The notes beneath the pieces are model-generated. The model searched no databases. It was not told where the DNA came from and saw only the letters and a program-made list of their open reading frames with translations. From NCBI GenBank assembly GCA_029881995.1, contig JAOULO010000018.1:1-57726 (forward strand): a DNA stretch of 57,726 nucleotides, given 5' to 3'. The DNA is from Gammaproteobacteria bacterium. Its GTDB lineage: Bacteria; Pseudomonadota; Gammaproteobacteria; UBA6429; Thiohalophilaceae. Both the position numbers and the translations under genes were made by a program. Shown here piece by piece: positions 1-57,726 of this stretch (position 1 is the stretch's first letter; every line of letters begins with the position of its first letter).

Positions 1-10
1 CTTCCGATCT
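1..10. other. Adapter-like bases at the sequence edge
   Basis: The first ten bases, CTTCCGATCT, equal the 3' end of the standard Illumina adapter. The reading of RuBisCO becomes normal only from base 11 onward, where the remainder of a Gly codon is followed by GIHVWH. Read as genome, they would encode Leu-Pro-Ile and a Cys in place of the expected Ala-Ser-Gly. Family members do have Leu-Pro-Ile/Val just before Ala-Ser-Gly-Gly-Ile-His, so a real two-codon deletion cannot be excluded. Leftover adapter is the more likely reading. Confidence 0.75.
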
Positions 11-315
11 GTGGTATCCACGTATGGCACATGCCAGCGCTGGTTAGCATCTTCGGCGACGATTCCTGTCTGCAGTTCGGTGGCGGTACATTAGGTCACC
101 CATGGGGCAACGCTGCTGGTGCGGCTGCTAACCGTGTTGCTGTTGAAGCTTGTGTTGAAGCACGTAACATGGGTCGTGAGATCGAGAAAGAAGGTAAGGA
201 CATCCTTACTGCTGCTGCTAAACACAGCCCAGAGCTTAAAGCTGCCATGGAAACATGGAAAGAAATCAAGTTCGAATTCGACACTGTTGATAAACTGGAC
301 GTTTCACACAAATAA
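11..315 (+). CDS. cbbL: RuBisCO large subunit, form I, C-terminal part
   Basis: This is the last ~100 residues of ribulose-1,5-bisphosphate carboxylase/oxygenase large subunit, the CO2-fixing enzyme of the Calvin cycle. The 5' part lies outside the window. Visible form I signatures are [10 protein letters not shown], the phosphate-binding [12 protein letters not shown] stretch and [18 protein letters not shown], then a C-terminal tail ending in DVSHK. cbbS follows on the same strand after 115 bp, as usual for form I operons. The presence of cbbQ and cbbO downstream and the lack of carboxysome shell genes suggest a non-carboxysomal enzyme. The start and the catalytic lysine region cannot be seen. 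Confidence 0.97.
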
Positions 316-317
316 GT

Positions 318-397
318 GTGTAGGTTGGGGTAAGCGATTATTGCGAACCCCAACAATCCAGATGTTGGGTTACGGCTTCGCCTAACCCAACCTACAG
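318..397. repeat. REP-like palindromic repeat between cbbL and cbbS
   Basis: Two imperfect palindromes lie side by side. The first runs from TAGGTTGGGG (321-330) to AACCCCAACA; the second from TGTTGGGTTACGGC to GCCTAACCCAACC (363-392). The second half is of the widespread type TAGGTTGGGTTAGGCGAAGC read in reverse. Repeats like this are known in many bacteria as REP-like elements. Between cbbL and cbbS a stem of this kind could stabilise the upstream mRNA or attenuate read-through; that is inference. Confidence 0.8.
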
Positions 398-430
398 CGA
401 ATTTGAAATTAACATTAGGAGTAAATCACA

Positions 431-790
431 ATGAGTGATATGCAAGATTACAATTCAAGTTTAAGCGATGCGGCTCAGAGCCGTAAGTTTGAAACTTTCT
501 CTTACCTGCCACCGCTGAGCAAAGAATCTGCTCGTGCGCAGATTCAGTACATCGTAGACAAGGGCTGGAACCCATCTATCGAACACACTGAGCCTGAAAA
601 TGCGAATGGCGCTTACTGGTACATGTGGAAGCTGCCAATGTTCGGTGAAACCGACGTTGACGCTATCCTGGCTGAACTGGAAAACTGTCACAAAGCCCAC
701 CCTAACAACCACGTACGTCTGTTAGGTCTGGATAACTTTGCACAGTGTGCTGGTACATCAATGGTTGTTTACCGTGGTACTGCTGTTTAA
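431..790 (+). CDS. cbbS: RuBisCO small subunit, form I
   Basis: Small subunit of form I RuBisCO, which caps the large-subunit octamer. At 119 residues it has the usual bacterial length. Family hallmarks are ETFSYLPPL near residue 20, the [19 protein letters not shown] helix-strand region, [14 protein letters not shown], and the [11 protein letters not shown] strand near the end. The start at 431 is preceded by AGGAG with suitable spacing. It lies in the same operon as cbbL. A strong terminator-like hairpin at 868-904 separates it from the next gene, which is consistent with the two RuBisCO subunits being made in excess over the activase. Confidence 0.98.
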
Positions 791-807
791 GCATCTACCG
801 GGGTTAA

Positions 808-846
808 GTACAGGATGTACGTATGCCGCGATACCAGGGACGGTAT
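808..846 (+). promoter_or_regulatory. Two GGA-loop hairpins after cbbS (possible CsrA/RsmA sites)
   Basis: Two short hairpins expose GGA in the loop: GTAC-AGGAT-GTAC at 808-820 and ATACC-AGGGAC-GGTAT at 831-846. CsrA/RsmA proteins bind ANGGA in hairpin loops. The first hairpin is close to the SELEX consensus RUACARGGAUGU but lacks one purine. Their place between cbbS and its terminator suggests mRNA-level control or a processed 3' UTR. No binding evidence is available from sequence alone. Confidence 0.35.
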
Positions 847-867
847 AAAGCGGTGAATGCCAAATCT

Positions 868-904
868 AGCCCCTGAACTGCTCTGCAGGGCAGGGGCTTT
901 TTTT
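868..904 (+). terminator. Rho-independent terminator after cbbS
   Basis: Stem AGCCCCTG (868-875) pairs with CAGGGGCT (891-898) and is followed by a run of T to about 904. It would end or thin out transcription after cbbLS ahead of the downstream cbb genes. Confidence 0.85.
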
Positions 905-984
905 AACCTAATTGATATATTTTTATTTCCTAAACTTTTGGCGATAAACATATATTAGTTACAAAAGAAGTTAATAAGCTAATC

Positions 985-1296
985 ATGGAAAAACCAAAGA
1001 CATATGTAGGCATAGAAGAAGACATGTTTGGTGGTATGACTACCATCGGCAAAGTTATTCGTGACGCCTGGGTGTTTGAATTGATACCCGAAACTGAAAC
1101 CTGCAAAGGCTGGAATGTCCAGGGTATTGACGCCTTGCTGGATAAGGTCAATAAAGAGTGGGACAAGTACGGTTGCCTGGTCAGACATTTACCTCCCGAA
1201 TTACGTGAACGCCATGATCGTATCCATGGTGAAGGTGTAAGAAAAGCCAAAGAACTAGGCTGGGATGGTGAATTTGAAACCTACAGTGAATCGTAA
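985..1296 (+). CDS. Hypothetical 103-residue protein between cbbS and cbbQ
   Basis: I do not recognise a named family. The product is a small soluble protein with no signal peptide or membrane segment. It is acidic in its N-terminal half and helical at the end (PPELRERHDRIHGEGVRKAKELGWDG). A motif VGIEEDMFGGMTTIGKVIRD lies near the N-terminus. It sits 49 bp before cbbQ on the same strand and behind the cbbS terminator, so it may be expressed with the activase genes from its own promoter. The ATG at 985 has no clear Shine-Dalgarno sequence. A role connected with RuBisCO or CbbQO is suggested only by position. Confidence 0.8.
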   Translation: MEKPKTYVGIEEDMFGGMTTIGKVIRDAWVFELIPETETCKGWNVQGIDALLDKVNKEWDKYGCLVRHLPPELRERHDRIHGEGVRKAKELGWDGEFETYSES

Positions 1297-1345
1297 GAAC
1301 AAATTTTTACTAAATTTATAACCGAAACATTAACGAAGGTGTGTT

Positions 1346-2191
1346 ATGGCGACTAAAAAAGCGACTGTAGCGAAAATAGAAAGTACTACTGTTGATCCAA
1401 AGCAGTACGAAATTAAATCTGAGCCCTACTACGAACCTGTAGGCAATGAAGTTGACTTATACCAGGCTGCGTACAATGCACGTATGCCAATGATGTTAAA
1501 GGGTCCTACAGGTTGTGGTAAATCTCGTTTTGTCGAGTACATGGCATATAAACTGAAGCGTCCACTTATCACCGTAGCGTGTAACGAAGATATGACAGCT
1601 TCTGATCTGGTCGGTCGTTTCCTGCTGGATAAAGACGGTACCAAATGGCAGGACGGCCCTCTGGCCACAGCCGCACGTATTGGTGCCATCTGTTACCTTG
1701 ATGAGGTTGTTGAAGCCCGTCAGGATACCACGGTTGTTATTCACCCACTGACTGACCACCGTCGTACATTACCCCTGGATAAGAAAGGCGAGCTGATCGA
1801 AGCCCATCCTGACTTCCAACTGGTTATCTCTTATAACCCTGGTTATCAGTCCTTAATGAAAGACCTGAAGCAATCTACCAAACAACGTTTCGGTGGTCTG
1901 GACTTTGATTACCCGGTTGAAGAAACCGAAGTGGCTATCGTATCCAAAGAATCAGGTGTTGATAAAGAAACCGCTGGCAAACTGGTTCAGATTGCACACC
2001 GTGCACGTAACCTGAAAGGTCACGGTCTGGACGAAGGTATTTCAACCCGTCTGCTGGTATACGCAGGTCAGCTGATTAGCAAAGGTATCAACCCAGAAGC
2101 GGCCTGTAGCATGACCATGGTGACTCCTTTAACAGATGATCCAGATATGCGCGATACCCTGAATGCTGCTGTGCAGACATTCTTTGGTTAA
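1346..2191 (+). CDS. cbbQ: RuBisCO activase AAA+ subunit CbbQ
   Basis: MoxR-class AAA+ ATPase that forms hexamers and, with CbbO, uses ATP to strip inhibitory sugar phosphates from RuBisCO active sites. The protein has 281 residues. Walker A GPTGCGKS is at residues 53-60, Walker B ICYLDE at 115-120, and a sensor-like SYNPGYQ lies further on, followed by an arginine-rich CbbQ/NorQ C-terminal domain with [11 protein letters not shown] spacing of 470 bases separates its stop from cbbO; this gap is filled by a DUF559 gene and flanking hairpins. In most genomes cbbQ and cbbO are adjacent, so the pair seems to have been split. Confidence 0.95.
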
Positions 2192-2203
2192 TTAATTAAA
2201 TGA

Positions 2204-2641
2204 GCCCCCTCTCCCTCTGGGAGAGGGCAGGGGTTTTGTTCATGGATGAACTTATGCCGCGTAGCACAAGGATGTGCGAGAGCGGGAGGGCAGAAATGGA
2301 ACTTCTGACCAGCAAAGCCAGAGACTTACGTAAAAATTCCACGGATGCAGAAAAAAGACTCTGGCAGTGTCTTCGTAGCCGGCAACTAAACGGCTACAAG
2401 TTTAAAAGGCAAGCCCCAATAGGAAATTATATTGTTGATTTTGTTTGTTCATCTGCAAAATTGATTATTGAAATTGATGGTGGGCAGCACCAGCAACAAC
2501 TTGAATATGACAGCAGACGAACCGCGTATCTTGAATTATCAGGATTTAAAGTTGTTCGTTACTGGAATAATGAAGTGTTAACTGATATTGATGGTGTTCT
2601 AACAGCCCTCACCCTAACCCTCTCCCAAAGGGAGAGGGAAC
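2204..2641. mobile_element. DUF559 gene framed by inverted REP-like hairpins, inserted between cbbQ and cbbO
   Basis: The left end (2204-2234) is CCCCCTCTCCCTCTGGGAGAGGG followed by CAGGGGTT. The right end (2604-2639) is GCCCTCACCCTAACCCTCTCCC followed by AAAGGGAGAGGG. The reverse complement of the right end has the same hairpin core CCCTCTCCCTYTGGGAGAGGG plus a G-rich tail, so the two ends are inverted copies. Between them lies one DUF559 gene, whose 3' end runs through the right repeat. No target duplication could be seen. I infer a small non-autonomous element or repeat-associated cargo; no transposase is present. Confidence 0.6.
2264..2277 (+). promoter_or_regulatory. GCAC-AAGGAT-GTGC hairpin matching the CsrA core consensus
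   Basis: The stem GCAC/GTGC presents AAGGAT, and ACAAGGATGT matches the CsrA SELEX core ACARGGAUGU exactly. It lies 18 bases upstream of the ATG chosen for the DUF559 gene. A second GGA-loop hairpin, GTTCA-TGGA-TGAAC, is at 2238-2251. The hairpins may simply be part of the mobile repeat. Confidence 0.35.
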
Positions 2642-2655
2642 TTAACGAGAGATAA
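2296..2655 (+). CDS. DUF559 (VSR/restriction-endonuclease-fold) protein
   Basis: Member of the DUF559 family, small proteins with a predicted very-short-patch-repair/PD-(D/E)XK nuclease fold. The conserved core is visible: TDAEKRLWQCLR, FKRQAPIGNYIVDFVC, LIIEIDGGQH, and GFKVVRYWNNEVL. The D in IVDFVC and the E and D in IIEIDGGQH are the expected metal-site residues. The longer open frame begins at 2200 inside the left repeat, but homology starts at MELLTSKARDLRKN, so the ATG at 2296 is chosen. The last residues (LTLTLSQRERELNER) are encoded by the right hairpin repeat. Natural substrate is unknown. Confidence 0.85.
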   Translation: MELLTSKARDLRKNSTDAEKRLWQCLRSRQLNGYKFKRQAPIGNYIVDFVCSSAKLIIEIDGGQHQQQLEYDSRRTAYLELSGFKVVRYWNNEVLTDIDGVLTALTLTLSQRERELNER

Positions 2656-2662
2656 GTTAGCT

Positions 2663-5020
2663 ATGTCTATCAAACTCGAAGATTACGAAGAACAACTCGC
2701 CGATGTCGCACCTGAAGTACGCGAAGTACTGAACGGTACTTTCCAGGAAGCCGCACGTATCATGTCGCCGACAGGCCTGGAAGCCTATCTGACAGGTGCC
2801 AAGGCCATGTGTAACCTGGGGCGTGGTTCTGACCTTGTCATTACCTTCCTGCAGGAAATGCCACTGGTTGCCAAAGAATGTGGTGAAGACATTATTGATG
2901 ACTGTGTCACTGCTGGCATGAAACTGTCTTCCATGACCTCTGGTGAAGTTATCACCCTGTTATTTGCCAGCCTGCCTTCTGCCGCACGCCATCTCGGTGA
3001 TGGACAGCTGGTGCGTGGTTATCTGACCTTTATTCACCAGTTTGCATCCACTGCAGCGCGTGGTTTACGCCCCATGCTGAATCACATGGATGAGCTTCTG
3101 GATAAACTAACTCTGAGTGGTCTACGTCGCTGGGCCAACTTTGGAGCGCAGGCTTACCGTCGTGACTTTAATAACCTGACAAGCTACTTTAATCTTGAGT
3201 CGGCAGACTCCAAGGCGATGTTACAAAAAGAACGTCGTGGTGTACTGTTCATTAAAGTACAACGTAAACTGAATTTTTATTTACGCGCCCTTTGGGGTCG
3301 TGATTTCTTCCTGCGTCCAACTGGTGCGGATTACACAGATTTTCGTCCATATATTGAACATCGTATCCTGCATATGCCAGACGCGGTCGATCACGTTGGC
3401 CCTGAAGACAATCGAGTCGAAGGTCTTGAACTGTATCGTGCTACTGCAGCGCATATGGCCGCACATATGTGTTATTCCGATTCAGCTATTTCTGCTGAAG
3501 AACTCAGTCCAGCGCAAATGTTCTTTATCGGCTTCTTTGAAGATGCCCGTGTCGAATACAAGGCCACTAAAGATTTCCCCGGCCTGAAGAAACTCTGGAA
3601 GACGCTTTTACAGATCATCGATGAAGAAGATGAACCAGAACATCCCGCAATGATTGAGCTGGAACATATCGCCCACATGCTACTGGACGATAAAATCAAG
3701 ACGGATGACAAAGAAGTTGCTGCAATTGTTAATCGTTTCCACGAGGAAATCGAAGAGAAGCAGGATGACAACATGTACTCATGGCACATGGGTATGGAAC
3801 TGTTTAACCTGTTCTCAAAACGTAAAAATGTTCCCAGCCTACGTATTCTGGAAAGAATTCGTATCCCGTACCGTGACGACAATCGTTATGTCTGGGAGTT
3901 TGCTGAATTTGACTGGGATGCAGGTGTTGAATACATGGCAGCAAGCCAACGTCAGGTGCGTCGCGTGATGACCATCATGGAAATGGCCAACGAAATTGAT
4001 TGTGAACTGGCCGGTGATGATGCCCAGGAAATCTGGACCTGCCCAGACGAAATGTTCCCTTATGAAGATGACCTGTCTGATAGCCAGAAAAGCTTCAATG
4101 ACATGTGGGGCAAAGAGCCTGTTTCTGATCCCTTCCACTACTCAGAATGGGATTACCAGATCCAGCTGGCTCGTCCTGACTGGGTGACTGTTTACGAACG
4201 TCGTCAGGGTATGGGTAATCCGGAAGATATCAATGATATTCTTATCGAGTATAAACCCGTTGCTCATCGTATTCGCCAGATCATCGACCTGTTAACACCA
4301 GAAGGTGTACAACGTATGCGCGGTCTTGAAGATGGGGACGAGCTGGATCTCAACGCCGCTGTTGATGCCATGATTGCGATTCGTATGGGTGAGCAACCTA
4401 ACCCCCGTATTACGATGCGGAACGTGTTAAAAAATCGCGATCTGTCCATTGTCGTACTGATGGATCTGTCAGAATCAACCAATGAACCCATGGGCGGCTC
4501 AGAGAAAACTGTACTGGAACTGACTCGTGAAGCAGCCACCCTGGTAGCCACGGCAATTAACGGTATTGGTGACCCCTTTGCCCTGCATGGTTTTGCCTCA
4601 GATGGTCGTCATGATGTTCAATATTTCCGCTTTAAGGACTTTAGCCAGCATCTGGATGATGAAGTAAAAGGTCGTCTTGCCGGTATGAAAGGTGGTTTAT
4701 CCACACGTATGGGTGCTGCCCTGCGACACGCTGGCTATCACCTGCATAAACAACCTGAGCGTCGTAAACTGATTCTGCTGGTGACCGATGGAGAGCCAGC
4801 TGATATTGATGAGCGTGATCCACAACATCTGCGCCATGACACCAAGAAAGCGGTTGAAGAACTCTACAGCACAGGTGTACTGACTTATTGCCTGACATTG
4901 GACCCTCATGCCGATGCTTATGTAAAACGTATTTTTGGTGAAAATAACTACACTATTATCGATAATGTCGACCGTTTACCGGAAAAACTGCCGACACTGT
5001 TTGCATCTCTGACATCATAA
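2663..5020 (+). CDS. cbbO: RuBisCO activase adaptor CbbO (VWA domain)
   Basis: CbbO is the partner of CbbQ; in studied systems one CbbO sits on a CbbQ hexamer and binds RuBisCO through its von Willebrand factor A domain. The protein has 785 residues, the usual length. The long helical N-terminal part resembles NorD/CbbO. The C-terminal VWA domain shows the MIDAS motif DLSES at residues 601-605, and later LILLVTDGEPAD provides the conserved TDGEP strand. It starts 7 bases after the DUF559 stop, with only a weak ribosome site (GAGAGATAAG), so translation after the insertion may be affected. A terminator follows at 5029. Confidence 0.95.
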   Translation: MSIKLEDYEEQLADVAPEVREVLNGTFQEAARIMSPTGLEAYLTGAKAMCNLGRGSDLVITFLQEMPLVAKECGEDIIDDCVTAGMKLSSMTSGEVITLLFASLPSAARHLGDGQLVRGYLTFIHQFASTAARGLRPMLNHMDELLDKLTLSGLRRWANFGAQAYRRDFNNLTSYFNLESADSKAMLQKERRGVLFIKVQRKLNFYLRALWGRDFFLRPTGADYTDFRPYIEHRILHMPDAVDHVGPEDNRVEGLELYRATAAHMAAHMCYSDSAISAEELSPAQMFFIGFFEDARVEYKATKDFPGLKKLWKTLLQIIDEEDEPEHPAMIELEHIAHMLLDDKIKTDDKEVAAIVNRFHEEIEEKQDDNMYSWHMGMELFNLFSKRKNVPSLRILERIRIPYRDDNRYVWEFAEFDWDAGVEYMAASQRQVRRVMTIMEMANEIDCELAGDDAQEIWTCPDEMFPYEDDLSDSQKSFNDMWGKEPVSDPFHYSEWDYQIQLARPDWVTVYERRQGMGNPEDINDILIEYKPVAHRIRQIIDLLTPEGVQRMRGLEDGDELDLNAAVDAMIAIRMGEQPNPRITMRNVLKNRDLSIVVLMDLSESTNEPMGGSEKTVLELTREAATLVATAINGIGDPFALHGFASDGRHDVQYFRFKDFSQHLDDEVKGRLAGMKGGLSTRMGAALRHAGYHLHKQPERRKLILLVTDGEPADIDERDPQHLRHDTKKAVEELYSTGVLTYCLTLDPHADAYVKRIFGENNYTIIDNVDRLPEKLPTLFASLTS

Positions 5021-5028
5021 CCACACAA

Positions 5029-5067
5029 GTCCGGCCAGAATTAATTAAGCCTGGCCGGGCTTCTTTT
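5029..5067 (+). terminator. Terminator after cbbO
   Basis: CCGGCCAG (5031-5038) pairs with CTGGCCGG (5051-5058) around an A/T-rich loop, followed by GCTTCTTTT. It closes the RuBisCO transcription unit. Confidence 0.8.
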
Positions 5068-5121
5068 CCCAGATATATGGTTTACACTTAAAAGTAGGCA
5101 TTCAAACTGGGTTGAAATCTT

Positions 5122-5541
5122 TTGAGAACTGTATATCTCTACAACCGGCATGATGAAGTCCCTGTGCTAACCGACAGAACAGGTCAGGTCGATGCCAATC
5201 ACTTTAACCATGTCCAAACCGCGATGAAGCGACTCGGCCCCGAGTTACGTTTTCGCATACCGAAACTCAAACACCTGGATCTAATCCTGCAAAAAGATGC
5301 CTGGGTAGTAGTAGACAGGGCACTATCTGATTATCCGATTCTTTGCTGGACCGACTTTAAAACAGAAAGCCGGGACAACCTCCATGAACCTATTACTTGT
5401 GAAATCCGCATTTTTCATTGTTGTGCCAGCATGATTCTGAAAAAAACCATTAATGCCATGGAAATGTTACTGGGTGAAGAACTCGCCAAACGAGTACCTG
5501 ATGAAAATTTTACTGTTTTGCCGTTTAACAAACGTAAATAA
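5122..5541 (+). CDS. Hypothetical protein, paralogue of the gene at 25455
   Basis: A 139-residue soluble protein of no family I can name. Its core, FNHVQTAMKRLGPELRFRIP, then KLKHLDLILQKDAWVVVD, RDNLHEPITCEIRIFH and LKKTINAMEMLLGEEL, aligns across its length with the product of 25455-25850 (AVHYNLVQVAIKRLG, KLRTLDLHLEKDAWIVVD, RGNLHEDIPCTLKIYH, IKKVMEAMTLLLGEQL). The two are clearly paralogues. The reading frame opens with TTG at 5122 after an in-frame stop; no better ATG exists before residue 35. The gene stands alone behind the cbbO terminator. Confidence 0.75.
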   Translation: MRTVYLYNRHDEVPVLTDRTGQVDANHFNHVQTAMKRLGPELRFRIPKLKHLDLILQKDAWVVVDRALSDYPILCWTDFKTESRDNLHEPITCEIRIFHCCASMILKKTINAMEMLLGEELAKRVPDENFTVLPFNKRK

Positions 5542-5567
5542 ATCTTAAGTTCTTTATTCAAGAGTTC

Positions 5568-6005
5568 TTAGTTTTGTATCTGACCGCCAGATAGTCTTAC
5601 GATTGTAGATACCACATTTTCAATATCAAATGGTTTGGTAATATACTCATCAGCCCCGGCTTTGATGGCATATTCAATATTATCCTCCATGGCATCGGCG
5701 CTGACTGCGATAATGGGAATGTCTCTGGTCTCACTCTGATTCTTTAATAACTTGATGGCATCCACACCATCCATCCCCGGTAGGCGAATATCCATTAGAA
5801 TTAGATCGGGTAAACTCTCCTGGCACATTTTCAGGCCTTGCTCTGCATCATTGGCAGTACGGATATCAATACCTAAAGATTTTTTAATCAATGCCTCCAT
5901 GACGACACGATTATCCAGATTGTCTTCGATATACAAGATATTGGCATTAGCAGAGATTGAGTTCTCTTTACCAGTTAGATTTTGATCACCTTGCCCGTCA
6001 ACCAT
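5568..6005 (-). CDS. Single-domain response regulator (CheY-like), copy 1
   Basis: A 145-residue stand-alone receiver domain. The acidic pair is in ILYIEDN (residues 23-29), the phospho-acceptor is Asp72 in LILMDIRLPGMDG, the conserved Ser/Ala position is in AVSADAM, and Lys in ITKPFD closes the site. There is no output domain. It lies 19 bp downstream of the hybrid kinase gene on the same strand and most likely receives its phosphate or passes it on. Copy 2 at 8648-9034 shares long identical stretches (NILYIEDN, LMDIRLPGMDGV, AVSADAM). The ATG at 6005 is preceded by a GGAAA ribosome site. Confidence 0.92.
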   Translation of the reverse strand: MVDGQGDQNLTGKENSISANANILYIEDNLDNRVVMEALIKKSLGIDIRTANDAEQGLKMCQESLPDLILMDIRLPGMDGVDAIKLLKNQSETRDIPIIAVSADAMEDNIEYAIKAGADEYITKPFDIENVVSTIVRLSGGQIQN

Positions 6006-6024
6006 ACTATTTCCATATTAACGT

Positions 6025-8298
6025 TTAAATATCCGATAGTGGCACATCAATCCAGAAACAGCTGCCTTCATCCACCACACTATGAAAACCAATCTCGCCA
6101 CCCATCAGCTGCATCAACTGGCGGCAGATATTCAGGCCCACCCCGGTACCGCTAATTCCAGAGTCTTCCGCGCCAAGGCGGTTAAAACTACTGAAGACCT
6201 CCGGATGATATTTTTCAGCGATACCCAGGCCAGTGTCTTCCACACTGATGCGAATCATTCTTTCATCAATCACGTCACAACTGATCGTGATCTGTCCATC
6301 CGGCCGATTATATTTACAGGCATTGGATAACAGGTTCAGGATCACCTGGGTCAGGCGGGTGTAATCCGCTTCAACGACCCTGTCTCGACACGGATCAATT
6401 TGCAGTTGCAGGCTGAGATTATTCTCCTGTACCTGTGGGAGTATCAGGGCCTCGCATTCCATAATCACCGGCATCAGATGAACCGGCTCAATATTAATCT
6501 TGACCACCCCGGCCTCTATCTTGGGTAACTCCAGGATGTCGTCAATCAGGCGCAGCAGGTGCCAGCCGGCCTTTTCAATCTCGCCGATGCCTTTTTCCTG
6601 ATCTTCATCCAGTTCGTTATCGACACCACTCCGAAGTAATTGCGAGTAACCCAGGATGGCATTGAGGGGAGTACGCAACTCATGGCTCATGCTGGCCAGG
6701 AAGCGACTCTTGGCCTGATTGGCGCGCTCCGCCACCTCCTTGGCGTGGGTTAACTGGGCCTCGGCCTCTTTTATGAGTGTGACATCAGTACGTACACTGA
6801 CATACTGGTAAGGTATGCCCTGATCGTCCAGGAAGGGCACGATGGTGCTGTCGACCCAGTAGTACTCACCATTCTTTTTGCGGTTACGGATCAGGCCATG
6901 CCAGACCATACCCTGGCTGATGGTCAGCCACATTTCATGAAAAAATTCCTCTGGATGGTAACCGGAATTGATCAATCGGTGGTTGCGTCCAAGCAGTTCA
7001 TCACGTGCATAACCGCTGATCTCGATAAACTTGTCATTAACTTCCGTTATTTTACCCCTGGCGTCCGTGATACTGACAATGCTGTGCTTATCCAGGGCTA
7101 TACGCTGATACTCACTGCGACGCAGGGTCTCCTGCAGCTCATTATTCAGGCGCCTGATCCAGCGGGTTCGCCTTAAACGCGGTTTCAGGGCATTGATAAA
7201 ATGATAGGGCTCGACCGGTTTACTAATAAAATCATCCCCACCCAGGTCCATAGCGCCCATCTTTTTCTCGATATTGGACTCACTGGACAGGAATACCAAA
7301 GGAAGGTTGACCCAACGGTCATCCTGGCGAATCATGGCCGCCAGCTCCAGGCCTGAACAATCGGGCATATAGACATCCATCAGAATGAGGTCAGGCTGAA
7401 AGGTCTCCATCACCAGCAGGGCCTGCAGTGGTTGAGAGAGGGTCTTTACTTCAAAGCCGGCACCTTGCATCAGGCTGGCATGGAAATCCAGTGAATCCGG
7501 GTCATCATCAATATAAAGAACCCGGTAGGGGCTACTAAGCAGACGGCCGGTCAGGCCATCGACAGTCTGACAAAGCTTGTTGAAATTGAGCGGTTTGGGC
7601 AAATAGCGAATGGCCCCGGCCCGTACAGCCGCCAGCCGGGAGGCCACATCATCTCGCACCGAGATGAAAATAACCGGTGGGACAGGCTCAAAGTGTTGTT
7701 TGGTTTGCTGAATTGCATCGGCACCAGTCAGGACATCATCCTCGAACAACATGTCCATGATGATCACACCGGGTCGGCCATTGGCACTGCACTGCACCAG
7801 AAAATCCTGTACCTTCACAAAGTGCTCGACCTGATAGCCGATCCGCGACAGGATACCGATTATCTGCTGGGCCAGGGCCTCGTCATCCTCTACCAGATAG
7901 ACCAGGGAATTGAATTGTTCAGAATACTGTTCCAGCTGCAGGCGGTCGAAGGTGTCCAGCTTGCCTTCCAGCCAATGCTTGATGGTGGTTTCCAGCTTTC
8001 CCAGAGCCCGTTCTACGGCCTCCTGAGTAGTGTGCCCAGACTCATCAGTGAGTAATTTTTCCAGCTCACTGGCCTGCCTGGAGATGTTGGCCGCGCCAAA
8101 GCTACCGGCACTGCCCGCCAGGTTATGAACATTGCGACACAGGATGTCGAGGCCAGCCTTTGAATCAGGTTCACGACAGACCTCGAGCCAGCCCTCCTGG
8201 ATTACGGCCATGCGGGCAGGCAGCTGCTCAGAAAAACGTTGCTGCAGCTCAACAAGCTGATTGGTTACAATTTTGTCACTCTTTTGCTCAATGTCCAT
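6025..8298 (-). CDS. Cytoplasmic hybrid histidine kinase: Hpt-REC-REC-PAS-HisKA-HATPase
   Basis: A 757-residue sensor kinase with unusual domain order. The N-terminal Hpt domain carries HNLAGSAGSFG (phospho-His near residue 58). Receiver 1 has LVEDDE and VIIMDM; receiver 2 has YIDDDPDS and LILMDVYMPDCSG. A PAS domain follows (ITEVNDKFIEISGYARDELLG, then EYYWVDSTIVPF). The dimerisation motif SHELRTPLNAILGYSQ (His about 539) precedes the ATPase boxes NLLSNACKYN, DTGLGIA and GTGVGL. No signal peptide or membrane helix is present, so it senses in the cytoplasm. The ATG at 8298, with AGGG upstream, is preferred over 8325. Having Hpt first and kinase last suggests an internal phosphorelay ending on the small regulators beside it. 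Confidence 0.92.
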   Translation of the reverse strand: MDIEQKSDKIVTNQLVELQQRFSEQLPARMAVIQEGWLEVCREPDSKAGLDILCRNVHNLAGSAGSFGAANISRQASELEKLLTDESGHTTQEAVERALGKLETTIKHWLEGKLDTFDRLQLEQYSEQFNSLVYLVEDDEALAQQIIGILSRIGYQVEHFVKVQDFLVQCSANGRPGVIIMDMLFEDDVLTGADAIQQTKQHFEPVPPVIFISVRDDVASRLAAVRAGAIRYLPKPLNFNKLCQTVDGLTGRLLSSPYRVLYIDDDPDSLDFHASLMQGAGFEVKTLSQPLQALLVMETFQPDLILMDVYMPDCSGLELAAMIRQDDRWVNLPLVFLSSESNIEKKMGAMDLGGDDFISKPVEPYHFINALKPRLRRTRWIRRLNNELQETLRRSEYQRIALDKHSIVSITDARGKITEVNDKFIEISGYARDELLGRNHRLINSGYHPEEFFHEMWLTISQGMVWHGLIRNRKKNGEYYWVDSTIVPFLDDQGIPYQYVSVRTDVTLIKEAEAQLTHAKEVAERANQAKSRFLASMSHELRTPLNAILGYSQLLRSGVDNELDEDQEKGIGEIEKAGWHLLRLIDDILELPKIEAGVVKINIEPVHLMPVIMECEALILPQVQENNLSLQLQIDPCRDRVVEADYTRLTQVILNLLSNACKYNRPDGQITISCDVIDERMIRISVEDTGLGIAEKYHPEVFSSFNRLGAEDSGISGTGVGLNICRQLMQLMGGEIGFHSVVDEGSCFWIDVPLSDI

Positions 8299-8391
8299 CA
8301 AACACCCTGCTCCATAACAGTGCAAATAGCCACATATTGTAGTGCCATATAACCAATTAGTATACTAGGGTAATAACAAAAAGTACTGTGT

Positions 8392-8634
8392 TTGGTTGAA
8401 TTTCTAAGGCTGTCTTGGCGCAAGAAAATAACCTGGGGCAAGAAACTATCCGGCTCCAGATGTTCCATTCATCACCAGAAAGAAAACCTGCCCGTTATTG
8501 CAGTCAGTGCCCATGCCACAAAAGACATGGTTAAAAAAGGTCTGGATGACGGCTTTATGGAATATGTGACCAAACCAATCGATTTACCCAAACTAAAACA
8601 AACTCTCCTGAATTATCTGCATATAACTCATTAA
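8392..8634 (+). pseudogene. Remnant of a response-regulator receiver domain
   Basis: Only the last third of a receiver domain remains: LPVIAVSAHATKDMVKKGLD then FMEYVTKPIDLPKLKQTLL, which is the beta4-alpha4-beta5-alpha5 part. The acidic pocket and the phospho-acceptor Asp are missing. The upstream reading (WRKKITWGKKLSGSRCS) does not look like receiver sequence, and the only start is TTG. It lies on the opposite strand between the kinase gene and the second receiver gene. Probably a decayed piece of a formerly larger two-component locus. Confidence 0.7.
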
Positions 8635-8647
8635 GCCAGCCAGCTTC

Positions 8648-9034
8648 TTATAAATAACTATCAGGTAAATGATATTTGATCGCCGACACCACCTCACTAA
8701 TCTCAAAGGGCTTGGTGATGTATTTTTCAGCTCCTGCTTGCAGGGCTTTTTGAACAACTGCATCCATGGCGTCGGCACTGACCGCAATAACAGGAATATC
8801 TCTGGTTCTTGAATCACGTTTAAGCTGCCTGATAGCCTCAACGCCATCCATCCCAGGTAGTCGTATATCCATAAGGATGATATTGGGCAATTGTTGCTGA
8901 CAGCGTGCCATACCTTCCTCGGCACAACTTACAGATTCGATATCCACATTAAGTGAGCGCCTGACAAGCGCCTCCATGATAATCTGGTTATCGCTATTAT
9001 CTTCAATATATAAAATGTTTTTCTTACTTAGCAC
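8648..9034 (-). CDS. Single-domain response regulator (CheY-like), copy 2
   Basis: A 128-residue receiver with no output domain: acidic pair in NILYIEDN, phospho-acceptor Asp56 in IILMDIRLPGMDG, AVSADAM, and Lys in ITKPFE. It is a close paralogue of the gene at 5568-6005, and the two flank the hybrid kinase. The start at 9034 is GTG. Both copies could compete for the same kinase, or one could act as a phosphate sink; this is inference from the arrangement. Confidence 0.9.
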   Translation of the reverse strand: MLSKKNILYIEDNSDNQIIMEALVRRSLNVDIESVSCAEEGMARCQQQLPNIILMDIRLPGMDGVEAIRQLKRDSRTRDIPVIAVSADAMDAVVQKALQAGAEKYITKPFEISEVVSAIKYHLPDSYL

Positions 9035-9185
9035 TAGCCGATCAACCCGCCCCTTAAGCTTATGTCGATAAGTATAATCAGGTTTTCAGTTAGTGTCAGA
9101 GCGCTCTATGAAAAATGGAGATTATTTCGTTTCATAAAATGAAACGATATTGCATCATGATAAAACCATCTAAATTACTAGTTTA

Positions 9186-9578
9186 TTATTGTTTAATCAG
9201 CTCAAGAGATATGGAATTGATACAGTAGCGAAGGCCAGTAGGTTGTGGCCCATCAGAAAAAACATGCCCTAGATGGGCACCGCATTTTTTACAGTGCACT
9301 TCGATGCGCTGCATACCATGGCTATGGTCGTGCTCTTCTTCCACGACTTCTTCATTCAAAGGCTGATAAAAGCTCGGCCAGCCAGAACCGGAATCGAACT
9401 TGGTATTTGAATCAAATAAGGGTTCGTTACAACAACTGCAAACATAAGTCCCCGCCTCCTTGCAGTCATGATACTTGCCGCTAAAGGCACGCTCCGTGCC
9501 TTTCTGGCGACAGACATAAAACTGCTCTTCACTTAATTCAGCACGCCACTGTTCATCTGTTTTGTTGGATTTATTCAT
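9186..9578 (-). CDS. msrB: Peptide-methionine (R)-S-oxide reductase MsrB
   Basis: Repairs R-methionine sulfoxide in proteins using thioredoxin. The family core is complete: [20 protein letters not shown], then [34 protein letters not shown], and the catalytic RYCINS. The CxxC pairs VCSCC and CKKC form the structural zinc site. At 130 residues it is the usual length. The ATG at 9578 is chosen since AAGGTG lies nine bases before it, while the longer GTG start at 9590 would overlap that ribosome site. It stands alone; no msrA is nearby. Confidence 0.96.
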
Positions 9579-9690
9579 CTTAATTAACACCTTGCTTTTG
9601 ATCGCTAATATACTGAAAGAATACCAACACTATACTAATATATAGGCAACTTAATCGGTCGATTCCAAATAAAAAAAACAGCCTTATAAA

Positions 9691-11976
9691 ATGACACCCC
9701 ACAAACATACTACATCCATTGTCCTCACCATATGTCTTATTTTCGGCTTTATTGCACCATCTAAGTGCATATCAAGCCCACAGCAGGATAACAATAACGT
9801 AACACCTCACATTATCAATGAACATAACCCTGGCCGTAAACGGACCGAAACCAGACCCGTTACCTCTGCCACTTTTCTAAGGGGTGTCGAGACAACACTG
9901 TTTTTTATACTGCTTTTTGTCCTGTATCACGTCTACCGGATGCGCAAAATACATACAGAGTTATATAACAATGAAAAACAGTTGCGAGAAAACGAACTTA
10001 ATATGCGCATTTTTATGCAGTCAACCAGTGACTGTATCTGGAACTGGGATATGGCGAATAACACGGTCGAGCGCAGTATAGGGTTTGAACGTGCATTTGG
10101 TTACTTAGCTGATGAAATAGAACCCGGTATAAACTGGTGGATTGAGCGACTTCACCCAGACGATCATGACAGGGTCATGAATACTTTCTCAACCGCCTGT
10201 GACACAGGAGAATCAGTTTGTAATTACGAATATCGATTTAGGTGCAAAGATGGAAGCTATGCCATAGTTGATGATCGCGTAACCATCATTCGAGACAGAA
10301 ATAAAACGGTTACCCGCTCCATGGGAGCCATGCACGACATCACGCAGCGTAGAAAGGCCGAAAACAGCCTGGCCAATACCTACAAGAGTCTGCAACAGAT
10401 CCAGTTTGCCATTGACCGAATTGGTATTGGCATTCACATGGTTGGGCTGGATGGTCGATTTCTATATGTCAATGATGCTGCCGCCAATATGCTGGGTTAT
10501 TCGCGTAAAGAAATGCTTGAAATGTCGGTTCCTGATATTGACCCGAATTATCCTAAAGAAAAATTCATTGAGGTATCCTCTCAGCTAAAATATGCATCAC
10601 CCGGCAAAATTGAAACCACACAGTTAACCAAAGATGGTCATCTTATTCCGGTTGAAGTCAGTTTCTATTTTCATCCTGGTGAGAATGGTGAAGAGGGTAT
10701 TTTTATCGGTTTTAATGAAGATCTTAGGGAGAAAAAACGCATTGCTGAAGAACAACAACAATTAAATGACAAGCTTGCCAATGCCAGCAAAATGGAAACC
10801 ATTGGTCGTCTAAGTGGTGGTCTGGCACATGATTTTAACAATATTCTAGCCAGTATCATGGGATATACTGAACTACTTAAGAGCGGTCTAAATAATGTTC
10901 CTCTAAATTCTAAATCATGCCATGAATACATCAACCATATACTTGGTTCCAGCAACCGAGCCAAGGATATCGTTGCCCAAATGCTATTATTTAGCCGTAA
11001 AGATCCTGGCTACACTAATAATGATAAACAACAGACAATCAAGAGCTGGTCAGTTGTTAAGGAAACTATTGAATTACTCAGGGCATCGATACCAAAGGGT
11101 ATTAATATAGCAAGCTCCACTAACGATGAACTTGCTACTGCACAAATGCAACCCATCCATCTGCACCAGATATTGCTTAATCTTGCTATTAATGCACGTG
11201 ACGCCATTGGCAATCATGGAACAATCACCTTTAGCCAGACCGTTAAAACGACACAATGTACCTGTGACTCCTGTTTTGAGTCACTGGAGGGAAGGTATGT
11301 TATTATTTCAGTTACGGATACCGGTGATGGCATTTTACCCAAAGATATTAAACATATCTTTGTTCCTTTCTATAGCAGTAAACCAATAGGTAAAGGTAGC
11401 GGTATGGGACTTTCCATCGTGCACGGGATTGTGCATAGCGCTAATGGACATATCACCATTTCAAAGCCTGATCATAATGGTACATGCTTCAATATCTGCC
11501 TGCCCTGCCCGGAAGAGGAAGAGGAAGTTCAGACTGACACAGATAAATCCACACAAGTTACTTTATCAGGCGACTCCATGGGGCTTGAAGGAATATCAAT
11601 ACTGGTCGTCGATGATGAAGCTTCCCTGGTCAATTTACTGGATGAATTCCTTACTACTCAAGGCGCAATAGTATCGAGTTATACTGATCCACAGGCTGCA
11701 CTCACTGACTTCACAGAATCTAGTAATAATTATGATTTGCTCATCACCGACTATACGATGCCAGGGCTTTCTGGACTTGAACTGGCGCAGCAGGTTTTAC
11801 AAAAACAGGCAGAAATACCTATCATCCTAAGTACTGGTTACAGTGAAGACATTGAAGGCCTTAATCACCAAACAGCGGGAATAAGTCATATCTTGCATAA
11901 ACCTTTCAACCTTCAGACTCTATTGAATACTATTAACGATCTGGTGTCCCAAAACTCATGCGACCTGGCAAATTAA
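9691..11976 (+). CDS. Membrane-anchored PAS histidine kinase with C-terminal receiver
   Basis: A 761-residue hybrid kinase. The N-terminus has a signal-like hydrophobic segment (residues 8-25) and a second helix near 70-90, enclosing a short periplasmic loop. Two PAS/PAC regions follow (GYLADEIEPGINWWIERLHP with YRFRCKDGSY; GRFLYVNDAAANMLGYSRKE). The kinase core has GGLAHDFNNILASIMGYTEL (phospho-His about 380), then NLAINARDAI, DTGDGI and GSGMGLSIVHGIV. The receiver has ILVVDDEASL, LLITDYTMPGLSG (Asp 687) and HKPFN. There is no DNA-binding output. The LAHDFNN-type His box is common in kinases with C-terminal receivers. The gene is monocistronic. Confidence 0.92.
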   Translation: MTPHKHTTSIVLTICLIFGFIAPSKCISSPQQDNNNVTPHIINEHNPGRKRTETRPVTSATFLRGVETTLFFILLFVLYHVYRMRKIHTELYNNEKQLRENELNMRIFMQSTSDCIWNWDMANNTVERSIGFERAFGYLADEIEPGINWWIERLHPDDHDRVMNTFSTACDTGESVCNYEYRFRCKDGSYAIVDDRVTIIRDRNKTVTRSMGAMHDITQRRKAENSLANTYKSLQQIQFAIDRIGIGIHMVGLDGRFLYVNDAAANMLGYSRKEMLEMSVPDIDPNYPKEKFIEVSSQLKYASPGKIETTQLTKDGHLIPVEVSFYFHPGENGEEGIFIGFNEDLREKKRIAEEQQQLNDKLANASKMETIGRLSGGLAHDFNNILASIMGYTELLKSGLNNVPLNSKSCHEYINHILGSSNRAKDIVAQMLLFSRKDPGYTNNDKQQTIKSWSVVKETIELLRASIPKGINIASSTNDELATAQMQPIHLHQILLNLAINARDAIGNHGTITFSQTVKTTQCTCDSCFESLEGRYVIISVTDTGDGILPKDIKHIFVPFYSSKPIGKGSGMGLSIVHGIVHSANGHITISKPDHNGTCFNICLPCPEEEEEVQTDTDKSTQVTLSGDSMGLEGISILVVDDEASLVNLLDEFLTTQGAIVSSYTDPQAALTDFTESSNNYDLLITDYTMPGLSGLELAQQVLQKQAEIPIILSTGYSEDIEGLNHQTAGISHILHKPFNLQTLLNTINDLVSQNSCDLAN

Positions 11977-12249
11977 TAAATTGAATATATTAAGTATTTA
12001 GCTAACCACTCCTGGGTAATAGACAATTATAGTTAAGTAATATTTTCTCCTTTGAAAAAGTAGATAGCCTGACAAGCACCAGTTGTTGTATTTACAATAA
12101 TGGTAAACTTCATTATCTCTCTCCGTCCGAGTTTGTTCTCCACAAAAAACTAATGCACTTGTACTGCTGTCTACCCATCCCCTCAGGCTGACAGGCAGCA
12201 AATCTCTTGCCATACTTTTTATGAATAACATTGTCAGTCTGGTGATTAC

Positions 12250-13011
12250 ATGAATACGGAATTTAAAGATAAAGTTACCCTGGTTACAGGTGCCGCCTCC
12301 GGTATTGGCAAAGCCACTGCATTTGCCTTTGCCCAGCAGGGCGCCAAAGTTGTGGTGGCGGATATTGAGCAATCGGCCTGTGATGTCGTAGCTGAAGAGA
12401 TTAATAATGAAGGTGGTGAAGCCACAGCCATTGCTGTCGACATCGCCAGTGAGGAGAGCATCCGAGCCATGCTGGATAACACCATTCAACACTACGGTCA
12501 GCTGGACCACGCCTGTAACAATGCCGGAGTGCTTGGTGGCATGGTCTGCCTTACTGCCGATTACCCCGTGGAGACCTTTGACCAGGTGATAGCAGTCAAC
12601 CTGCGAGGCACATGGCTTTGCATGAAATATGAAATCCCTCTGCTCCTTAAGACCGGTGGCACCATTGTGAATACTGCATCCATCGCCGGTATCGTAGGCT
12701 TTGAAACCCTGTCGGCCTACACCGCCAGCAAACACGGTATTATTGGACTGACCAAAACAGCCGCTCTGGAATATGCCAAGCAGAATATTCGCATTAACGC
12801 ACTTTGCCCCGGTGGAGTACGCACCCCCATGGCCGGCTTTACTGGCACTGACGATCAGGCAGCAGAAGATATGGTGGCCCAGATGACACCCATGGGCAGG
12901 GTGGCTGAACCAGAAGAGATGGCCGAGGTCATCCTCTGGCTCAGCTCACCTAAATCAAGTTATGTGGATGGCCATGCCCTGGTAGCCGACGGTGCAAGCA
13001 CGGCAAGATAG
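12250..13011 (+). CDS. Short-chain dehydrogenase/reductase (classical SDR)
   Basis: NAD(P)-dependent oxidoreductase of the classical SDR family, 253 residues. The Rossmann motif TGAASGIG (13-20) and Asp38 after VVVA point to NAD preference. NNAG (90-93), Ser144 and YTASK (Tyr157, Lys161) form the catalytic set, and the C-terminal LSSPKSSYVDGHALVADG is typical. The substrate cannot be told. It resembles enzymes often annotated as glucose or cyclopentanol dehydrogenase. It converges on azoR with 43 bp between the stops. The 273-bp stretch before it holds no recognisable gene. Confidence 0.92.
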   Translation: MNTEFKDKVTLVTGAASGIGKATAFAFAQQGAKVVVADIEQSACDVVAEEINNEGGEATAIAVDIASEESIRAMLDNTIQHYGQLDHACNNAGVLGGMVCLTADYPVETFDQVIAVNLRGTWLCMKYEIPLLLKTGGTIVNTASIAGIVGFETLSAYTASKHGIIGLTKTAALEYAKQNIRINALCPGGVRTPMAGFTGTDDQAAEDMVAQMTPMGRVAEPEEMAEVILWLSSPKSSYVDGHALVADGASTAR

Positions 13012-13054
13012 GCGCTATGAAATAACACGCCAGCGCCTCATGCAACATAAGAGG

Positions 13055-13690
13055 TCAGGCCGCAGCCTGCCTTGCCTTAGAAAAACTTGCCTCGATTTGT
13101 TGCAGGGCCTCCTGCCTGTTTATCGCCATCTGTTGCTCATCGATGGTAGTACTCTCCACGGAAAATACCTCGACCTTTTCAAATCCCAGAAAAGCTAATA
13201 ATGATTTCAGGTACGGCCTTAGAAAATCGAAGGCCTCAAACGGCGTGCCGGTAAACTGCGCACCGACGGCGGTGGTAACATAGGCCGTCTTGTTACTTAT
13301 CAGGCCGGCAAAACCGTTTTCCGGATCATAACTAAAGGTATGATTAATTCTCACCACCTGATCGATCCAGGCCTTTAACACGGCAGGGACAGAAAAATTA
13401 TACATGGGTACGGAAATGAGCAGCGTATCGGCCAGCATCACTTCAGCAATTAACTTATCCGACAGGGCAGTAGCGGATTTCAACTTCTCGTCCATTTGTT
13501 CTGGTGGTGTGTAGTACCCGGCAATAGTATCGTTATTGATTAAGGCCACCGGCTCCCTGGCCAGGTCACGCACAATCACTTCCCCTTCGGGGTTGGCCTT
13601 GAACCAGGCAGCCTCCACCACATCGGCCAGCTCGCGGCTGTGCGAGCCTTCTGTCCTGGCGCTGGCATCGATTCGTAATAATGTTGTCAC
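13055..13690 (-). CDS. azoR: FMN-dependent NADH:quinone oxidoreductase / azoreductase
   Basis: Flavodoxin-fold AzoR, which reduces quinones and azo compounds with NADH. Family signatures are LLRIDASARTEGSHSRELAD at the N-terminus, PMYNFSVPAVLKAWIDQVVR around the flavin, and the C-terminal LAFLGFEKVEVFSVE. The open frame extends to 13963, but that would overlap the divergent LysR gene. The GTG at 13690 has an excellent AAAGGAG site nine bases upstream and fits the family length (211 residues). Divergent to the LysR gene, which likely controls it. Confidence 0.93.
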   Translation of the reverse strand: MTTLLRIDASARTEGSHSRELADVVEAAWFKANPEGEVIVRDLAREPVALINNDTIAGYYTPPEQMDEKLKSATALSDKLIAEVMLADTLLISVPMYNFSVPAVLKAWIDQVVRINHTFSYDPENGFAGLISNKTAYVTTAVGAQFTGTPFEAFDFLRPYLKSLLAFLGFEKVEVFSVESTTIDEQQMAINRQEALQQIEASFSKARQAAA

Positions 13691-13760
13691 GTCTTGTTCT
13701 CCTTTTGCTTGTTGGTGAGACAAGCCTAGAGAACCGAGAACCAACAATAAACAGGCTTTT

Positions 13761-13788
13761 ATGCATTGGATTATTGCGTATAATGCAT
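13761..13788. promoter_or_regulatory. Candidate LysR operator between azoR and lysR gene
   Basis: An inverted repeat, ATGCATT (13761-13767) and AATGCAT (13782-13788), has its half sites 21 bp apart, two helical turns. It sits in the 100-bp divergent region and ends two bases before the LysR start codon, fitting autorepression plus control of azoR. The two arms are perfect over seven bases. Confidence 0.5.
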
Positions 13789-13790
13789 GA

Positions 13791-14780
13791 ATGGATACCC
13801 AAAATTTACAGATCTTTGTTGAGGTCATGAAACGGGGCAGCTTTGCCGCCGTGGCCAGAGAGCTGGATGTGGTCCCCTCCACGGTGTCACGCGCCATCAC
13901 CAGCCTGGAAGAAGAACTGGGTGTTCGTCTGCTGCAACGCACCACACGCAAGGTCAAGCCCACCGAGGCTGGCCAGGTTTACTACCAGCGTATTGAACCC
14001 CTAATTGAAGAGCTCAACCAGGCCCGTTCTATTACAAGGGATCTGGGTGATGAAGTGACCGGTACCTTACGACTCACCACTTCTGTGACCTTTGGTAATA
14101 GCGTTATCGTGCCCTTATTGCCTGAATTTATGGCGAAGTATCCCAAACTTGATGTGTACTGCGATTTGACGGATGCAGTAGTGGACATTGTTGATGACGG
14201 TTTTGATCTGGCGGTAAGACTTGGACACCTGAATGATTCAGGTCTTATAGCGACCCGCCTGACGGACATGCGTTATGTCATCACGGCAAGCCCATCCTAC
14301 CTGGCACAATACGGCAGGCCGGAACAACCCGAAGATATTCAGCACCACCAGTGCCTGGTCTTTCCCCATACCGGCCTGGGTACAGACTGGCTGTTTCGTG
14401 ATAACAATGGCGAAATTAAATCTATCACGCCAAACAGCCGCTTGCAGCTCACCAATGCCCTCGCATTAAAGGAATGTGCCCGGGCAGGTATGGGTCTGGT
14501 CATGTGTAGTGAATGGACGGTAACACGTGAGCTTTATGAAGGCAGCCTGGTACGTGTTTTTCAAGATTACGATACGGCTATGGCCAGTTTCGATTCAGCA
14601 GCGTGGCTGGTCTATCCTTCACGCCAGTACCTGCCACTCAAGGTACGTGTCTTTATCGACTTTATGAAGGAAAAGTTCGTCAACTGTACACTTTCAGAAT
14701 GTTTGATACGTGGACAGAAAACTATGCAAGCGTATTCCCAAGCCGACGTCGAAACTCCTGCGCTAGCTGAGGATCATTAG
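13791..14780 (+). CDS. LysR-family transcriptional regulator
   Basis: A 329-residue LTTR. The winged helix-turn-helix is at residues 1-60 (LQIFVEVMKRGSFAAVAREL, then VPSTVSRAITSLEEELGVRL and QRTTRKVKPTEAG). The effector domain follows with GTLRLTTSVTFG and FDLAVRLGHL. It resembles the CrgA/DsdC-like subgroup that regulates oxidoreductases. It is divergent from azoR. The C-terminus runs about 25 residues past the usual end and overlaps the convergent cnoX-like gene by 59 bases, so the tail (MQAYSQADVETPALAEDH) may be a recent extension by stop loss. Confidence 0.93.
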   Translation: MDTQNLQIFVEVMKRGSFAAVARELDVVPSTVSRAITSLEEELGVRLLQRTTRKVKPTEAGQVYYQRIEPLIEELNQARSITRDLGDEVTGTLRLTTSVTFGNSVIVPLLPEFMAKYPKLDVYCDLTDAVVDIVDDGFDLAVRLGHLNDSGLIATRLTDMRYVITASPSYLAQYGRPEQPEDIQHHQCLVFPHTGLGTDWLFRDNNGEIKSITPNSRLQLTNALALKECARAGMGLVMCSEWTVTRELYEGSLVRVFQDYDTAMASFDSAAWLVYPSRQYLPLKVRVFIDFMKEKFVNCTLSECLIRGQKTMQAYSQADVETPALAEDH

Positions 14781-15594
14781 GTGCCAGCATATTGGTAAGA
14801 TTAATAATCATCTCCCTTGCAGCACCTTCTTTATATTCCGGTTCCTTATCAAAGATCATAAACAGGTTGTCCATGGCCTGTGGATAATCATGTTCTGCTA
14901 CCAGGCAAACCGCCAGATCAAAGCGGGCATCGTTATCATCTGGATTTGTAGCCAGCTTATCTTGTAATGCAAGCTTACCCTTTGTCTTTGCCGCCAGTTC
15001 CTGAAAAGTAATCTGACCGGTTAAGGTTCGACCCGTTTCCGACTGTCGATCTGATTCTGGCAATCTTTCATAAAGTGATCTGGCCTGTTCCAGCTCACCA
15101 ATATCAAGAAAGACCTGTACCATATCCATGGCCACACGAGTATTACGTGGGTCCATTTGAATGGCTTTGGTAAGTAACTGCATGGCCTCTACTGTTTCAC
15201 CCGCAATATGTTTTGCGCGGGCCTGTTCACGCAGTTCATCTGATTCACGAAAAACACCAAAATCTTTTAGCAGGGCACGGATCTCTGCTTCACTCAGCAG
15301 TCCCTCTTCCGTGCGTACAACCTCACCGTCCTTGAATACCTTGGTAGTAGGAACATTTTCGATCTTATACTCTTTAATCAATTCCGCTTGTTCATCCATA
15401 TCTACCTTGGCATAGACAAACTGACCAGCAAATTCCTTTGCTGCGGCTGAAAGACGCTCTTCCAGGTGTATACAGGGCTCAGACCACACGCCCAGAAATT
15501 CCACCAATACAGGGACTTTATGGGAATTGAAAATGACCGAGGTATTAAAATTACTCTGGGAAACTTCGAATATCAGGATGTCTTGATCGCTCAC
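14722..15594 (-). CDS. cnoX: CnoX/YbbN-like thioredoxin-fold co-chaperone with TPR
   Basis: Related to E. coli CnoX (YbbN), a holdase that protects proteins from chlorine or heat damage and hands them to GroEL or DnaK. The N-terminal thioredoxin domain has VPVLVEFLGVWSEPC, with WSEPC in place of WCGPC: one cysteine, so no classical disulfide reductase activity, as in E. coli (SQHC). The TPR-rich C-terminal half includes AMQLLTKAIQMDPRNTRVAM and NPDDNDARFDLAVCLVAEHD. GTG at 15594 is preferred over ATG 15642, because GAGGTGG lies just upstream and the N-terminus then matches YbbN. The 3' end overlaps the LysR gene. Confidence 0.88.
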   Translation of the reverse strand: MSDQDILIFEVSQSNFNTSVIFNSHKVPVLVEFLGVWSEPCIHLEERLSAAAKEFAGQFVYAKVDMDEQAELIKEYKIENVPTTKVFKDGEVVRTEEGLLSEAEIRALLKDFGVFRESDELREQARAKHIAGETVEAMQLLTKAIQMDPRNTRVAMDMVQVFLDIGELEQARSLYERLPESDRQSETGRTLTGQITFQELAAKTKGKLALQDKLATNPDDNDARFDLAVCLVAEHDYPQAMDNLFMIFDKEPEYKEGAAREMIINLTNMLAPNDPQLAQEFRRRLGNTLA

Positions 15595-15660
15595 GGAAAC
15601 CACCTCGCCAGCTTTTTGAATATGGAACAGCCATTGTAACACTATTTGAACGGGATCTGA

Positions 15661-16251
15661 TCAGGCTGAGTCCCGCGCATTATAAATTTTTCCACCATTT
15701 TGCAGATATTCGTCCAGCACCTTGCGTGCCTGTTCTCGATTCATATCGTGTATGACTTCAATCTGACGTTCGGCCAGCGCACCCTGCCAGTCAGCAAGCT
15801 TTGGCCCTTCATCAAAACCGATTCGACGGGCATCTTCATCGCGCGCGCCGGTCACCACACGACTGACACCCGACCAGGGAATGGCACCAAAGCACATGGC
15901 ACAGGGTTCGGTACTGGTCACAATCTCATGCCGTGGCAGCCCTTCACCACCAAGATCGTAGGAAGCAAGCTTTTTCTGGGCAAGACTGATGGCCACCATT
16001 TCCGCATGCAGGATAGACAGACCCTGACTGGTAACCAGATTGACTCCAAGAGAAACCAGCTTTCCCGACGCTATCTCAAATATACCCGCAGCAAAGGGAC
16101 CACCGGTTTTTTCTTCAACATTACGCTTAGCTGCGCCAATGACAAAGCTCATGCGCTCATGCACATCCGTGAGACAATCCACACCACTGGTGTAGTCAGT
16201 AATCCAGTCGGGTAATTTGAATTGAACCGTATCTGATTGCGTAAACATCAT
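15661..16251 (-). CDS. Nucleoside/guanine deaminase family protein
   Basis: Zinc-dependent deaminase of the cytidine/guanine deaminase superfamily, 196 residues. Zinc and catalytic motifs are HAEMVAI and TSTEPCAMCFGAIPWSGVSR (PCxxC). The region GPFAAGIFEIASGKLVSLGV resembles GuaD. Later ARRIGFDEGP matches GuaD-like C-terminal loops that include FDD. Guanine deaminase is the best guess; TadA-type tRNA deaminases are shorter and differ after PCxxC. It lies 66 bp upstream of cnoX on the same strand. Two consecutive ATG codons are possible starts. Confidence 0.85.
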   Translation of the reverse strand: MMFTQSDTVQFKLPDWITDYTSGVDCLTDVHERMSFVIGAAKRNVEEKTGGPFAAGIFEIASGKLVSLGVNLVTSQGLSILHAEMVAISLAQKKLASYDLGGEGLPRHEIVTSTEPCAMCFGAIPWSGVSRVVTGARDEDARRIGFDEGPKLADWQGALAERQIEVIHDMNREQARKVLDEYLQNGGKIYNARDSA

Positions 16252-16318
16252 GCCTGCAGTGGTAATGAAATGGCTTTCGTTGGTTTTATATTAGCAACAA
16301 ATATCGCTTGTTACGAAT

Positions 16319-16726
16319 TTACCAACATGCAAACCTTTTTGAGATCAATGCAATCACCAGCCCACCGACACCCTGCTCCACCATATGCCAGGCTGCATTG
16401 ATAAAAACATAACGAACGGACTCACCATGGGCACCTGCCATGGCCAGTTCATGGGGAAATACCCATAACAATCCAATTACAACACCAAACAGAAATGCCT
16501 GTATGAGTGAATCTTTTTTGATTCTATAAAATCCGTAGAGATAAACCATTAAAAGGGCCAGGATGATATAGGCAATAAGGATAATGACCGTGCCCTCATG
16601 CTGTGCGCCTGTCTCCCTGGTATAAAACTGTACCGCGATGACCTTATGCCATAAACCTGCCAACAACCACATACACAGGGCGCTCACAAAAGCTGTTATT
16701 GCCAAATTAGCCTTTTTCTTACTCAT
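16319..16726 (-). CDS. Small four-helix membrane protein
   Basis: A 135-residue integral membrane protein with about four hydrophobic segments (AITAFVSALCMWLLAGL, VIILIAYIILALLMVYLYGF, AFLFGVVIGLLWVFP, MVEQGVGGLVIALI). I do not recognise a function. The ATG at 16726 overlaps the stop of the preceding gene as ATGA, which indicates translational coupling. A longer frame from 16804 would run deep into that gene and is rejected. Confidence 0.8.
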   Translation of the reverse strand: MSKKKANLAITAFVSALCMWLLAGLWHKVIAVQFYTRETGAQHEGTVIILIAYIILALLMVYLYGFYRIKKDSLIQAFLFGVVIGLLWVFPHELAMAGAHGESVRYVFINAAWHMVEQGVGGLVIALISKRFACW

Positions 16727-17106
16727 TGGTAAACACCGATAAATGGAATGAAATAAATAGCACTGCCAACGAGAAAAAAGACCATAAACCCCCATGACCC
16801 CCAATGCTGCAGTTTAAAAAAGACGGGTTGCTGAATCGCCCTGGCCAGCCAGAAAAGTGATATTAAAAATATAAGATGATTACCCAGCCTGGTAGAGAGT
16901 AGTTCCTGAGTATGCCACAGGGACAGGTAGGCGAAGATTACAAACACCAGTGTCAGGCTGATATTCAAGACCTGTATGATGGCACGATTTAAAAATCGTA
17001 GAGACCTGAGATCCTTTTCCCAGTCAAACAACTTCCAGAACATCAGGTGAAAAATAACCAGTAGAATGTTATACACGCCACCGGCTTTAATAAATAATTC
17101 ATTCAT
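16723..17106 (-). CDS. Small four-helix membrane protein
   Basis: A 127-residue hydrophobic protein with four predicted helices (VYNILLVIFHLMFWKLF, LNISLTLVFVIFAYLSLW, NHLIFLISLFWLARA, GFMVFFLVGSAIYFIPFI). The family is not recognised. AAAGGAT lies directly before the ATG. It is coupled to the next gene and follows the HTTM gene by 32 bp, so it likely belongs to the same operon as the DCC/HTTM cluster. Confidence 0.8.
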   Translation of the reverse strand: MNELFIKAGGVYNILLVIFHLMFWKLFDWEKDLRSLRFLNRAIIQVLNISLTLVFVIFAYLSLWHTQELLSTRLGNHLIFLISLFWLARAIQQPVFFKLQHWGSWGFMVFFLVGSAIYFIPFIGVYQ

Positions 17107-17138
17107 ATCCTTTCCCTGTCATTGAATGTAACTGGTAA

Positions 17139-17828
17139 TTACATTGTAACGAAGAGCCGTTGCTGAAACCAGATAATCGATGGGTATGCACTTAACCAGA
17201 TCCAGAAAAATCGGTTAAGACCAAACAGGCAGGCATTGGCAAAGTGAAAGCTTGCCGTGACTATCAGCATGATAATAAGGCTATATTGATTTAATAGTGC
17301 TAAGGGAAAGAGTATTTCAAACAGCATCACATACCAGGAAGAAACAAACATCACCCGAGGGTATGTGGCTAGACTACGGAGTGACTCACTTACCGGATAG
17401 GAGGAAAACTGAAATACATCGGTCAATGCCTGACCCGAACGCCAGTCCGGGTTAATGATCTTCACCCAGCCTGATATGAAATAAGACAATACTAGTTGTA
17501 TCGCCAGATATCCAAAGGCCACTTCCTGCCAATATTGTGTCGGTGCGATATCACTTAACAACAGACAACACAATACCAGCAGGCCCATGCGATCTGAGCC
17601 ACCGTTATACGGCCCCTGAAAGCGATGTAACATGGCAAGCGCGCTTAACAACAACAGGCCTGTGACCCAACTGGTCTGAATACCTGCGACCAGTAACAGT
17701 GACAGAATCAGCCTGGCTAGAAAGATAAGCTGTTCATTACGAAAGGAACGCAGGTGCTCAATACTCTGCTGCATGAAGGCCAGGCCCATTAATATCTCGG
17801 TATAACGGATGGCCTCGATCAGACTCAC
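17139..17828 (-). CDS. HTTM-like membrane protein (VKG-carboxylase-like)
   Basis: A 229-residue multi-pass membrane protein resembling the HTTM family related to vitamin K-dependent gamma-carboxylase. Characteristic stretches are YFISGWVKIINPDWRSGQAL, SSWYVMLFEILFPLALL and ASFHFANACLFGLNRFFWIW. The start is GTG at 17828 and overlaps the stop of the preceding gene (GTGA). HTTM proteins commonly occur beside DCC thiol-oxidoreductase genes, as here. Biochemical role in bacteria is unknown; I infer membrane-linked redox or carboxylase-like chemistry only from family relations. Confidence 0.8.
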   Translation of the reverse strand: MSLIEAIRYTEILMGLAFMQQSIEHLRSFRNEQLIFLARLILSLLLVAGIQTSWVTGLLLLSALAMLHRFQGPYNGGSDRMGLLVLCCLLLSDIAPTQYWQEVAFGYLAIQLVLSYFISGWVKIINPDWRSGQALTDVFQFSSYPVSESLRSLATYPRVMFVSSWYVMLFEILFPLALLNQYSLIIMLIVTASFHFANACLFGLNRFFWIWLSAYPSIIWFQQRLFVTM

Positions 17829-18268
17829 GTATGCTTGACCCTCGCGATATATGTATCAAGTGCAACACTCTGTGACTCGTAAACCAGTTCCTGCCCTACC
17901 CTTTTGACAAGAACAAGACGAAATTGTAAATACATTCCTTCTAAAACCATCCGCCCATCTTTCACTAGATCATGCGTAATTCGAATAAGAATTTCGTCTT
18001 CACTGTGCTGTGTAGGGTAGTCCAGCAGGCGCTCTGCACAGCTCATTAAAAAGAGAGACTCATTCCAGCGCGGGTTCCACAGCATACGCTTTAACATCAT
18101 TCCAAAAGAAATGTACTGGGGATGTGGTCGAAATAATTGCCACTCTCTATTTTTATCGCGCTGTGTACTATTGATAGAAAACTGGATTCGAGGTGAGGGG
18201 ACAATAATGTCGAAAAAATTCCATGATGGTATCAAAGCTGGCAGCAGAAGTTTTAGGGTGTGCAACAT
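17825..18268 (-). CDS. Hypothetical protein of the DCC-HTTM cluster
   Basis: A 147-residue, largely soluble protein that I cannot assign. The N-terminus (MLHTLKLLLPALIPSWNFFD) is hydrophobic, followed by RIQFSIN and a basic central part. Its start directly abuts the stop of the DCC gene and its stop overlaps the HTTM start, so the three genes are translated as one unit. Its conserved position suggests a subunit or accessory of the HTTM protein. Confidence 0.8.
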   Translation of the reverse strand: MLHTLKLLLPALIPSWNFFDIIVPSPRIQFSINSTQRDKNREWQLFRPHPQYISFGMMLKRMLWNPRWNESLFLMSCAERLLDYPTQHSEDEILIRITHDLVKDGRMVLEGMYLQFRLVLVKRVGQELVYESQSVALDTYIARVKHT

Positions 18269-18670
18269 CTATATAAACCTGTTGCGTAAGTCACTGTCAG
18301 TTAACAGACATTCATCTTTTAGACCAAACAGTGTGTAGCGGTGATGAGCTATCTGCTTATACATACCGTCACGGATAAATTGCGGAACAATCACAAAACC
18401 ATATAATAATCTAACAGGGAAGCTCAATTGGCGGATAATCATTAAACATGCCTGGCTTCTTAGATACAGCTTGCCATCTTCTACATACACAAGCGTCTCG
18501 ATCCTGTCAGTTGGTAGATTGTATTTTGCCAGAATAGATTGGCCTGATTCAGATTGTATCGATGTAAACCGAAAGACTGCTCCTGGATCAAACCGAATCA
18601 CAAACCTTACCCAACCATGGCATAGACCACAGATCCCGTCATAAACAATCACTCTGTTAGCTATGTCCAT
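18269..18670 (-). CDS. DCC family thiol-disulfide oxidoreductase (DUF393)
   Basis: A 133-residue thioredoxin-like protein with the DxxCxLC signature YDGICGLC (Cys14 and Cys17), then HGWVRFVIRFDPGAVFRFT and ALIIRQL-like LMIIRQLSFP. It fits the DCC/DUF393 family throughout. First gene of the DCC-hypothetical-HTTM operon and probably provides its redox partner. The ATG at 18670 is the only reasonable start. Confidence 0.9.
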   Translation of the reverse strand: MDIANRVIVYDGICGLCHGWVRFVIRFDPGAVFRFTSIQSESGQSILAKYNLPTDRIETLVYVEDGKLYLRSQACLMIIRQLSFPVRLLYGFVIVPQFIRDGMYKQIAHHRYTLFGLKDECLLTDSDLRNRFI

Positions 18671-19051
18671 TATTCAGGTTTTATAAAATACCACTATTAT
18701 ATTCACAGGTATTATTCATCTTTTACTGTTTAGCCAAAATTCGTATTTTCAATAAATACTCTAGCACGACAAGGACGCCATCATAGTTTCACATTAATCA
18801 GGGATTATTATCAGGAGACAATGGCTATGCAGTCCGGTGTTGTTACCCAATTCAAAAGAAGGCCTAATGCAAGAATTACGCACCATTGGGGTTTCTGCAC
18901 GCAGCCTGGAAGTATACCCGCAACTGAGGCCCATCTAATATGATAGAAAAATTGAACTTATTAATATTTACTAAGACGGCCAATTTAAGCTTAATGCCGT
19001 CCTGGGTGATATGGGCAAGGGACTGAAAGAATAGTCTGTTATTTTTTAAAT
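18671..19051. other. 381-bp stretch with only a doubtful small ORF
   Basis: No conserved gene is visible. One small frame on the plus strand (18821-18943, 40 codons, beginning MAMQSGVV) has a good CAGGAG site. Another frame nearby reads MQELRTIGVSARSLEVYPQL, which looks protein-like. Together these hint at a frameshifted remnant rather than a working gene, but no family could be named. Confidence 0.35.
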
Positions 19052-19621
19052 TTAGTTTACCTTTAGCCAACACATGGCATCATAGGGGAGTTTATTTTTA
19101 TTAATTAACACCTTCTCGCAGCTGATGCCTGTCAGACTAATTCCAAGAATGTTTAGCTCTGAAATAACTGTCTTCATCAATTGTTTTGAATATAGAATTT
19201 TATTGACATAATAATTTACATGGCCTTTATCAGGTTTGCCATTTTCCCTGTTCCAGCGTCTATCATTTTCGGCAGACGTTTGGAGGAATTTACTCAAGTG
19301 GGGATATTTATAAATTCTGCCAATGAAAATATTTTTTAATACTAATTTATTGTTCCTTGATTTATAAACCCTGATAGATTCAGAAATCGCCTTAACAAGT
19401 TGTACTGAGCTTACCTCACAGTCACCAGTATTATTTTTGTCTACTTTAACTGAGATCACACCATCGGCTATTCTATAAGAATTATAACTCCCTCGAACAA
19501 CACAATCACCATATTGAGACTCATACAAAATTTCTATACCAGTTGCTGGAGACTGACCTGACAATACAAATAATATGAGAAAAATACATATTCGTTCCGT
19601 ATGTACTCCCCCTTTTATCAT
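19052..19621 (-). CDS. Hypothetical exported protein
   Basis: A 189-residue protein with an N-terminal signal-like segment (ERICIFLILFVLSGQSPATG), so probably periplasmic. The mature part is basic and lysine-rich with four cysteines (GDCVVRG, GDCEV, ISCEKV, AMCWLKVN) that may form disulfides. No family recognised. The ATG at 19621 overlaps the stop of the DUF2867 gene as ATGA; a start at 19633 is also possible. It is the last gene of a three-gene unit. Confidence 0.75.
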   Translation of the reverse strand: MIKGGVHTERICIFLILFVLSGQSPATGIEILYESQYGDCVVRGSYNSYRIADGVISVKVDKNNTGDCEVSSVQLVKAISESIRVYKSRNNKLVLKNIFIGRIYKYPHLSKFLQTSAENDRRWNRENGKPDKGHVNYYVNKILYSKQLMKTVISELNILGISLTGISCEKVLINKNKLPYDAMCWLKVN

Positions 19622-20154
19622 GCCCTGGGCCATCCCGCTTTTGCTGCACGTTTCAAACCTGAGCGCACAACCAGGCGATGAAATGGACTAATGAAAAATA
19701 AATAAATTCTGCCAATCATATTGTGACAGGTCACTACAGATGACACCACCAGGCCTGGTTGCCTGTCCTCAACTTCAGCGGGTGTACGATATAAAATAGA
19801 CAGGCGAAAATCCAGGTGCTTATCATCCTCTCCAAGAATGACCTCCCTGTCATTGCTTGAGTGAAGAGTAAAATAATGTATACGTCGTACATTATCTTCT
19901 TCATACATCTTTAACAGTTTGCTCACACTTGTTTGTAAGCCAAAAAAACGTACAAAAATTTCCCGCACCCACATCAGTCCACTTACCCAGGGTGCCTGAT
20001 GAGAAAACATGTGTCTCGCCAGCAGTTCAGGATTTGTAGTCGTATTTTCAGGTAAGCGAACCATAAAAGCATCAGCCAGATTTGTGGTCGGATATATTGA
20101 AGTAATTAATGAGTCAGAAGGAAAAATAACCTGGCTTACACGTGTATCTACCAT
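19618..20154 (-). CDS. DUF2867 family protein
   Basis: A 178-residue protein matching DUF2867: DAFMVRLPE near the start, PWVSGLMWVREIFVRFFGLQ, then ILGEDDKHLDFRLSIL and the end block CHNMIGRIYLFFISPFHRLV. Function is unknown; family members are often found beside SDR or membrane proteins. GGAGATAG precedes the ATG. It lies 21 bp after the SnoaL-like gene and is coupled to the exported protein downstream. Confidence 0.85.
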   Translation of the reverse strand: MVDTRVSQVIFPSDSLITSIYPTTNLADAFMVRLPENTTTNPELLARHMFSHQAPWVSGLMWVREIFVRFFGLQTSVSKLLKMYEEDNVRRIHYFTLHSSNDREVILGEDDKHLDFRLSILYRTPAEVEDRQPGLVVSSVVTCHNMIGRIYLFFISPFHRLVVRSGLKRAAKAGWPRA

Positions 20155-20175
20155 ATCAATCTATCTCCGTTTAAA

Positions 20176-20562
20176 TTAATACATCGAATTACCATTTATT
20201 GACTCGGTGGGTACCTTCTGGATCGAATCCCAATGCTCTACAATCTTGCCATTAGCATCAAAGCGAAAGAAATCCATGGTTACATAATGTTCTTCGCCTG
20301 GCCAGACCTGATGAGTATGCAATGCGACAAGATCCCCTTCTACTATGGCACGCACAAACTCTATTTCCTTATCAGGATATTCTTCAGCCATCCGGGAAAA
20401 ATATTCAATAAACCCCTGTTTACCATTGGCGACAGATGGGTTGTGCTGGGTATAGTCATCCCCAACGTATTTTTCAACAGCACTTATGGGATCACCCAGG
20501 AACGCGGTACGGTAAAAATTGATGGCATTTTGTTTATTCGCTTCCAGCTTACCCATCATCAC
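20176..20562 (-). CDS. SnoaL-like / NTF2-fold protein
   Basis: A 128-residue protein of the SnoaL-like (NTF2 superfamily) type. Characteristic stretches are NFYRTAFLGDPISAVEKYVG, YTQHNPSVANGKQGFIEYF, and FFRFDANGKIVEHWDSIQKV. The His and Asp in EHWDSIQ and the QHNP motif line the pocket in this family. Members act as hydrolases, isomerases or mere ligand binders, so no reaction can be given. It begins with three ATG codons in a row and heads the SnoaL-DUF2867-exported protein unit. Confidence 0.87.
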   Translation of the reverse strand: MMMGKLEANKQNAINFYRTAFLGDPISAVEKYVGDDYTQHNPSVANGKQGFIEYFSRMAEEYPDKEIEFVRAIVEGDLVALHTHQVWPGEEHYVTMDFFRFDANGKIVEHWDSIQKVPTESINGNSMY

Positions 20563-20617
20563 CTATCCCTTTGCGATTTATATCTACCTGTACCTGAGCA
20601 AGGTTTATCTCTACTCA

Positions 20618-20710
20618 TCAAAACATAAACGAGGGGAAGAAGTTGGCCAGCAAAGTCGCAATAGCCAATACCGCTAAGATCTGTAAAACAACTTTTAATA
20701 CTTTATTCAT
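20618..20710 (-). CDS. Possible 30-residue single-helix membrane peptide
   Basis: The frame reads MNKVLKVVLQILAVLAIATL followed by LANFFPSFMF and ends with two stop codons in tandem. The pattern, a short basic start and one hydrophobic helix, is that of real small membrane proteins. It lies alone in the 206-bp space between the lipase-like gene and the SnoaL gene, on the same strand. No Shine-Dalgarno sequence is visible, which lowers confidence. Confidence 0.45.
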   Translation of the reverse strand: MNKVLKVVLQILAVLAIATLLANFFPSFMF

Positions 20711-20768
20711 AATTAAATTAAATTTTGATTCTTATATTTTGGAATACTTTACAAACTATTCGAGCACA

Positions 20769-21593
20769 TCAGTTAGATAAAATATCCAGCAAAAGCTGGC
20801 CATCCGCTGCACTTAGGGCATGACCAGAGGGTGTCAGGTATCGATGTGCCTTCCCCTGAATTGCGCTGACCTGATTCAGATCCTGACTGGCTGCTGGGAC
20901 CAGATCATCGCCCTGGCCTCTTATTACAGCATGATAACGAATCGGTGGATGGGGCTGCCGATTCAGCCAGTCCAACAAACTGCCCGGTGCCGCTGGCTGC
21001 AGGTCGGTCATGCTACCGCGTGATGCCTTCAGGTACTGGTACTGATTCCCCCCCAGCACCGTCTTGAGAAAATAGATACCCGGCCCGGGACAGAAATCGG
21101 GTTTGCTATCCACCACCGCCAATCCATCCAGGGCACGAGGTGTGCCGAGATTGGGGGATGCAATTGTAATCAGCGAGTGAATTTTTACGTACTCCGGTTT
21201 AATCACGGCCAGCCGTGCCACAACTCCACCTGAAGAATGGCCCGCAAGGGTCATTGCTTCTTCCGGATGCTGCCCTTGAATAAAGGCCAACTGAGAAATC
21301 AGGTGAGAAGCCTGTAATAGCAATGGCCCATTCGAAGGCAACTCAACCCGGTAGACATGTTTGCTCGATTGCACCGGGTATGGGGATGAAAAGAGTTGTG
21401 CCCCTGAAGGCGAGGAGACCACTACACCAGAATCACGCCAACCGGCACTTTGTAAAATGGGTAACACCCCACTCCTTTGCCAGGTACTGGCATCTGCGGC
21501 CCAGCCATGCACCAGCACCAGTACTTCACCACGCGCAGTATGACTGAAAATAATCAGCACCAGATTTAACATTAAGAATTGAAGTTTTTTCAT
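20769..21593 (-). CDS. Secreted alpha/beta hydrolase, lipase-like
   Basis: A 274-residue exported hydrolase. The signal peptide covers residues 1-22 (LMLNLVLIIFSHTARG). LVLVHGWAADASTW gives the oxyanion-hole region, and the nucleophile Ser120 lies in AGHSSGGV. ASPNLGTPRA resembles PGAP1/DUF676 and triacylglycerol-lipase proteins, and GHAL near the C-terminus gives the catalytic His. The acid residue is likely in GQGDDLVPAAS. Substrate is probably a lipid or ester; this is inferred. It stands as a single gene. Confidence 0.85.
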   Translation of the reverse strand: MKKLQFLMLNLVLIIFSHTARGEVLVLVHGWAADASTWQRSGVLPILQSAGWRDSGVVVSSPSGAQLFSSPYPVQSSKHVYRVELPSNGPLLLQASHLISQLAFIQGQHPEEAMTLAGHSSGGVVARLAVIKPEYVKIHSLITIASPNLGTPRALDGLAVVDSKPDFCPGPGIYFLKTVLGGNQYQYLKASRGSMTDLQPAAPGSLLDWLNRQPHPPIRYHAVIRGQGDDLVPAASQDLNQVSAIQGKAHRYLTPSGHALSAADGQLLLDILSN

Positions 21594-21669
21594 TGCTATT
21601 ACCTACAAAAACACAATAAACGATTTGAAACCCCAGATATCATCCCAAAACCCCGGCAATTTTTCCATT

Positions 21670-21930
21670 TCACTTAAGCAATGGATGGCCCTTGGGAAGT
21701 TGTTTTGCATACCACAGTGCCAGCTTATGACGCATGGATTTTTGTGAGACCTGATCCTCTGGCAAAGGCTGTATTTTTTTATCGTGAACCAGCAAGCGAT
21801 ATATATACAGAATTCGCTCACTCACTGAGTCAGTTGGCTCAAATATTACCGCGCCCCGATCTTCCCCATATTTCATCCCAGCCTGCAGGGCCTCCTTAAC
21901 AAGTTCAGCTTCATGTTTAAGCTTTTTCAT
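21670..21930 (-). CDS. DUF5062 family protein
   Basis: An 86-residue soluble protein that matches the gammaproteobacterial DUF5062 family: MKKLKHEAELVKEALQAGMK, then ILYIYRLLVHDKKIQPLPED and HKLALWYAKQLPKGHPLL. The function is unknown. It is charged and mainly helical, without signal peptide. It stands alone. Confidence 0.85.
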   Translation of the reverse strand: MKKLKHEAELVKEALQAGMKYGEDRGAVIFEPTDSVSERILYIYRLLVHDKKIQPLPEDQVSQKSMRHKLALWYAKQLPKGHPLLK

Positions 21931-22231
21931 TTTGTAATCCTTTTGATCTGGTTAAGCTGGATTTAACCATCATCTTATCTTTAGTTATCACACTAACTCA
22001 ATGATGAATTTTACATTACGTATTGATTTAAAATATTATCCTAAGAATCAGGATTAATGATTTTTATTAGTTATAACAGATTTCTGCTTCTATTATTTAT
22101 AGATAAAAGACTGATTTTGTTAATTGGATATCTGGGAATGAAATGATTAAATGCTACCAAGGTAACTTAATTTGTAATAAAGCAGAGTAAGCGGCCTCCC
22201 TTCCGCTTATCCTGACCTGTTTAGCTTAAAA
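21931..22231. other. 301-bp A/T-rich spacer
   Basis: I see no gene or convincing hairpin here. The sequence is A/T-rich and would contain the promoter of the DUF5062 gene and the 3' region of the lipoprotein gene. Confidence 0.5.
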
Positions 22232-22699
22232 TCAGGATCCACACCCAGTATTAGGATATGTCCTATAAGCTGTAGTTCGAGTTGTGCCTGAGCATGGGCC
22301 TCCTGGACCTGACCATGACCAGGTCGAACCACCCGATAAGGTGTCACAGTTAGCTCCCACTGTAGCGCTTAATGACAGTGAAGTTGTTCCCCCATCTTCT
22401 GGATAGTTACCACTCCAGGACAGGCTATTTCCACTTAGCGTGCCTGTAAACTTACTACCATTAATTGTCACTGTAACTGAGTTACCTGACTGAGCAACAT
22501 AAACCGAGCCACTCTCGCTATACTGCCCTTCGCCACAATTCCTGGCATCGATAGTATCTGTCACATACCACGTACCCGAAATATTCCCAATTGGTGGAGA
22601 AAGTGGAGCGGCTGAGCCTTTCTCATCATCGTCGTGGCCACACCCACCTAATAGCAACCCATTGAAAATCAAGAATAATATTGAACTTTTTCTAATCAT
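22232..22699 (-). CDS. Hypothetical lipoprotein
   Basis: A 155-residue lipoprotein. The signal peptide ends in the lipobox LLLGGC, followed by an acidic HDDDEKGSAAP linker. The mature part is rich in Ser, Thr and Gly (GNISGTWYVTDTIDARNCGE, SVTVTINGSKFTGTLSGNSL) and looks like a small beta-sandwich or lipocalin-like fold. It has paired cysteines. The ATG at 22699 is chosen because GGAGGT lies seven bases upstream; the longer frame from 22765 has no ribosome site. No Asp follows Cys+1, so outer-membrane sorting is expected. Confidence 0.82.
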   Translation of the reverse strand: MIRKSSILFLIFNGLLLGGCGHDDDEKGSAAPLSPPIGNISGTWYVTDTIDARNCGEGQYSESGSVYVAQSGNSVTVTINGSKFTGTLSGNSLSWSGNYPEDGGTTSLSLSATVGANCDTLSGGSTWSWSGPGGPCSGTTRTTAYRTYPNTGCGS

Positions 22700-22992
22700 T
22701 TTATACCTCCTGCCAGCAAATTCATGCATATTGTTAATACTGCTTACAGAATAAGTACTGAGCAATTACAAATAGATTACAAAATTAAAAAAATTATCCG
22801 ATAAAATGGGGTTTTAATGGTTAAAGACCATTTAGAAAAGAACTTCTCAAACCCCTTAAATTGTGGCAAAACCAGCCTTTTTATTAATAGTAGGTACAAG
22901 ACTTACGCTTCAAGCTGACCTTAACCTGCTACTGCTACCCTCCACTTCCATAAAGCCCAACCCAAAACCATATCAAACCCCGTCAAAAAAGG

Positions 22993-22998
22993 TATAAT
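22993..22998 (+). promoter_or_regulatory. -10 box ahead of purE
   Basis: A perfect TATAAT lies 59 bases before the purE start. The -35 region (ATATCA around 22970) is poor. No PurR-type operator could be recognised. Confidence 0.45.
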
Positions 22999-23056
22999 GC
23001 GCCGTTTTCGCGACAGGAGACTGGTTTTTCCCAACAGGAAAAAGACAGGTGAGAAC

Positions 23057-23545
23057 ATGAAAAAACCCAAAGTTGGCGTTGTCATGGGCAGTAACAGTGA
23101 CTGGAAGGTCATGAGTAAGGCTGTGGAAATACTGGAACAATTCAAGATTCCCCATGAGGCCAAAGTGGTCTCGGCCCACCGTACCCCAGACCTTTTATAC
23201 GAATATGCTGAGAAGGCCATGGATCGGGGTATTGAATGCATTATCGCCGGGGCCGGGGGTTCGGCCCACCTGCCTGGGATGCTGGCGGCCAAGACCATTG
23301 TTCCTGTGCTGGGCGTCCCCGTCACCTCTCGCGCCCTGAAGGGCCTGGATTCCCTGCTTTCCATTGTGCAGATGCCTAAGGGTATCCCCGTGGCGACTTT
23401 TGCCATTGGCGAACCCGGTGCCGCCAATGCAGGCCTGTTTGCAGCTGCCATGCTGGCCATGGATGACCCCAAGCTCGCCAAGAAACTGGAGACCTTCCGC
23501 AAGAAACAACGTGCCCAGGTGCGGGCCATGAAACTGCCCAAATGA
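23057..23545 (+). CDS. purE: N5-carboxyaminoimidazole ribonucleotide mutase PurE
   Basis: Class I PurE, converting N5-CAIR to CAIR in purine synthesis, acting with PurK. Motifs are [21 protein letters not shown] (catalytic His), [14 protein letters not shown] and [16 protein letters not shown]. Length is 162 residues, as usual. A longer frame from 22997 exists, but the ATG at 23057 has AGGTGAG upstream and fits the family N-terminus. The stop overlaps the purK start by four bases (ATGA). Confidence 0.97.
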
Positions 23546-24675
23546 TGATCCTGCCCGGTAGCACCCTCGGTATGTTGGGCGGTGGCCAGCTGGGCCGCAT
23601 GTTCACCATTGCCGCACGCAACATGGGCTACGAGGTCATTGTGCTGGACCCGGATAAAGACAGCCCGGCAGGAAAACTGGCCACAAACCATATCTGTGCT
23701 GCCTATGATGATGCTACGGCCCTCAACAAGCTGAACCAGAGCTGTGATGCCATCACCACCGAATTTGAGAACATCCCGGCTGCTATCCTGGAGACTCTGG
23801 CAAGCAGCCTGCCGGTACGCCCAGGGGCGAAGGCCGTCACCATTACCCAGGATCGAATCCACGAGAAAAGCTTCCTCAGGGACAGCGGTTTTCCCACCGC
23901 TCCCTTTGTGGTGGTACGCTCCGAGGCCGACCTGGAGGGAGCGCTTACTCACGTCTCAGTCCCTGCCATTCTTAAGGTTTCCCGCTTTGGTTATGACGGC
24001 AAGGGTCAGTATTCAGTCAAGTCTGAGTCGGATTGTCAGTCCGGCTGGCAAGCTCTGGGGGGCAATGAGTGTGTGCTGGAGCAACGAGTCAAACTCGACG
24101 TGGAAATCTCGGTTGTGCTGGCCAGAAGCACCAGCGGTGAGGTGGTGACTTTCCCTGTGGGCGAGAATATTCACGAAGATGGTATCCTGGATGTGAGCAT
24201 TGTCCCGGCCCGGGTCGATGACAGGCTGCGGGAAGAGGCCATCACCATGGCGACCGAGATCGCCATTGCCCTGGATTACATCGGTGTGATGGCCGTGGAA
24301 TTCTTTATCTCTGATGGCAAACTTCTGGTCAACGAGATTGCCCCACGTCCCCACAATAGTGGCCACTACACACTGGATGCCACCGCTACCTCGCAGTTTG
24401 AACAACAGGTACGAGCCCTGTGCGGTCTGCCCCTCGGAGATACCCGTCTGCTTTCCCCGGTAGTGATGGTCAATATGCTGGGTGACATCTGGCACGGTGG
24501 CAACGCTCCCAGGTGGGAAAAGCTGTTGTCACACAATAATGTCATGCTGCACCTCTACGGCAAACATGAGGCACGCCCTGGCCGCAAAATGGGCCATTTC
24601 AATGTGCTGGATCGGGATGTAGACTCAGCCCTGAAACTGGCAAGAGATATTCAAAAACAACTGGCCACGCCCTGA
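23542..24675 (+). CDS. purK: N5-carboxyaminoimidazole ribonucleotide synthase PurK
   Basis: ATP-grasp enzyme that joins bicarbonate to AIR at the cost of ATP, giving N5-CAIR for PurE. Residues 5-15 carry [14 protein letters not shown]-grasp features include [29 protein letters not shown] and [18 protein letters not shown]; the C-terminal [19 protein letters not shown] is diagnostic. The 377-residue length is normal. It is translationally coupled to purE. Confidence 0.97.
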
Positions 24676-24747
24676 GCCTGGCCTCTTGCAAAAGCAGATC
24701 GACACCGCCAGAATTCACAAAAAATTTTCAACACAGGAATTACCAAA

Positions 24748-25308
24748 GTGAGCGAAAAACAATCCATTATGCGTAATATTTCCCTTGGCACCATGGCCCA
24801 GTTGATTTTCTGGAGCCGCTGGTTACAGGCCCCTCTCTATCTCGGCCTTATTGTGGCACAGGGTGTGTATGTCTACCTGTTCATGGCCGAACTATCCCAC
24901 CTTGTGATGGGTGCCAATAAGCTAGGCGAGACCGGCATTATGCTAATGGTCCTGGGACTCATCGATGTGGTGATGATCGCCAACTTGCTGGTCATGGTTA
25001 TTATCGGCGGTTATGAGACTTTTGTTTCACGCCTCAATATAAGGGAACACCCAGATCAACCTGAGTGGCTTTCCCATGTTAATGCAGCCACCATGAAGAT
25101 CAAACTCTCAATGGCACTCATAGGTATCTCATCTATCCATCTACTGAAAACCTTTATCAATGCCGAAAACATGACTGAAGCAACCATGAAGTGGCAGGTC
25201 ATCATCCATATGACCTTCATTATCTCTGCCATTGCCATGGCCTATACTGATCGCATCATGACCAAAACCCTGCTGGATGCCCACGGCAAGGCCGAGGCTG
25301 ATCATTAA
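24748..25308 (+). CDS. UPF0114 (YqhA) family membrane protein
   Basis: A 186-residue inner-membrane protein of the TIGR00645/YqhA family. It has about four helices ([75 protein letters not shown]) and the family motif [12 protein letters not shown]. Function is unknown. The start is GTG at 24748. It lies 72 bp after purK, probably with its own ribosome site (CAGGAA), and ends in a hairpin at 25319. Confidence 0.92.
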
Positions 25309-25318
25309 GTTTTATTAA

Positions 25319-25340
25319 CTCCCCTGGTAAACCAGGGGAG
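25319..25340 (+). terminator. Hairpin after the UPF0114 gene
   Basis: A ten-base perfect stem, CTCCCCTGGT with ACCAGGGGAG, lies 11 bases after the stop codon. The T-run after it is weak, so termination may be partial. Confidence 0.7.
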
Positions 25341-25454
25341 CCTATTTCTCCAGTGCAAATACGCGCTTCTAGTCACAATTTCTCAAAATTTTCTCCTTGC
25401 GAAGGTGCAGATCGACAACCATACTGTATGAAACAGTGGCTAAAAGGTATCCAC

Positions 25455-25850
25455 GTGAAGCATAAACTTGAAGATTTACCCGCCTTTGAAATACGGAAAA
25501 CTTCAGTCAAGGCCGTGCATTACAACCTGGTGCAGGTGGCTATCAAACGCCTTGGGACCAATATTCGTTTTAATCTGCCTAAACTACGCACTCTCGACCT
25601 ACATCTTGAGAAAGATGCCTGGATTGTGGTTGATAAACGACTGAATGATATTCCTGTTATGGCCTGGGTGGATTTTGAAGTCGCGCACCGTGGAAACCTG
25701 CACGAAGATATTCCCTGTACCTTAAAAATCTATCACTCTCATGCAGGACTATTGATAAAGAAAGTCATGGAAGCCATGACTCTCTTACTGGGAGAACAGC
25801 TGGATCTCCCCAATGAAGAATCCGCTCAGATTGTCCAATTTCGAAAATAA
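25455..25850 (+). CDS. Hypothetical protein, paralogue of the gene at 5122
   Basis: A soluble protein of about 131 residues with no recognised family. It is the second copy of the protein at 5122-5541; shared features are the YNLVQVAIKRLG helix, LRTLDLHLEKDAWIVVDKRL, WVDFEVAHRGNLHED and EAMTLLLGEQL. The GTG at 25455 is preferred because AAAAGG lies seven bases upstream and the length then matches the paralogue. ATG 25428 and an earlier frame start at 25353 are alternatives. It is followed by a 314-bp region without genes. Confidence 0.72.
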   Translation: MKHKLEDLPAFEIRKTSVKAVHYNLVQVAIKRLGTNIRFNLPKLRTLDLHLEKDAWIVVDKRLNDIPVMAWVDFEVAHRGNLHEDIPCTLKIYHSHAGLLIKKVMEAMTLLLGEQLDLPNEESAQIVQFRK

Positions 25851-26164
25851 GCATATCCAGCTTCGTAATCTGTCGGCTTAGTTTTTTTCTAAAATATTAT
25901 CCTTATTACCAGCACCATCCCACACCCCAATATGTATACTGCAGCTCTGTTTATACCCTGTCTAAATTAGTTACTGCATGGCCGTGTCATGCTGTAAGCC
26001 CAGTTCAACTAATAAATCTGTGAATTCCTTTGCCCAGAAACCATCTGAATTTCCCCAATTAGTCCATTTAATATATTATTGAACTAGCCGAGAGACCTGA
26101 CCGCAATTAGGTATTTTTAGCGTGGGTGAAGACTAACTAGACAAGGAATGACATCGGGGGAAAT
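25851..26164. other. 314-bp region before the metalloprotease gene
   Basis: No gene is visible. The last bases (GGGGGAAAT) give a ribosome site for the protease. The region should contain its promoter, but I cannot point to clear boxes. Confidence 0.5.
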
Positions 26165-28930
26165 ATGTCCTGTAACAACAACTATCCAACAAGATTAAGC
26201 AAAATCATAGTCTTACTCTTCACGGCCAGCTTAATCAACATGGTAACGGCTCAAAATGCGTATGCCATTGGCGATCAACGTGTAAAACAGTCACGCCAAC
26301 TGATTGAACAGGGCGCCCGCCTGAGTTTTAGAAAAAACGATGGAAAAACCCGCTTTATCGGCACCCCGACCAATAAAGCCATTGCCATTCCAGGCACTGG
26401 GCCACACCTGTCTGCTGATCAGAACGCCCGACTTATAATGAACTCCATGGGAACGGTATTTGGTATACAGGATACAAAGAAACAGCTTCGAACCATGAAA
26501 CAGCACCGCCAGAAAAATGGTAAGACTATGGTTCGGTATCAGCAGTTACATAATGGAGTGCCAGTCCTTGGAGGTGAAGTTATTGTGAACATGGATTCAC
26601 AACAACGATTGATCTCCATGAATGGTGAGCTTTCAGATGACAATGGTATTATTAACACAACACCAACAATAACTCCCGAACAGGCTAGCCATACGGGACT
26701 GGCTACAATTGCCGAAGTACATAAAATTAGCCCACAATTACTGAAAACGAGTACTCCTGAGCTAAAAATCTATGAGCCAAAATTGATCGGACCTCAGACT
26801 GGTGAAGCTACACTTGTCTGGCACCTTGAAATAAAGGGTACATCTCCGCAGTATCTCATTAGAGAACTTGTTTTGATAAATGCTATATCAGGAAAACTTG
26901 AACTGCATTTTAACCAAGTCCACACTGCAAAAAACCGAGAGACCTATGATTCACGTGGTAACGAAAAGGTATATGACTATCTCCCGGGCGATCGTGTTTG
27001 CACTGAAGCTGATGGAGATATTTGTACTGATGGCATAAACCCAGATGCCGATAAAGCACATCGGTTTGCTGGTGATGTATATGATTACTTTCTGAAAGTT
27101 CATGACAGAGATAGTCTGGATAATAAAGGAGGCAAAATCATCTCATCTGTAAATTTCTGTACATCTGATCCCAGATTTAAATGCCCGCTCCCTAATGCAT
27201 TCTGGGATGGTGAACAGATGATTTATGGACAGGGTTATGCCGAAGACGATGTTGTAGCCCACGAACTTACCCATGCTGTTACCGAACACACATCAAATCT
27301 CTATTATTATCATCAATCTGGAGCCATAAGTGAGTCGTTTTCTGATATGTGGGGTGAATTTGTTGATATTGATAATGGCAATAACTCACCAGCTGATGCC
27401 TGGCTCATTGGCGAAGAACTTAAAGATGGAGCTATTCGTAGTATGGCTTTTCCAACTATGTTTGAACAACCTGACAAAATGACGAGTATATTCTACGCAA
27501 CTAATACCAACAAACTCCAAAGTGATTTTGATAATGGTGGTGTCCATACAAACAGCGGAATAAACAATAAGGCTGTATATCTTATGGCTGACACGAATGG
27601 GGTTAAACCTTTTAATGGTTATAACATTACAGGTATTGGTACCCAGAAGGTCGCAAAAATATACTACGAAGCCCAGACATCGCTACTTACTTCAGGTTCG
27701 GACTATAGCGACCTTTATGCTGCAGTTAATCAGGCATGTTCCAACCTGATTAATAATTCTGAAATCACTGAAGATGATTGTATTACGGTAAATAACGCAC
27801 TGGATGCTGTAGAAATGAATCTGGATCCAAATAATATTAATCCAGATACCGAAGGATTATGTATGCCAGGAGACTCAACAGGACCAAGCTTCGCCTTCAT
27901 TGATGACATGGAGTATGGATTTGGTTACTGGACATTTCGAAACTCTATTGGTGGTATACATCACTGGCAAAGCACATTCGATGTCCTTCGAGCACCATAT
28001 GCTACTTCTGGAGTTCATTCATTATTTGTAGAAGCGATAAACAGTAGAAGCGACCAAACAGCAGAGATTATCGTAAATGTTCCCAATCGACGGCCCTACC
28101 TGCACTTTAAACACTATATTGAGCTAGAGAAGCTAAATGTAAAACTCGAAGATGATAGCATCCGTGAATATAATGATGGTGCCGTAGTTGAATACAGCAT
28201 CGACAATGGTGCTACCTGGATAGATGCATCCTCATTGTTTGTAGATGGACAGCCATACAATGATTATATCCCCGGCTCATCACCCAACACACTAAGTAAC
28301 AGAAATGTTTTTACTGGAATCAGCCACGGATACGTATCAAGCCGCTACAACTTATCCAGTTTACAGGGACAAAAAGTAAAATTTCGCTGGAGAGTAGCAA
28401 CTGATAACTCCAATTATTACAATGACGATGAAGATCCGTATGCATGGCTAATCGATGATGTTGCGATTTACAGTTGTGATAATACTGCAGCGACTAAACC
28501 TACACTACTAATGCCCGATAATAACGCAAAGTTTGCTAAGAACGATCTCATCAAGTTTGATTGGGATGATGGTACTGATGCAGATGGTGATGATATTACA
28601 CATACATTACTGGTCTGCCAGGGCAAGGGCTGTCTTCCGATAAAACCACATGTCCAAACAGCTACAGCCTTTCAGTTAACCCCGGCCCTGGCTGGCCTTG
28701 GTGTAGGTGGAATCCTGTTACTCTTCATTACCGGCTCCTCTCAACGCCGACAGGCCTATGTCCTGGTGATACTCGTCAGTTCACTCTTGCTGACATCCAG
28801 TTGTGGTGGAGGCAGTAGCAGCCGAACAATTTCCGGCCCCCCCCTTGAATATCGCTGGCGAGTTGCCGCCGATGATGGTAATAGTGTGACATATAGTGAG
28901 ATCAGGAATTACTCTGTCGCGGTTAATTAA
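26165..28930 (+). CDS. M4 (thermolysin-like) metalloprotease with internal membrane hairpin and lipobox
   Basis: A 921-residue exported zinc protease. Order: signal peptide (1-32), FTP/PepSY propeptide (MVRYQQLHNGVPVLGGEVIV), then the M4 catalytic domain with HELTH at 366-370, third zinc ligand Glu390 in GAISESFSD, and general acid His461 in GGVHTNSGI. A jelly-roll-like region follows (FIDDMEYGFGYWTF to AWLIDDVAIYSC), then a Fn3-like domain starting at TLLMPDNNAKF. That domain is interrupted at residues 840-885 by a helix (LAGLGVGGILLLFITG), a basic turn SSQRRQ, a second helix and LLTSSC-GGGSSS, a lipobox with Cys880. The Fn3-like strands resume with YRWRVAADDG to the end. Classic M4 enzymes lack this. 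Confidence 0.92.
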   Translation: MSCNNNYPTRLSKIIVLLFTASLINMVTAQNAYAIGDQRVKQSRQLIEQGARLSFRKNDGKTRFIGTPTNKAIAIPGTGPHLSADQNARLIMNSMGTVFGIQDTKKQLRTMKQHRQKNGKTMVRYQQLHNGVPVLGGEVIVNMDSQQRLISMNGELSDDNGIINTTPTITPEQASHTGLATIAEVHKISPQLLKTSTPELKIYEPKLIGPQTGEATLVWHLEIKGTSPQYLIRELVLINAISGKLELHFNQVHTAKNRETYDSRGNEKVYDYLPGDRVCTEADGDICTDGINPDADKAHRFAGDVYDYFLKVHDRDSLDNKGGKIISSVNFCTSDPRFKCPLPNAFWDGEQMIYGQGYAEDDVVAHELTHAVTEHTSNLYYYHQSGAISESFSDMWGEFVDIDNGNNSPADAWLIGEELKDGAIRSMAFPTMFEQPDKMTSIFYATNTNKLQSDFDNGGVHTNSGINNKAVYLMADTNGVKPFNGYNITGIGTQKVAKIYYEAQTSLLTSGSDYSDLYAAVNQACSNLINNSEITEDDCITVNNALDAVEMNLDPNNINPDTEGLCMPGDSTGPSFAFIDDMEYGFGYWTFRNSIGGIHHWQSTFDVLRAPYATSGVHSLFVEAINSRSDQTAEIIVNVPNRRPYLHFKHYIELEKLNVKLEDDSIREYNDGAVVEYSIDNGATWIDASSLFVDGQPYNDYIPGSSPNTLSNRNVFTGISHGYVSSRYNLSSLQGQKVKFRWRVATDNSNYYNDDEDPYAWLIDDVAIYSCDNTAATKPTLLMPDNNAKFAKNDLIKFDWDDGTDADGDDITHTLLVCQGKGCLPIKPHVQTATAFQLTPALAGLGVGGILLLFITGSSQRRQAYVLVILVSSLLLTSSCGGGSSSRTISGPPLEYRWRVAADDGNSVTYSEIRNYSVAVN

Positions 28931-28978
28931 ATACCGAAAGCTGTACACCCTATAAAACCGCGCTGATATACTGGCCCC

Positions 28979-29584
28979 ATGAAGGAAACGATTATTGACT
29001 TTATCCGTCACGGACAACCAGAGGGTGGTAGTGTCTATCGTGGACATGGTGTTGATGACCCGCTCAGTGATCTTGGCTGGCAACAAATGTGGCAAGCCGT
29101 CGGAAATGCCTCACCATGGCAACAAATCATTTCATCCCCTATGTTACGCTGCAAGGCATTTGCTGAACAACTTTCAGATAAATATCAGCTACCTCTTAGT
29201 ATCGATGAACGCTTCAAGGAGGTAGGCTTTGGCAGTTGGGAAGGAAGAAATCGTAAAGAAATACAGGAAAATAGTAAATCTGAGTATGATGCTTTTTATA
29301 ATGACCCGATAAACTGTCGACCAGATGGTGCAGAACCCATCGATGCTTTTATATCCAGAGTCGTTGTTGCCCTCGATGAAGTTATCAATCAATATAGAGG
29401 ACAACACTGCCTGGTTGTCGCCCATGCAGGCGTCATACGAGCAGTTGTAAGCCATGTTACCCTTTCGGCTCCACTTGGTTTATATAAAATCCAGGTAGAC
29501 AATGCTGGAATCAGTCGAGTCTGCCATGGGCAATATGGCAATAAACTGATCTTTCATAATGCCGCTTTACCGGAAGCTAAATAA
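28979..29584 (+). CDS. Histidine phosphatase family protein
   Basis: A 201-residue phosphoglycerate-mutase-superfamily phosphatase. The catalytic RHG is at residues 10-12 (FIRHGQPEGG); Glu in the FKEVGFGSWEGR block and the second His in VVAHAGVIRAVV complete the site. FKEVGFGSWEG and its length resemble alpha-ribazole phosphatase (CobC), but no cobalamin genes are near, so the substrate is open. The next gene, a methyltransferase, follows after 14 bp on the same strand. Confidence 0.9.
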   Translation: MKETIIDFIRHGQPEGGSVYRGHGVDDPLSDLGWQQMWQAVGNASPWQQIISSPMLRCKAFAEQLSDKYQLPLSIDERFKEVGFGSWEGRNRKEIQENSKSEYDAFYNDPINCRPDGAEPIDAFISRVVVALDEVINQYRGQHCLVVAHAGVIRAVVSHVTLSAPLGLYKIQVDNAGISRVCHGQYGNKLIFHNAALPEAK

Positions 29585-29598
29585 ATAGACAGCCAACA

Positions 29599-30186
29599 AT
29601 GTTATCCCACAAAGAACTCGATAAGTTACGTCAGGATATCCAGGTCCAATCAAATATGAGAGATGTACCGCTCATACTTCATAGCACATGGGGCATTTTC
29701 TCTCCCAGAGAAATCGATGAAGGTACAGAATTACTTATGAAATATATTGATGTTAAGGAAACGGATGATTGTCTCGATCTTGGCTGTGGTTATGGCTCCA
29801 TTGGCTTAACTCTCGCTAGCCTGGCCAATAAAGGTCATACGACTCTGGTTGATCGAGACTTCATCGCAGTCGAATATGCCAAAAAAAATATCCAGGCCAA
29901 CAAACTAAGCAATGCTCAGGCTCTACTCAGCAATGGCTTTTCAGAAATCAGCGACAGGCAGTTTGACATAATTGCCTCAAATATTCCGGCCAAGGTCGGC
30001 AATGAAATGCTCAGCCTGTTTTTACATGATGGCTGGCATCAACTCAAACCTGGCGGTCGATTTTATGTTGTTACAATAAATGGCTTACGAATCTACATGA
30101 AGCGCAATTTTATGGATATTTTTTCTAACTATAAAAAATGCAAACAGGGAAAGAACTATACCGTTGCTATGGCCTACAAAAACTAA
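29599..30186 (+). CDS. Class I SAM-dependent methyltransferase, RsmC-like
   Basis: A 195-residue methyltransferase. The motif LDLGCGYGSIGLTLAS binds S-adenosylmethionine, with acidic residues at TLVDRD. Upstream, WGIFSPREIDEGTELLMKYI is like the RsmC C-terminal domain (16S rRNA m2G1207). The catalytic NPP motif of RsmC is replaced by SNIPAKVG, so target and activity are uncertain. It likely shares an operon with the histidine phosphatase. Confidence 0.85.
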   Translation: MLSHKELDKLRQDIQVQSNMRDVPLILHSTWGIFSPREIDEGTELLMKYIDVKETDDCLDLGCGYGSIGLTLASLANKGHTTLVDRDFIAVEYAKKNIQANKLSNAQALLSNGFSEISDRQFDIIASNIPAKVGNEMLSLFLHDGWHQLKPGGRFYVVTINGLRIYMKRNFMDIFSNYKKCKQGKNYTVAMAYKN

Positions 30187-30276
30187 ATTGTTCAAATTTT
30201 AACCAGCCCACAAATTCATGGATTTAGATAACTCTTCCAACCAGATAATGATAATCATCAGCCCGGCAATGGTTCA

Positions 30277-30304
30277 TTGCCATAAATAAATGTAAGGGTA
30301 TAAT
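30277..30304 (+). promoter_or_regulatory. Sigma-70 promoter for the barrel/LytR_C gene
   Basis: TTGCCA (30277-30282) and TATAAT (30299-30304) are separated by 16 bp, a good match to sigma-70. The -35 box forms part of the small palindrome GGCAATGGTTCATTGCC (30265-30281), which might bind a regulator. Confidence 0.65.
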
Positions 30305-30402
30305 GTGACCTGGCTGAATAGATTCAGCTAAAAGCAATCTCAGGGTTAGTAAAAATATACAATATGCAAGCTGTATTTATTAATACGATAAGGATATCAA
30401 AT

Positions 30403-31680
30403 ATGATTTTTCATAATCTATTCACCACAAATAGATTTCAACTCTTTGCTTGCCTGCTGTTCACGTGCCTTTCAATTAACTCTTATGCAGCAACTTCATC
30501 AAGACCTGGCGGAACTGGGATGACATGGATGAGAACAGCCGATACGCTAAATAATGGTGATATTGTAGTTTATGACCAACTTGGTATCGACTCTTACGTA
30601 ATTCTGGATACTAACCTGGGTGATACAGATACCTTTAATAACATTGGCATTAACTACGGATTGTTTGACTCACTGGAACTGGGCTATCAAACAACCTGGA
30701 TTTCAAATGATCAACATGGCACCTCTGGAATCAAAAGCCACAAGGGTATATTTAAATACCAACTATTAGGTGACAACAAACAAGATGATTATGCATTATC
30801 ATTTTCCGCATTTAAAACTGCGTCACCTGCTGACAAAGCGGATAAGATTGGAACCGGGGAAACAGAAGATGGTGCAGAACTAAATTTTAGCGTTTACACA
30901 ACAGATGTTAACTATCATTTAACATTGGGTTCATCAACAAGCGATGCAAAATATTATGACCCTGATGTTGTATATTATAGTGTTGAAAAACAGTACGCCT
31001 ACATGGGACTAGAGTTTAATATTTCAGAAAAATTTATCTTTGGCTTAGAATTGCTACAGGAAAAATCTGAAAACCGAGATTTTGATCGAAACCAGGTTTA
31101 TGCCTTTAGTTTTCAATATAAACCAAATAATACCCTTTCTTTTGATTTTGGCTCGGCATTTGGTATACCTGAAGATAGATCAGAGCCTGCGAAAAGTTTG
31201 TATTTTGGATTAAATTATCTGTTCAGCGATAAGCATCACCAGATAAAATCTAGACCTGTTCAAACACAGGCCAAAACAGCACCTCAGACTCAAACAAGTA
31301 TACCTGTTCCTGATTCGACACCCATAAAAAAACCTGCTTTCAAGAAAAAACCGCCGGTAAAAATATCAAAACCGATAGCACCAGTCGAATCCACAACTTA
31401 CAAATACATGGTAATAATTAAAAATGGTACAGGATCCAGTGCAACTGCTGAACGTGTTGTAAGCTTCTTAAAAGAAAATGGTTATGGTGTAAAATCAATT
31501 AAGAATATCGCTCGACGTCATAATACTGAAATTCGTTACCTGAAACGTAATTCAAAACAGGCACTGAGACTTGCTCTGAAAATCCCAGGAAACCAGGACT
31601 TACGTCTGATGTCTGCTCTTTCAGGAGGAATTGATTTTGAAATAATTATTGGCAGCGATATTGTAGGAAATCTACGCTAG
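30403..31680 (+). CDS. Exported beta-rich protein with C-terminal LytR_C domain
   Basis: A 425-residue protein. The signal peptide (LFACLLFTCLSINSYA) is followed by about 260 residues of alternating beta strands (NIGINYGLFDSLELGYQTTW, YAYMGLEFNISEKFIFGLEL, FDFGSAFGIPED) that look like an outer-membrane barrel. Then comes a Pro/Lys-rich linker (KKPAFKKKPPVKISKP) and a LytR_C-type domain (KYMVIIKNGTGSSATAERVV). The ATG at 30403 has AAGGA upstream and directly precedes the signal peptide, so it is favoured over 30364. The fusion is unusual. Function is unknown. Confidence 0.8.
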   Translation: MIFHNLFTTNRFQLFACLLFTCLSINSYAATSSRPGGTGMTWMRTADTLNNGDIVVYDQLGIDSYVILDTNLGDTDTFNNIGINYGLFDSLELGYQTTWISNDQHGTSGIKSHKGIFKYQLLGDNKQDDYALSFSAFKTASPADKADKIGTGETEDGAELNFSVYTTDVNYHLTLGSSTSDAKYYDPDVVYYSVEKQYAYMGLEFNISEKFIFGLELLQEKSENRDFDRNQVYAFSFQYKPNNTLSFDFGSAFGIPEDRSEPAKSLYFGLNYLFSDKHHQIKSRPVQTQAKTAPQTQTSIPVPDSTPIKKPAFKKKPPVKISKPIAPVESTTYKYMVIIKNGTGSSATAERVVSFLKENGYGVKSIKNIARRHNTEIRYLKRNSKQALRLALKIPGNQDLRLMSALSGGIDFEIIIGSDIVGNLR

Positions 31681-31697
31681 AGAAACATCGGGGCTTT

Positions 31698-31937
31698 TCA
31701 GTCAGTTTCAGTAAAAATGAAACTGTAATCACTATTATTGATATCGACCTGGATGCCACTGGTATCTTTGCCATTACTCGTTTTAATCTCGCCGCGTTTT
31801 CTATCAATCCAGCTAATCAGGCGAGGGGAGCGAACCATTCCGAGAATGACTTCTTCAGCCAAACGTCGCGCCTGCTTAAAATCTACATTACAACTATCAG
31901 CGGTGATGCGTATATTATCCAGGCTCATTTCAGACAT
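31698..31937 (-). CDS. AF1514-like small protein
   Basis: A 79-residue soluble protein that resembles the AF1514 family: LDNIRITADSCNVDFKQARR, then AEEVILGMVRSPRLISWIDR and a C-terminal acidic strand. The family has no known function. The assignment is tentative and rests on the general pattern with the SPRLISWIDRKRGE block. It converges with the LytR_C gene, the stops lying 17 bp apart. Confidence 0.65.
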   Translation of the reverse strand: MSEMSLDNIRITADSCNVDFKQARRLAEEVILGMVRSPRLISWIDRKRGEIKTSNGKDTSGIQVDINNSDYSFIFTETD

Positions 31938-32172
31938 CTGGCCTCTCCCCTTATATTATTATCTTTGATTAAAACAAGTATCAATTGATAACTGTTGTGA
32001 AAAATATACCACAGCCAGCTCACAAAACACGAGTGAATTGTGACACAGTTTTGTGAATAGAAAGATTAGAATATTCGAATTAAGCTGTAACATATTTCAA
32101 TATATTTGGTTAATAAATGACCATACTGGAAATACATTACTTATAAAACCAATATTGATTTACATCAATGAC

Positions 32173-33381
32173 TCAAAAATATGTTCTTATCTCCAAATTT
32201 AGTAATTTTGGGTAGACTCCATATTGAGTAGAATTCTTTCCCCCCTCCTGCCTATTTCCTTCAGGAAGACTTAAGCCAAGTGAAATTTCTGTTTCATCAG
32301 AATATGAGTGTAAAAAGTTAAAGTTTGATAAAAGGGAGTGATCAATCTGGTTATAGATGAGACTAAACTGGCCTGTCCATAGTGGTGTAAACTCATAACT
32401 CAGACCAAATGCCTGATAACGTCTTGCGGGATAACTCGTTAAACCATTATAAGCCATAAATTCTGTTGCCCCTGCCCCATGATAATACTGTTCAAACTGC
32501 ATCATTAGACTATTATTCCAGCGATGCTCAAATCCAATAGTGTAGAATGACCTGGTCACTGGCTCTCCATCCAGCTCTTCAGCGACATGCCCCTCCATTC
32601 TGACTCCCAACCAGTCAAATAACTCTCCACTGACCGAAGCGCCCTGAATTTCCTGTCGCCTGACTTTCCCCATCAGTAAGGCCCATTCAAAACCAGTCAG
32701 GTTTGTAACATAACGAACCAACCATGAATCTCGGGATGAGTCAGGATCATCACTCCAGCCAGTTTTAGCGTCAGGATCCGGCTGATAACCTGCTACACCA
32801 ATTATTTCTAACGAAGTCAGTTCACCCAATGACCACCCAGCTCGAATAGCATCAACTCCAGGTTTATATACCCGATAAAATGTTTGTGCCGCAAATGGCG
32901 CGAAAAAATCATTAGGACTGAAAAAAAATGTTGTTGCCAGATTAATCGCCTGTCTGCCCGTAATGAAGTTAAAACTATCACCAGACCATCTAATATTCAT
33001 ACGATCAATAGCCAGATGGGCATATTCTGTATCACTCTGACTCCATTCAAGTAACCCACTTCGCTCTACACCAAACGAAGTAGTTATTCCCTGTTGAAGT
33101 GAGACCAATGACTTATCAATCCAGGTTTGATAAGTATTAAATTCCCACGCAAGGCCTGAAGTATTTTTTGAGTCAAATATCAGACGCGCCAGTCCACCCG
33201 CTGCATTATTTTCTTTTTCATCGACAGCAGAATCTTCTTCATATTTAGTTGTGACAGTAAAACCGCGCAGTAATAAGCTGGCATTACCGTCGCTTGTTGA
33301 ATCTTCCCAGTTATAAAATGCTTCCGCTACCGGTACAAAACATGCAAAGAAACCAAGGCATGCTATAAAAACATCTTTCAC
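32173..33381 (-). CDS. Predicted outer-membrane beta-barrel protein of the Lol-like operon
   Basis: A 402-residue protein with signal peptide (FIACLGFFACFVPVAEA) and alternating amphipathic strands to the end, closing with LLNLEIRTYF, an aromatic C-terminus of the type recognised by BAM. No porin family is recognised. The GTG start overlaps the stop of the ABC ATPase gene (GTGA), so it is translated with the transporter. It likely forms the outer-membrane end of the export route. Confidence 0.78.
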   Translation of the reverse strand: MKDVFIACLGFFACFVPVAEAFYNWEDSTSDGNASLLLRGFTVTTKYEEDSAVDEKENNAAGGLARLIFDSKNTSGLAWEFNTYQTWIDKSLVSLQQGITTSFGVERSGLLEWSQSDTEYAHLAIDRMNIRWSGDSFNFITGRQAINLATTFFFSPNDFFAPFAAQTFYRVYKPGVDAIRAGWSLGELTSLEIIGVAGYQPDPDAKTGWSDDPDSSRDSWLVRYVTNLTGFEWALLMGKVRRQEIQGASVSGELFDWLGVRMEGHVAEELDGEPVTRSFYTIGFEHRWNNSLMMQFEQYYHGAGATEFMAYNGLTSYPARRYQAFGLSYEFTPLWTGQFSLIYNQIDHSLLSNFNFLHSYSDETEISLGLSLPEGNRQEGGKNSTQYGVYPKLLNLEIRTYF

Positions 33382-34106
33382 CTTCTGGCCTCATCACTCT
33401 CAATACGGCCATCACGTAAACGAATAAGCCGCCTGGCCCTGTCCATGACACGCTGGTCATGAGTTGAAAAAAGAAAGCTGACTCCATCTTCCTGATTAAG
33501 TTTTTGCATGAGATCCAGAAGGGCATCGGCAGTGGCTGAATCCACATTAGCGGTTGGCTCATCGGCCAATACTATTGCTGGTCGAGTCACAATTGCTCTG
33601 GCTATGGCCACACGCTGCTGCTGACCACCTGACATTTCATCCGGGCGCCGATGTTCCATACCTTTCAAGCCAACTTCATCCAGAATCATCATGACCTGTT
33701 CATGACACTCTGATTCAGGTACCCCCTGTAACCTCAGAACAAATTCCGCATTTTCATAAGCTGTCATGACAGGTATAAGATTGTAGGCCTGAAACACAAA
33801 GCCAATACGGTCCCGGCGAATACTTGCCAGCTCAGATCGACTTAATCTCGCCAGATTGTGATTTTCCAGCCATACCTGGCCACTACTAGGCACATCAAGT
33901 CCACCGATCATATTCAAAACCGTTGTTTTGCCTGAGCCAGACGGCCCACAAAGAGCACAAAAGTCACCTGTGTCGATCTCAAGTGAAACATTATCCACGG
34001 CACGCACTTCCAGTTGACCCTGTTGATAAACCTTGCTCACCGATTCCAGACGTACAATGTCTTTAATCGCAGGATTGTTTGTATGCACTTCACCAGCCAT
34101 AATCAC
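33378..34106 (-). CDS. ABC transporter ATPase, LolD/MacB type
   Basis: A 242-residue ATPase. Walker A GPSGSGKT is at 54-61, the Q-loop is in GFVFQAYNLIPVMT, the signature is MSGGQQQRVAIARAI, and Walker B is IVLADEPTANVDS. The sequence fits the MacB/LolD/FtsE subfamily that pairs with FtsX-type permeases and does mechanical work rather than channel transport. It starts at GTG 34106 or ATG 34100. It sits between permease and barrel genes. Confidence 0.94.
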   Translation of the reverse strand: MIMAGEVHTNNPAIKDIVRLESVSKVYQQGQLEVRAVDNVSLEIDTGDFCALCGPSGSGKTTVLNMIGGLDVPSSGQVWLENHNLARLSRSELASIRRDRIGFVFQAYNLIPVMTAYENAEFVLRLQGVPESECHEQVMMILDEVGLKGMEHRRPDEMSGGQQQRVAIARAIVTRPAIVLADEPTANVDSATADALLDLMQKLNQEDGVSFLFSTHDQRVMDRARRLIRLRDGRIESDEARR

Positions 34107-34112
34107 TAAAAC

Positions 34113-35354
34113 CTATATATTCCTTAAACTCTCAATAGGTGGAATCCGTCCTGCCCGCCACGCGGGATATACCCCCGATAGAATTGCAAGAGTAAATACA
34201 ACGGACAATATAATCACTACCGTTTCAATATAAAGCTTTACCCGCACAATAGGATCAACCAACACTCCCGCGACGCTGTAATCTTCTCCGCTCAACATGG
34301 CACTAAAATCCAGCCCATAGACATCGAGATACCAGTACCAGGGAGAGGTAATCATAACGCCCACCACCAGACCTATCAAAGCCAGCCAAACAGATTCGAA
34401 CAGTACCAGTTTGAACAACTGCCTGGCCGACATACCCAGCGCCATCATGACGCCAAATTCACGCGTGCGTTCCAGTACACTCATCAACAAAGTATTTAAC
34501 ACCCCAGCAGAAATAAGCAGTGCCACCAATAATTGGCTAATGTAATTTGATGCACCATCGATAGTAATCATTCCCGCCAGATCGGCCTGGGTATCACGCC
34601 AGGTCAGTGCCTCCTGGCGCTTTAAGTCCAGTTTCTCGCTCAGGCGATGACGTATATCATCCGCCTTACGTTGGTTATCCAGCATCACTGCCAATAACGT
34701 TGCCTCATCTTTCTCGTAACCCAGAACGTTTCTGACTCTATCAATAGGCAGCAAAACCAGGCCACCATCAATTTCAGCCACGCCTGTCGAAAAGACACCA
34801 CTGACCCTGGCTATTTCACTGACAATTTCACCATTTACATCGGTCGTGGTATATACCAGTTTTTTACCCAATTTCAGGTTCAACTTTTCGGCAAGCTTAT
34901 TACCAACAACCACACCTGTTCCGTCTTTATCAGTAAAAACATTTCCCTGCTTGATCAAGCGTATCAGTAAATTGTATTTTTCTGTTTCCTGAGATGGGTC
35001 GATAGCTAGAAACATGCCACCCACACTCTTGACCGCGCTGGCAAACATGGCCTGCCCCATTATGCGCACCATGGCATCGGCCACTCCCTGCTCACGAATT
35101 AACTTCTCCCTGAGTTCATCCGTTGTGGATATTCTTTTGTCTAGAGTCGGTGTTTTATTATATCCGACGGCAGAAATCGTTATATGACCAAAGCCTGTCG
35201 AGGCACTGGCATCAATCATGTTGCCATACATATACAGGGCCATACCGGTAAAGGTGGCCGACAACAACACACCAAAACCAATCGAACTGGCCGTAATCAG
35301 TGTCCTGCGCTTTCTGCGCCATACATTTCGCCATGCCAGGCTGATCAGTTTCAT
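34113..35354 (-). CDS. ABC permease, FtsX/LolE-like (second)
   Basis: A 413-residue permease with one N-terminal helix (RTLITASSIGFGVLLSATFT), a large periplasmic MacB-like domain, and three C-terminal helices with FtsX signatures (LLVALLISAGVLNTLLMSVL, RTREFGVMMALGMSARQLF, SGVYPAWRAGRIPPIESLR). It is a diverged paralogue of the permease that precedes it in the operon. Together they would make a heterodimer, as LolC and LolE do. Confidence 0.92.
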   Translation of the reverse strand: MKLISLAWRNVWRRKRRTLITASSIGFGVLLSATFTGMALYMYGNMIDASASTGFGHITISAVGYNKTPTLDKRISTTDELREKLIREQGVADAMVRIMGQAMFASAVKSVGGMFLAIDPSQETEKYNLLIRLIKQGNVFTDKDGTGVVVGNKLAEKLNLKLGKKLVYTTTDVNGEIVSEIARVSGVFSTGVAEIDGGLVLLPIDRVRNVLGYEKDEATLLAVMLDNQRKADDIRHRLSEKLDLKRQEALTWRDTQADLAGMITIDGASNYISQLLVALLISAGVLNTLLMSVLERTREFGVMMALGMSARQLFKLVLFESVWLALIGLVVGVMITSPWYWYLDVYGLDFSAMLSGEDYSVAGVLVDPIVRVKLYIETVVIILSVVFTLAILSGVYPAWRAGRIPPIESLRNI

Positions 35355-35360
35355 GTCATG

Positions 35361-36581
35361 TTACCGATAATGAATCGCCTTAACAGGCTGAATAACGGCC
35401 GCCTTGATGGCTGGGTATAACACAGCCACCAGGGCAATCAAAACCAGGGTTACCAGCGGCGCCATCACTGAACGTTGTGTTAACTCAGCCCGCCAGATTG
35501 GATCAAAGGCAATGCCACCAAAACTCATTCCACTAATGAATTGTGTCAGGTCAATTCCATTTAACTGGAAATACCAGGCCAGCGGTAATCCAAATATGAA
35601 TGCGAGTACCACTGCAATACAAACCTGTATTAATGTCTCTGTATAGATCAGGCTGAACAATTGCCAGGGTCCCACACCAATAGCACGCATCACCCCAAAT
35701 TCACGTATACGTTCAAACACACTCATTAACATGGCATTCAATACCACCATGGCAACGGCGATATAGGTAATGAACAGCATAATATAGATATTGATATCTG
35801 ACAGATCCAGAATTTCAGCAATCAGGGGTTGCAGTTTACGCCAGTTCAAGACTTCATAATGGGGGAATATGGCTGAAAGCTTATCAGTGACTTGTTCGAT
35901 CTCAACTGTTTTATCATCCCGTACAATGACGATCTCATGTATACCATTTGTCAGCCCCATCAGTTCACGGAAACTGGTATCCAGCATATAAAAACCGCCC
36001 CGATCGATCTCTTCACCGACGCCTTTTAGTATTCCCTTCACCTGAAACAGATCATTGGCCATAGAACCGTCTGCTGCCTGCCCCACAATCACTAGCTCAT
36101 CACCCACATTGACCGATAGTGTACGAGCTAGTTTTCGACCTAAAACAACACCTTTCATATCAACCCGGTTAAGCCACTCACCTTTATATACATGCTCATG
36201 GATACGAGTAACTTTAGACTCCAGTTCCAGATTTATACCGCGCAATTGCACACCAGCCGAACTAATACCCGCTGCGGCAAGGGCAAAACCAAACAGACGA
36301 GGACTGGCCGTCATACCATTCGCTGCAAGTTTGCTAATAATTTTCTCGCTCCCCTCTATCTTTGTATATAGGTCAGGATCGTCTCGATAACCTTTGACAT
36401 GAATCTGCAACTCACCAATATTCATGGCCAGGGCATTACGTTCTGTAGAAAGAAAAAGACCCTCCATGAGGGAGGCATACAAAATCATGATCATTCCGGC
36501 AAATGTCATGGCACCGATTGTTACCAGAGATCGATGTCGGTTTCGATTTACATTTCTGGCAGCCAGGGCAATGAGGTTCAT
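35361..36581 (-). CDS. ABC permease, FtsX/LolC-like (first)
   Basis: A 406-residue permease of the same design: N-terminal helix (SLVTIGAMTFAGMIMILYAS), periplasmic domain, and the FtsX domain with YIAVAMVVLNAMLMSVFERI, REFGVMRAIGVGPWQLF and a C-terminal YPAIKAAVIQPVKAIHYR. It lies two bases after the LolA-like gene and six bases before the second permease. Substrate cannot be read from the sequence. Confidence 0.92.
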   Translation of the reverse strand: MNLIALAARNVNRNRHRSLVTIGAMTFAGMIMILYASLMEGLFLSTERNALAMNIGELQIHVKGYRDDPDLYTKIEGSEKIISKLAANGMTASPRLFGFALAAAGISSAGVQLRGINLELESKVTRIHEHVYKGEWLNRVDMKGVVLGRKLARTLSVNVGDELVIVGQAADGSMANDLFQVKGILKGVGEEIDRGGFYMLDTSFRELMGLTNGIHEIVIVRDDKTVEIEQVTDKLSAIFPHYEVLNWRKLQPLIAEILDLSDINIYIMLFITYIAVAMVVLNAMLMSVFERIREFGVMRAIGVGPWQLFSLIYTETLIQVCIAVVLAFIFGLPLAWYFQLNGIDLTQFISGMSFGGIAFDPIWRAELTQRSVMAPLVTLVLIALVAVLYPAIKAAVIQPVKAIHYR

Positions 36582-36583
36582 GA

Positions 36584-37372
36584 CTAATAGCGCTTCAGAT
36601 TAGATAGTGAAAATAGACTGTCCTTAACAGGAATATTGAGCTGTAATTTTTCATAGATAAAAACGGTATATTCATCGGGTTTATCAGCTGGTGTAAGACG
36701 CATTACCGAGGGTCTCAGTTTCCCTGAAAGGGTTTTGATTTTTTCAAATACAATAGTCCGGGCCAGATTCTGATCTTCATCATAGAATTTCTCATAAACT
36801 GGTAAATAATCTGGCAAGGTTACCATCAATTCCATTTTGCCCCACACCACAGCTGCATCGGGTTTTGGCTTCAGTTCAAAGAGAATGACCTGCTTACCAT
36901 CCCTTTTCCCTTCAAAAGAAATGCGAGGCACATAGTCCTCTTCCATGCGGGACTCTTTAACCAGATCATCATTGGTAAAATGGCTACCCATCCATGACCC
37001 CATCATCATGCCTGAGGTAAGGCGGATAGTACGGTCTGTCTTAGGCAGGTAACTATATATAGTATCGTTAGATTTGAGTGTTGCTGTCCCCTTCTCCTTA
37101 AGGGGTTTTAAAATACGCATCAGGGTCTTTTCTGTCCCTTTAGACCAGCCCTCCATTTGTAGAGTACGGGTATAGTGTTGTGTCTTTACCCTCATGGTAA
37201 AACGACCATAAGAAGACTCACCACGCCATAGGTCATCGATCTGTCGTAGAATTATTTTTGCCCGATCAGAATTATCATTTGCTGCAAAAACACTATTGCT
37301 GATAATCAAAATAAAAACCAATAGTATAATATGGGCCTTTAATAATAAGCCAAAATTACAAAAGCGATGCAT
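36584..37372 (-). CDS. LolA-like outer-membrane lipoprotein-sorting protein
   Basis: A 262-residue periplasmic protein of the LolA-like type (often called outer membrane lipoprotein-sorting protein). The signal peptide ends ISNSVFA. The fold is visible as RTLQMEGWSKGTEKTLMRIL, then NDTIYSYLPKTDRTIRLTSG, MMMGSWMGSHFTNDDLV, and the late strands. LolA itself carries lipoproteins in a hydrophobic half-barrel. Being the first gene of the operon, it is likely the dedicated periplasmic carrier for the two permeases behind it. Confidence 0.88.
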   Translation of the reverse strand: MHRFCNFGLLLKAHIILLVFILIISNSVFAANDNSDRAKIILRQIDDLWRGESSYGRFTMRVKTQHYTRTLQMEGWSKGTEKTLMRILKPLKEKGTATLKSNDTIYSYLPKTDRTIRLTSGMMMGSWMGSHFTNDDLVKESRMEEDYVPRISFEGKRDGKQVILFELKPKPDAAVVWGKMELMVTLPDYLPVYEKFYDEDQNLARTIVFEKIKTLSGKLRPSVMRLTPADKPDEYTVFIYEKLQLNIPVKDSLFSLSNLKRY

Positions 37373-37464
37373 AATTGCCTCGGGTGAGAATTATGAAAAA
37401 CGTCTGTTATGAATAACAGATATGATAAGGACGGGCAATGATCTGGATAAATAAATTGAATTGA

Positions 37465-38268
37465 TTAACGAACAAACTGTTGACGTAGATTCTTATAGTA
37501 CGCGTGGGCACCGCCATTCATGAAGTAATATGACTTAACACCTTTTTCCTCGATATGATACATCAACCAACGCACCTGCTTACCTGCAGCATCATACACT
37601 AGCAGAGTTCGATTTTCCTTTCTGGCTTTTTCCAGGTACTTATCTATGAGCTGTTTATTATCCAGAGGTGCACGTTGTTCTTTGCCGACAAAAATACTTA
37701 TGCCTTCACGTTGGAATGGATCACGTACATCCAGCACCAACGCATTGCTGGTTGCAACACGCTCTTCAAAACGTTCCGGTGCTAATAGGTGATTTTTGAA
37801 GCGGGATTTTTTTATCAGGTTGGCAGGATTAATCGGAGTCTTTCCTAACAGCACGGCCTCAGCTGGGTAGCGTTTCGCCCAATCCATGATACCGGCATCA
37901 TAAGCGATAACATTGCTGATACCGTGCAGTCGACACTTGCTAACAGCCTTGTAGGACTTCATGCAGGTTTTACCGTTACAATACACCACTATAGGTTTGG
38001 AAGCATGCTTGCCACGAAGCTGTTTCATTCGGGTGGTGAAGTCAGGGCTGGCAAGAGGAATATTGATCGCACCCTTGATGCGCAGGGTCTGAAATTCATA
38101 GCCGGAGCGCACATCAACAAATACTACATTTTTTCTCTTATTATATAGATCCTGTAATTCGATATAGGGAACAGCAAGATAGAGCTTCCTACCTGGAAAC
38201 TCGTTTGGCACGGCCAGGGCCAGCTCGACCAGCAGGAAACTGCATAGAATAAACGAAAGGTATTTCAT
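37465..38268 (-). CDS. Exported tandem rhodanese protein
   Basis: A 267-residue periplasmic protein with signal peptide (YLSFILCSFLLVELALA). The first rhodanese domain has VVFVDVRSGYEFQTLRIKGA, INIPLAS and the active loop YCNGKTCMKS (Cys97, second Cys102). The second domain keeps LVLDVRDPFQREG but its loop is YDAAGKQVRW, so it lacks the catalytic Cys and is probably structural or binding. The ATG at 38268 has GGAGG seven bases upstream. Roles in sulfur transfer or redox are possible. Confidence 0.88.
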   Translation of the reverse strand: MKYLSFILCSFLLVELALAVPNEFPGRKLYLAVPYIELQDLYNKRKNVVFVDVRSGYEFQTLRIKGAINIPLASPDFTTRMKQLRGKHASKPIVVYCNGKTCMKSYKAVSKCRLHGISNVIAYDAGIMDWAKRYPAEAVLLGKTPINPANLIKKSRFKNHLLAPERFEERVATSNALVLDVRDPFQREGISIFVGKEQRAPLDNKQLIDKYLEKARKENRTLLVYDAAGKQVRWLMYHIEEKGVKSYYFMNGGAHAYYKNLRQQFVR

Positions 38269-38338
38269 GATTCCTCCACTAATACCTAACAACGCCAATG
38301 GCTAAAGATACTTATTATAATAGGCGATTTATTTTGTA

Positions 38339-39118
38339 TTACCAGCAGCGTTGATAATCCTGGCGCTGCTTAAGGACTTCCAGGGCCACACCAGCCTGGG
38401 CAACACCGTTGGCAACCGACTTTTCCCACCAGCGGGTGGCCTCACAATAACTCTTTTCCGCACCACGGCCATTGGCATAGAGAATACCTAAGTTATATTG
38501 GGCCATGCCATCACCACTCTGAGCCGCCTTGCGCCACCATTTTACGGCTGTTTTTAAATCCTTTTCAACACCCAGCTTCCCAATTGCATACACTATGCCC
38601 AGGTTGTATTGGGCATCAGCATTACCCTGATCGGCGGCTTTTTTCCACCAGAACACGGCTTTGTCCGGGTCGACAGCGACCCCCTCACCCTGTGCATAGG
38701 CCACTGCCAGGTTATGCTGTGCATTTGGGTGTCCCCCACGGGCAGCAGCCTGATACCAGAGATAAGCCTGTTCAATATCCTGCTTGGTGCCCAGGCCAGC
38801 ATCTGACATCATTCCCATATAGAACTGGGCCTCACTAACTCCCTTATTGGCGAGCGGTGCAAGTAACTGGTTGGCCTGTTCATAATCTTCCTTGCTAAAA
38901 GCACGAAGACCGTTGACCAGCTGTAATAAATCAGAATGTTGTTGAGTACCTATTTCTGAAAGATCACTTTGATAGCTCGCCTGTGTATTCATATCAGGAC
39001 TAATTGCACTGGCCCGTTTGGCGGAAATGAGGAACAGGAAAGTAATAGACAGGAGCATCAAACAAAATATCTGATATTTTTGTGCCCTGTGGTTGCTAAA
39101 AACTCCAGTTTTAAACAT
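38339..39118 (-). CDS. Exported Sel1-repeat protein
   Basis: A 259-residue protein with signal peptide (FCLMLLSITFLFLISAKRAS) and at least four Sel1-like repeats (AQFYMGMMSDAGLGTKQDIE, AQHNLAVAYAQGEGVAVDPD, AQYNLGIVYAIGKLGVEKDL, AQYNLGILYANGRGAEKSYC). Such solenoids bind other proteins. There is a Cys near the C-terminus (QRCW). It stands 70 bp upstream of the rhodanese gene on the same strand, perhaps in one operon. Confidence 0.9.
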   Translation of the reverse strand: MFKTGVFSNHRAQKYQIFCLMLLSITFLFLISAKRASAISPDMNTQASYQSDLSEIGTQQHSDLLQLVNGLRAFSKEDYEQANQLLAPLANKGVSEAQFYMGMMSDAGLGTKQDIEQAYLWYQAAARGGHPNAQHNLAVAYAQGEGVAVDPDKAVFWWKKAADQGNADAQYNLGIVYAIGKLGVEKDLKTAVKWWRKAAQSGDGMAQYNLGILYANGRGAEKSYCEATRWWEKSVANGVAQAGVALEVLKQRQDYQRCW

Positions 39119-39252
39119 ACGCCCTGCCTCATATTAATCAGCTGATGAAAAACACCATCACTAATCAATGTATCGTCTGGGCAAAACGTGACTTTAATCA
39201 CAATTAACCGGAAACATTATAAGATATTTAAAAATTAAGTAATAAAACCAAT

Positions 39253-39281
39253 AAAAAAGGCGGGTATAAACCCGCCTTTTA
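39253..39281. terminator. Bidirectional terminator after fba
   Basis: Stem AAAAGGCGGG (39255-39264) pairs with CCCGCCTTTT (39271-39280), symmetric and working on both strands. On the minus strand it closes the Calvin/glycolysis operon 23 bases after the fba stop. Confidence 0.9.
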
Positions 39282-39303
39282 TATGGTTGTTACAAATTGT
39301 AAC

Positions 39304-40377
39304 TTAGGCTGCTTTGGTAACCTTCTGATCAAGTTCGCCAGAAGCGTAACGCGTTACCATATCATCCAGATTGATCGGCTTGATCTTACTGGCATGACCG
39401 GCACAACCGAAGGCTTCGTAACGCGCCTTACAGATTTCCATCATGCCCTTGGTAGATTCTTTGAGGAATTTACGTGGGTCGAAGTTAGAAGCATTGTCAG
39501 CCATGTGCTTACGGATGGCACCGGTAGAGGCCATACGCAGGTCAGTATCGATATTGACCTTGCGCACACCGTTTTTAATGCCTTCAACGATTTCATCAAC
39601 AGGTACACCGTAGGTCTGACCCATGTCACCACCGTAGTTATTGATGATTTCCAGCCAGTCCTGAGGTACAGAAGAAGAACCGTGCATAACCAGGTGAGTG
39701 TTAGGAATGCGAGCATTGATTTCCTTGATGCGGTCAATACGCAGGATGTCACCAGTTGGCTCTTTAGTGAATTTGTAAGCACCGTGTGAAGTACCGATGG
39801 CAATCGCCAGGGCATCAACACCAGTTTGAGCAACGAAGTCAGCGGCTTCTTCAACACCAGTCAGGAGCATGTCCATGTCCAGTTTGCCTTCAGCGCCGTG
39901 GCCGTCTTCTTCACCCATTTCGCCGGTTTCCAGAGAACCCAGACAACCCAGTTCACCTTCAACTGAAACACCACCAGAGTGGGCCATATCGACAACAGTC
40001 TTAGTGACATTAACGTTGTATTCGAAAGAAGAAGGAGTCTTCATGTCTTCCATCAGGGAACCGTCCATCATGACTGATGTAAAACCAGACTGGATGGAAC
40101 GCAGGCAAACGCCTGGTGCAGAACCGTGGTCCTGATGCATGCAGATAGGAATATGTGGGTACATTTCCTGAGCAGCAAGAATCAGGTGACGCAGGAAGGG
40201 CTCGCCAGCATAGGAACGTGCACCAGCAGAACCCTGCATGATCACGGGGCTGTCAGTAGCATCCGCCGCCTGCATGATGGCGTGGACTTGTTCCATATTA
40301 TTGACGTTGAAAGCAGGCATGCCGAAGCTGTTATCCGCAGCATAATCCAGCAGTTGACGTAAGGTTATCAGGGCCAT
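39304..40377 (-). CDS. fba: Fructose-bisphosphate aldolase, class II
   Basis: Zinc aldolase that joins glyceraldehyde 3-phosphate and dihydroxyacetone phosphate; in the Calvin cycle it may also make sedoheptulose bisphosphate. Length is 357 residues, of the Calvin-cycle subtype. Zinc ligands lie in [34 protein letters not shown] and [24 protein letters not shown] binds phosphate. A canonical AAGGAGG site precedes the ATG. It is the last gene of the tkt-gap-pgk-pyk-fba operon. Confidence 0.97.
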
Positions 40378-40442
40378 TTGGGACCTCCTTGAGTATTGAT
40401 TAATCTATTTATAAATAAACACTTAGTTAAAACAAAATCGTA

Positions 40443-41879
40443 TCAGCCTTTCATCTCGCCGACACGGACGATCTTCATGGCATTGGTGCCACCCATCTCG
40501 CCCATCATGTCGCCCTTGGTCAGGATGACAGTATCACCGTCTCTGACGGTACCGCGACGTAACAGTTCATCCACCGCCTCTCGGTTAACCTCGTTGGGTT
40601 CCTTGCTGGTCGGCTCAAAACTGACGGGGTAGACCCCGCGGTAAAGAGTCACCTTTCTACGCGTCTGGACGTGGCTCGTCAAGGCGTAGATGGGGATTCC
40701 GGAGCTGATTCGGGACATCCACAGGGAGGTAGAACCGGACTCGGTCAGGGCAGCAATGGCCTTCACCCCCAGGTGGTTGGCCGTGTACATGGTGGCCATG
40801 GCGATGGCCTCATCAATACGGCCAAATACGGTATTGATACGGTGATCTGAGTGAGTGGTAATACGCTGTTTTTCTGCCTCGCGACAAATTCGGTCCATTG
40901 CAGCGATGGCTTTTTCAGGGTATTTACCACTGGCCGTTTCAGCCGACAACATCACGGCGTCTGTCCCGTCCAGCACAGCGTTGGCCACATCGAAGACCTC
41001 GGCACGGGTTGGGATATGACTGTGAATCATGGATTCCATCATCTGGGTCGCAGTGATAACCACTTTGTTCATCCGGCGACCAAGTTGTATGAGGTGCTTC
41101 TGTACCGGTGGCAGGCTGGCATCACCGATTTCCACACCCAGGTCACCACGGGCGATCATAATCACGTCGGAGGCTTCGATTATTTCCTCAACCACATCAA
41201 GAGATTCAGCCCGTTCAATCTTGGAGACAATGTCACCATAACCACCAGCCTCTTCCAGCAGGCGACGAGCCTCATTCACATCCTCGGCAGAACGCACGAA
41301 GGAAACCGCAATATAATCAGCCTGCATGGCTGCAGCCGTCTTGATGTCCTGGCGGTCTTTATCGGTCAGGGCTGGCGCTGACAGACCACCGCCCTGCTTA
41401 TTGATGCCCTTGCGATTGGATAACTCACCACCAGACACCACTCGGCAGACCACTTCGGTTTCTTTGACCTCGTTGACCCACAATACGATACGGCCATCAT
41501 CCAGCAACATGGTGTCACCCCGTTTTACATCCTGGGGTAATTGCTTATAGGCCACGCCAACCCGATCCTGATTACCTTCCTCGGCACCCAGTTGGGTATC
41601 CAGCGTAAAGGTCGCACCTTCTTCAAGTAGGACCTTGTCATTCTTGAATTTTTCAATTCTGATTTTGGGACCCTGCAAATCACACAATACGCCAATCTGG
41701 CGACCATGGGCCCGAGCGCGATTTCGCACACGTTCGGCACGTTCAATGTGTTCTTCTGGGGTTCCGTGAGAGAAATTGACCCGCACAACGTCAACACCCG
41801 CTTCGATGATTTTATCCAGCATCTTGGGGTCGTCAGTCGCAGGGCCGAGAGTCGCGACGATCTTAGTTCTTCTTAGCAT
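40443..41879 (-). CDS. pyk: Pyruvate kinase
   Basis: Makes pyruvate and ATP from phosphoenolpyruvate, which links fixed carbon to central metabolism. It has 478 residues. Motifs are RTKIVATLGPATDDPKMLDK, VDVVRVNFSHG, the catalytic MIARGDLGVEIG and ITATQMMESMIHSHIPTRAE. The longer frame from 41912 starts with TTG in the pgk-pyk hairpin; the ATG at 41879 fits the family N-terminus, though its ribosome site (AAGAAA) is weak. A pyk gene in a Calvin operon is common in chemoautotrophs. Confidence 0.96.
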   Translation of the reverse strand: MLRRTKIVATLGPATDDPKMLDKIIEAGVDVVRVNFSHGTPEEHIERAERVRNRARAHGRQIGVLCDLQGPKIRIEKFKNDKVLLEEGATFTLDTQLGAEEGNQDRVGVAYKQLPQDVKRGDTMLLDDGRIVLWVNEVKETEVVCRVVSGGELSNRKGINKQGGGLSAPALTDKDRQDIKTAAAMQADYIAVSFVRSAEDVNEARRLLEEAGGYGDIVSKIERAESLDVVEEIIEASDVIMIARGDLGVEIGDASLPPVQKHLIQLGRRMNKVVITATQMMESMIHSHIPTRAEVFDVANAVLDGTDAVMLSAETASGKYPEKAIAAMDRICREAEKQRITTHSDHRINTVFGRIDEAIAMATMYTANHLGVKAIAALTESGSTSLWMSRISSGIPIYALTSHVQTRRKVTLYRGVYPVSFEPTSKEPNEVNREAVDELLRRGTVRDGDTVILTKGDMMGEMGGTNAMKIVRVGEMKG

Positions 41880-41896
41880 ATATTTCTTATAGTAAT

Positions 41897-41925
41897 CCGG
41901 ATCACCGCCCAATGCGGTGACCCGG
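41897..41925 (-). promoter_or_regulatory. Stem-loop between pgk and pyk
   Basis: TCACCG (41902-41907) pairs with CGGTGA (41915-41920), extended by CCGG on both sides. There is no T-run, so it may be an mRNA processing or stability element that sets the level of pyk against pgk. Confidence 0.5.
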
Positions 41926-41933
41926 TTATAGTT

Positions 41934-43130
41934 TTAGGCTGTAGTAGTTGCTTTCTTGGCACACTCTTCCAGCATAGCGACGGCAGGCAGGGTCTTGCCT
42001 TCCAGGTATTCCAGGAACGCACCACCGGCAGTCGAGATATAGCTCACCTTGTCATAGATGTCGTATTTCTGGATTGCGGCAATCGTGTCACCACCACCGG
42101 CCAGGCTGAAGCCCTTGGCATTGGCAATGGCCATAGAAACGGTCTTGGTGCCTTCACCGAACTGATCAAACTCGAATACGCCAACAGGGCCATTCCAGAC
42201 GATAGTGCCAGCTTTAGAAATGATATCAGCCAGTTCCTGGGCAGATTTTGGACCAATGTCGAAAATCATATCATCGTCAGCCACATCACCGGCATCTTTC
42301 AGAGTGGCTTCAGCGGTTTCGCTGAATTCCTTACCGCATACTACATCAACGGCGATAGGAATGTTGGCACCACGGCCTTTCATTTTTTCAACCAGCGCCT
42401 TAGCAGTATCCACCAGATCATCTTCACACAATGATTTACCAACATTGTTACCCATGGCCTTGAGGAAGGTATTGGCGATACCACCACCAACTACCATCTG
42501 GTCAACTTTCTCAGACAGGGCTTCGAGAACCGTCAGTTTGGTAGAAACTTTTGAACCACCAACAATGGCGACCATTGGACGGGCTGGGTTAGCCAGGGCT
42601 TTTGCCAGGTTATCCAGCTCATCGGCTAACAGCAGGCCAGCACAAGCGACAGGGGCAAACTTACCGGCGCCGTGCGTAGAGGCCTGGGCGCGGTGAGCCG
42701 TACCGAAGGCATCCATTACAAATACGTCACACAGGGCAGCGTATTTCTTGGCCAGGTCTTCGTTGTCTTTCTTTTCACCGGCGTTGAAACGCACGTTTTC
42801 GAGCAGAACACATTCACCAGCAGCCACGTCGAAACCACCATCGAGGTAGTCTTTGATAAGACGCACATCTGTCCCCAGCTTAGCTGACATATCAGCGGCA
42901 ATCGGGGCCATGGAGTTCTCATCATCCACCTTACCCTCTTCAGGACGACCACGGTGAGACATAACCATCACAGAGGCACCAGCCTTCATGCAATGCTCGA
43001 TGGTTGGCATAGAGGCACTGATGCGCGCATCAGAAGTTACCTTACCATCTTTAACAGGTACATTCAGATCAGCACGGATAAGAACTTTCTTACCAGCCAG
43101 ATCCAGATCAGTCAGTTTAATAAAAGACAT
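41934..43130 (-). CDS. pgk: Phosphoglycerate kinase
   Basis: Phosphorylates 3-phosphoglycerate, the RuBisCO product, to 1,3-bisphosphoglycerate. It has 398 residues. Motifs are [71 protein letters not shown] and [16 protein letters not shown] lies before the ATG. The 240-bp gap from gap contains two repeat hairpins. pgk stands second to gap in the operon order, matching consecutive Calvin steps. Confidence 0.98.
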
Positions 43131-43213
43131 ACTTAAAACTCTCCTGAGTTAGATATTTCAAAAACGATTGGCCAAACCCTAAGGTGGCTTGGCGAATGAT
43201 TTTTTAGTAAATC

Positions 43214-43235
43214 AGGGTGGGCTAACACCCACCCT
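43214..43235. repeat. Short palindrome GGGTGGGCTAACACCCACCC
   Basis: Stem AGGGTGGG with CCCACCCT around CTAACA. This type of hairpin is common in gammaproteobacterial intergenic regions. It lies between pgk and gap. Confidence 0.6.
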
Positions 43236-43247
43236 ATTTAAACCTCG

Positions 43248-46383
<3,136 letters not shown>

Positions 46384-46745
46384 AGCTCTCTCCTGTTTCA
46401 TTTTTGGTAAATCTTCAATTGTGGTCGACATGGCAGTTAACCCAAATCGTTATCTACGGCAGTAAAGCCGAAGTGTTGAATTCGTGTCCTTGTGGTTACC
46501 GGCTCCCAGGCCGAACAAAAAACACACCCTAGATCCAGAAATACCGGCTATCTGAATCCTTTTGCTTGTTCATTTATATTCTGAAAATAAGCGGGACATG
46601 ACCGCCCCCATCCGCTCCCCGGACAGTGAGCGGGCGATTTTCCCACTTTTTACCTGTCGGGGGCAAGGGCGAAGTGTGAATCAAATAACTGAGTGATAAG
46701 CCAAGTTATTGAAAAGATAAGGCACGTTTATTACATTTGACGGCA
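46384..46745. other. 362-bp leader of the tkt operon
   Basis: No conserved gene is seen; a longer tkt frame occupies only the last 48 bases. On the minus strand it should hold the Calvin operon promoter. A GC hairpin (CCGCTCCCCGGACAGTGAGCGG, 46613-46634) is visible. No CbbR site of clear quality could be identified by eye. Confidence 0.5.
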
Positions 46746-47306
46746 TTACGCCGTTTCCTTCCACTTAATTGAACAACCCATACTAGGGATCTGGTCGTCA
46801 GGCCCCTTGCCAGTTTTTGCCACTTCCAGCATGGATGCATACAGATCACGTCGCACATCTACGGGAGCTGTTTCCTTGCGACTGGCATCCAGGCGGCCAC
46901 GATACTGAAGTTCCAGCTTGCCGTTATAACCAAAAAAGTCTGGAGTACAGACTGCCCCAAAGGTCTTTGCCACCTCCTGGGTCTCATCTAATAGGTATGG
47001 GAAAGGGAAATCATATTTCTCGGCAATAAACTTCATATTATCGAAAGAGTCTTCTTCATAAAGACTGGGATCATTCGACATGATCGCCACACTATTAATG
47101 CCATGATCTTTTAGTTCGCGAGTATCTCTGACAATTCGTTCAATAACGGCTTTTACGTAAGGGCAGTGGTTACAGATAAACATGACCAACAGACCTTTTT
47201 CACCTGCACAGTCCTGAAGTGTCCAACTCTTGCCATCCACACCAGGCAGGCTAAACTCGGGAGCTGCCAGGCCAAAATCACATACAGGGGTCTCAAGACT
47301 GACCAT
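46746..47306 (-). CDS. Thioredoxin-fold protein (peroxiredoxin-like)
   Basis: A 186-residue cytoplasmic protein of the peroxiredoxin-like thioredoxin family. FICNHCPYVKAVIERIV holds a CxxC motif, preceded by EFSLPGVDGKSWTLQDCAGE and followed by VAIMSNDPSLYEEDSFDNM and FGAVCTPDFFGY (cis-Pro loop). A strong GGAGGTG site precedes the ATG. It lies upstream of tkt on the same strand but 362 bp away. Oxidative defence or thiol control of neighbouring enzymes is possible. Confidence 0.9.
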   Translation of the reverse strand: MVSLETPVCDFGLAAPEFSLPGVDGKSWTLQDCAGEKGLLVMFICNHCPYVKAVIERIVRDTRELKDHGINSVAIMSNDPSLYEEDSFDNMKFIAEKYDFPFPYLLDETQEVAKTFGAVCTPDFFGYNGKLELQYRGRLDASRKETAPVDVRRDLYASMLEVAKTGKGPDDQIPSMGCSIKWKETA

Positions 47307-47516
47307 GTAAACACCTCCAAATATTGTACGGGTAATTAATATTGAAAACTTAATCGATTATTATAACGAGATATATTGAATCATATGAAGTTAACGCGGT
47401 TTCACAATGTGACATGGCGAACTTACACAAAACCGGCTAGAATCCCCCTACTTTACTATTAATTAAATATTTACTATTAAATAAACAAGATTAAACCAAG
47501 ACGACAAGGGAACCCA

Positions 47517-48689
47517 ATGACAGATCGCCACTTATTTACCTCTGAGTCCGTTTCTGAAGGCCATCCAGACAAGGTCGCGGATCAAATTTCCGATTCCGTA
47601 CTGGATGCCATCCTGACTCAGGATCCACGTGCCCGCGTGGCCTGTGAAACCATGATTAATACCGGAATGATCATCCTTTCTGGTGAAATTACCACCTCCG
47701 CCAATGTCGACTATTCCAGCGTGGCACGCGAAGCCGTCAAAAATATCGGCTACAACAACTCAGAAATGGGTTTTGATTATGAAACCTGTGCCGTACTGGT
47801 TTCCCTTGATAAGCAATCTGCCGACATCGCCATGGGTGTTGATGAAGGTAGTGACAAGGAACAGGGCGCTGGTGACCAGGGCCTGATGTTTGGTTATGCC
47901 AGTAACGAAACCGATGTCCTAATGCCTGCTCCTATTACTTATGCACACCGCCTGGTGAAACGTCAGGCCGAAGTGCGCAAGAACGGTAGTCTGCCCTGGT
48001 TGCGTCCTGACGCGAAAAGCCAGGTCACTTTTGTGTATGAAAATAATGTACCTGTAGGCATTGATGCCGTTGTACTTTCTACACAGCACAACCCTGAAAT
48101 CGAACTAAAAGCGCTTCAGGATGCCGTGATGGATGAAATCATTAATCCAACTCTGCCAAAAGAATGGATTACTAAGGACACCAAGTTCTTTATTAACCCG
48201 ACTGGCCGTTTCGTTATCGGTGGTCCTGTAGGCGACTGTGGCCTGACTGGTCGTAAGATCATCGTCGATACCTATGGTGGTATGGCGCGTCACGGTGGTG
48301 GTGCCTTCTCTGGAAAGGATCCTTCCAAGGTTGACCGCTCAGCCGCCTATGCCGGTCGTTATGTAGCGAAGAACATCGTCGCTGCCGGTCTTGCTGATCG
48401 CTGTGAAATCCAGGTCTCCTACGCTATTGGTGTAGCAGAACCGACTTCTATCAGCATACAGACCTTTGGTACTGGTAAAATTGCTGACAGCAAGATTGTC
48501 GAACTGGTACGTGAGCACTTTGACCTGCGCGCCGGTGGCCTGGTGCAAATGCTGGACCTACTACGTCCTATCTATGCACCAACAGCCGCTTATGGCCATT
48601 TTGGTCGTACCGAGTCTGAATTCTCCTGGGAGAAAACTGACAAGGCAGATGCCCTGGCCAAGGCAGCAGGTACTGTAGCAGCTGCATAA
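47517..48689 (+). CDS. metK: S-adenosylmethionine synthetase
   Basis: Makes S-adenosylmethionine from methionine and ATP. It has 390 residues. The motifs are [52 protein letters not shown] and [23 protein letters not shown](A) precedes the ATG. It is followed by a terminator and then a SAH riboswitch controlling ahcY, so metK itself is not under that switch. Confidence 0.98.
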
Positions 48690-48706
48690 TTTACGATTGT
48701 TAACCC

Positions 48707-48746
48707 TTCTCGCCTTTCAAATTTTTACTGAAAGGCGAGAATTTAT
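48707..48746 (+). terminator. Terminator after metK
   Basis: TTCTCGCCTTTCA (48707-48719) pairs with TGAAAGGCGAGAA (48729-48741), followed by TTTATT. A strong 13-base stem. Confidence 0.85.
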
Positions 48747-48754
48747 TAAACTCA

Positions 48755-48760
48755 TATAAT
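48755..48760 (+). promoter_or_regulatory. -10 box ahead of the SAH riboswitch
   Basis: A perfect TATAAT stands about 25 bases before the riboswitch. The -35 region is not convincing because it overlaps the metK terminator. Confidence 0.55.
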
Positions 48761-48783
48761 AAAACTATTTACACATCGCCGTG

Positions 48784-48860
48784 TTTCTGAGGGGCGCTGC
48801 AGCAGATTCAATTCTGTCAGGCTCAGAAATAGACGGCTTTTTGGAACAACGGCGCTCGTT
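48784..48860 (+). promoter_or_regulatory. S-adenosylhomocysteine (SAH) riboswitch
   Basis: The conserved parts of the SAH aptamer are all present: TTCTGAGGGGCGCTGCAGC (48785-48803), the pairing CTCAGAA (48822-48828) forming P1, and AACGGCGCTCG (48848-48858), whose GGCGCTC pairs with the GGGGCGC region as the P4/pseudoknot. SAH riboswitches switch on ahcY when the inhibitory product SAH accumulates. It ends 20 bases before the ahcY ATG, so it likely acts at the ribosome site (GGAGAA). Confidence 0.93.
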
Positions 48861-48880
48861 CAAAGTACGGAGAATCGACT

Positions 48881-50302
<1,422 letters not shown>

Positions 50303-50320
50303 GCGTCAACATGCAGTAAT

Positions 50321-50362
50321 GAAAGGCGTAAAGGTTCTTACCTTTGCGCCTTTCCATTTTTC
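50321..50362 (+). terminator. Terminator between ahcY and metF
   Basis: GAAAGGCGTAAAGG (50321-50334) pairs with CCTTTGCGCCTTTC (50341-50354), followed by CATTTTTC. It may let only part of the transcripts reach metF. Confidence 0.8.
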
Positions 50363-50395
50363 AAATACCGAAAATAAGACGCATAGGTAATCAAC

Positions 50396-51241
50396 ATGGA
50401 ATCACAACAAGACTACGAACAGACTTTCAGTTTCGAGTTTTTCCCCCCCAAGACCCCGGAAGGGGCCGATAAGCTACGCAAGGTGAGGGATGAACTGGCA
50501 AAACTGAACCCACTCTATTTTTCTGTCACCTTTGGTGCCGGTGGTAGTACCCAGCAAGGCACTATTGATACCGTACTCGAAATTCAGCAATCCGGGAGTA
50601 ATGCTGCACCCCATCTTTCCTGTATAGGCTCGACAAAGGAAAGTATCCGGGAGTTATTGAATAAATATAAGGATAACGGGATTAAACGCATCGTGGCCTT
50701 GAGGGGTGACATGCCCTCTGGTATGCAGGAAACCGGTGAGTTTCGCTATGCCAATGAGCTGGTGGAATTTATTCGCAGCGAAACTGGCAGTCACTTTCAT
50801 ATCGAAGTGGCCGCCTATCCGGAGTTTCATCCCCAGGCCCGAGATGCAGAAACGGATTTAGCCAACTTCAAACGTAAAGTCGATGCGGGTGCGGACAGTG
50901 CTCTGACCCAGTACTTCTACAACATCGACGCCTATGTTCGCTTCGTGGAAGACTGTGAGGCACTGGGTATTAAAATTCCTATCGTGCCCGGCATTATGCC
51001 CATCACCAATTACAAACAGCTAGCCCGTTTTTCAGATATGTGTGGTGCAGAAATACCGCGCTGGATTCGTAAGCGACTGGAAGGTTTTGGTGATGATATT
51101 ACCTCCCTGCGCGCCTTTGGGCTTGATGTCACCGCCGAGCTCTGTGATGAACTGCTGGATATCGGTGCTCCGGGATTACATTTTTATACCATGAACCAGA
51201 CAGGCCCCACACTGGAAATCTGGAAGGAACTGGGTCTATAA
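50396..51241 (+). CDS. metF: 5,10-methylenetetrahydrofolate reductase
   Basis: Flavoprotein that makes 5-methyltetrahydrofolate for methionine synthesis. It has 281 residues. Motifs are FSFEFFPPKTPEGADKLRKV, LSCIGSTKESIRELL, IVALRGDMPSG, EVAAYPEFHPQA and GIMPITNYKQLARFSD, ending LHFYTMNQTGPTLEIWKELG. It completes the methyl cycle block with metK and ahcY. A terminator follows. Confidence 0.97.
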   Translation: MESQQDYEQTFSFEFFPPKTPEGADKLRKVRDELAKLNPLYFSVTFGAGGSTQQGTIDTVLEIQQSGSNAAPHLSCIGSTKESIRELLNKYKDNGIKRIVALRGDMPSGMQETGEFRYANELVEFIRSETGSHFHIEVAAYPEFHPQARDAETDLANFKRKVDAGADSALTQYFYNIDAYVRFVEDCEALGIKIPIVPGIMPITNYKQLARFSDMCGAEIPRWIRKRLEGFGDDITSLRAFGLDVTAELCDELLDIGAPGLHFYTMNQTGPTLEIWKELGL

Positions 51242-51251
51242 GACAGAAAAT

Positions 51252-51277
51252 AAAAGCGCCAGAAATGGCGCTTTTTT
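51252..51277. terminator. Bidirectional terminator between metF and the HD-GYP-like gene
   Basis: AAAAGCGCC (51252-51260) pairs with GGCGCTTTT (51267-51275) with a T-run after it, and an A-run before it for the other strand. It abuts the stop codon of the convergent gene. Confidence 0.85.
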
Positions 51278-52385
51278 ATGAAGAGTAACCCCAAACACCA
51301 TCCAGGTCGATATCTGAAACATGTGAGAACCTGCACAGCTTCATAATTTCAAATTCCTTATCCGTCACATCTCGATCAATCGGTTCTTCATAAAGCTGGC
51401 CAAGTGGGTCAGCAATGCTCTTGATCACAGGATGGGCGGCTTGCTCCATGTTTCGCCGTACAACTATGGCGGTATCACCATTGGCCAGTTCGACAAAGCT
51501 GCCGGGTGGGAAAATTGTTAACTCTAATACCAGGTGCATGCAGAGGGCCTTTTCATATTTATCACCCTGCTCCATAAAGAAAATCTTTAAGGCATCACCA
51601 ATTGAAATAGGATCGTGCTTGCTATGCCGGGATATCATCATGCTATAACGCTCTGCAATAGCCAAAGCCTTAGCTCCCACCACGATCTGGTTTTTATTCA
51701 AGGATGATGGGTAGCCACTCCCATCATTAAGCTCATGGTGCTGCAGGATAACTTTCAACCAGGTGGCATTCTTGACCCCGATATCATGCAACATCTTGGC
51801 GCTCTTCTGAGGATGCTGTGCAATTGTCCGGCGCTGCGTTGCTGACAAAGGGGTTTCCTGTTTCTGGATGGCCTCATAGAAACCCCGCATCCCAATATTG
51901 GCCGTCAACGCTGCTGCCATTATCTGATGTCGTTCCTCATCCGGCAGGTTCTGTTTGGCAAACAGGGTATTAACCAGGATACCGCACTGCAATGCATGGG
52001 CAAGGCTCGAACTCATGGTATGTGGCAGATGTACTGCGGCCAGCACGGCATTGGGTGAGGTAAGACACAGAGTATCCAGCTCTGCAGTCAGTTGCTCAAT
52101 TTTCTCCAGTGCCTGCGGGTCGGAGGACTCAATCTGGTCAAAAACTTTATCAAGCTGTTTACCAATTTCATTTAAGCGAAAAAATGGGCTGGTCTCGTTG
52201 GGGTCCTCATTACTGACCTCGATAAGACGAAAAATGGCGTGCTTACTGAGGGAGTCCAGCTTCTCATGGTCAGGTATGACCTGGCCTTCACTCAGCAACA
52301 ACTTGCCATCATCATCATAGATAGACCAGGCCAGCTCTTCGCCAACGCTAAGTTCCCGATTTGAGACCTTGATTTTCTTCTGCAT
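51276..52385 (-). CDS. Degenerate HD-GYP domain protein
   Basis: A 369-residue protein with an HD-GYP-like domain. Residues 1-60 carry a PilZ-like or DUF3391-like head (SVGEELAWSIYDDDGKLLLS). The domain keeps HALQ, the AQHPQKSAKMLHDIG block and HHELNDGSGYP (216-226). The canonical HDIGK is replaced by TANIGM (161-166), and the late Asp by Glu (AIAERYSM). So the di-iron site for c-di-GMP hydrolysis is incomplete; binding or signalling without catalysis is likely. It converges on metF. Confidence 0.88.
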   Translation of the reverse strand: MQKKIKVSNRELSVGEELAWSIYDDDGKLLLSEGQVIPDHEKLDSLSKHAIFRLIEVSNEDPNETSPFFRLNEIGKQLDKVFDQIESSDPQALEKIEQLTAELDTLCLTSPNAVLAAVHLPHTMSSSLAHALQCGILVNTLFAKQNLPDEERHQIMAAALTANIGMRGFYEAIQKQETPLSATQRRTIAQHPQKSAKMLHDIGVKNATWLKVILQHHELNDGSGYPSSLNKNQIVVGAKALAIAERYSMMISRHSKHDPISIGDALKIFFMEQGDKYEKALCMHLVLELTIFPPGSFVELANGDTAIVVRRNMEQAAHPVIKSIADPLGQLYEEPIDRDVTDKEFEIMKLCRFSHVSDIDLDGVWGYSS

Positions 52386-52566
52386 TATTCTGTCTTTATA
52401 TAGTGTCGTATCTAGTATTTTCGGTTTGCGGGGTTAGGACTTTAGAGCATTAAGGTTTTTTTTCAGATAAAATTGCTCTGCTCATGGCCGAAAGCGAAAA
52501 ATGCGGTTCCAGCACAAATCATGGTTTAATAGCAGGATCCCTTCCTGATCAGATACATACACCTTT

Positions 52567-53301
52567 ATGAGAAACCCTCGCATCTACCAATCCATCCAGC
52601 CTGAGACAAGGGAAGAGATTGAGCTGTCAGAACACGCTATCCGCCACCTGATTCAGGTATTGCGTCTGCGTGAGGGGGATGGTTTTACCGTTTTTAATGG
52701 TCTGGGCCAGGCCTGGGAAGCCAAACTGACCTCAGTCAGTAAGAGAGTGGTGACCGCCAGAATTGAGGGTATTCTGACCGAAAATCCGGAATCCCCCTTA
52801 AAGGTCCACCTGGGCCTGGGTATATCAAAGGGGGATCGTATGGACTATGCCATCCAGAAGGCCGTAGAGCTGGGGGTAACTGAAATCACCCCCCTGTTTA
52901 CCCGCTATAGCATGGTCAGGCTGGACGAAAAACGCAAAGAAAAACGCCACCAGCACTGGCAGGGTATTATCATTGGTGCCTGTGAGCAGTGTGGTCGGAA
53001 CCAGTTACCAACACTCCATCCAGCACAGGACAACCAGCTCTGGCTGGATAGTCGGCCTGATGAAACCCGCTTAACACTGGATCCACGCTCTGCTAATAAA
53101 CTGACGGATATTCCCAAGCCCACGACCAGCCTGAGCCTGTATATTGGGCCAGAGGGTGGTCTGAGTGAGGAAGAAATTACGGCTGCCAGTCAGGCGGGGT
53201 TTACTGGCATACGACTCGGCCCCAGGGTCTTACGCACAGAAACCGCCGTTGTCTCGGCCATCACAGCCGTCCAACTTCACTGGGGCGATCTGAATTCATA
53301 A
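52567..53301 (+). CDS. rsmE: 16S rRNA m3U1498 methyltransferase RsmE
   Basis: SPOUT methyltransferase acting on U1498 of 16S rRNA, 244 residues. The N-terminal PUA-like part has HAIRHLIQVLRLREGD. The knot region shows QKAVELGVTEITPL, GACEQCGRNQLP, LYIGPEGGLSEEEI and IRLGPRVLRTETA, which bind S-adenosylmethionine. The next gene follows after 18 bp on the same strand. Confidence 0.96.
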   Translation: MRNPRIYQSIQPETREEIELSEHAIRHLIQVLRLREGDGFTVFNGLGQAWEAKLTSVSKRVVTARIEGILTENPESPLKVHLGLGISKGDRMDYAIQKAVELGVTEITPLFTRYSMVRLDEKRKEKRHQHWQGIIIGACEQCGRNQLPTLHPAQDNQLWLDSRPDETRLTLDPRSANKLTDIPKPTTSLSLYIGPEGGLSEEEITAASQAGFTGIRLGPRVLRTETAVVSAITAVQLHWGDLNS

Positions 53302-53319
53302 TGTTAAACCGGGACCCAC

Positions 53320-54291
53320 ATGATCAATAAATCACAACTTAAACAGGCCGTCGCACAAGGCATTATCAACCAGCAACAAATGGATGCCCTGATAACGCTC
53401 ACTCAGCAATCATCTCAACACCATAGCGGTGAGGAGCATTTGCGTTTTGTCCGTGGCTTTGGCGATGTATTCATTACCCTGGGTATTCTACTGGTGGCCA
53501 TCTCATTCAACTTCACAGGCTTAAGCGGCTATTACTATGGCGTCCCCATTGGCATATTTATTCTTGCCGCCGAATGGCTGGTTCGGGTTCGCAAACTTTC
53601 CCTGCCCGGCATGGCCATCCTGATCTGTATTATTTATTTTGTGAACGCCCTGTTTACTGAGCTTGGACAGGAAAAAAGCTTTTACAACCTTGGCCTGATT
53701 ACCGCCACATCACTGGCCTTTTATCTACGCTACAAAATGCCCTTCAGTTTATTACCCACCGCAGGCAGTATCATTGTCATGCTGATCTATACCATTGGCA
53801 TCGATATTATCCAGCAACCCTATCTACTGTCACTCATGGGCCTGATGGTATTCAGCATGGCGATGTGGTTTGATGCCCGAGACACCCAAAGACAGAACTA
53901 CCTCAGTGATAGCGCCTTCTGGCTACACCTGCTAGCCGCCCCTTTAATTGCCCATGGTGTCATGATTGTCCTTGTGATGGCAGAACCGGGCAGCCTGCTA
54001 GCTGTAAACCGCAACCTGTTTATCATCAGCTTCTTTGTACTGTTCTTCCTTATTGCATTGTTTATAGATCGACGTGCTTTATTAATTTCCAGTACTGTTT
54101 ACGCCATCTATGCCATCACCCAACTGGCCAGCGGTCAGTTTGCCGATGTACAAAGTCTGATTGCCTTTGTCTTTATGGCCTTTGGTATTTTTGTGGTGTT
54201 GTTTGGTACGTACTGGTACAAAGTAAGAAATCTGTTATTTGGCTGGTGTCGTAAGACTGCCATTGCTCAATATATACCTAATTTCAGATAA
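53320..54291 (+). CDS. Multi-pass membrane protein, DUF2157-like
   Basis: A 323-residue membrane protein with about nine to ten hydrophobic helices. The N-terminal helical part (SQLKQAVAQGIINQQQMDAL) resembles the cytoplasmic head of DUF2157 proteins. Function is unknown. It is likely cotranscribed with rsmE. A strong bidirectional hairpin follows. Confidence 0.82.
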   Translation: MINKSQLKQAVAQGIINQQQMDALITLTQQSSQHHSGEEHLRFVRGFGDVFITLGILLVAISFNFTGLSGYYYGVPIGIFILAAEWLVRVRKLSLPGMAILICIIYFVNALFTELGQEKSFYNLGLITATSLAFYLRYKMPFSLLPTAGSIIVMLIYTIGIDIIQQPYLLSLMGLMVFSMAMWFDARDTQRQNYLSDSAFWLHLLAAPLIAHGVMIVLVMAEPGSLLAVNRNLFIISFFVLFFLIALFIDRRALLISSTVYAIYAITQLASGQFADVQSLIAFVFMAFGIFVVLFGTYWYKVRNLLFGWCRKTAIAQYIPNFR

Positions 54292-54314
54292 TCTTACTCA
54301 GACTTATTAATTCA

Positions 54315-54343
54315 AACAGGCCTGGTATAAAACCAGGCCTGTT
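54315..54343. terminator. Bidirectional terminator
   Basis: A perfect 12-base stem, AACAGGCCTGGT with ACCAGGCCTGTT, lies between the convergent genes for the membrane protein and the Fn3 lipoprotein. Confidence 0.85.
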
Positions 54344-54351
54344 ATAGAAAG

Positions 54352-56508
54352 TTATTGATACGTAATCGTTAATTGCGGTGGACTAACACAACCAGGGACA
54401 CCCTCTTTACTACAATACGTGGTAGCCCTCAACTGAGTATCATTTGGAAAAAGAACATTATTATCCTCTAGCAGGAAACCATAATTATTATAGTTCCCGT
54501 TTGCCCAGTTCTGAACAATATTTGTAACATCGATTGCCTGGTATAGTACCCCTGTCACCGGTTGGTTAAACAGAACCCTGGAACCATTATAAACCTGAGG
54601 TATGCTATTCCAGGTTACACCTGCTGTCCAGTTTTCAAAAACTGCCCACACATTGTACTGAGTAAAACTTGCAGGCAGAATTTCAGGTTTTATCTTTAGG
54701 GTCGCACTTATAATTGTCTTGCCACTGATATCTGCATCAACATTAAAATACAATAGACTAATTGCACACACAAAATCCTGAATACCTGTAAATAAACTAT
54801 ATATCCAGTTACAACCTACCGCATTTTCAGCCGAAGCATAGGCAGTATTCTCTATACTGCTGTTTGTTGAACTTTTCATGACCAGGTTATCATTAGTTAT
54901 AATGTAGGTGTTGGTTACCTGAGAGCTGGCAACTGTTACTGCAACCACATCACTCCATGCAGAAACTATAGAGGACGCATAAACTGCTCTAACACGATAA
55001 TAATAGGTACCCGCAGAGGCCCTATTATCAATGTCTTCGCTATTTGCCGATCTGTCACCGTATCCTACTGAGGTATAAATATTACTAAACCCAGAGCTTG
55101 AAGACGTTGAAGAACGCTGCAACTGGAATCCGTCACCACTGCTAACCAAACCACCACCTGAACTCCAGCCATAACTCCAGGACAGTGTGAAATCAGAGGC
55201 TGTATTGGCCGATGCTGGCCCTGAAAGTGAAGGTGCTGAATCACCAGTAGTGAGTGTTTTTACATTCGTATATGAATTACCACCATCATTATATGCTGCA
55301 ATTCGATAATAGTAAGTCGTTCCAGCCGAGACTGTAGTATCGGTATAGCCTTCACTGTCTGCAGCCTGTGTGCTGATTGTGGTAAATGGACCACTTTCTG
55401 ATGTCGTACTCCTCTGCACTTTGAAGCCTGTTTCATTATCACTATTATCTGACCATGATAATGTAACTGAATTTATATATGCATAAACAGCTATTAGACT
55501 GGTTGGTTCGCTTGGAGGAGGAACGGCTGCAGCCAATGTGGTAGCACTTGCCACATCAGAAAATGGTGAGTTAAGTGCATCCTTTTTCGCACTCACACGA
55601 TAATAATAAGTTGTCTCAGCCGACAAGCCATCGGTATCACTGTAGCTTTCGACATTGGCAGCTACTGATCCAATGGTTGTAAAACCTGAATCTGAGCTTG
55701 TACTTCTTTGAATATCAAAGCCTGTTTCATTATCCGATTTGTCTACCCATGTTAGATCTATTCTGTTTGCTGAGATTGCAGAGGCACCCAAACCTGTTGG
55801 CTTAACAGGTATATCAACCGATTCTGCCAATGTTGTTGCCTTCATGATATCCGGGGATGAAGAATCACCTGAGTTATTTCTTGCAAAAATTCTGTAGTAG
55901 TATGTTGTTTCAGGAGCGAGACCATCCGTGTCAATATATTCAGTAGTATTTGGTCCCAAGGTTGCAATTATCTCGTATCCGGTATCTTTACTTGTACTTC
56001 GTTCTATAATGAAATTATTTTCATTATCTGACATATCTATCCAACTCATTGAAATTGAACTCGATGATTCAGCATTTGCGGTAAATTTCGCTGGGGCAAT
56101 TGGTGCTGCCGTGCTTGCTACTAAAGTAGCCGCATCGTCTTCATTCGAAGCCTCTGAGTTACCAACTGCATTTGTGGCTAATACTCGATAATAATATGTG
56201 GTTTCAGCCAACAGACCAGATGCGTCCGTATAACTCGTAATATCTTTATTCAGGCTGACTACCACTTCAAAATTCACGCCAGCCGTTTGGCTTCGCTGAA
56301 CAATAAAGCCTGTTTCATTATCAGAATTATCCTGCCAGACTAGAGATATTGTATTTTCAGAAATCCCTGTCGCAACCAGGCCTGATGGCGCATCTGGAAC
56401 AGTCCCACTACCTGCACCAGCACCAGTACCACCACCTCCACTACCACCACATGCCGATAGAGCAATGAACGTAAACAGATAAAAGAGAATGGAAATTATT
56501 TTATTCAT
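54352..56508 (-). CDS. Surface lipoprotein with five Fn3 domains and a DNRLRE-type domain
   Basis: A 718-residue lipoprotein. The lipobox is LSAC at 17-20, followed by a Gly-rich linker. Five fibronectin type III domains of about 95 residues follow; four share SDNETGF- or SDNENNF-type loops and ETTYYYRV strands. The C-terminal 165 residues (YIITNDNLVMKSSTNSSIEN, LKIKPEILPASFTQYNVWAV, VTWNSIPQ, VTNIVQNWANGNYNNYGFLL) match DNRLRE-type domains. It is likely anchored in the outer membrane and exposed, perhaps for adhesion or glycan binding. Confidence 0.88.
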   Translation of the reverse strand: MNKIISILFYLFTFIALSACGGSGGGGTGAGAGSGTVPDAPSGLVATGISENTISLVWQDNSDNETGFIVQRSQTAGVNFEVVVSLNKDITSYTDASGLLAETTYYYRVLATNAVGNSEASNEDDAATLVASTAAPIAPAKFTANAESSSSISMSWIDMSDNENNFIIERSTSKDTGYEIIATLGPNTTEYIDTDGLAPETTYYYRIFARNNSGDSSSPDIMKATTLAESVDIPVKPTGLGASAISANRIDLTWVDKSDNETGFDIQRSTSSDSGFTTIGSVAANVESYSDTDGLSAETTYYYRVSAKKDALNSPFSDVASATTLAAAVPPPSEPTSLIAVYAYINSVTLSWSDNSDNETGFKVQRSTTSESGPFTTISTQAADSEGYTDTTVSAGTTYYYRIAAYNDGGNSYTNVKTLTTGDSAPSLSGPASANTASDFTLSWSYGWSSGGGLVSSGDGFQLQRSSTSSSSGFSNIYTSVGYGDRSANSEDIDNRASAGTYYYRVRAVYASSIVSAWSDVVAVTVASSQVTNTYIITNDNLVMKSSTNSSIENTAYASAENAVGCNWIYSLFTGIQDFVCAISLLYFNVDADISGKTIISATLKIKPEILPASFTQYNVWAVFENWTAGVTWNSIPQVYNGSRVLFNQPVTGVLYQAIDVTNIVQNWANGNYNNYGFLLEDNNVLFPNDTQLRATTYCSKEGVPGCVSPPQLTITYQ

Positions 56509-56748
56509 GACACTTCTCCCACATAAAATTGCAATTCAGTAGCACCGCATGGTCAATGGCAATATTATGAGGAAGATGGGATTACAAATAGATTACACCA
56601 ACTGAAAAAAATTAATTTTCCAAGTAAATCAATAAAATACATTGTACCAGTGGCGTATCTTTCTTAAGTAATGTGCTATTAGAACATTAAAACTAAGCTT
56701 GTTACTCTATTGAGGTATCACATAGAGGCAGGGTGAGATACCAGGTAA

Positions 56749-56774
56749 TAAAAAAGGAGACAGATAATGTCTCC
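56749..56774 (-). terminator. Terminator after the lipoprotein gene at 56801
   Basis: On the minus strand GGAGACA and TGTCTCC form a stem with loop TTATC, followed by a T-run. It stands 27 bases after the stop. A near copy lies at 57599-57630. Confidence 0.8.
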
Positions 56775-56800
56775 CAAGCAATAGTACATTGTTATAATTT

Positions 56801-57427
56801 TTACTTTTTCTTGGTAAAGGGCTCAATATCAAGATAGCTAGGATGCACTACACTAACATTAGGTCGTTCTTCTTTATACAGAACATAATTGCCATTGGCA
56901 GCATCGCTATCATCAATATAAAAAACCCATCGTTGATCACCTGATGTGTCTGAAAAATACCAAGGTGAGCTTGCTGTTGTAACGGTAGGAGTATTGGGTA
57001 AGGCACCTCCAGATTTACGATCAGGCGCAACGGTGTCTACACTACTATTTTGCCAGCCGAGCACTGCCTTCTCAGTATTTAATGTTAAGGTCAGCCCTTT
57101 GGTTGTAGCCGTCGTGTAGTAATCAGTCCGGTCAAACCTAGTCGCTGTACCTGTACAGCTTGTATCCTTTGATGTGTACTTCTCAGCATACCCCATTAAG
57201 CTTGAGCCTGAAAATACCAGAATAGTTTTACTGTCATCACTAGTTCCAGGAGATGTGTTAGAGCAAGGTGAAGCCCATTCACCATTTACATTTACCTTCG
57301 TTCCTGATTCACCGTGCATCAAGAGACCAGCAGTGGTACCGGCACCCCCTGCAGCAGCATCATCACTGCTACAAGCAGAAAACATCGAGGAAAACATGAT
57401 TAAAACAGCCAGGTTAACGATCTTCAT
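56801..57427 (-). CDS. Hypothetical lipoprotein
   Basis: A 208-residue lipoprotein. The signal peptide MKIVNLAVLIMFSSMFSAC ends in a lipobox, then SSDDAAAGG. The mature part is rich in Ser and Thr with possible disulfides (WASPCSN, DTSCTG). The stretch VNVNGEWASPC and the strands after it suggest a beta-sandwich. Start 57427 is chosen for its GGGAG site; the frame back to 57520 lacks one. Asp at Cys+3 does not matter for sorting, so outer-membrane location is expected. Confidence 0.8.
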   Translation of the reverse strand: MKIVNLAVLIMFSSMFSACSSDDAAAGGAGTTAGLLMHGESGTKVNVNGEWASPCSNTSPGTSDDSKTILVFSGSSLMGYAEKYTSKDTSCTGTATRFDRTDYYTTATTKGLTLTLNTEKAVLGWQNSSVDTVAPDRKSGGALPNTPTVTTASSPWYFSDTSGDQRWVFYIDDSDAANGNYVLYKEERPNVSVVHPSYLDIEPFTKKK

Positions 57428-57598
57428 TATGATGACTCCCTTGTTATCGTCAGACATAAATAGCGACCATAAGCCGGGGTTCTTTACAATTTTTAACACA
57501 TGAACAGGTAACCAGAACATTTGTTTTAGTCCAGGTTAGCCTTGTTTGGTTGATATAATTGACAGCTGATGCATTAAATCAAACAGGATTATTTCAGC

Positions 57599-57630
57599 TA
57601 AAAAAAAGGGGAGACAGGTGATGTCTCCCC
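57599..57630 (-). terminator. Terminator of a gene beyond the right edge
   Basis: GGGGAGACA (57608-57616) pairs with TGTCTCCCC (57622-57630), loop GGTGA, with an A-run before it, so it works for minus-strand transcripts arriving from the right. Its core is the same as in the terminator at 56749-56774. Confidence 0.8.
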
Positions 57631-57726
57631 TAAAGATTGTTCCAGAATAGTCTGTGCACACACGTATCTGAAACACATTCAGGCCCGCTCCTGGTACTGT
57701 GGAAAGGGGAGAAGGCCTAAATTAGA

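Follow-up and report, generated by a model that had tools for sequence, protein, structure and literature searches.

A split Fn3 tail with an internal lipobox on an M4 metalloprotease and other proteins, a candidate C-terminal lipid anchor

The M4 metalloprotease encoded in a 57,726-nucleotide stretch of gammaproteobacterial DNA (the window; contig JAOULO010000018.1 of assembly GCA_029881995.1, Thiohalophilaceae) ends in a tail whose Fn3 domain is interrupted by a two-helix hairpin and a lipobox. The same anatomy recurs, conserved, on proteins of several kinds; a structure model assembles one Fn3 domain from both halves of the tail, and relatives of the protease carry another type of tail. We consider it fairly probable that the tail is a modular C-terminal anchor: Lgt and Lsp would make a 42-residue lipoprotein from its end, which would stay bound to the protease as strands of the Fn3 domain.

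Results

The protease and its tail

The ORF at 26165-28930 (plus strand, like all features of this gene) is open from end to end and encodes a 921-residue precursor of an M4 (thermolysin-type) metalloprotease with the HExxH motif HELTH. Its catalytic and alpha-helical domains (residues 258-550; 26936-27814) pass the Pfam cut-offs for PF01447 (76.2 bits, E 4.7e-21) and PF02868 (126.3 bits, E 1.4e-36). A Sec signal peptide occupies residues 1-34 (26165-26266), with cleavage predicted between NAYA and I, and an FTP propeptide motif follows at residues 107-156 (26483-26632; PF07504, E 1.9e-14). The region of about residues 645-775 (28097-28489) is MAM-like: NF038112 covers the stretch 645-775, and PF20773 scores 20.5 bits, below its cut-off. 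Elsewhere in the window, a 718-residue protein with Fn3 domains is encoded at 54352-56508 (minus strand), and an SAH riboswitch (RF01057, 64.4 bits) lies at 48783-48864 (plus strand), upstream of an ORF at 48881.

The preliminary description of this DNA had pointed to a helix-RR-helix segment with a lipobox between Fn3 strands. We confirmed this anatomy in the ORF, and AlphaFold2 (AF2) and VIA place an Fn3 half on both sides of the hairpin. The tail opens with the N-terminal Fn3 half (residues 778-825; 28496-28639), which AF2 builds as strands and in which P10 and W26 (tail numbering) are conserved. It then passes through VCQGKGC into helix 1 (residues 841-857; 28685-28735), a Gly-rich helix with LAGLG where other tails have [YF]AG. 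The basic loop QRRQ (residues 860-863; 28742-28753) leads to helix 2 (residues 864-879; 28754-28801), which ends in LLTSS and resembles the h-region of a lipoprotein signal placed internally, with a PS51257-like core. The lipobox Cys880 (28802-28804), the predicted site of lipidation and of SPase II cleavage, is followed by the linker GGGSSS (28805-28822), Gly/Ser-rich across tails, and by the 35 residues of the C-terminal Fn3 half (residues 887-921; 28823-28927), also built as strands by AF2, which reach the stop.

The claim of a lipobox is well borne out, as the pattern is canonical and the Cys is invariant in the relatives. In the window tail, the residues before Cys880 are TSS, with Thr at position -3. 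The -1 residue (A, G or S) and the basic n-region agree with a bacterial lipoprotein signal, and the location departs from the N-terminal one of such signals, the Cys being residue 880 of 921.

Collection of related tails

Searching with the window tail alone, we recovered two proteins whose parts follow one another as in the window tail, both from G069, a genome of the window's class. The alignment of these three tails gave one match in a Candidatus Manganitrophaceae genome of the phylum Nitrospirota. A contig profile search gave three loci, namely a true tail (L059), an uninterrupted Fn3 domain (L060) and the tail already known in G069 (L061). The four-row model then found 70 places in 28 of 295 Nitrospirota genomes, with at most seven genes per genome; one broken gene (G831) is counted twice among the 70 and another is cut by a contig end (G691).

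The domain matches numbered 101, or 82 without duplicates, and 63 when a match had to run from model positions 1-8 to 150 or beyond. These 63 distinct full-length tails comprise the window tail, both G069 tails and 60 tails that come from 25 of the 28 Nitrospirota genomes. The 19 rows left out consist of uninterrupted Fn3 domains (L056, L060, L071), rows at contig ends (L070, L109, L110), a match split in two (L111), rows whose first half matches poorly (L096, L112), frame-broken genes (L097, L115) and a remnant (L098). The frame changes of L097 and L115, real or due to sequencing error, lie once in the loop between the helices and once toward the end of the N-terminal Fn3 half. L098 (1501-1734, minus strand) is a 78-codon open stretch that encodes no more of the tail than helix 2, the lipobox and the C-terminal Fn3 half; no first half was seen ahead of them, and it is either a remnant or a free-standing version. 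One further locus, L136, carries the same tail outside the set of 63. The search proposed earlier, for proteins with a lipobox between Fn3 halves, thus gave 63 full-length tails, that of the window included. Fn3 strands follow the lipobox in 63/63, which is a partial test since the search model already contained such strands.

Used alone as a query, the window tail matched two genomes out of 274 in its class (its own and G069) and two out of 398 in its phylum; the second match in the phylum, L056, is an ordinary Fn3 domain with no interruption. An order-level survey found a window-type tail in 2 of 40 genomes, the sole other being G021, on another protein. The window genome, a draft of 132 contigs, has one such tail at E ≤ 1e-6. 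A draft assembly and a tail found once in it would suit a sequencing or assembly error that fused a protease gene with a lipoprotein gene, a risk that the preliminary description had itself raised. Another 62 tails show the arrangement without a break, as does L136, from a member of the bacterial family. Because those 62 tails stand in continuous ORFs, the chance of a frameshift or fusion artefact is negligible and we exclude it.

Conservation and hosts of the tail

An HMM made from the 62 other tails finds the window tail at 65.1 bits (model 2-162 of 164, i-E 3e-18 at Z=10000). The median pairwise identity among tails is 0.34. Only P10, the lipobox Cys (63/63) and Fn3 W124 are invariant columns, a conservation that is partly conditioned because the four-sequence search model already held the Cys and both Fn3 halves. 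Of the incomplete or broken tails, all 8 that extend as far as helix 2 also keep the Cys. The loop before helix 2 has a net charge of at least +2 in 63/63 tails, where the rule for picking the Cys already demanded two basic residues.

Around the Cys, position -1 is S in 47 tails, A in 11, G in 4 and Q in 1 (S, A or G in 62/63). Position -3 is L in 36, F in 9, A in 6, V in 6, I in 3, and T, S and G in one tail each; position +2 is G in 50, S in 7, D in 2, and four others once each. The PS51257-like lipobox core, in the form that we take to be PROSITE's, fits 60/63 tails at this place, the window included. In the bodies of the same proteins, with the first 60 residues excluded, the hydrophobic form of the lipobox gives 1 match in a total of 35,515 residues, and that match resembles an N-terminal signal peptide. 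The Cys lies 42-72 residues from the C-terminus (median 57, 63 tails), and the tail ends 0-9 residues before the stop in every full-length case.

At the other end of the hairpin, [YF]AG heads helix 1 in 38/63 tails, against 2.2 expected on shuffling, and the columns concerned (101-104) have A in 54/61 and G in 47/60. The likeness of helix 1 to a sorting tail, proposed earlier, therefore holds for its build (a conserved motif, a helix and a basic cluster) and fails for its type, since the helix is Gly-rich and has no GlyGly-CTERM motif. GlyGly-CTERM itself was ruled out for helix 1, with no NCBIfam match.

Scanning the body domains of 20 of the 39 ORFs that are complete at the 5' end, we found the tail on M4, M6, M12B-like and S8 proteases, on a GDSL esterase and a chondroitinase-B-like protein, and on laminin-G-like, FG-GAP, VesB-like Ig and beta-propeller proteins. 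A simple signal-peptide test was passed by 36 of the 39 ORFs, and the remaining three have a hydrophobic N-terminal segment. Tail genes also occur in groups of two to four per stretch, in L118 (G882:C52), L124 (G985:C19), L116 (G832:C109) and L103 (G785:C35). One of the L118 genes combines a Pfam rhodanese match with VesB-like Ig domains, and several neighbours start alike by eye. The tail-bearing protein of L104 (501-3539) has an additional N-terminal lipobox (LALMACGSNGGG) and is possibly doubly lipidated.

A modelled Fn3 fold from two halves

Performing AF2 predictions on single chains with all 63 rows, we obtained pLDDT block means of 92-96 for tail residues 1-50, of 89-97 for residues 121-147 and of 47-64 between them (pTM 0.56). 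With 4 rows, the halves were built and the hairpin was poor. AF2 thus builds both Fn3 halves confidently and leaves the hairpin out of the modelled fold. We label the strands of the N-terminal half A, A', B, C and C', and those of the C-terminal half E, F and G; the labels are our own.

By VIA, 74 residues drawn from both halves align to the Fn3 modules of CbhA (Z 9.2, rmsd 2.2) and 77 residues to CelAly B1 (Z 9.2). The beta-sandwich that the AF2 model builds from both halves accordingly has the Fn3 fold. PD-1 Ig chains come next in VIA (Z about 8), and because they are so close behind, the Fn3 label rests on sequence relatives too. Foldseek against the PDB gave no match at E ≤ 0.001, the best being CelAly B1 (E 0.084, probability 0.99). 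Pfam, fn3 included, has 0 families matching the window tail at E ≤ 1e-3, so the window Fn3 is divergent; fn3 matches 42/63 tails.

Uninterrupted Fn3 domains locate the insertion. Those of L056 and L060 align to the tail model in two blocks each (5-53 and 122-153; 2-41 and 117-153), which puts the hairpin after strand C/C' and before strand E. The conserved core residues are spread over both halves, with P10, W26 and Y39 in the first and Y122, W124 and F142 in the second. The suggestion that the two halves could still pair is therefore plausible, given these residues and the one-fold AF2 model.

A curated family covers the hairpin

The preliminary description knew of no account of such a tail. 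This does not stand, as NCBIfam release 20.0 contains NF058595 (invert_tail), a 'lipo-invert putative C-terminal anchoring domain', which already covers the hairpin. The window scores 25.5-25.6 bits against it (E 1.2e-5) where 37 bits are needed, which leaves it outside the curated family. Among the 63 tails, 55 match NF058595 at E ≤ 1e-3 and 8 fall short. When ten tails were scanned singly, two passed the cut-off (L072, 37.6 bits; L135, 42.8 bits) and one gave no match. Both passing tails belong to the 62-sequence model that finds the window, and since the window tail is homologous to them yet below the cut-off, we regard it as a divergent relative of the family that the curators named.

NF058595 spans the hairpin and lipobox and continues into the C-terminal part. 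It differs from our tail model in extent, with 113 positions, about 24 of them before the window's match. As only these precede the match, most of the A-B-C half probably lies outside NF058595; its final positions match strands of unrelated Ig-like proteins, so that it probably includes the second Fn3 half. We also tried NF058595 as a probe. Among relatives it matched 33 of 58 genomes at E ≤ 1e-3, with 0 over the cut-off, and 5 of 14 controls matched as well; the readable plus-strand loci were mostly ordinary N-terminal lipoprotein signals. Across the class, 6 of 274 genomes matched at E ≤ 3e-6, again with 0 over the cut-off, and we used the whole-tail model instead.

In the open-licence PMC literature we found no publication on lipo-invert, an internal lipobox, an internal lipoprotein signal, a lipobox in a C-terminal anchoring domain, or an internal signal peptide for signal peptidase II with a lipobox. 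The PMC papers that speak of a 'C-terminal lipobox' appear to mean the end of the signal peptide. Beyond NF058595, our analysis describes how the Fn3 domain is split, shows that the lipobox is invariant and that such tails extend into Nitrospirota, documents an exchange of tail types on the M4 protease, and proposes a mechanism.

Relatives of the protease carry a different tail

Queried with the M4 protease, 58 sampled genomes gave matches in 11, among them the genome of the window. In other genomes of the same bacterial family, 10/10 readable C-termini of these relatives (L002, L003, L004, L005, L006, L007, L008, L009, L012 and L014) match JDVT-CTERM, 9 of them over the NCBIfam cut-off (29.6-42.8 bits) and L009 below it with 23.4 bits; L014, a fragment of 162 residues, shares no more of the query than its MAM-like region. 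The window protein has no match to JDVT-CTERM (NF033191, 27 bits required). The same enzyme thus bears two unrelated C-terminal tags in related bacteria, and since its relatives have a JDVT-CTERM sorting tail in place of the split tail, the latter probably has an anchoring job.

JDVT-CTERM pairs with MrtJ, to which the MYXO-CTERM protease MrtX is closely related, and for MYXO-CTERM lipidation of the Cys by an Lgt-like enzyme, followed by a cut, has been proposed (PMC11980579). These tags, with their CPBP proteases MrtJ and MrtX, are C-terminal like our tail and, like it, combine a Cys with a helix and a basic end, and JDVT-CTERM is borne by the same M4 family in other genera of the bacterial family. 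They have one helix, a Cys before it and nothing past the basic end, whereas in the window tail the Cys follows the second of two helices and is itself followed by an Fn3 half. The GlyGly-CTERM/rhombosortase system likewise concerns secreted proteases whose C-terminus carries a helix and a basic end, and these are processed by an intramembrane protease (PMC6219818, PMC13393428). The window tail differs from it in having no GlyGly motif and 58 residues after the basic loop. Ordinary lipoprotein signals (Lgt/Lsp/Lnt) share the basic n-region, hydrophobic stretch, lipobox and Gly/Ser linker, and have the Cys near the N-terminus, whereas in these tails it is internal.

These comparisons bear on the fate of the protease, which the preliminary description had as either released or anchored. 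Were both ends of the hairpin cut and the halves to part, the protease would be released, and the lipidated piece would be left as waste or as a separate product. The release branch of that description and the [YF]AG motif that heads helix 1 speak for this outcome. We nevertheless judge it improbable, given that core residues are conserved in both halves, that AF2 builds the Fn3 from both, and that the relatives carry a sorting tail thought to anchor. Of the two branches, release is thereby less likely than anchoring.

Search for a partner enzyme

We clustered 655 ORFs from 48 stretches (some overlapping) of 27 genomes, and no dedicated partner protease was found among the 15 non-tail families present in at least 3 of these genomes. 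Response regulators form the largest of these families, with 9 genomes; no other exceeds 4, the number reached by the next in size. Exosortase is present in 17/28 tail-bearing and 109/267 other genomes (p 0.047) and rhomboid in 25/28 and 213/267 (p 0.32), all genomes of unstated completeness; neither occurs in every tail-bearing genome (n=28). In 3 genomes, exosortase-like proteins lie 3-5 kb from tails (L139:5556-6473, L154:12254-13108 and L174:3182-4123). They were so labelled by eye, and two of the three places are also PF09721 matches.

The want of a dedicated protease would suit a hairpin that is simply an uncut inner-membrane anchor with the Fn3 domain intact above it, the Cys being kept for another use, such as lipidation without cleavage. 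Such a hairpin would anchor with no processing at all, and the Gly-rich helix 1 suits helix packing. Set against this, a full lipobox in 60/63 tails, S, A or G at -1 in 62/63 and Gly at +2 in 50/63 exceed what an anchor needs, and Lsp is expected in Gram-negative cells generally. We therefore think an uncut anchor unlikely, though not so improbable as parting halves.

Discussion

The reading that we favour is a lipid anchor made at the C-terminus by Lgt and Lsp. After Sec export, the hairpin would enter the inner membrane with helix 1 running from outside to inside, the loop inside and helix 2 running from inside to outside. By the positive-inside rule, the basic loop QRRQ is expected to be cytoplasmic. 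Cys880 would then sit at the periplasmic face, like the Cys of an ordinary prelipoprotein; in the pathway of such proteins, the helix after the basic end presents the Cys to Lgt and Lsp. Lgt would add diacylglycerol and Lsp (SPase II) would cut before Cys880, turning the last 42 residues into a miniature lipoprotein that holds strands E-F-G. These strands would stay bound to A-B-C at the end of the protease as one domain. From the core residues conserved in both halves and the one-fold model, we infer that the halves remain bound and give the protease a C-terminal lipid anchor; its own signal peptide and propeptide use up the N-terminus. The topology, the lipidation, the Lsp cut, the lasting pairing, any second cut and the final location are likewise inferred steps.

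Were the protein cut a second time, at the [YF]AG that tops helix 1, it would lose the hairpin, and the complex would then be free to go to the outer membrane or to enter type II secretion. Such a cut is plausible because the motif, the helix and the basic cluster together have the build of known sorting signals. With helix 1 uncut, the hairpin alone would already anchor the protein and the lipid would be redundant. A tentative extension, in which we place rather little confidence, is that Lsp and a putative intramembrane protease acting at [YF]AG excise the hairpin, leaving the split Fn3 domain as a non-covalent clasp on a lipoprotein of 42-72 residues. It is just as doubtful, though possible, that any host protein hangs in this way by its C-terminus from a lipoprotein made of its own tail.

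In bacterial lipoproteins the lipid is attached at the N-terminus, and to our knowledge C-terminal lipid anchoring is known or proposed for only a few sorting systems. If the proposed anchor is real, the C-terminus of a secreted protein would be turned into one of two domain halves, equipped with a lipobox of its own. This would be a further sorting principle, one for which Lgt and Lsp may suffice. Signal-peptide predictors that consider the N-terminus only would overlook such lipoproteins, and the split domain might be usable as a two-piece display tag. Surface proteins would be lipid-anchored at the C-terminus through the machinery of N-terminal lipoproteins, and this would help to account for the display of proteases and Ig-like proteins in Nitrospirota and some Proteobacteria.
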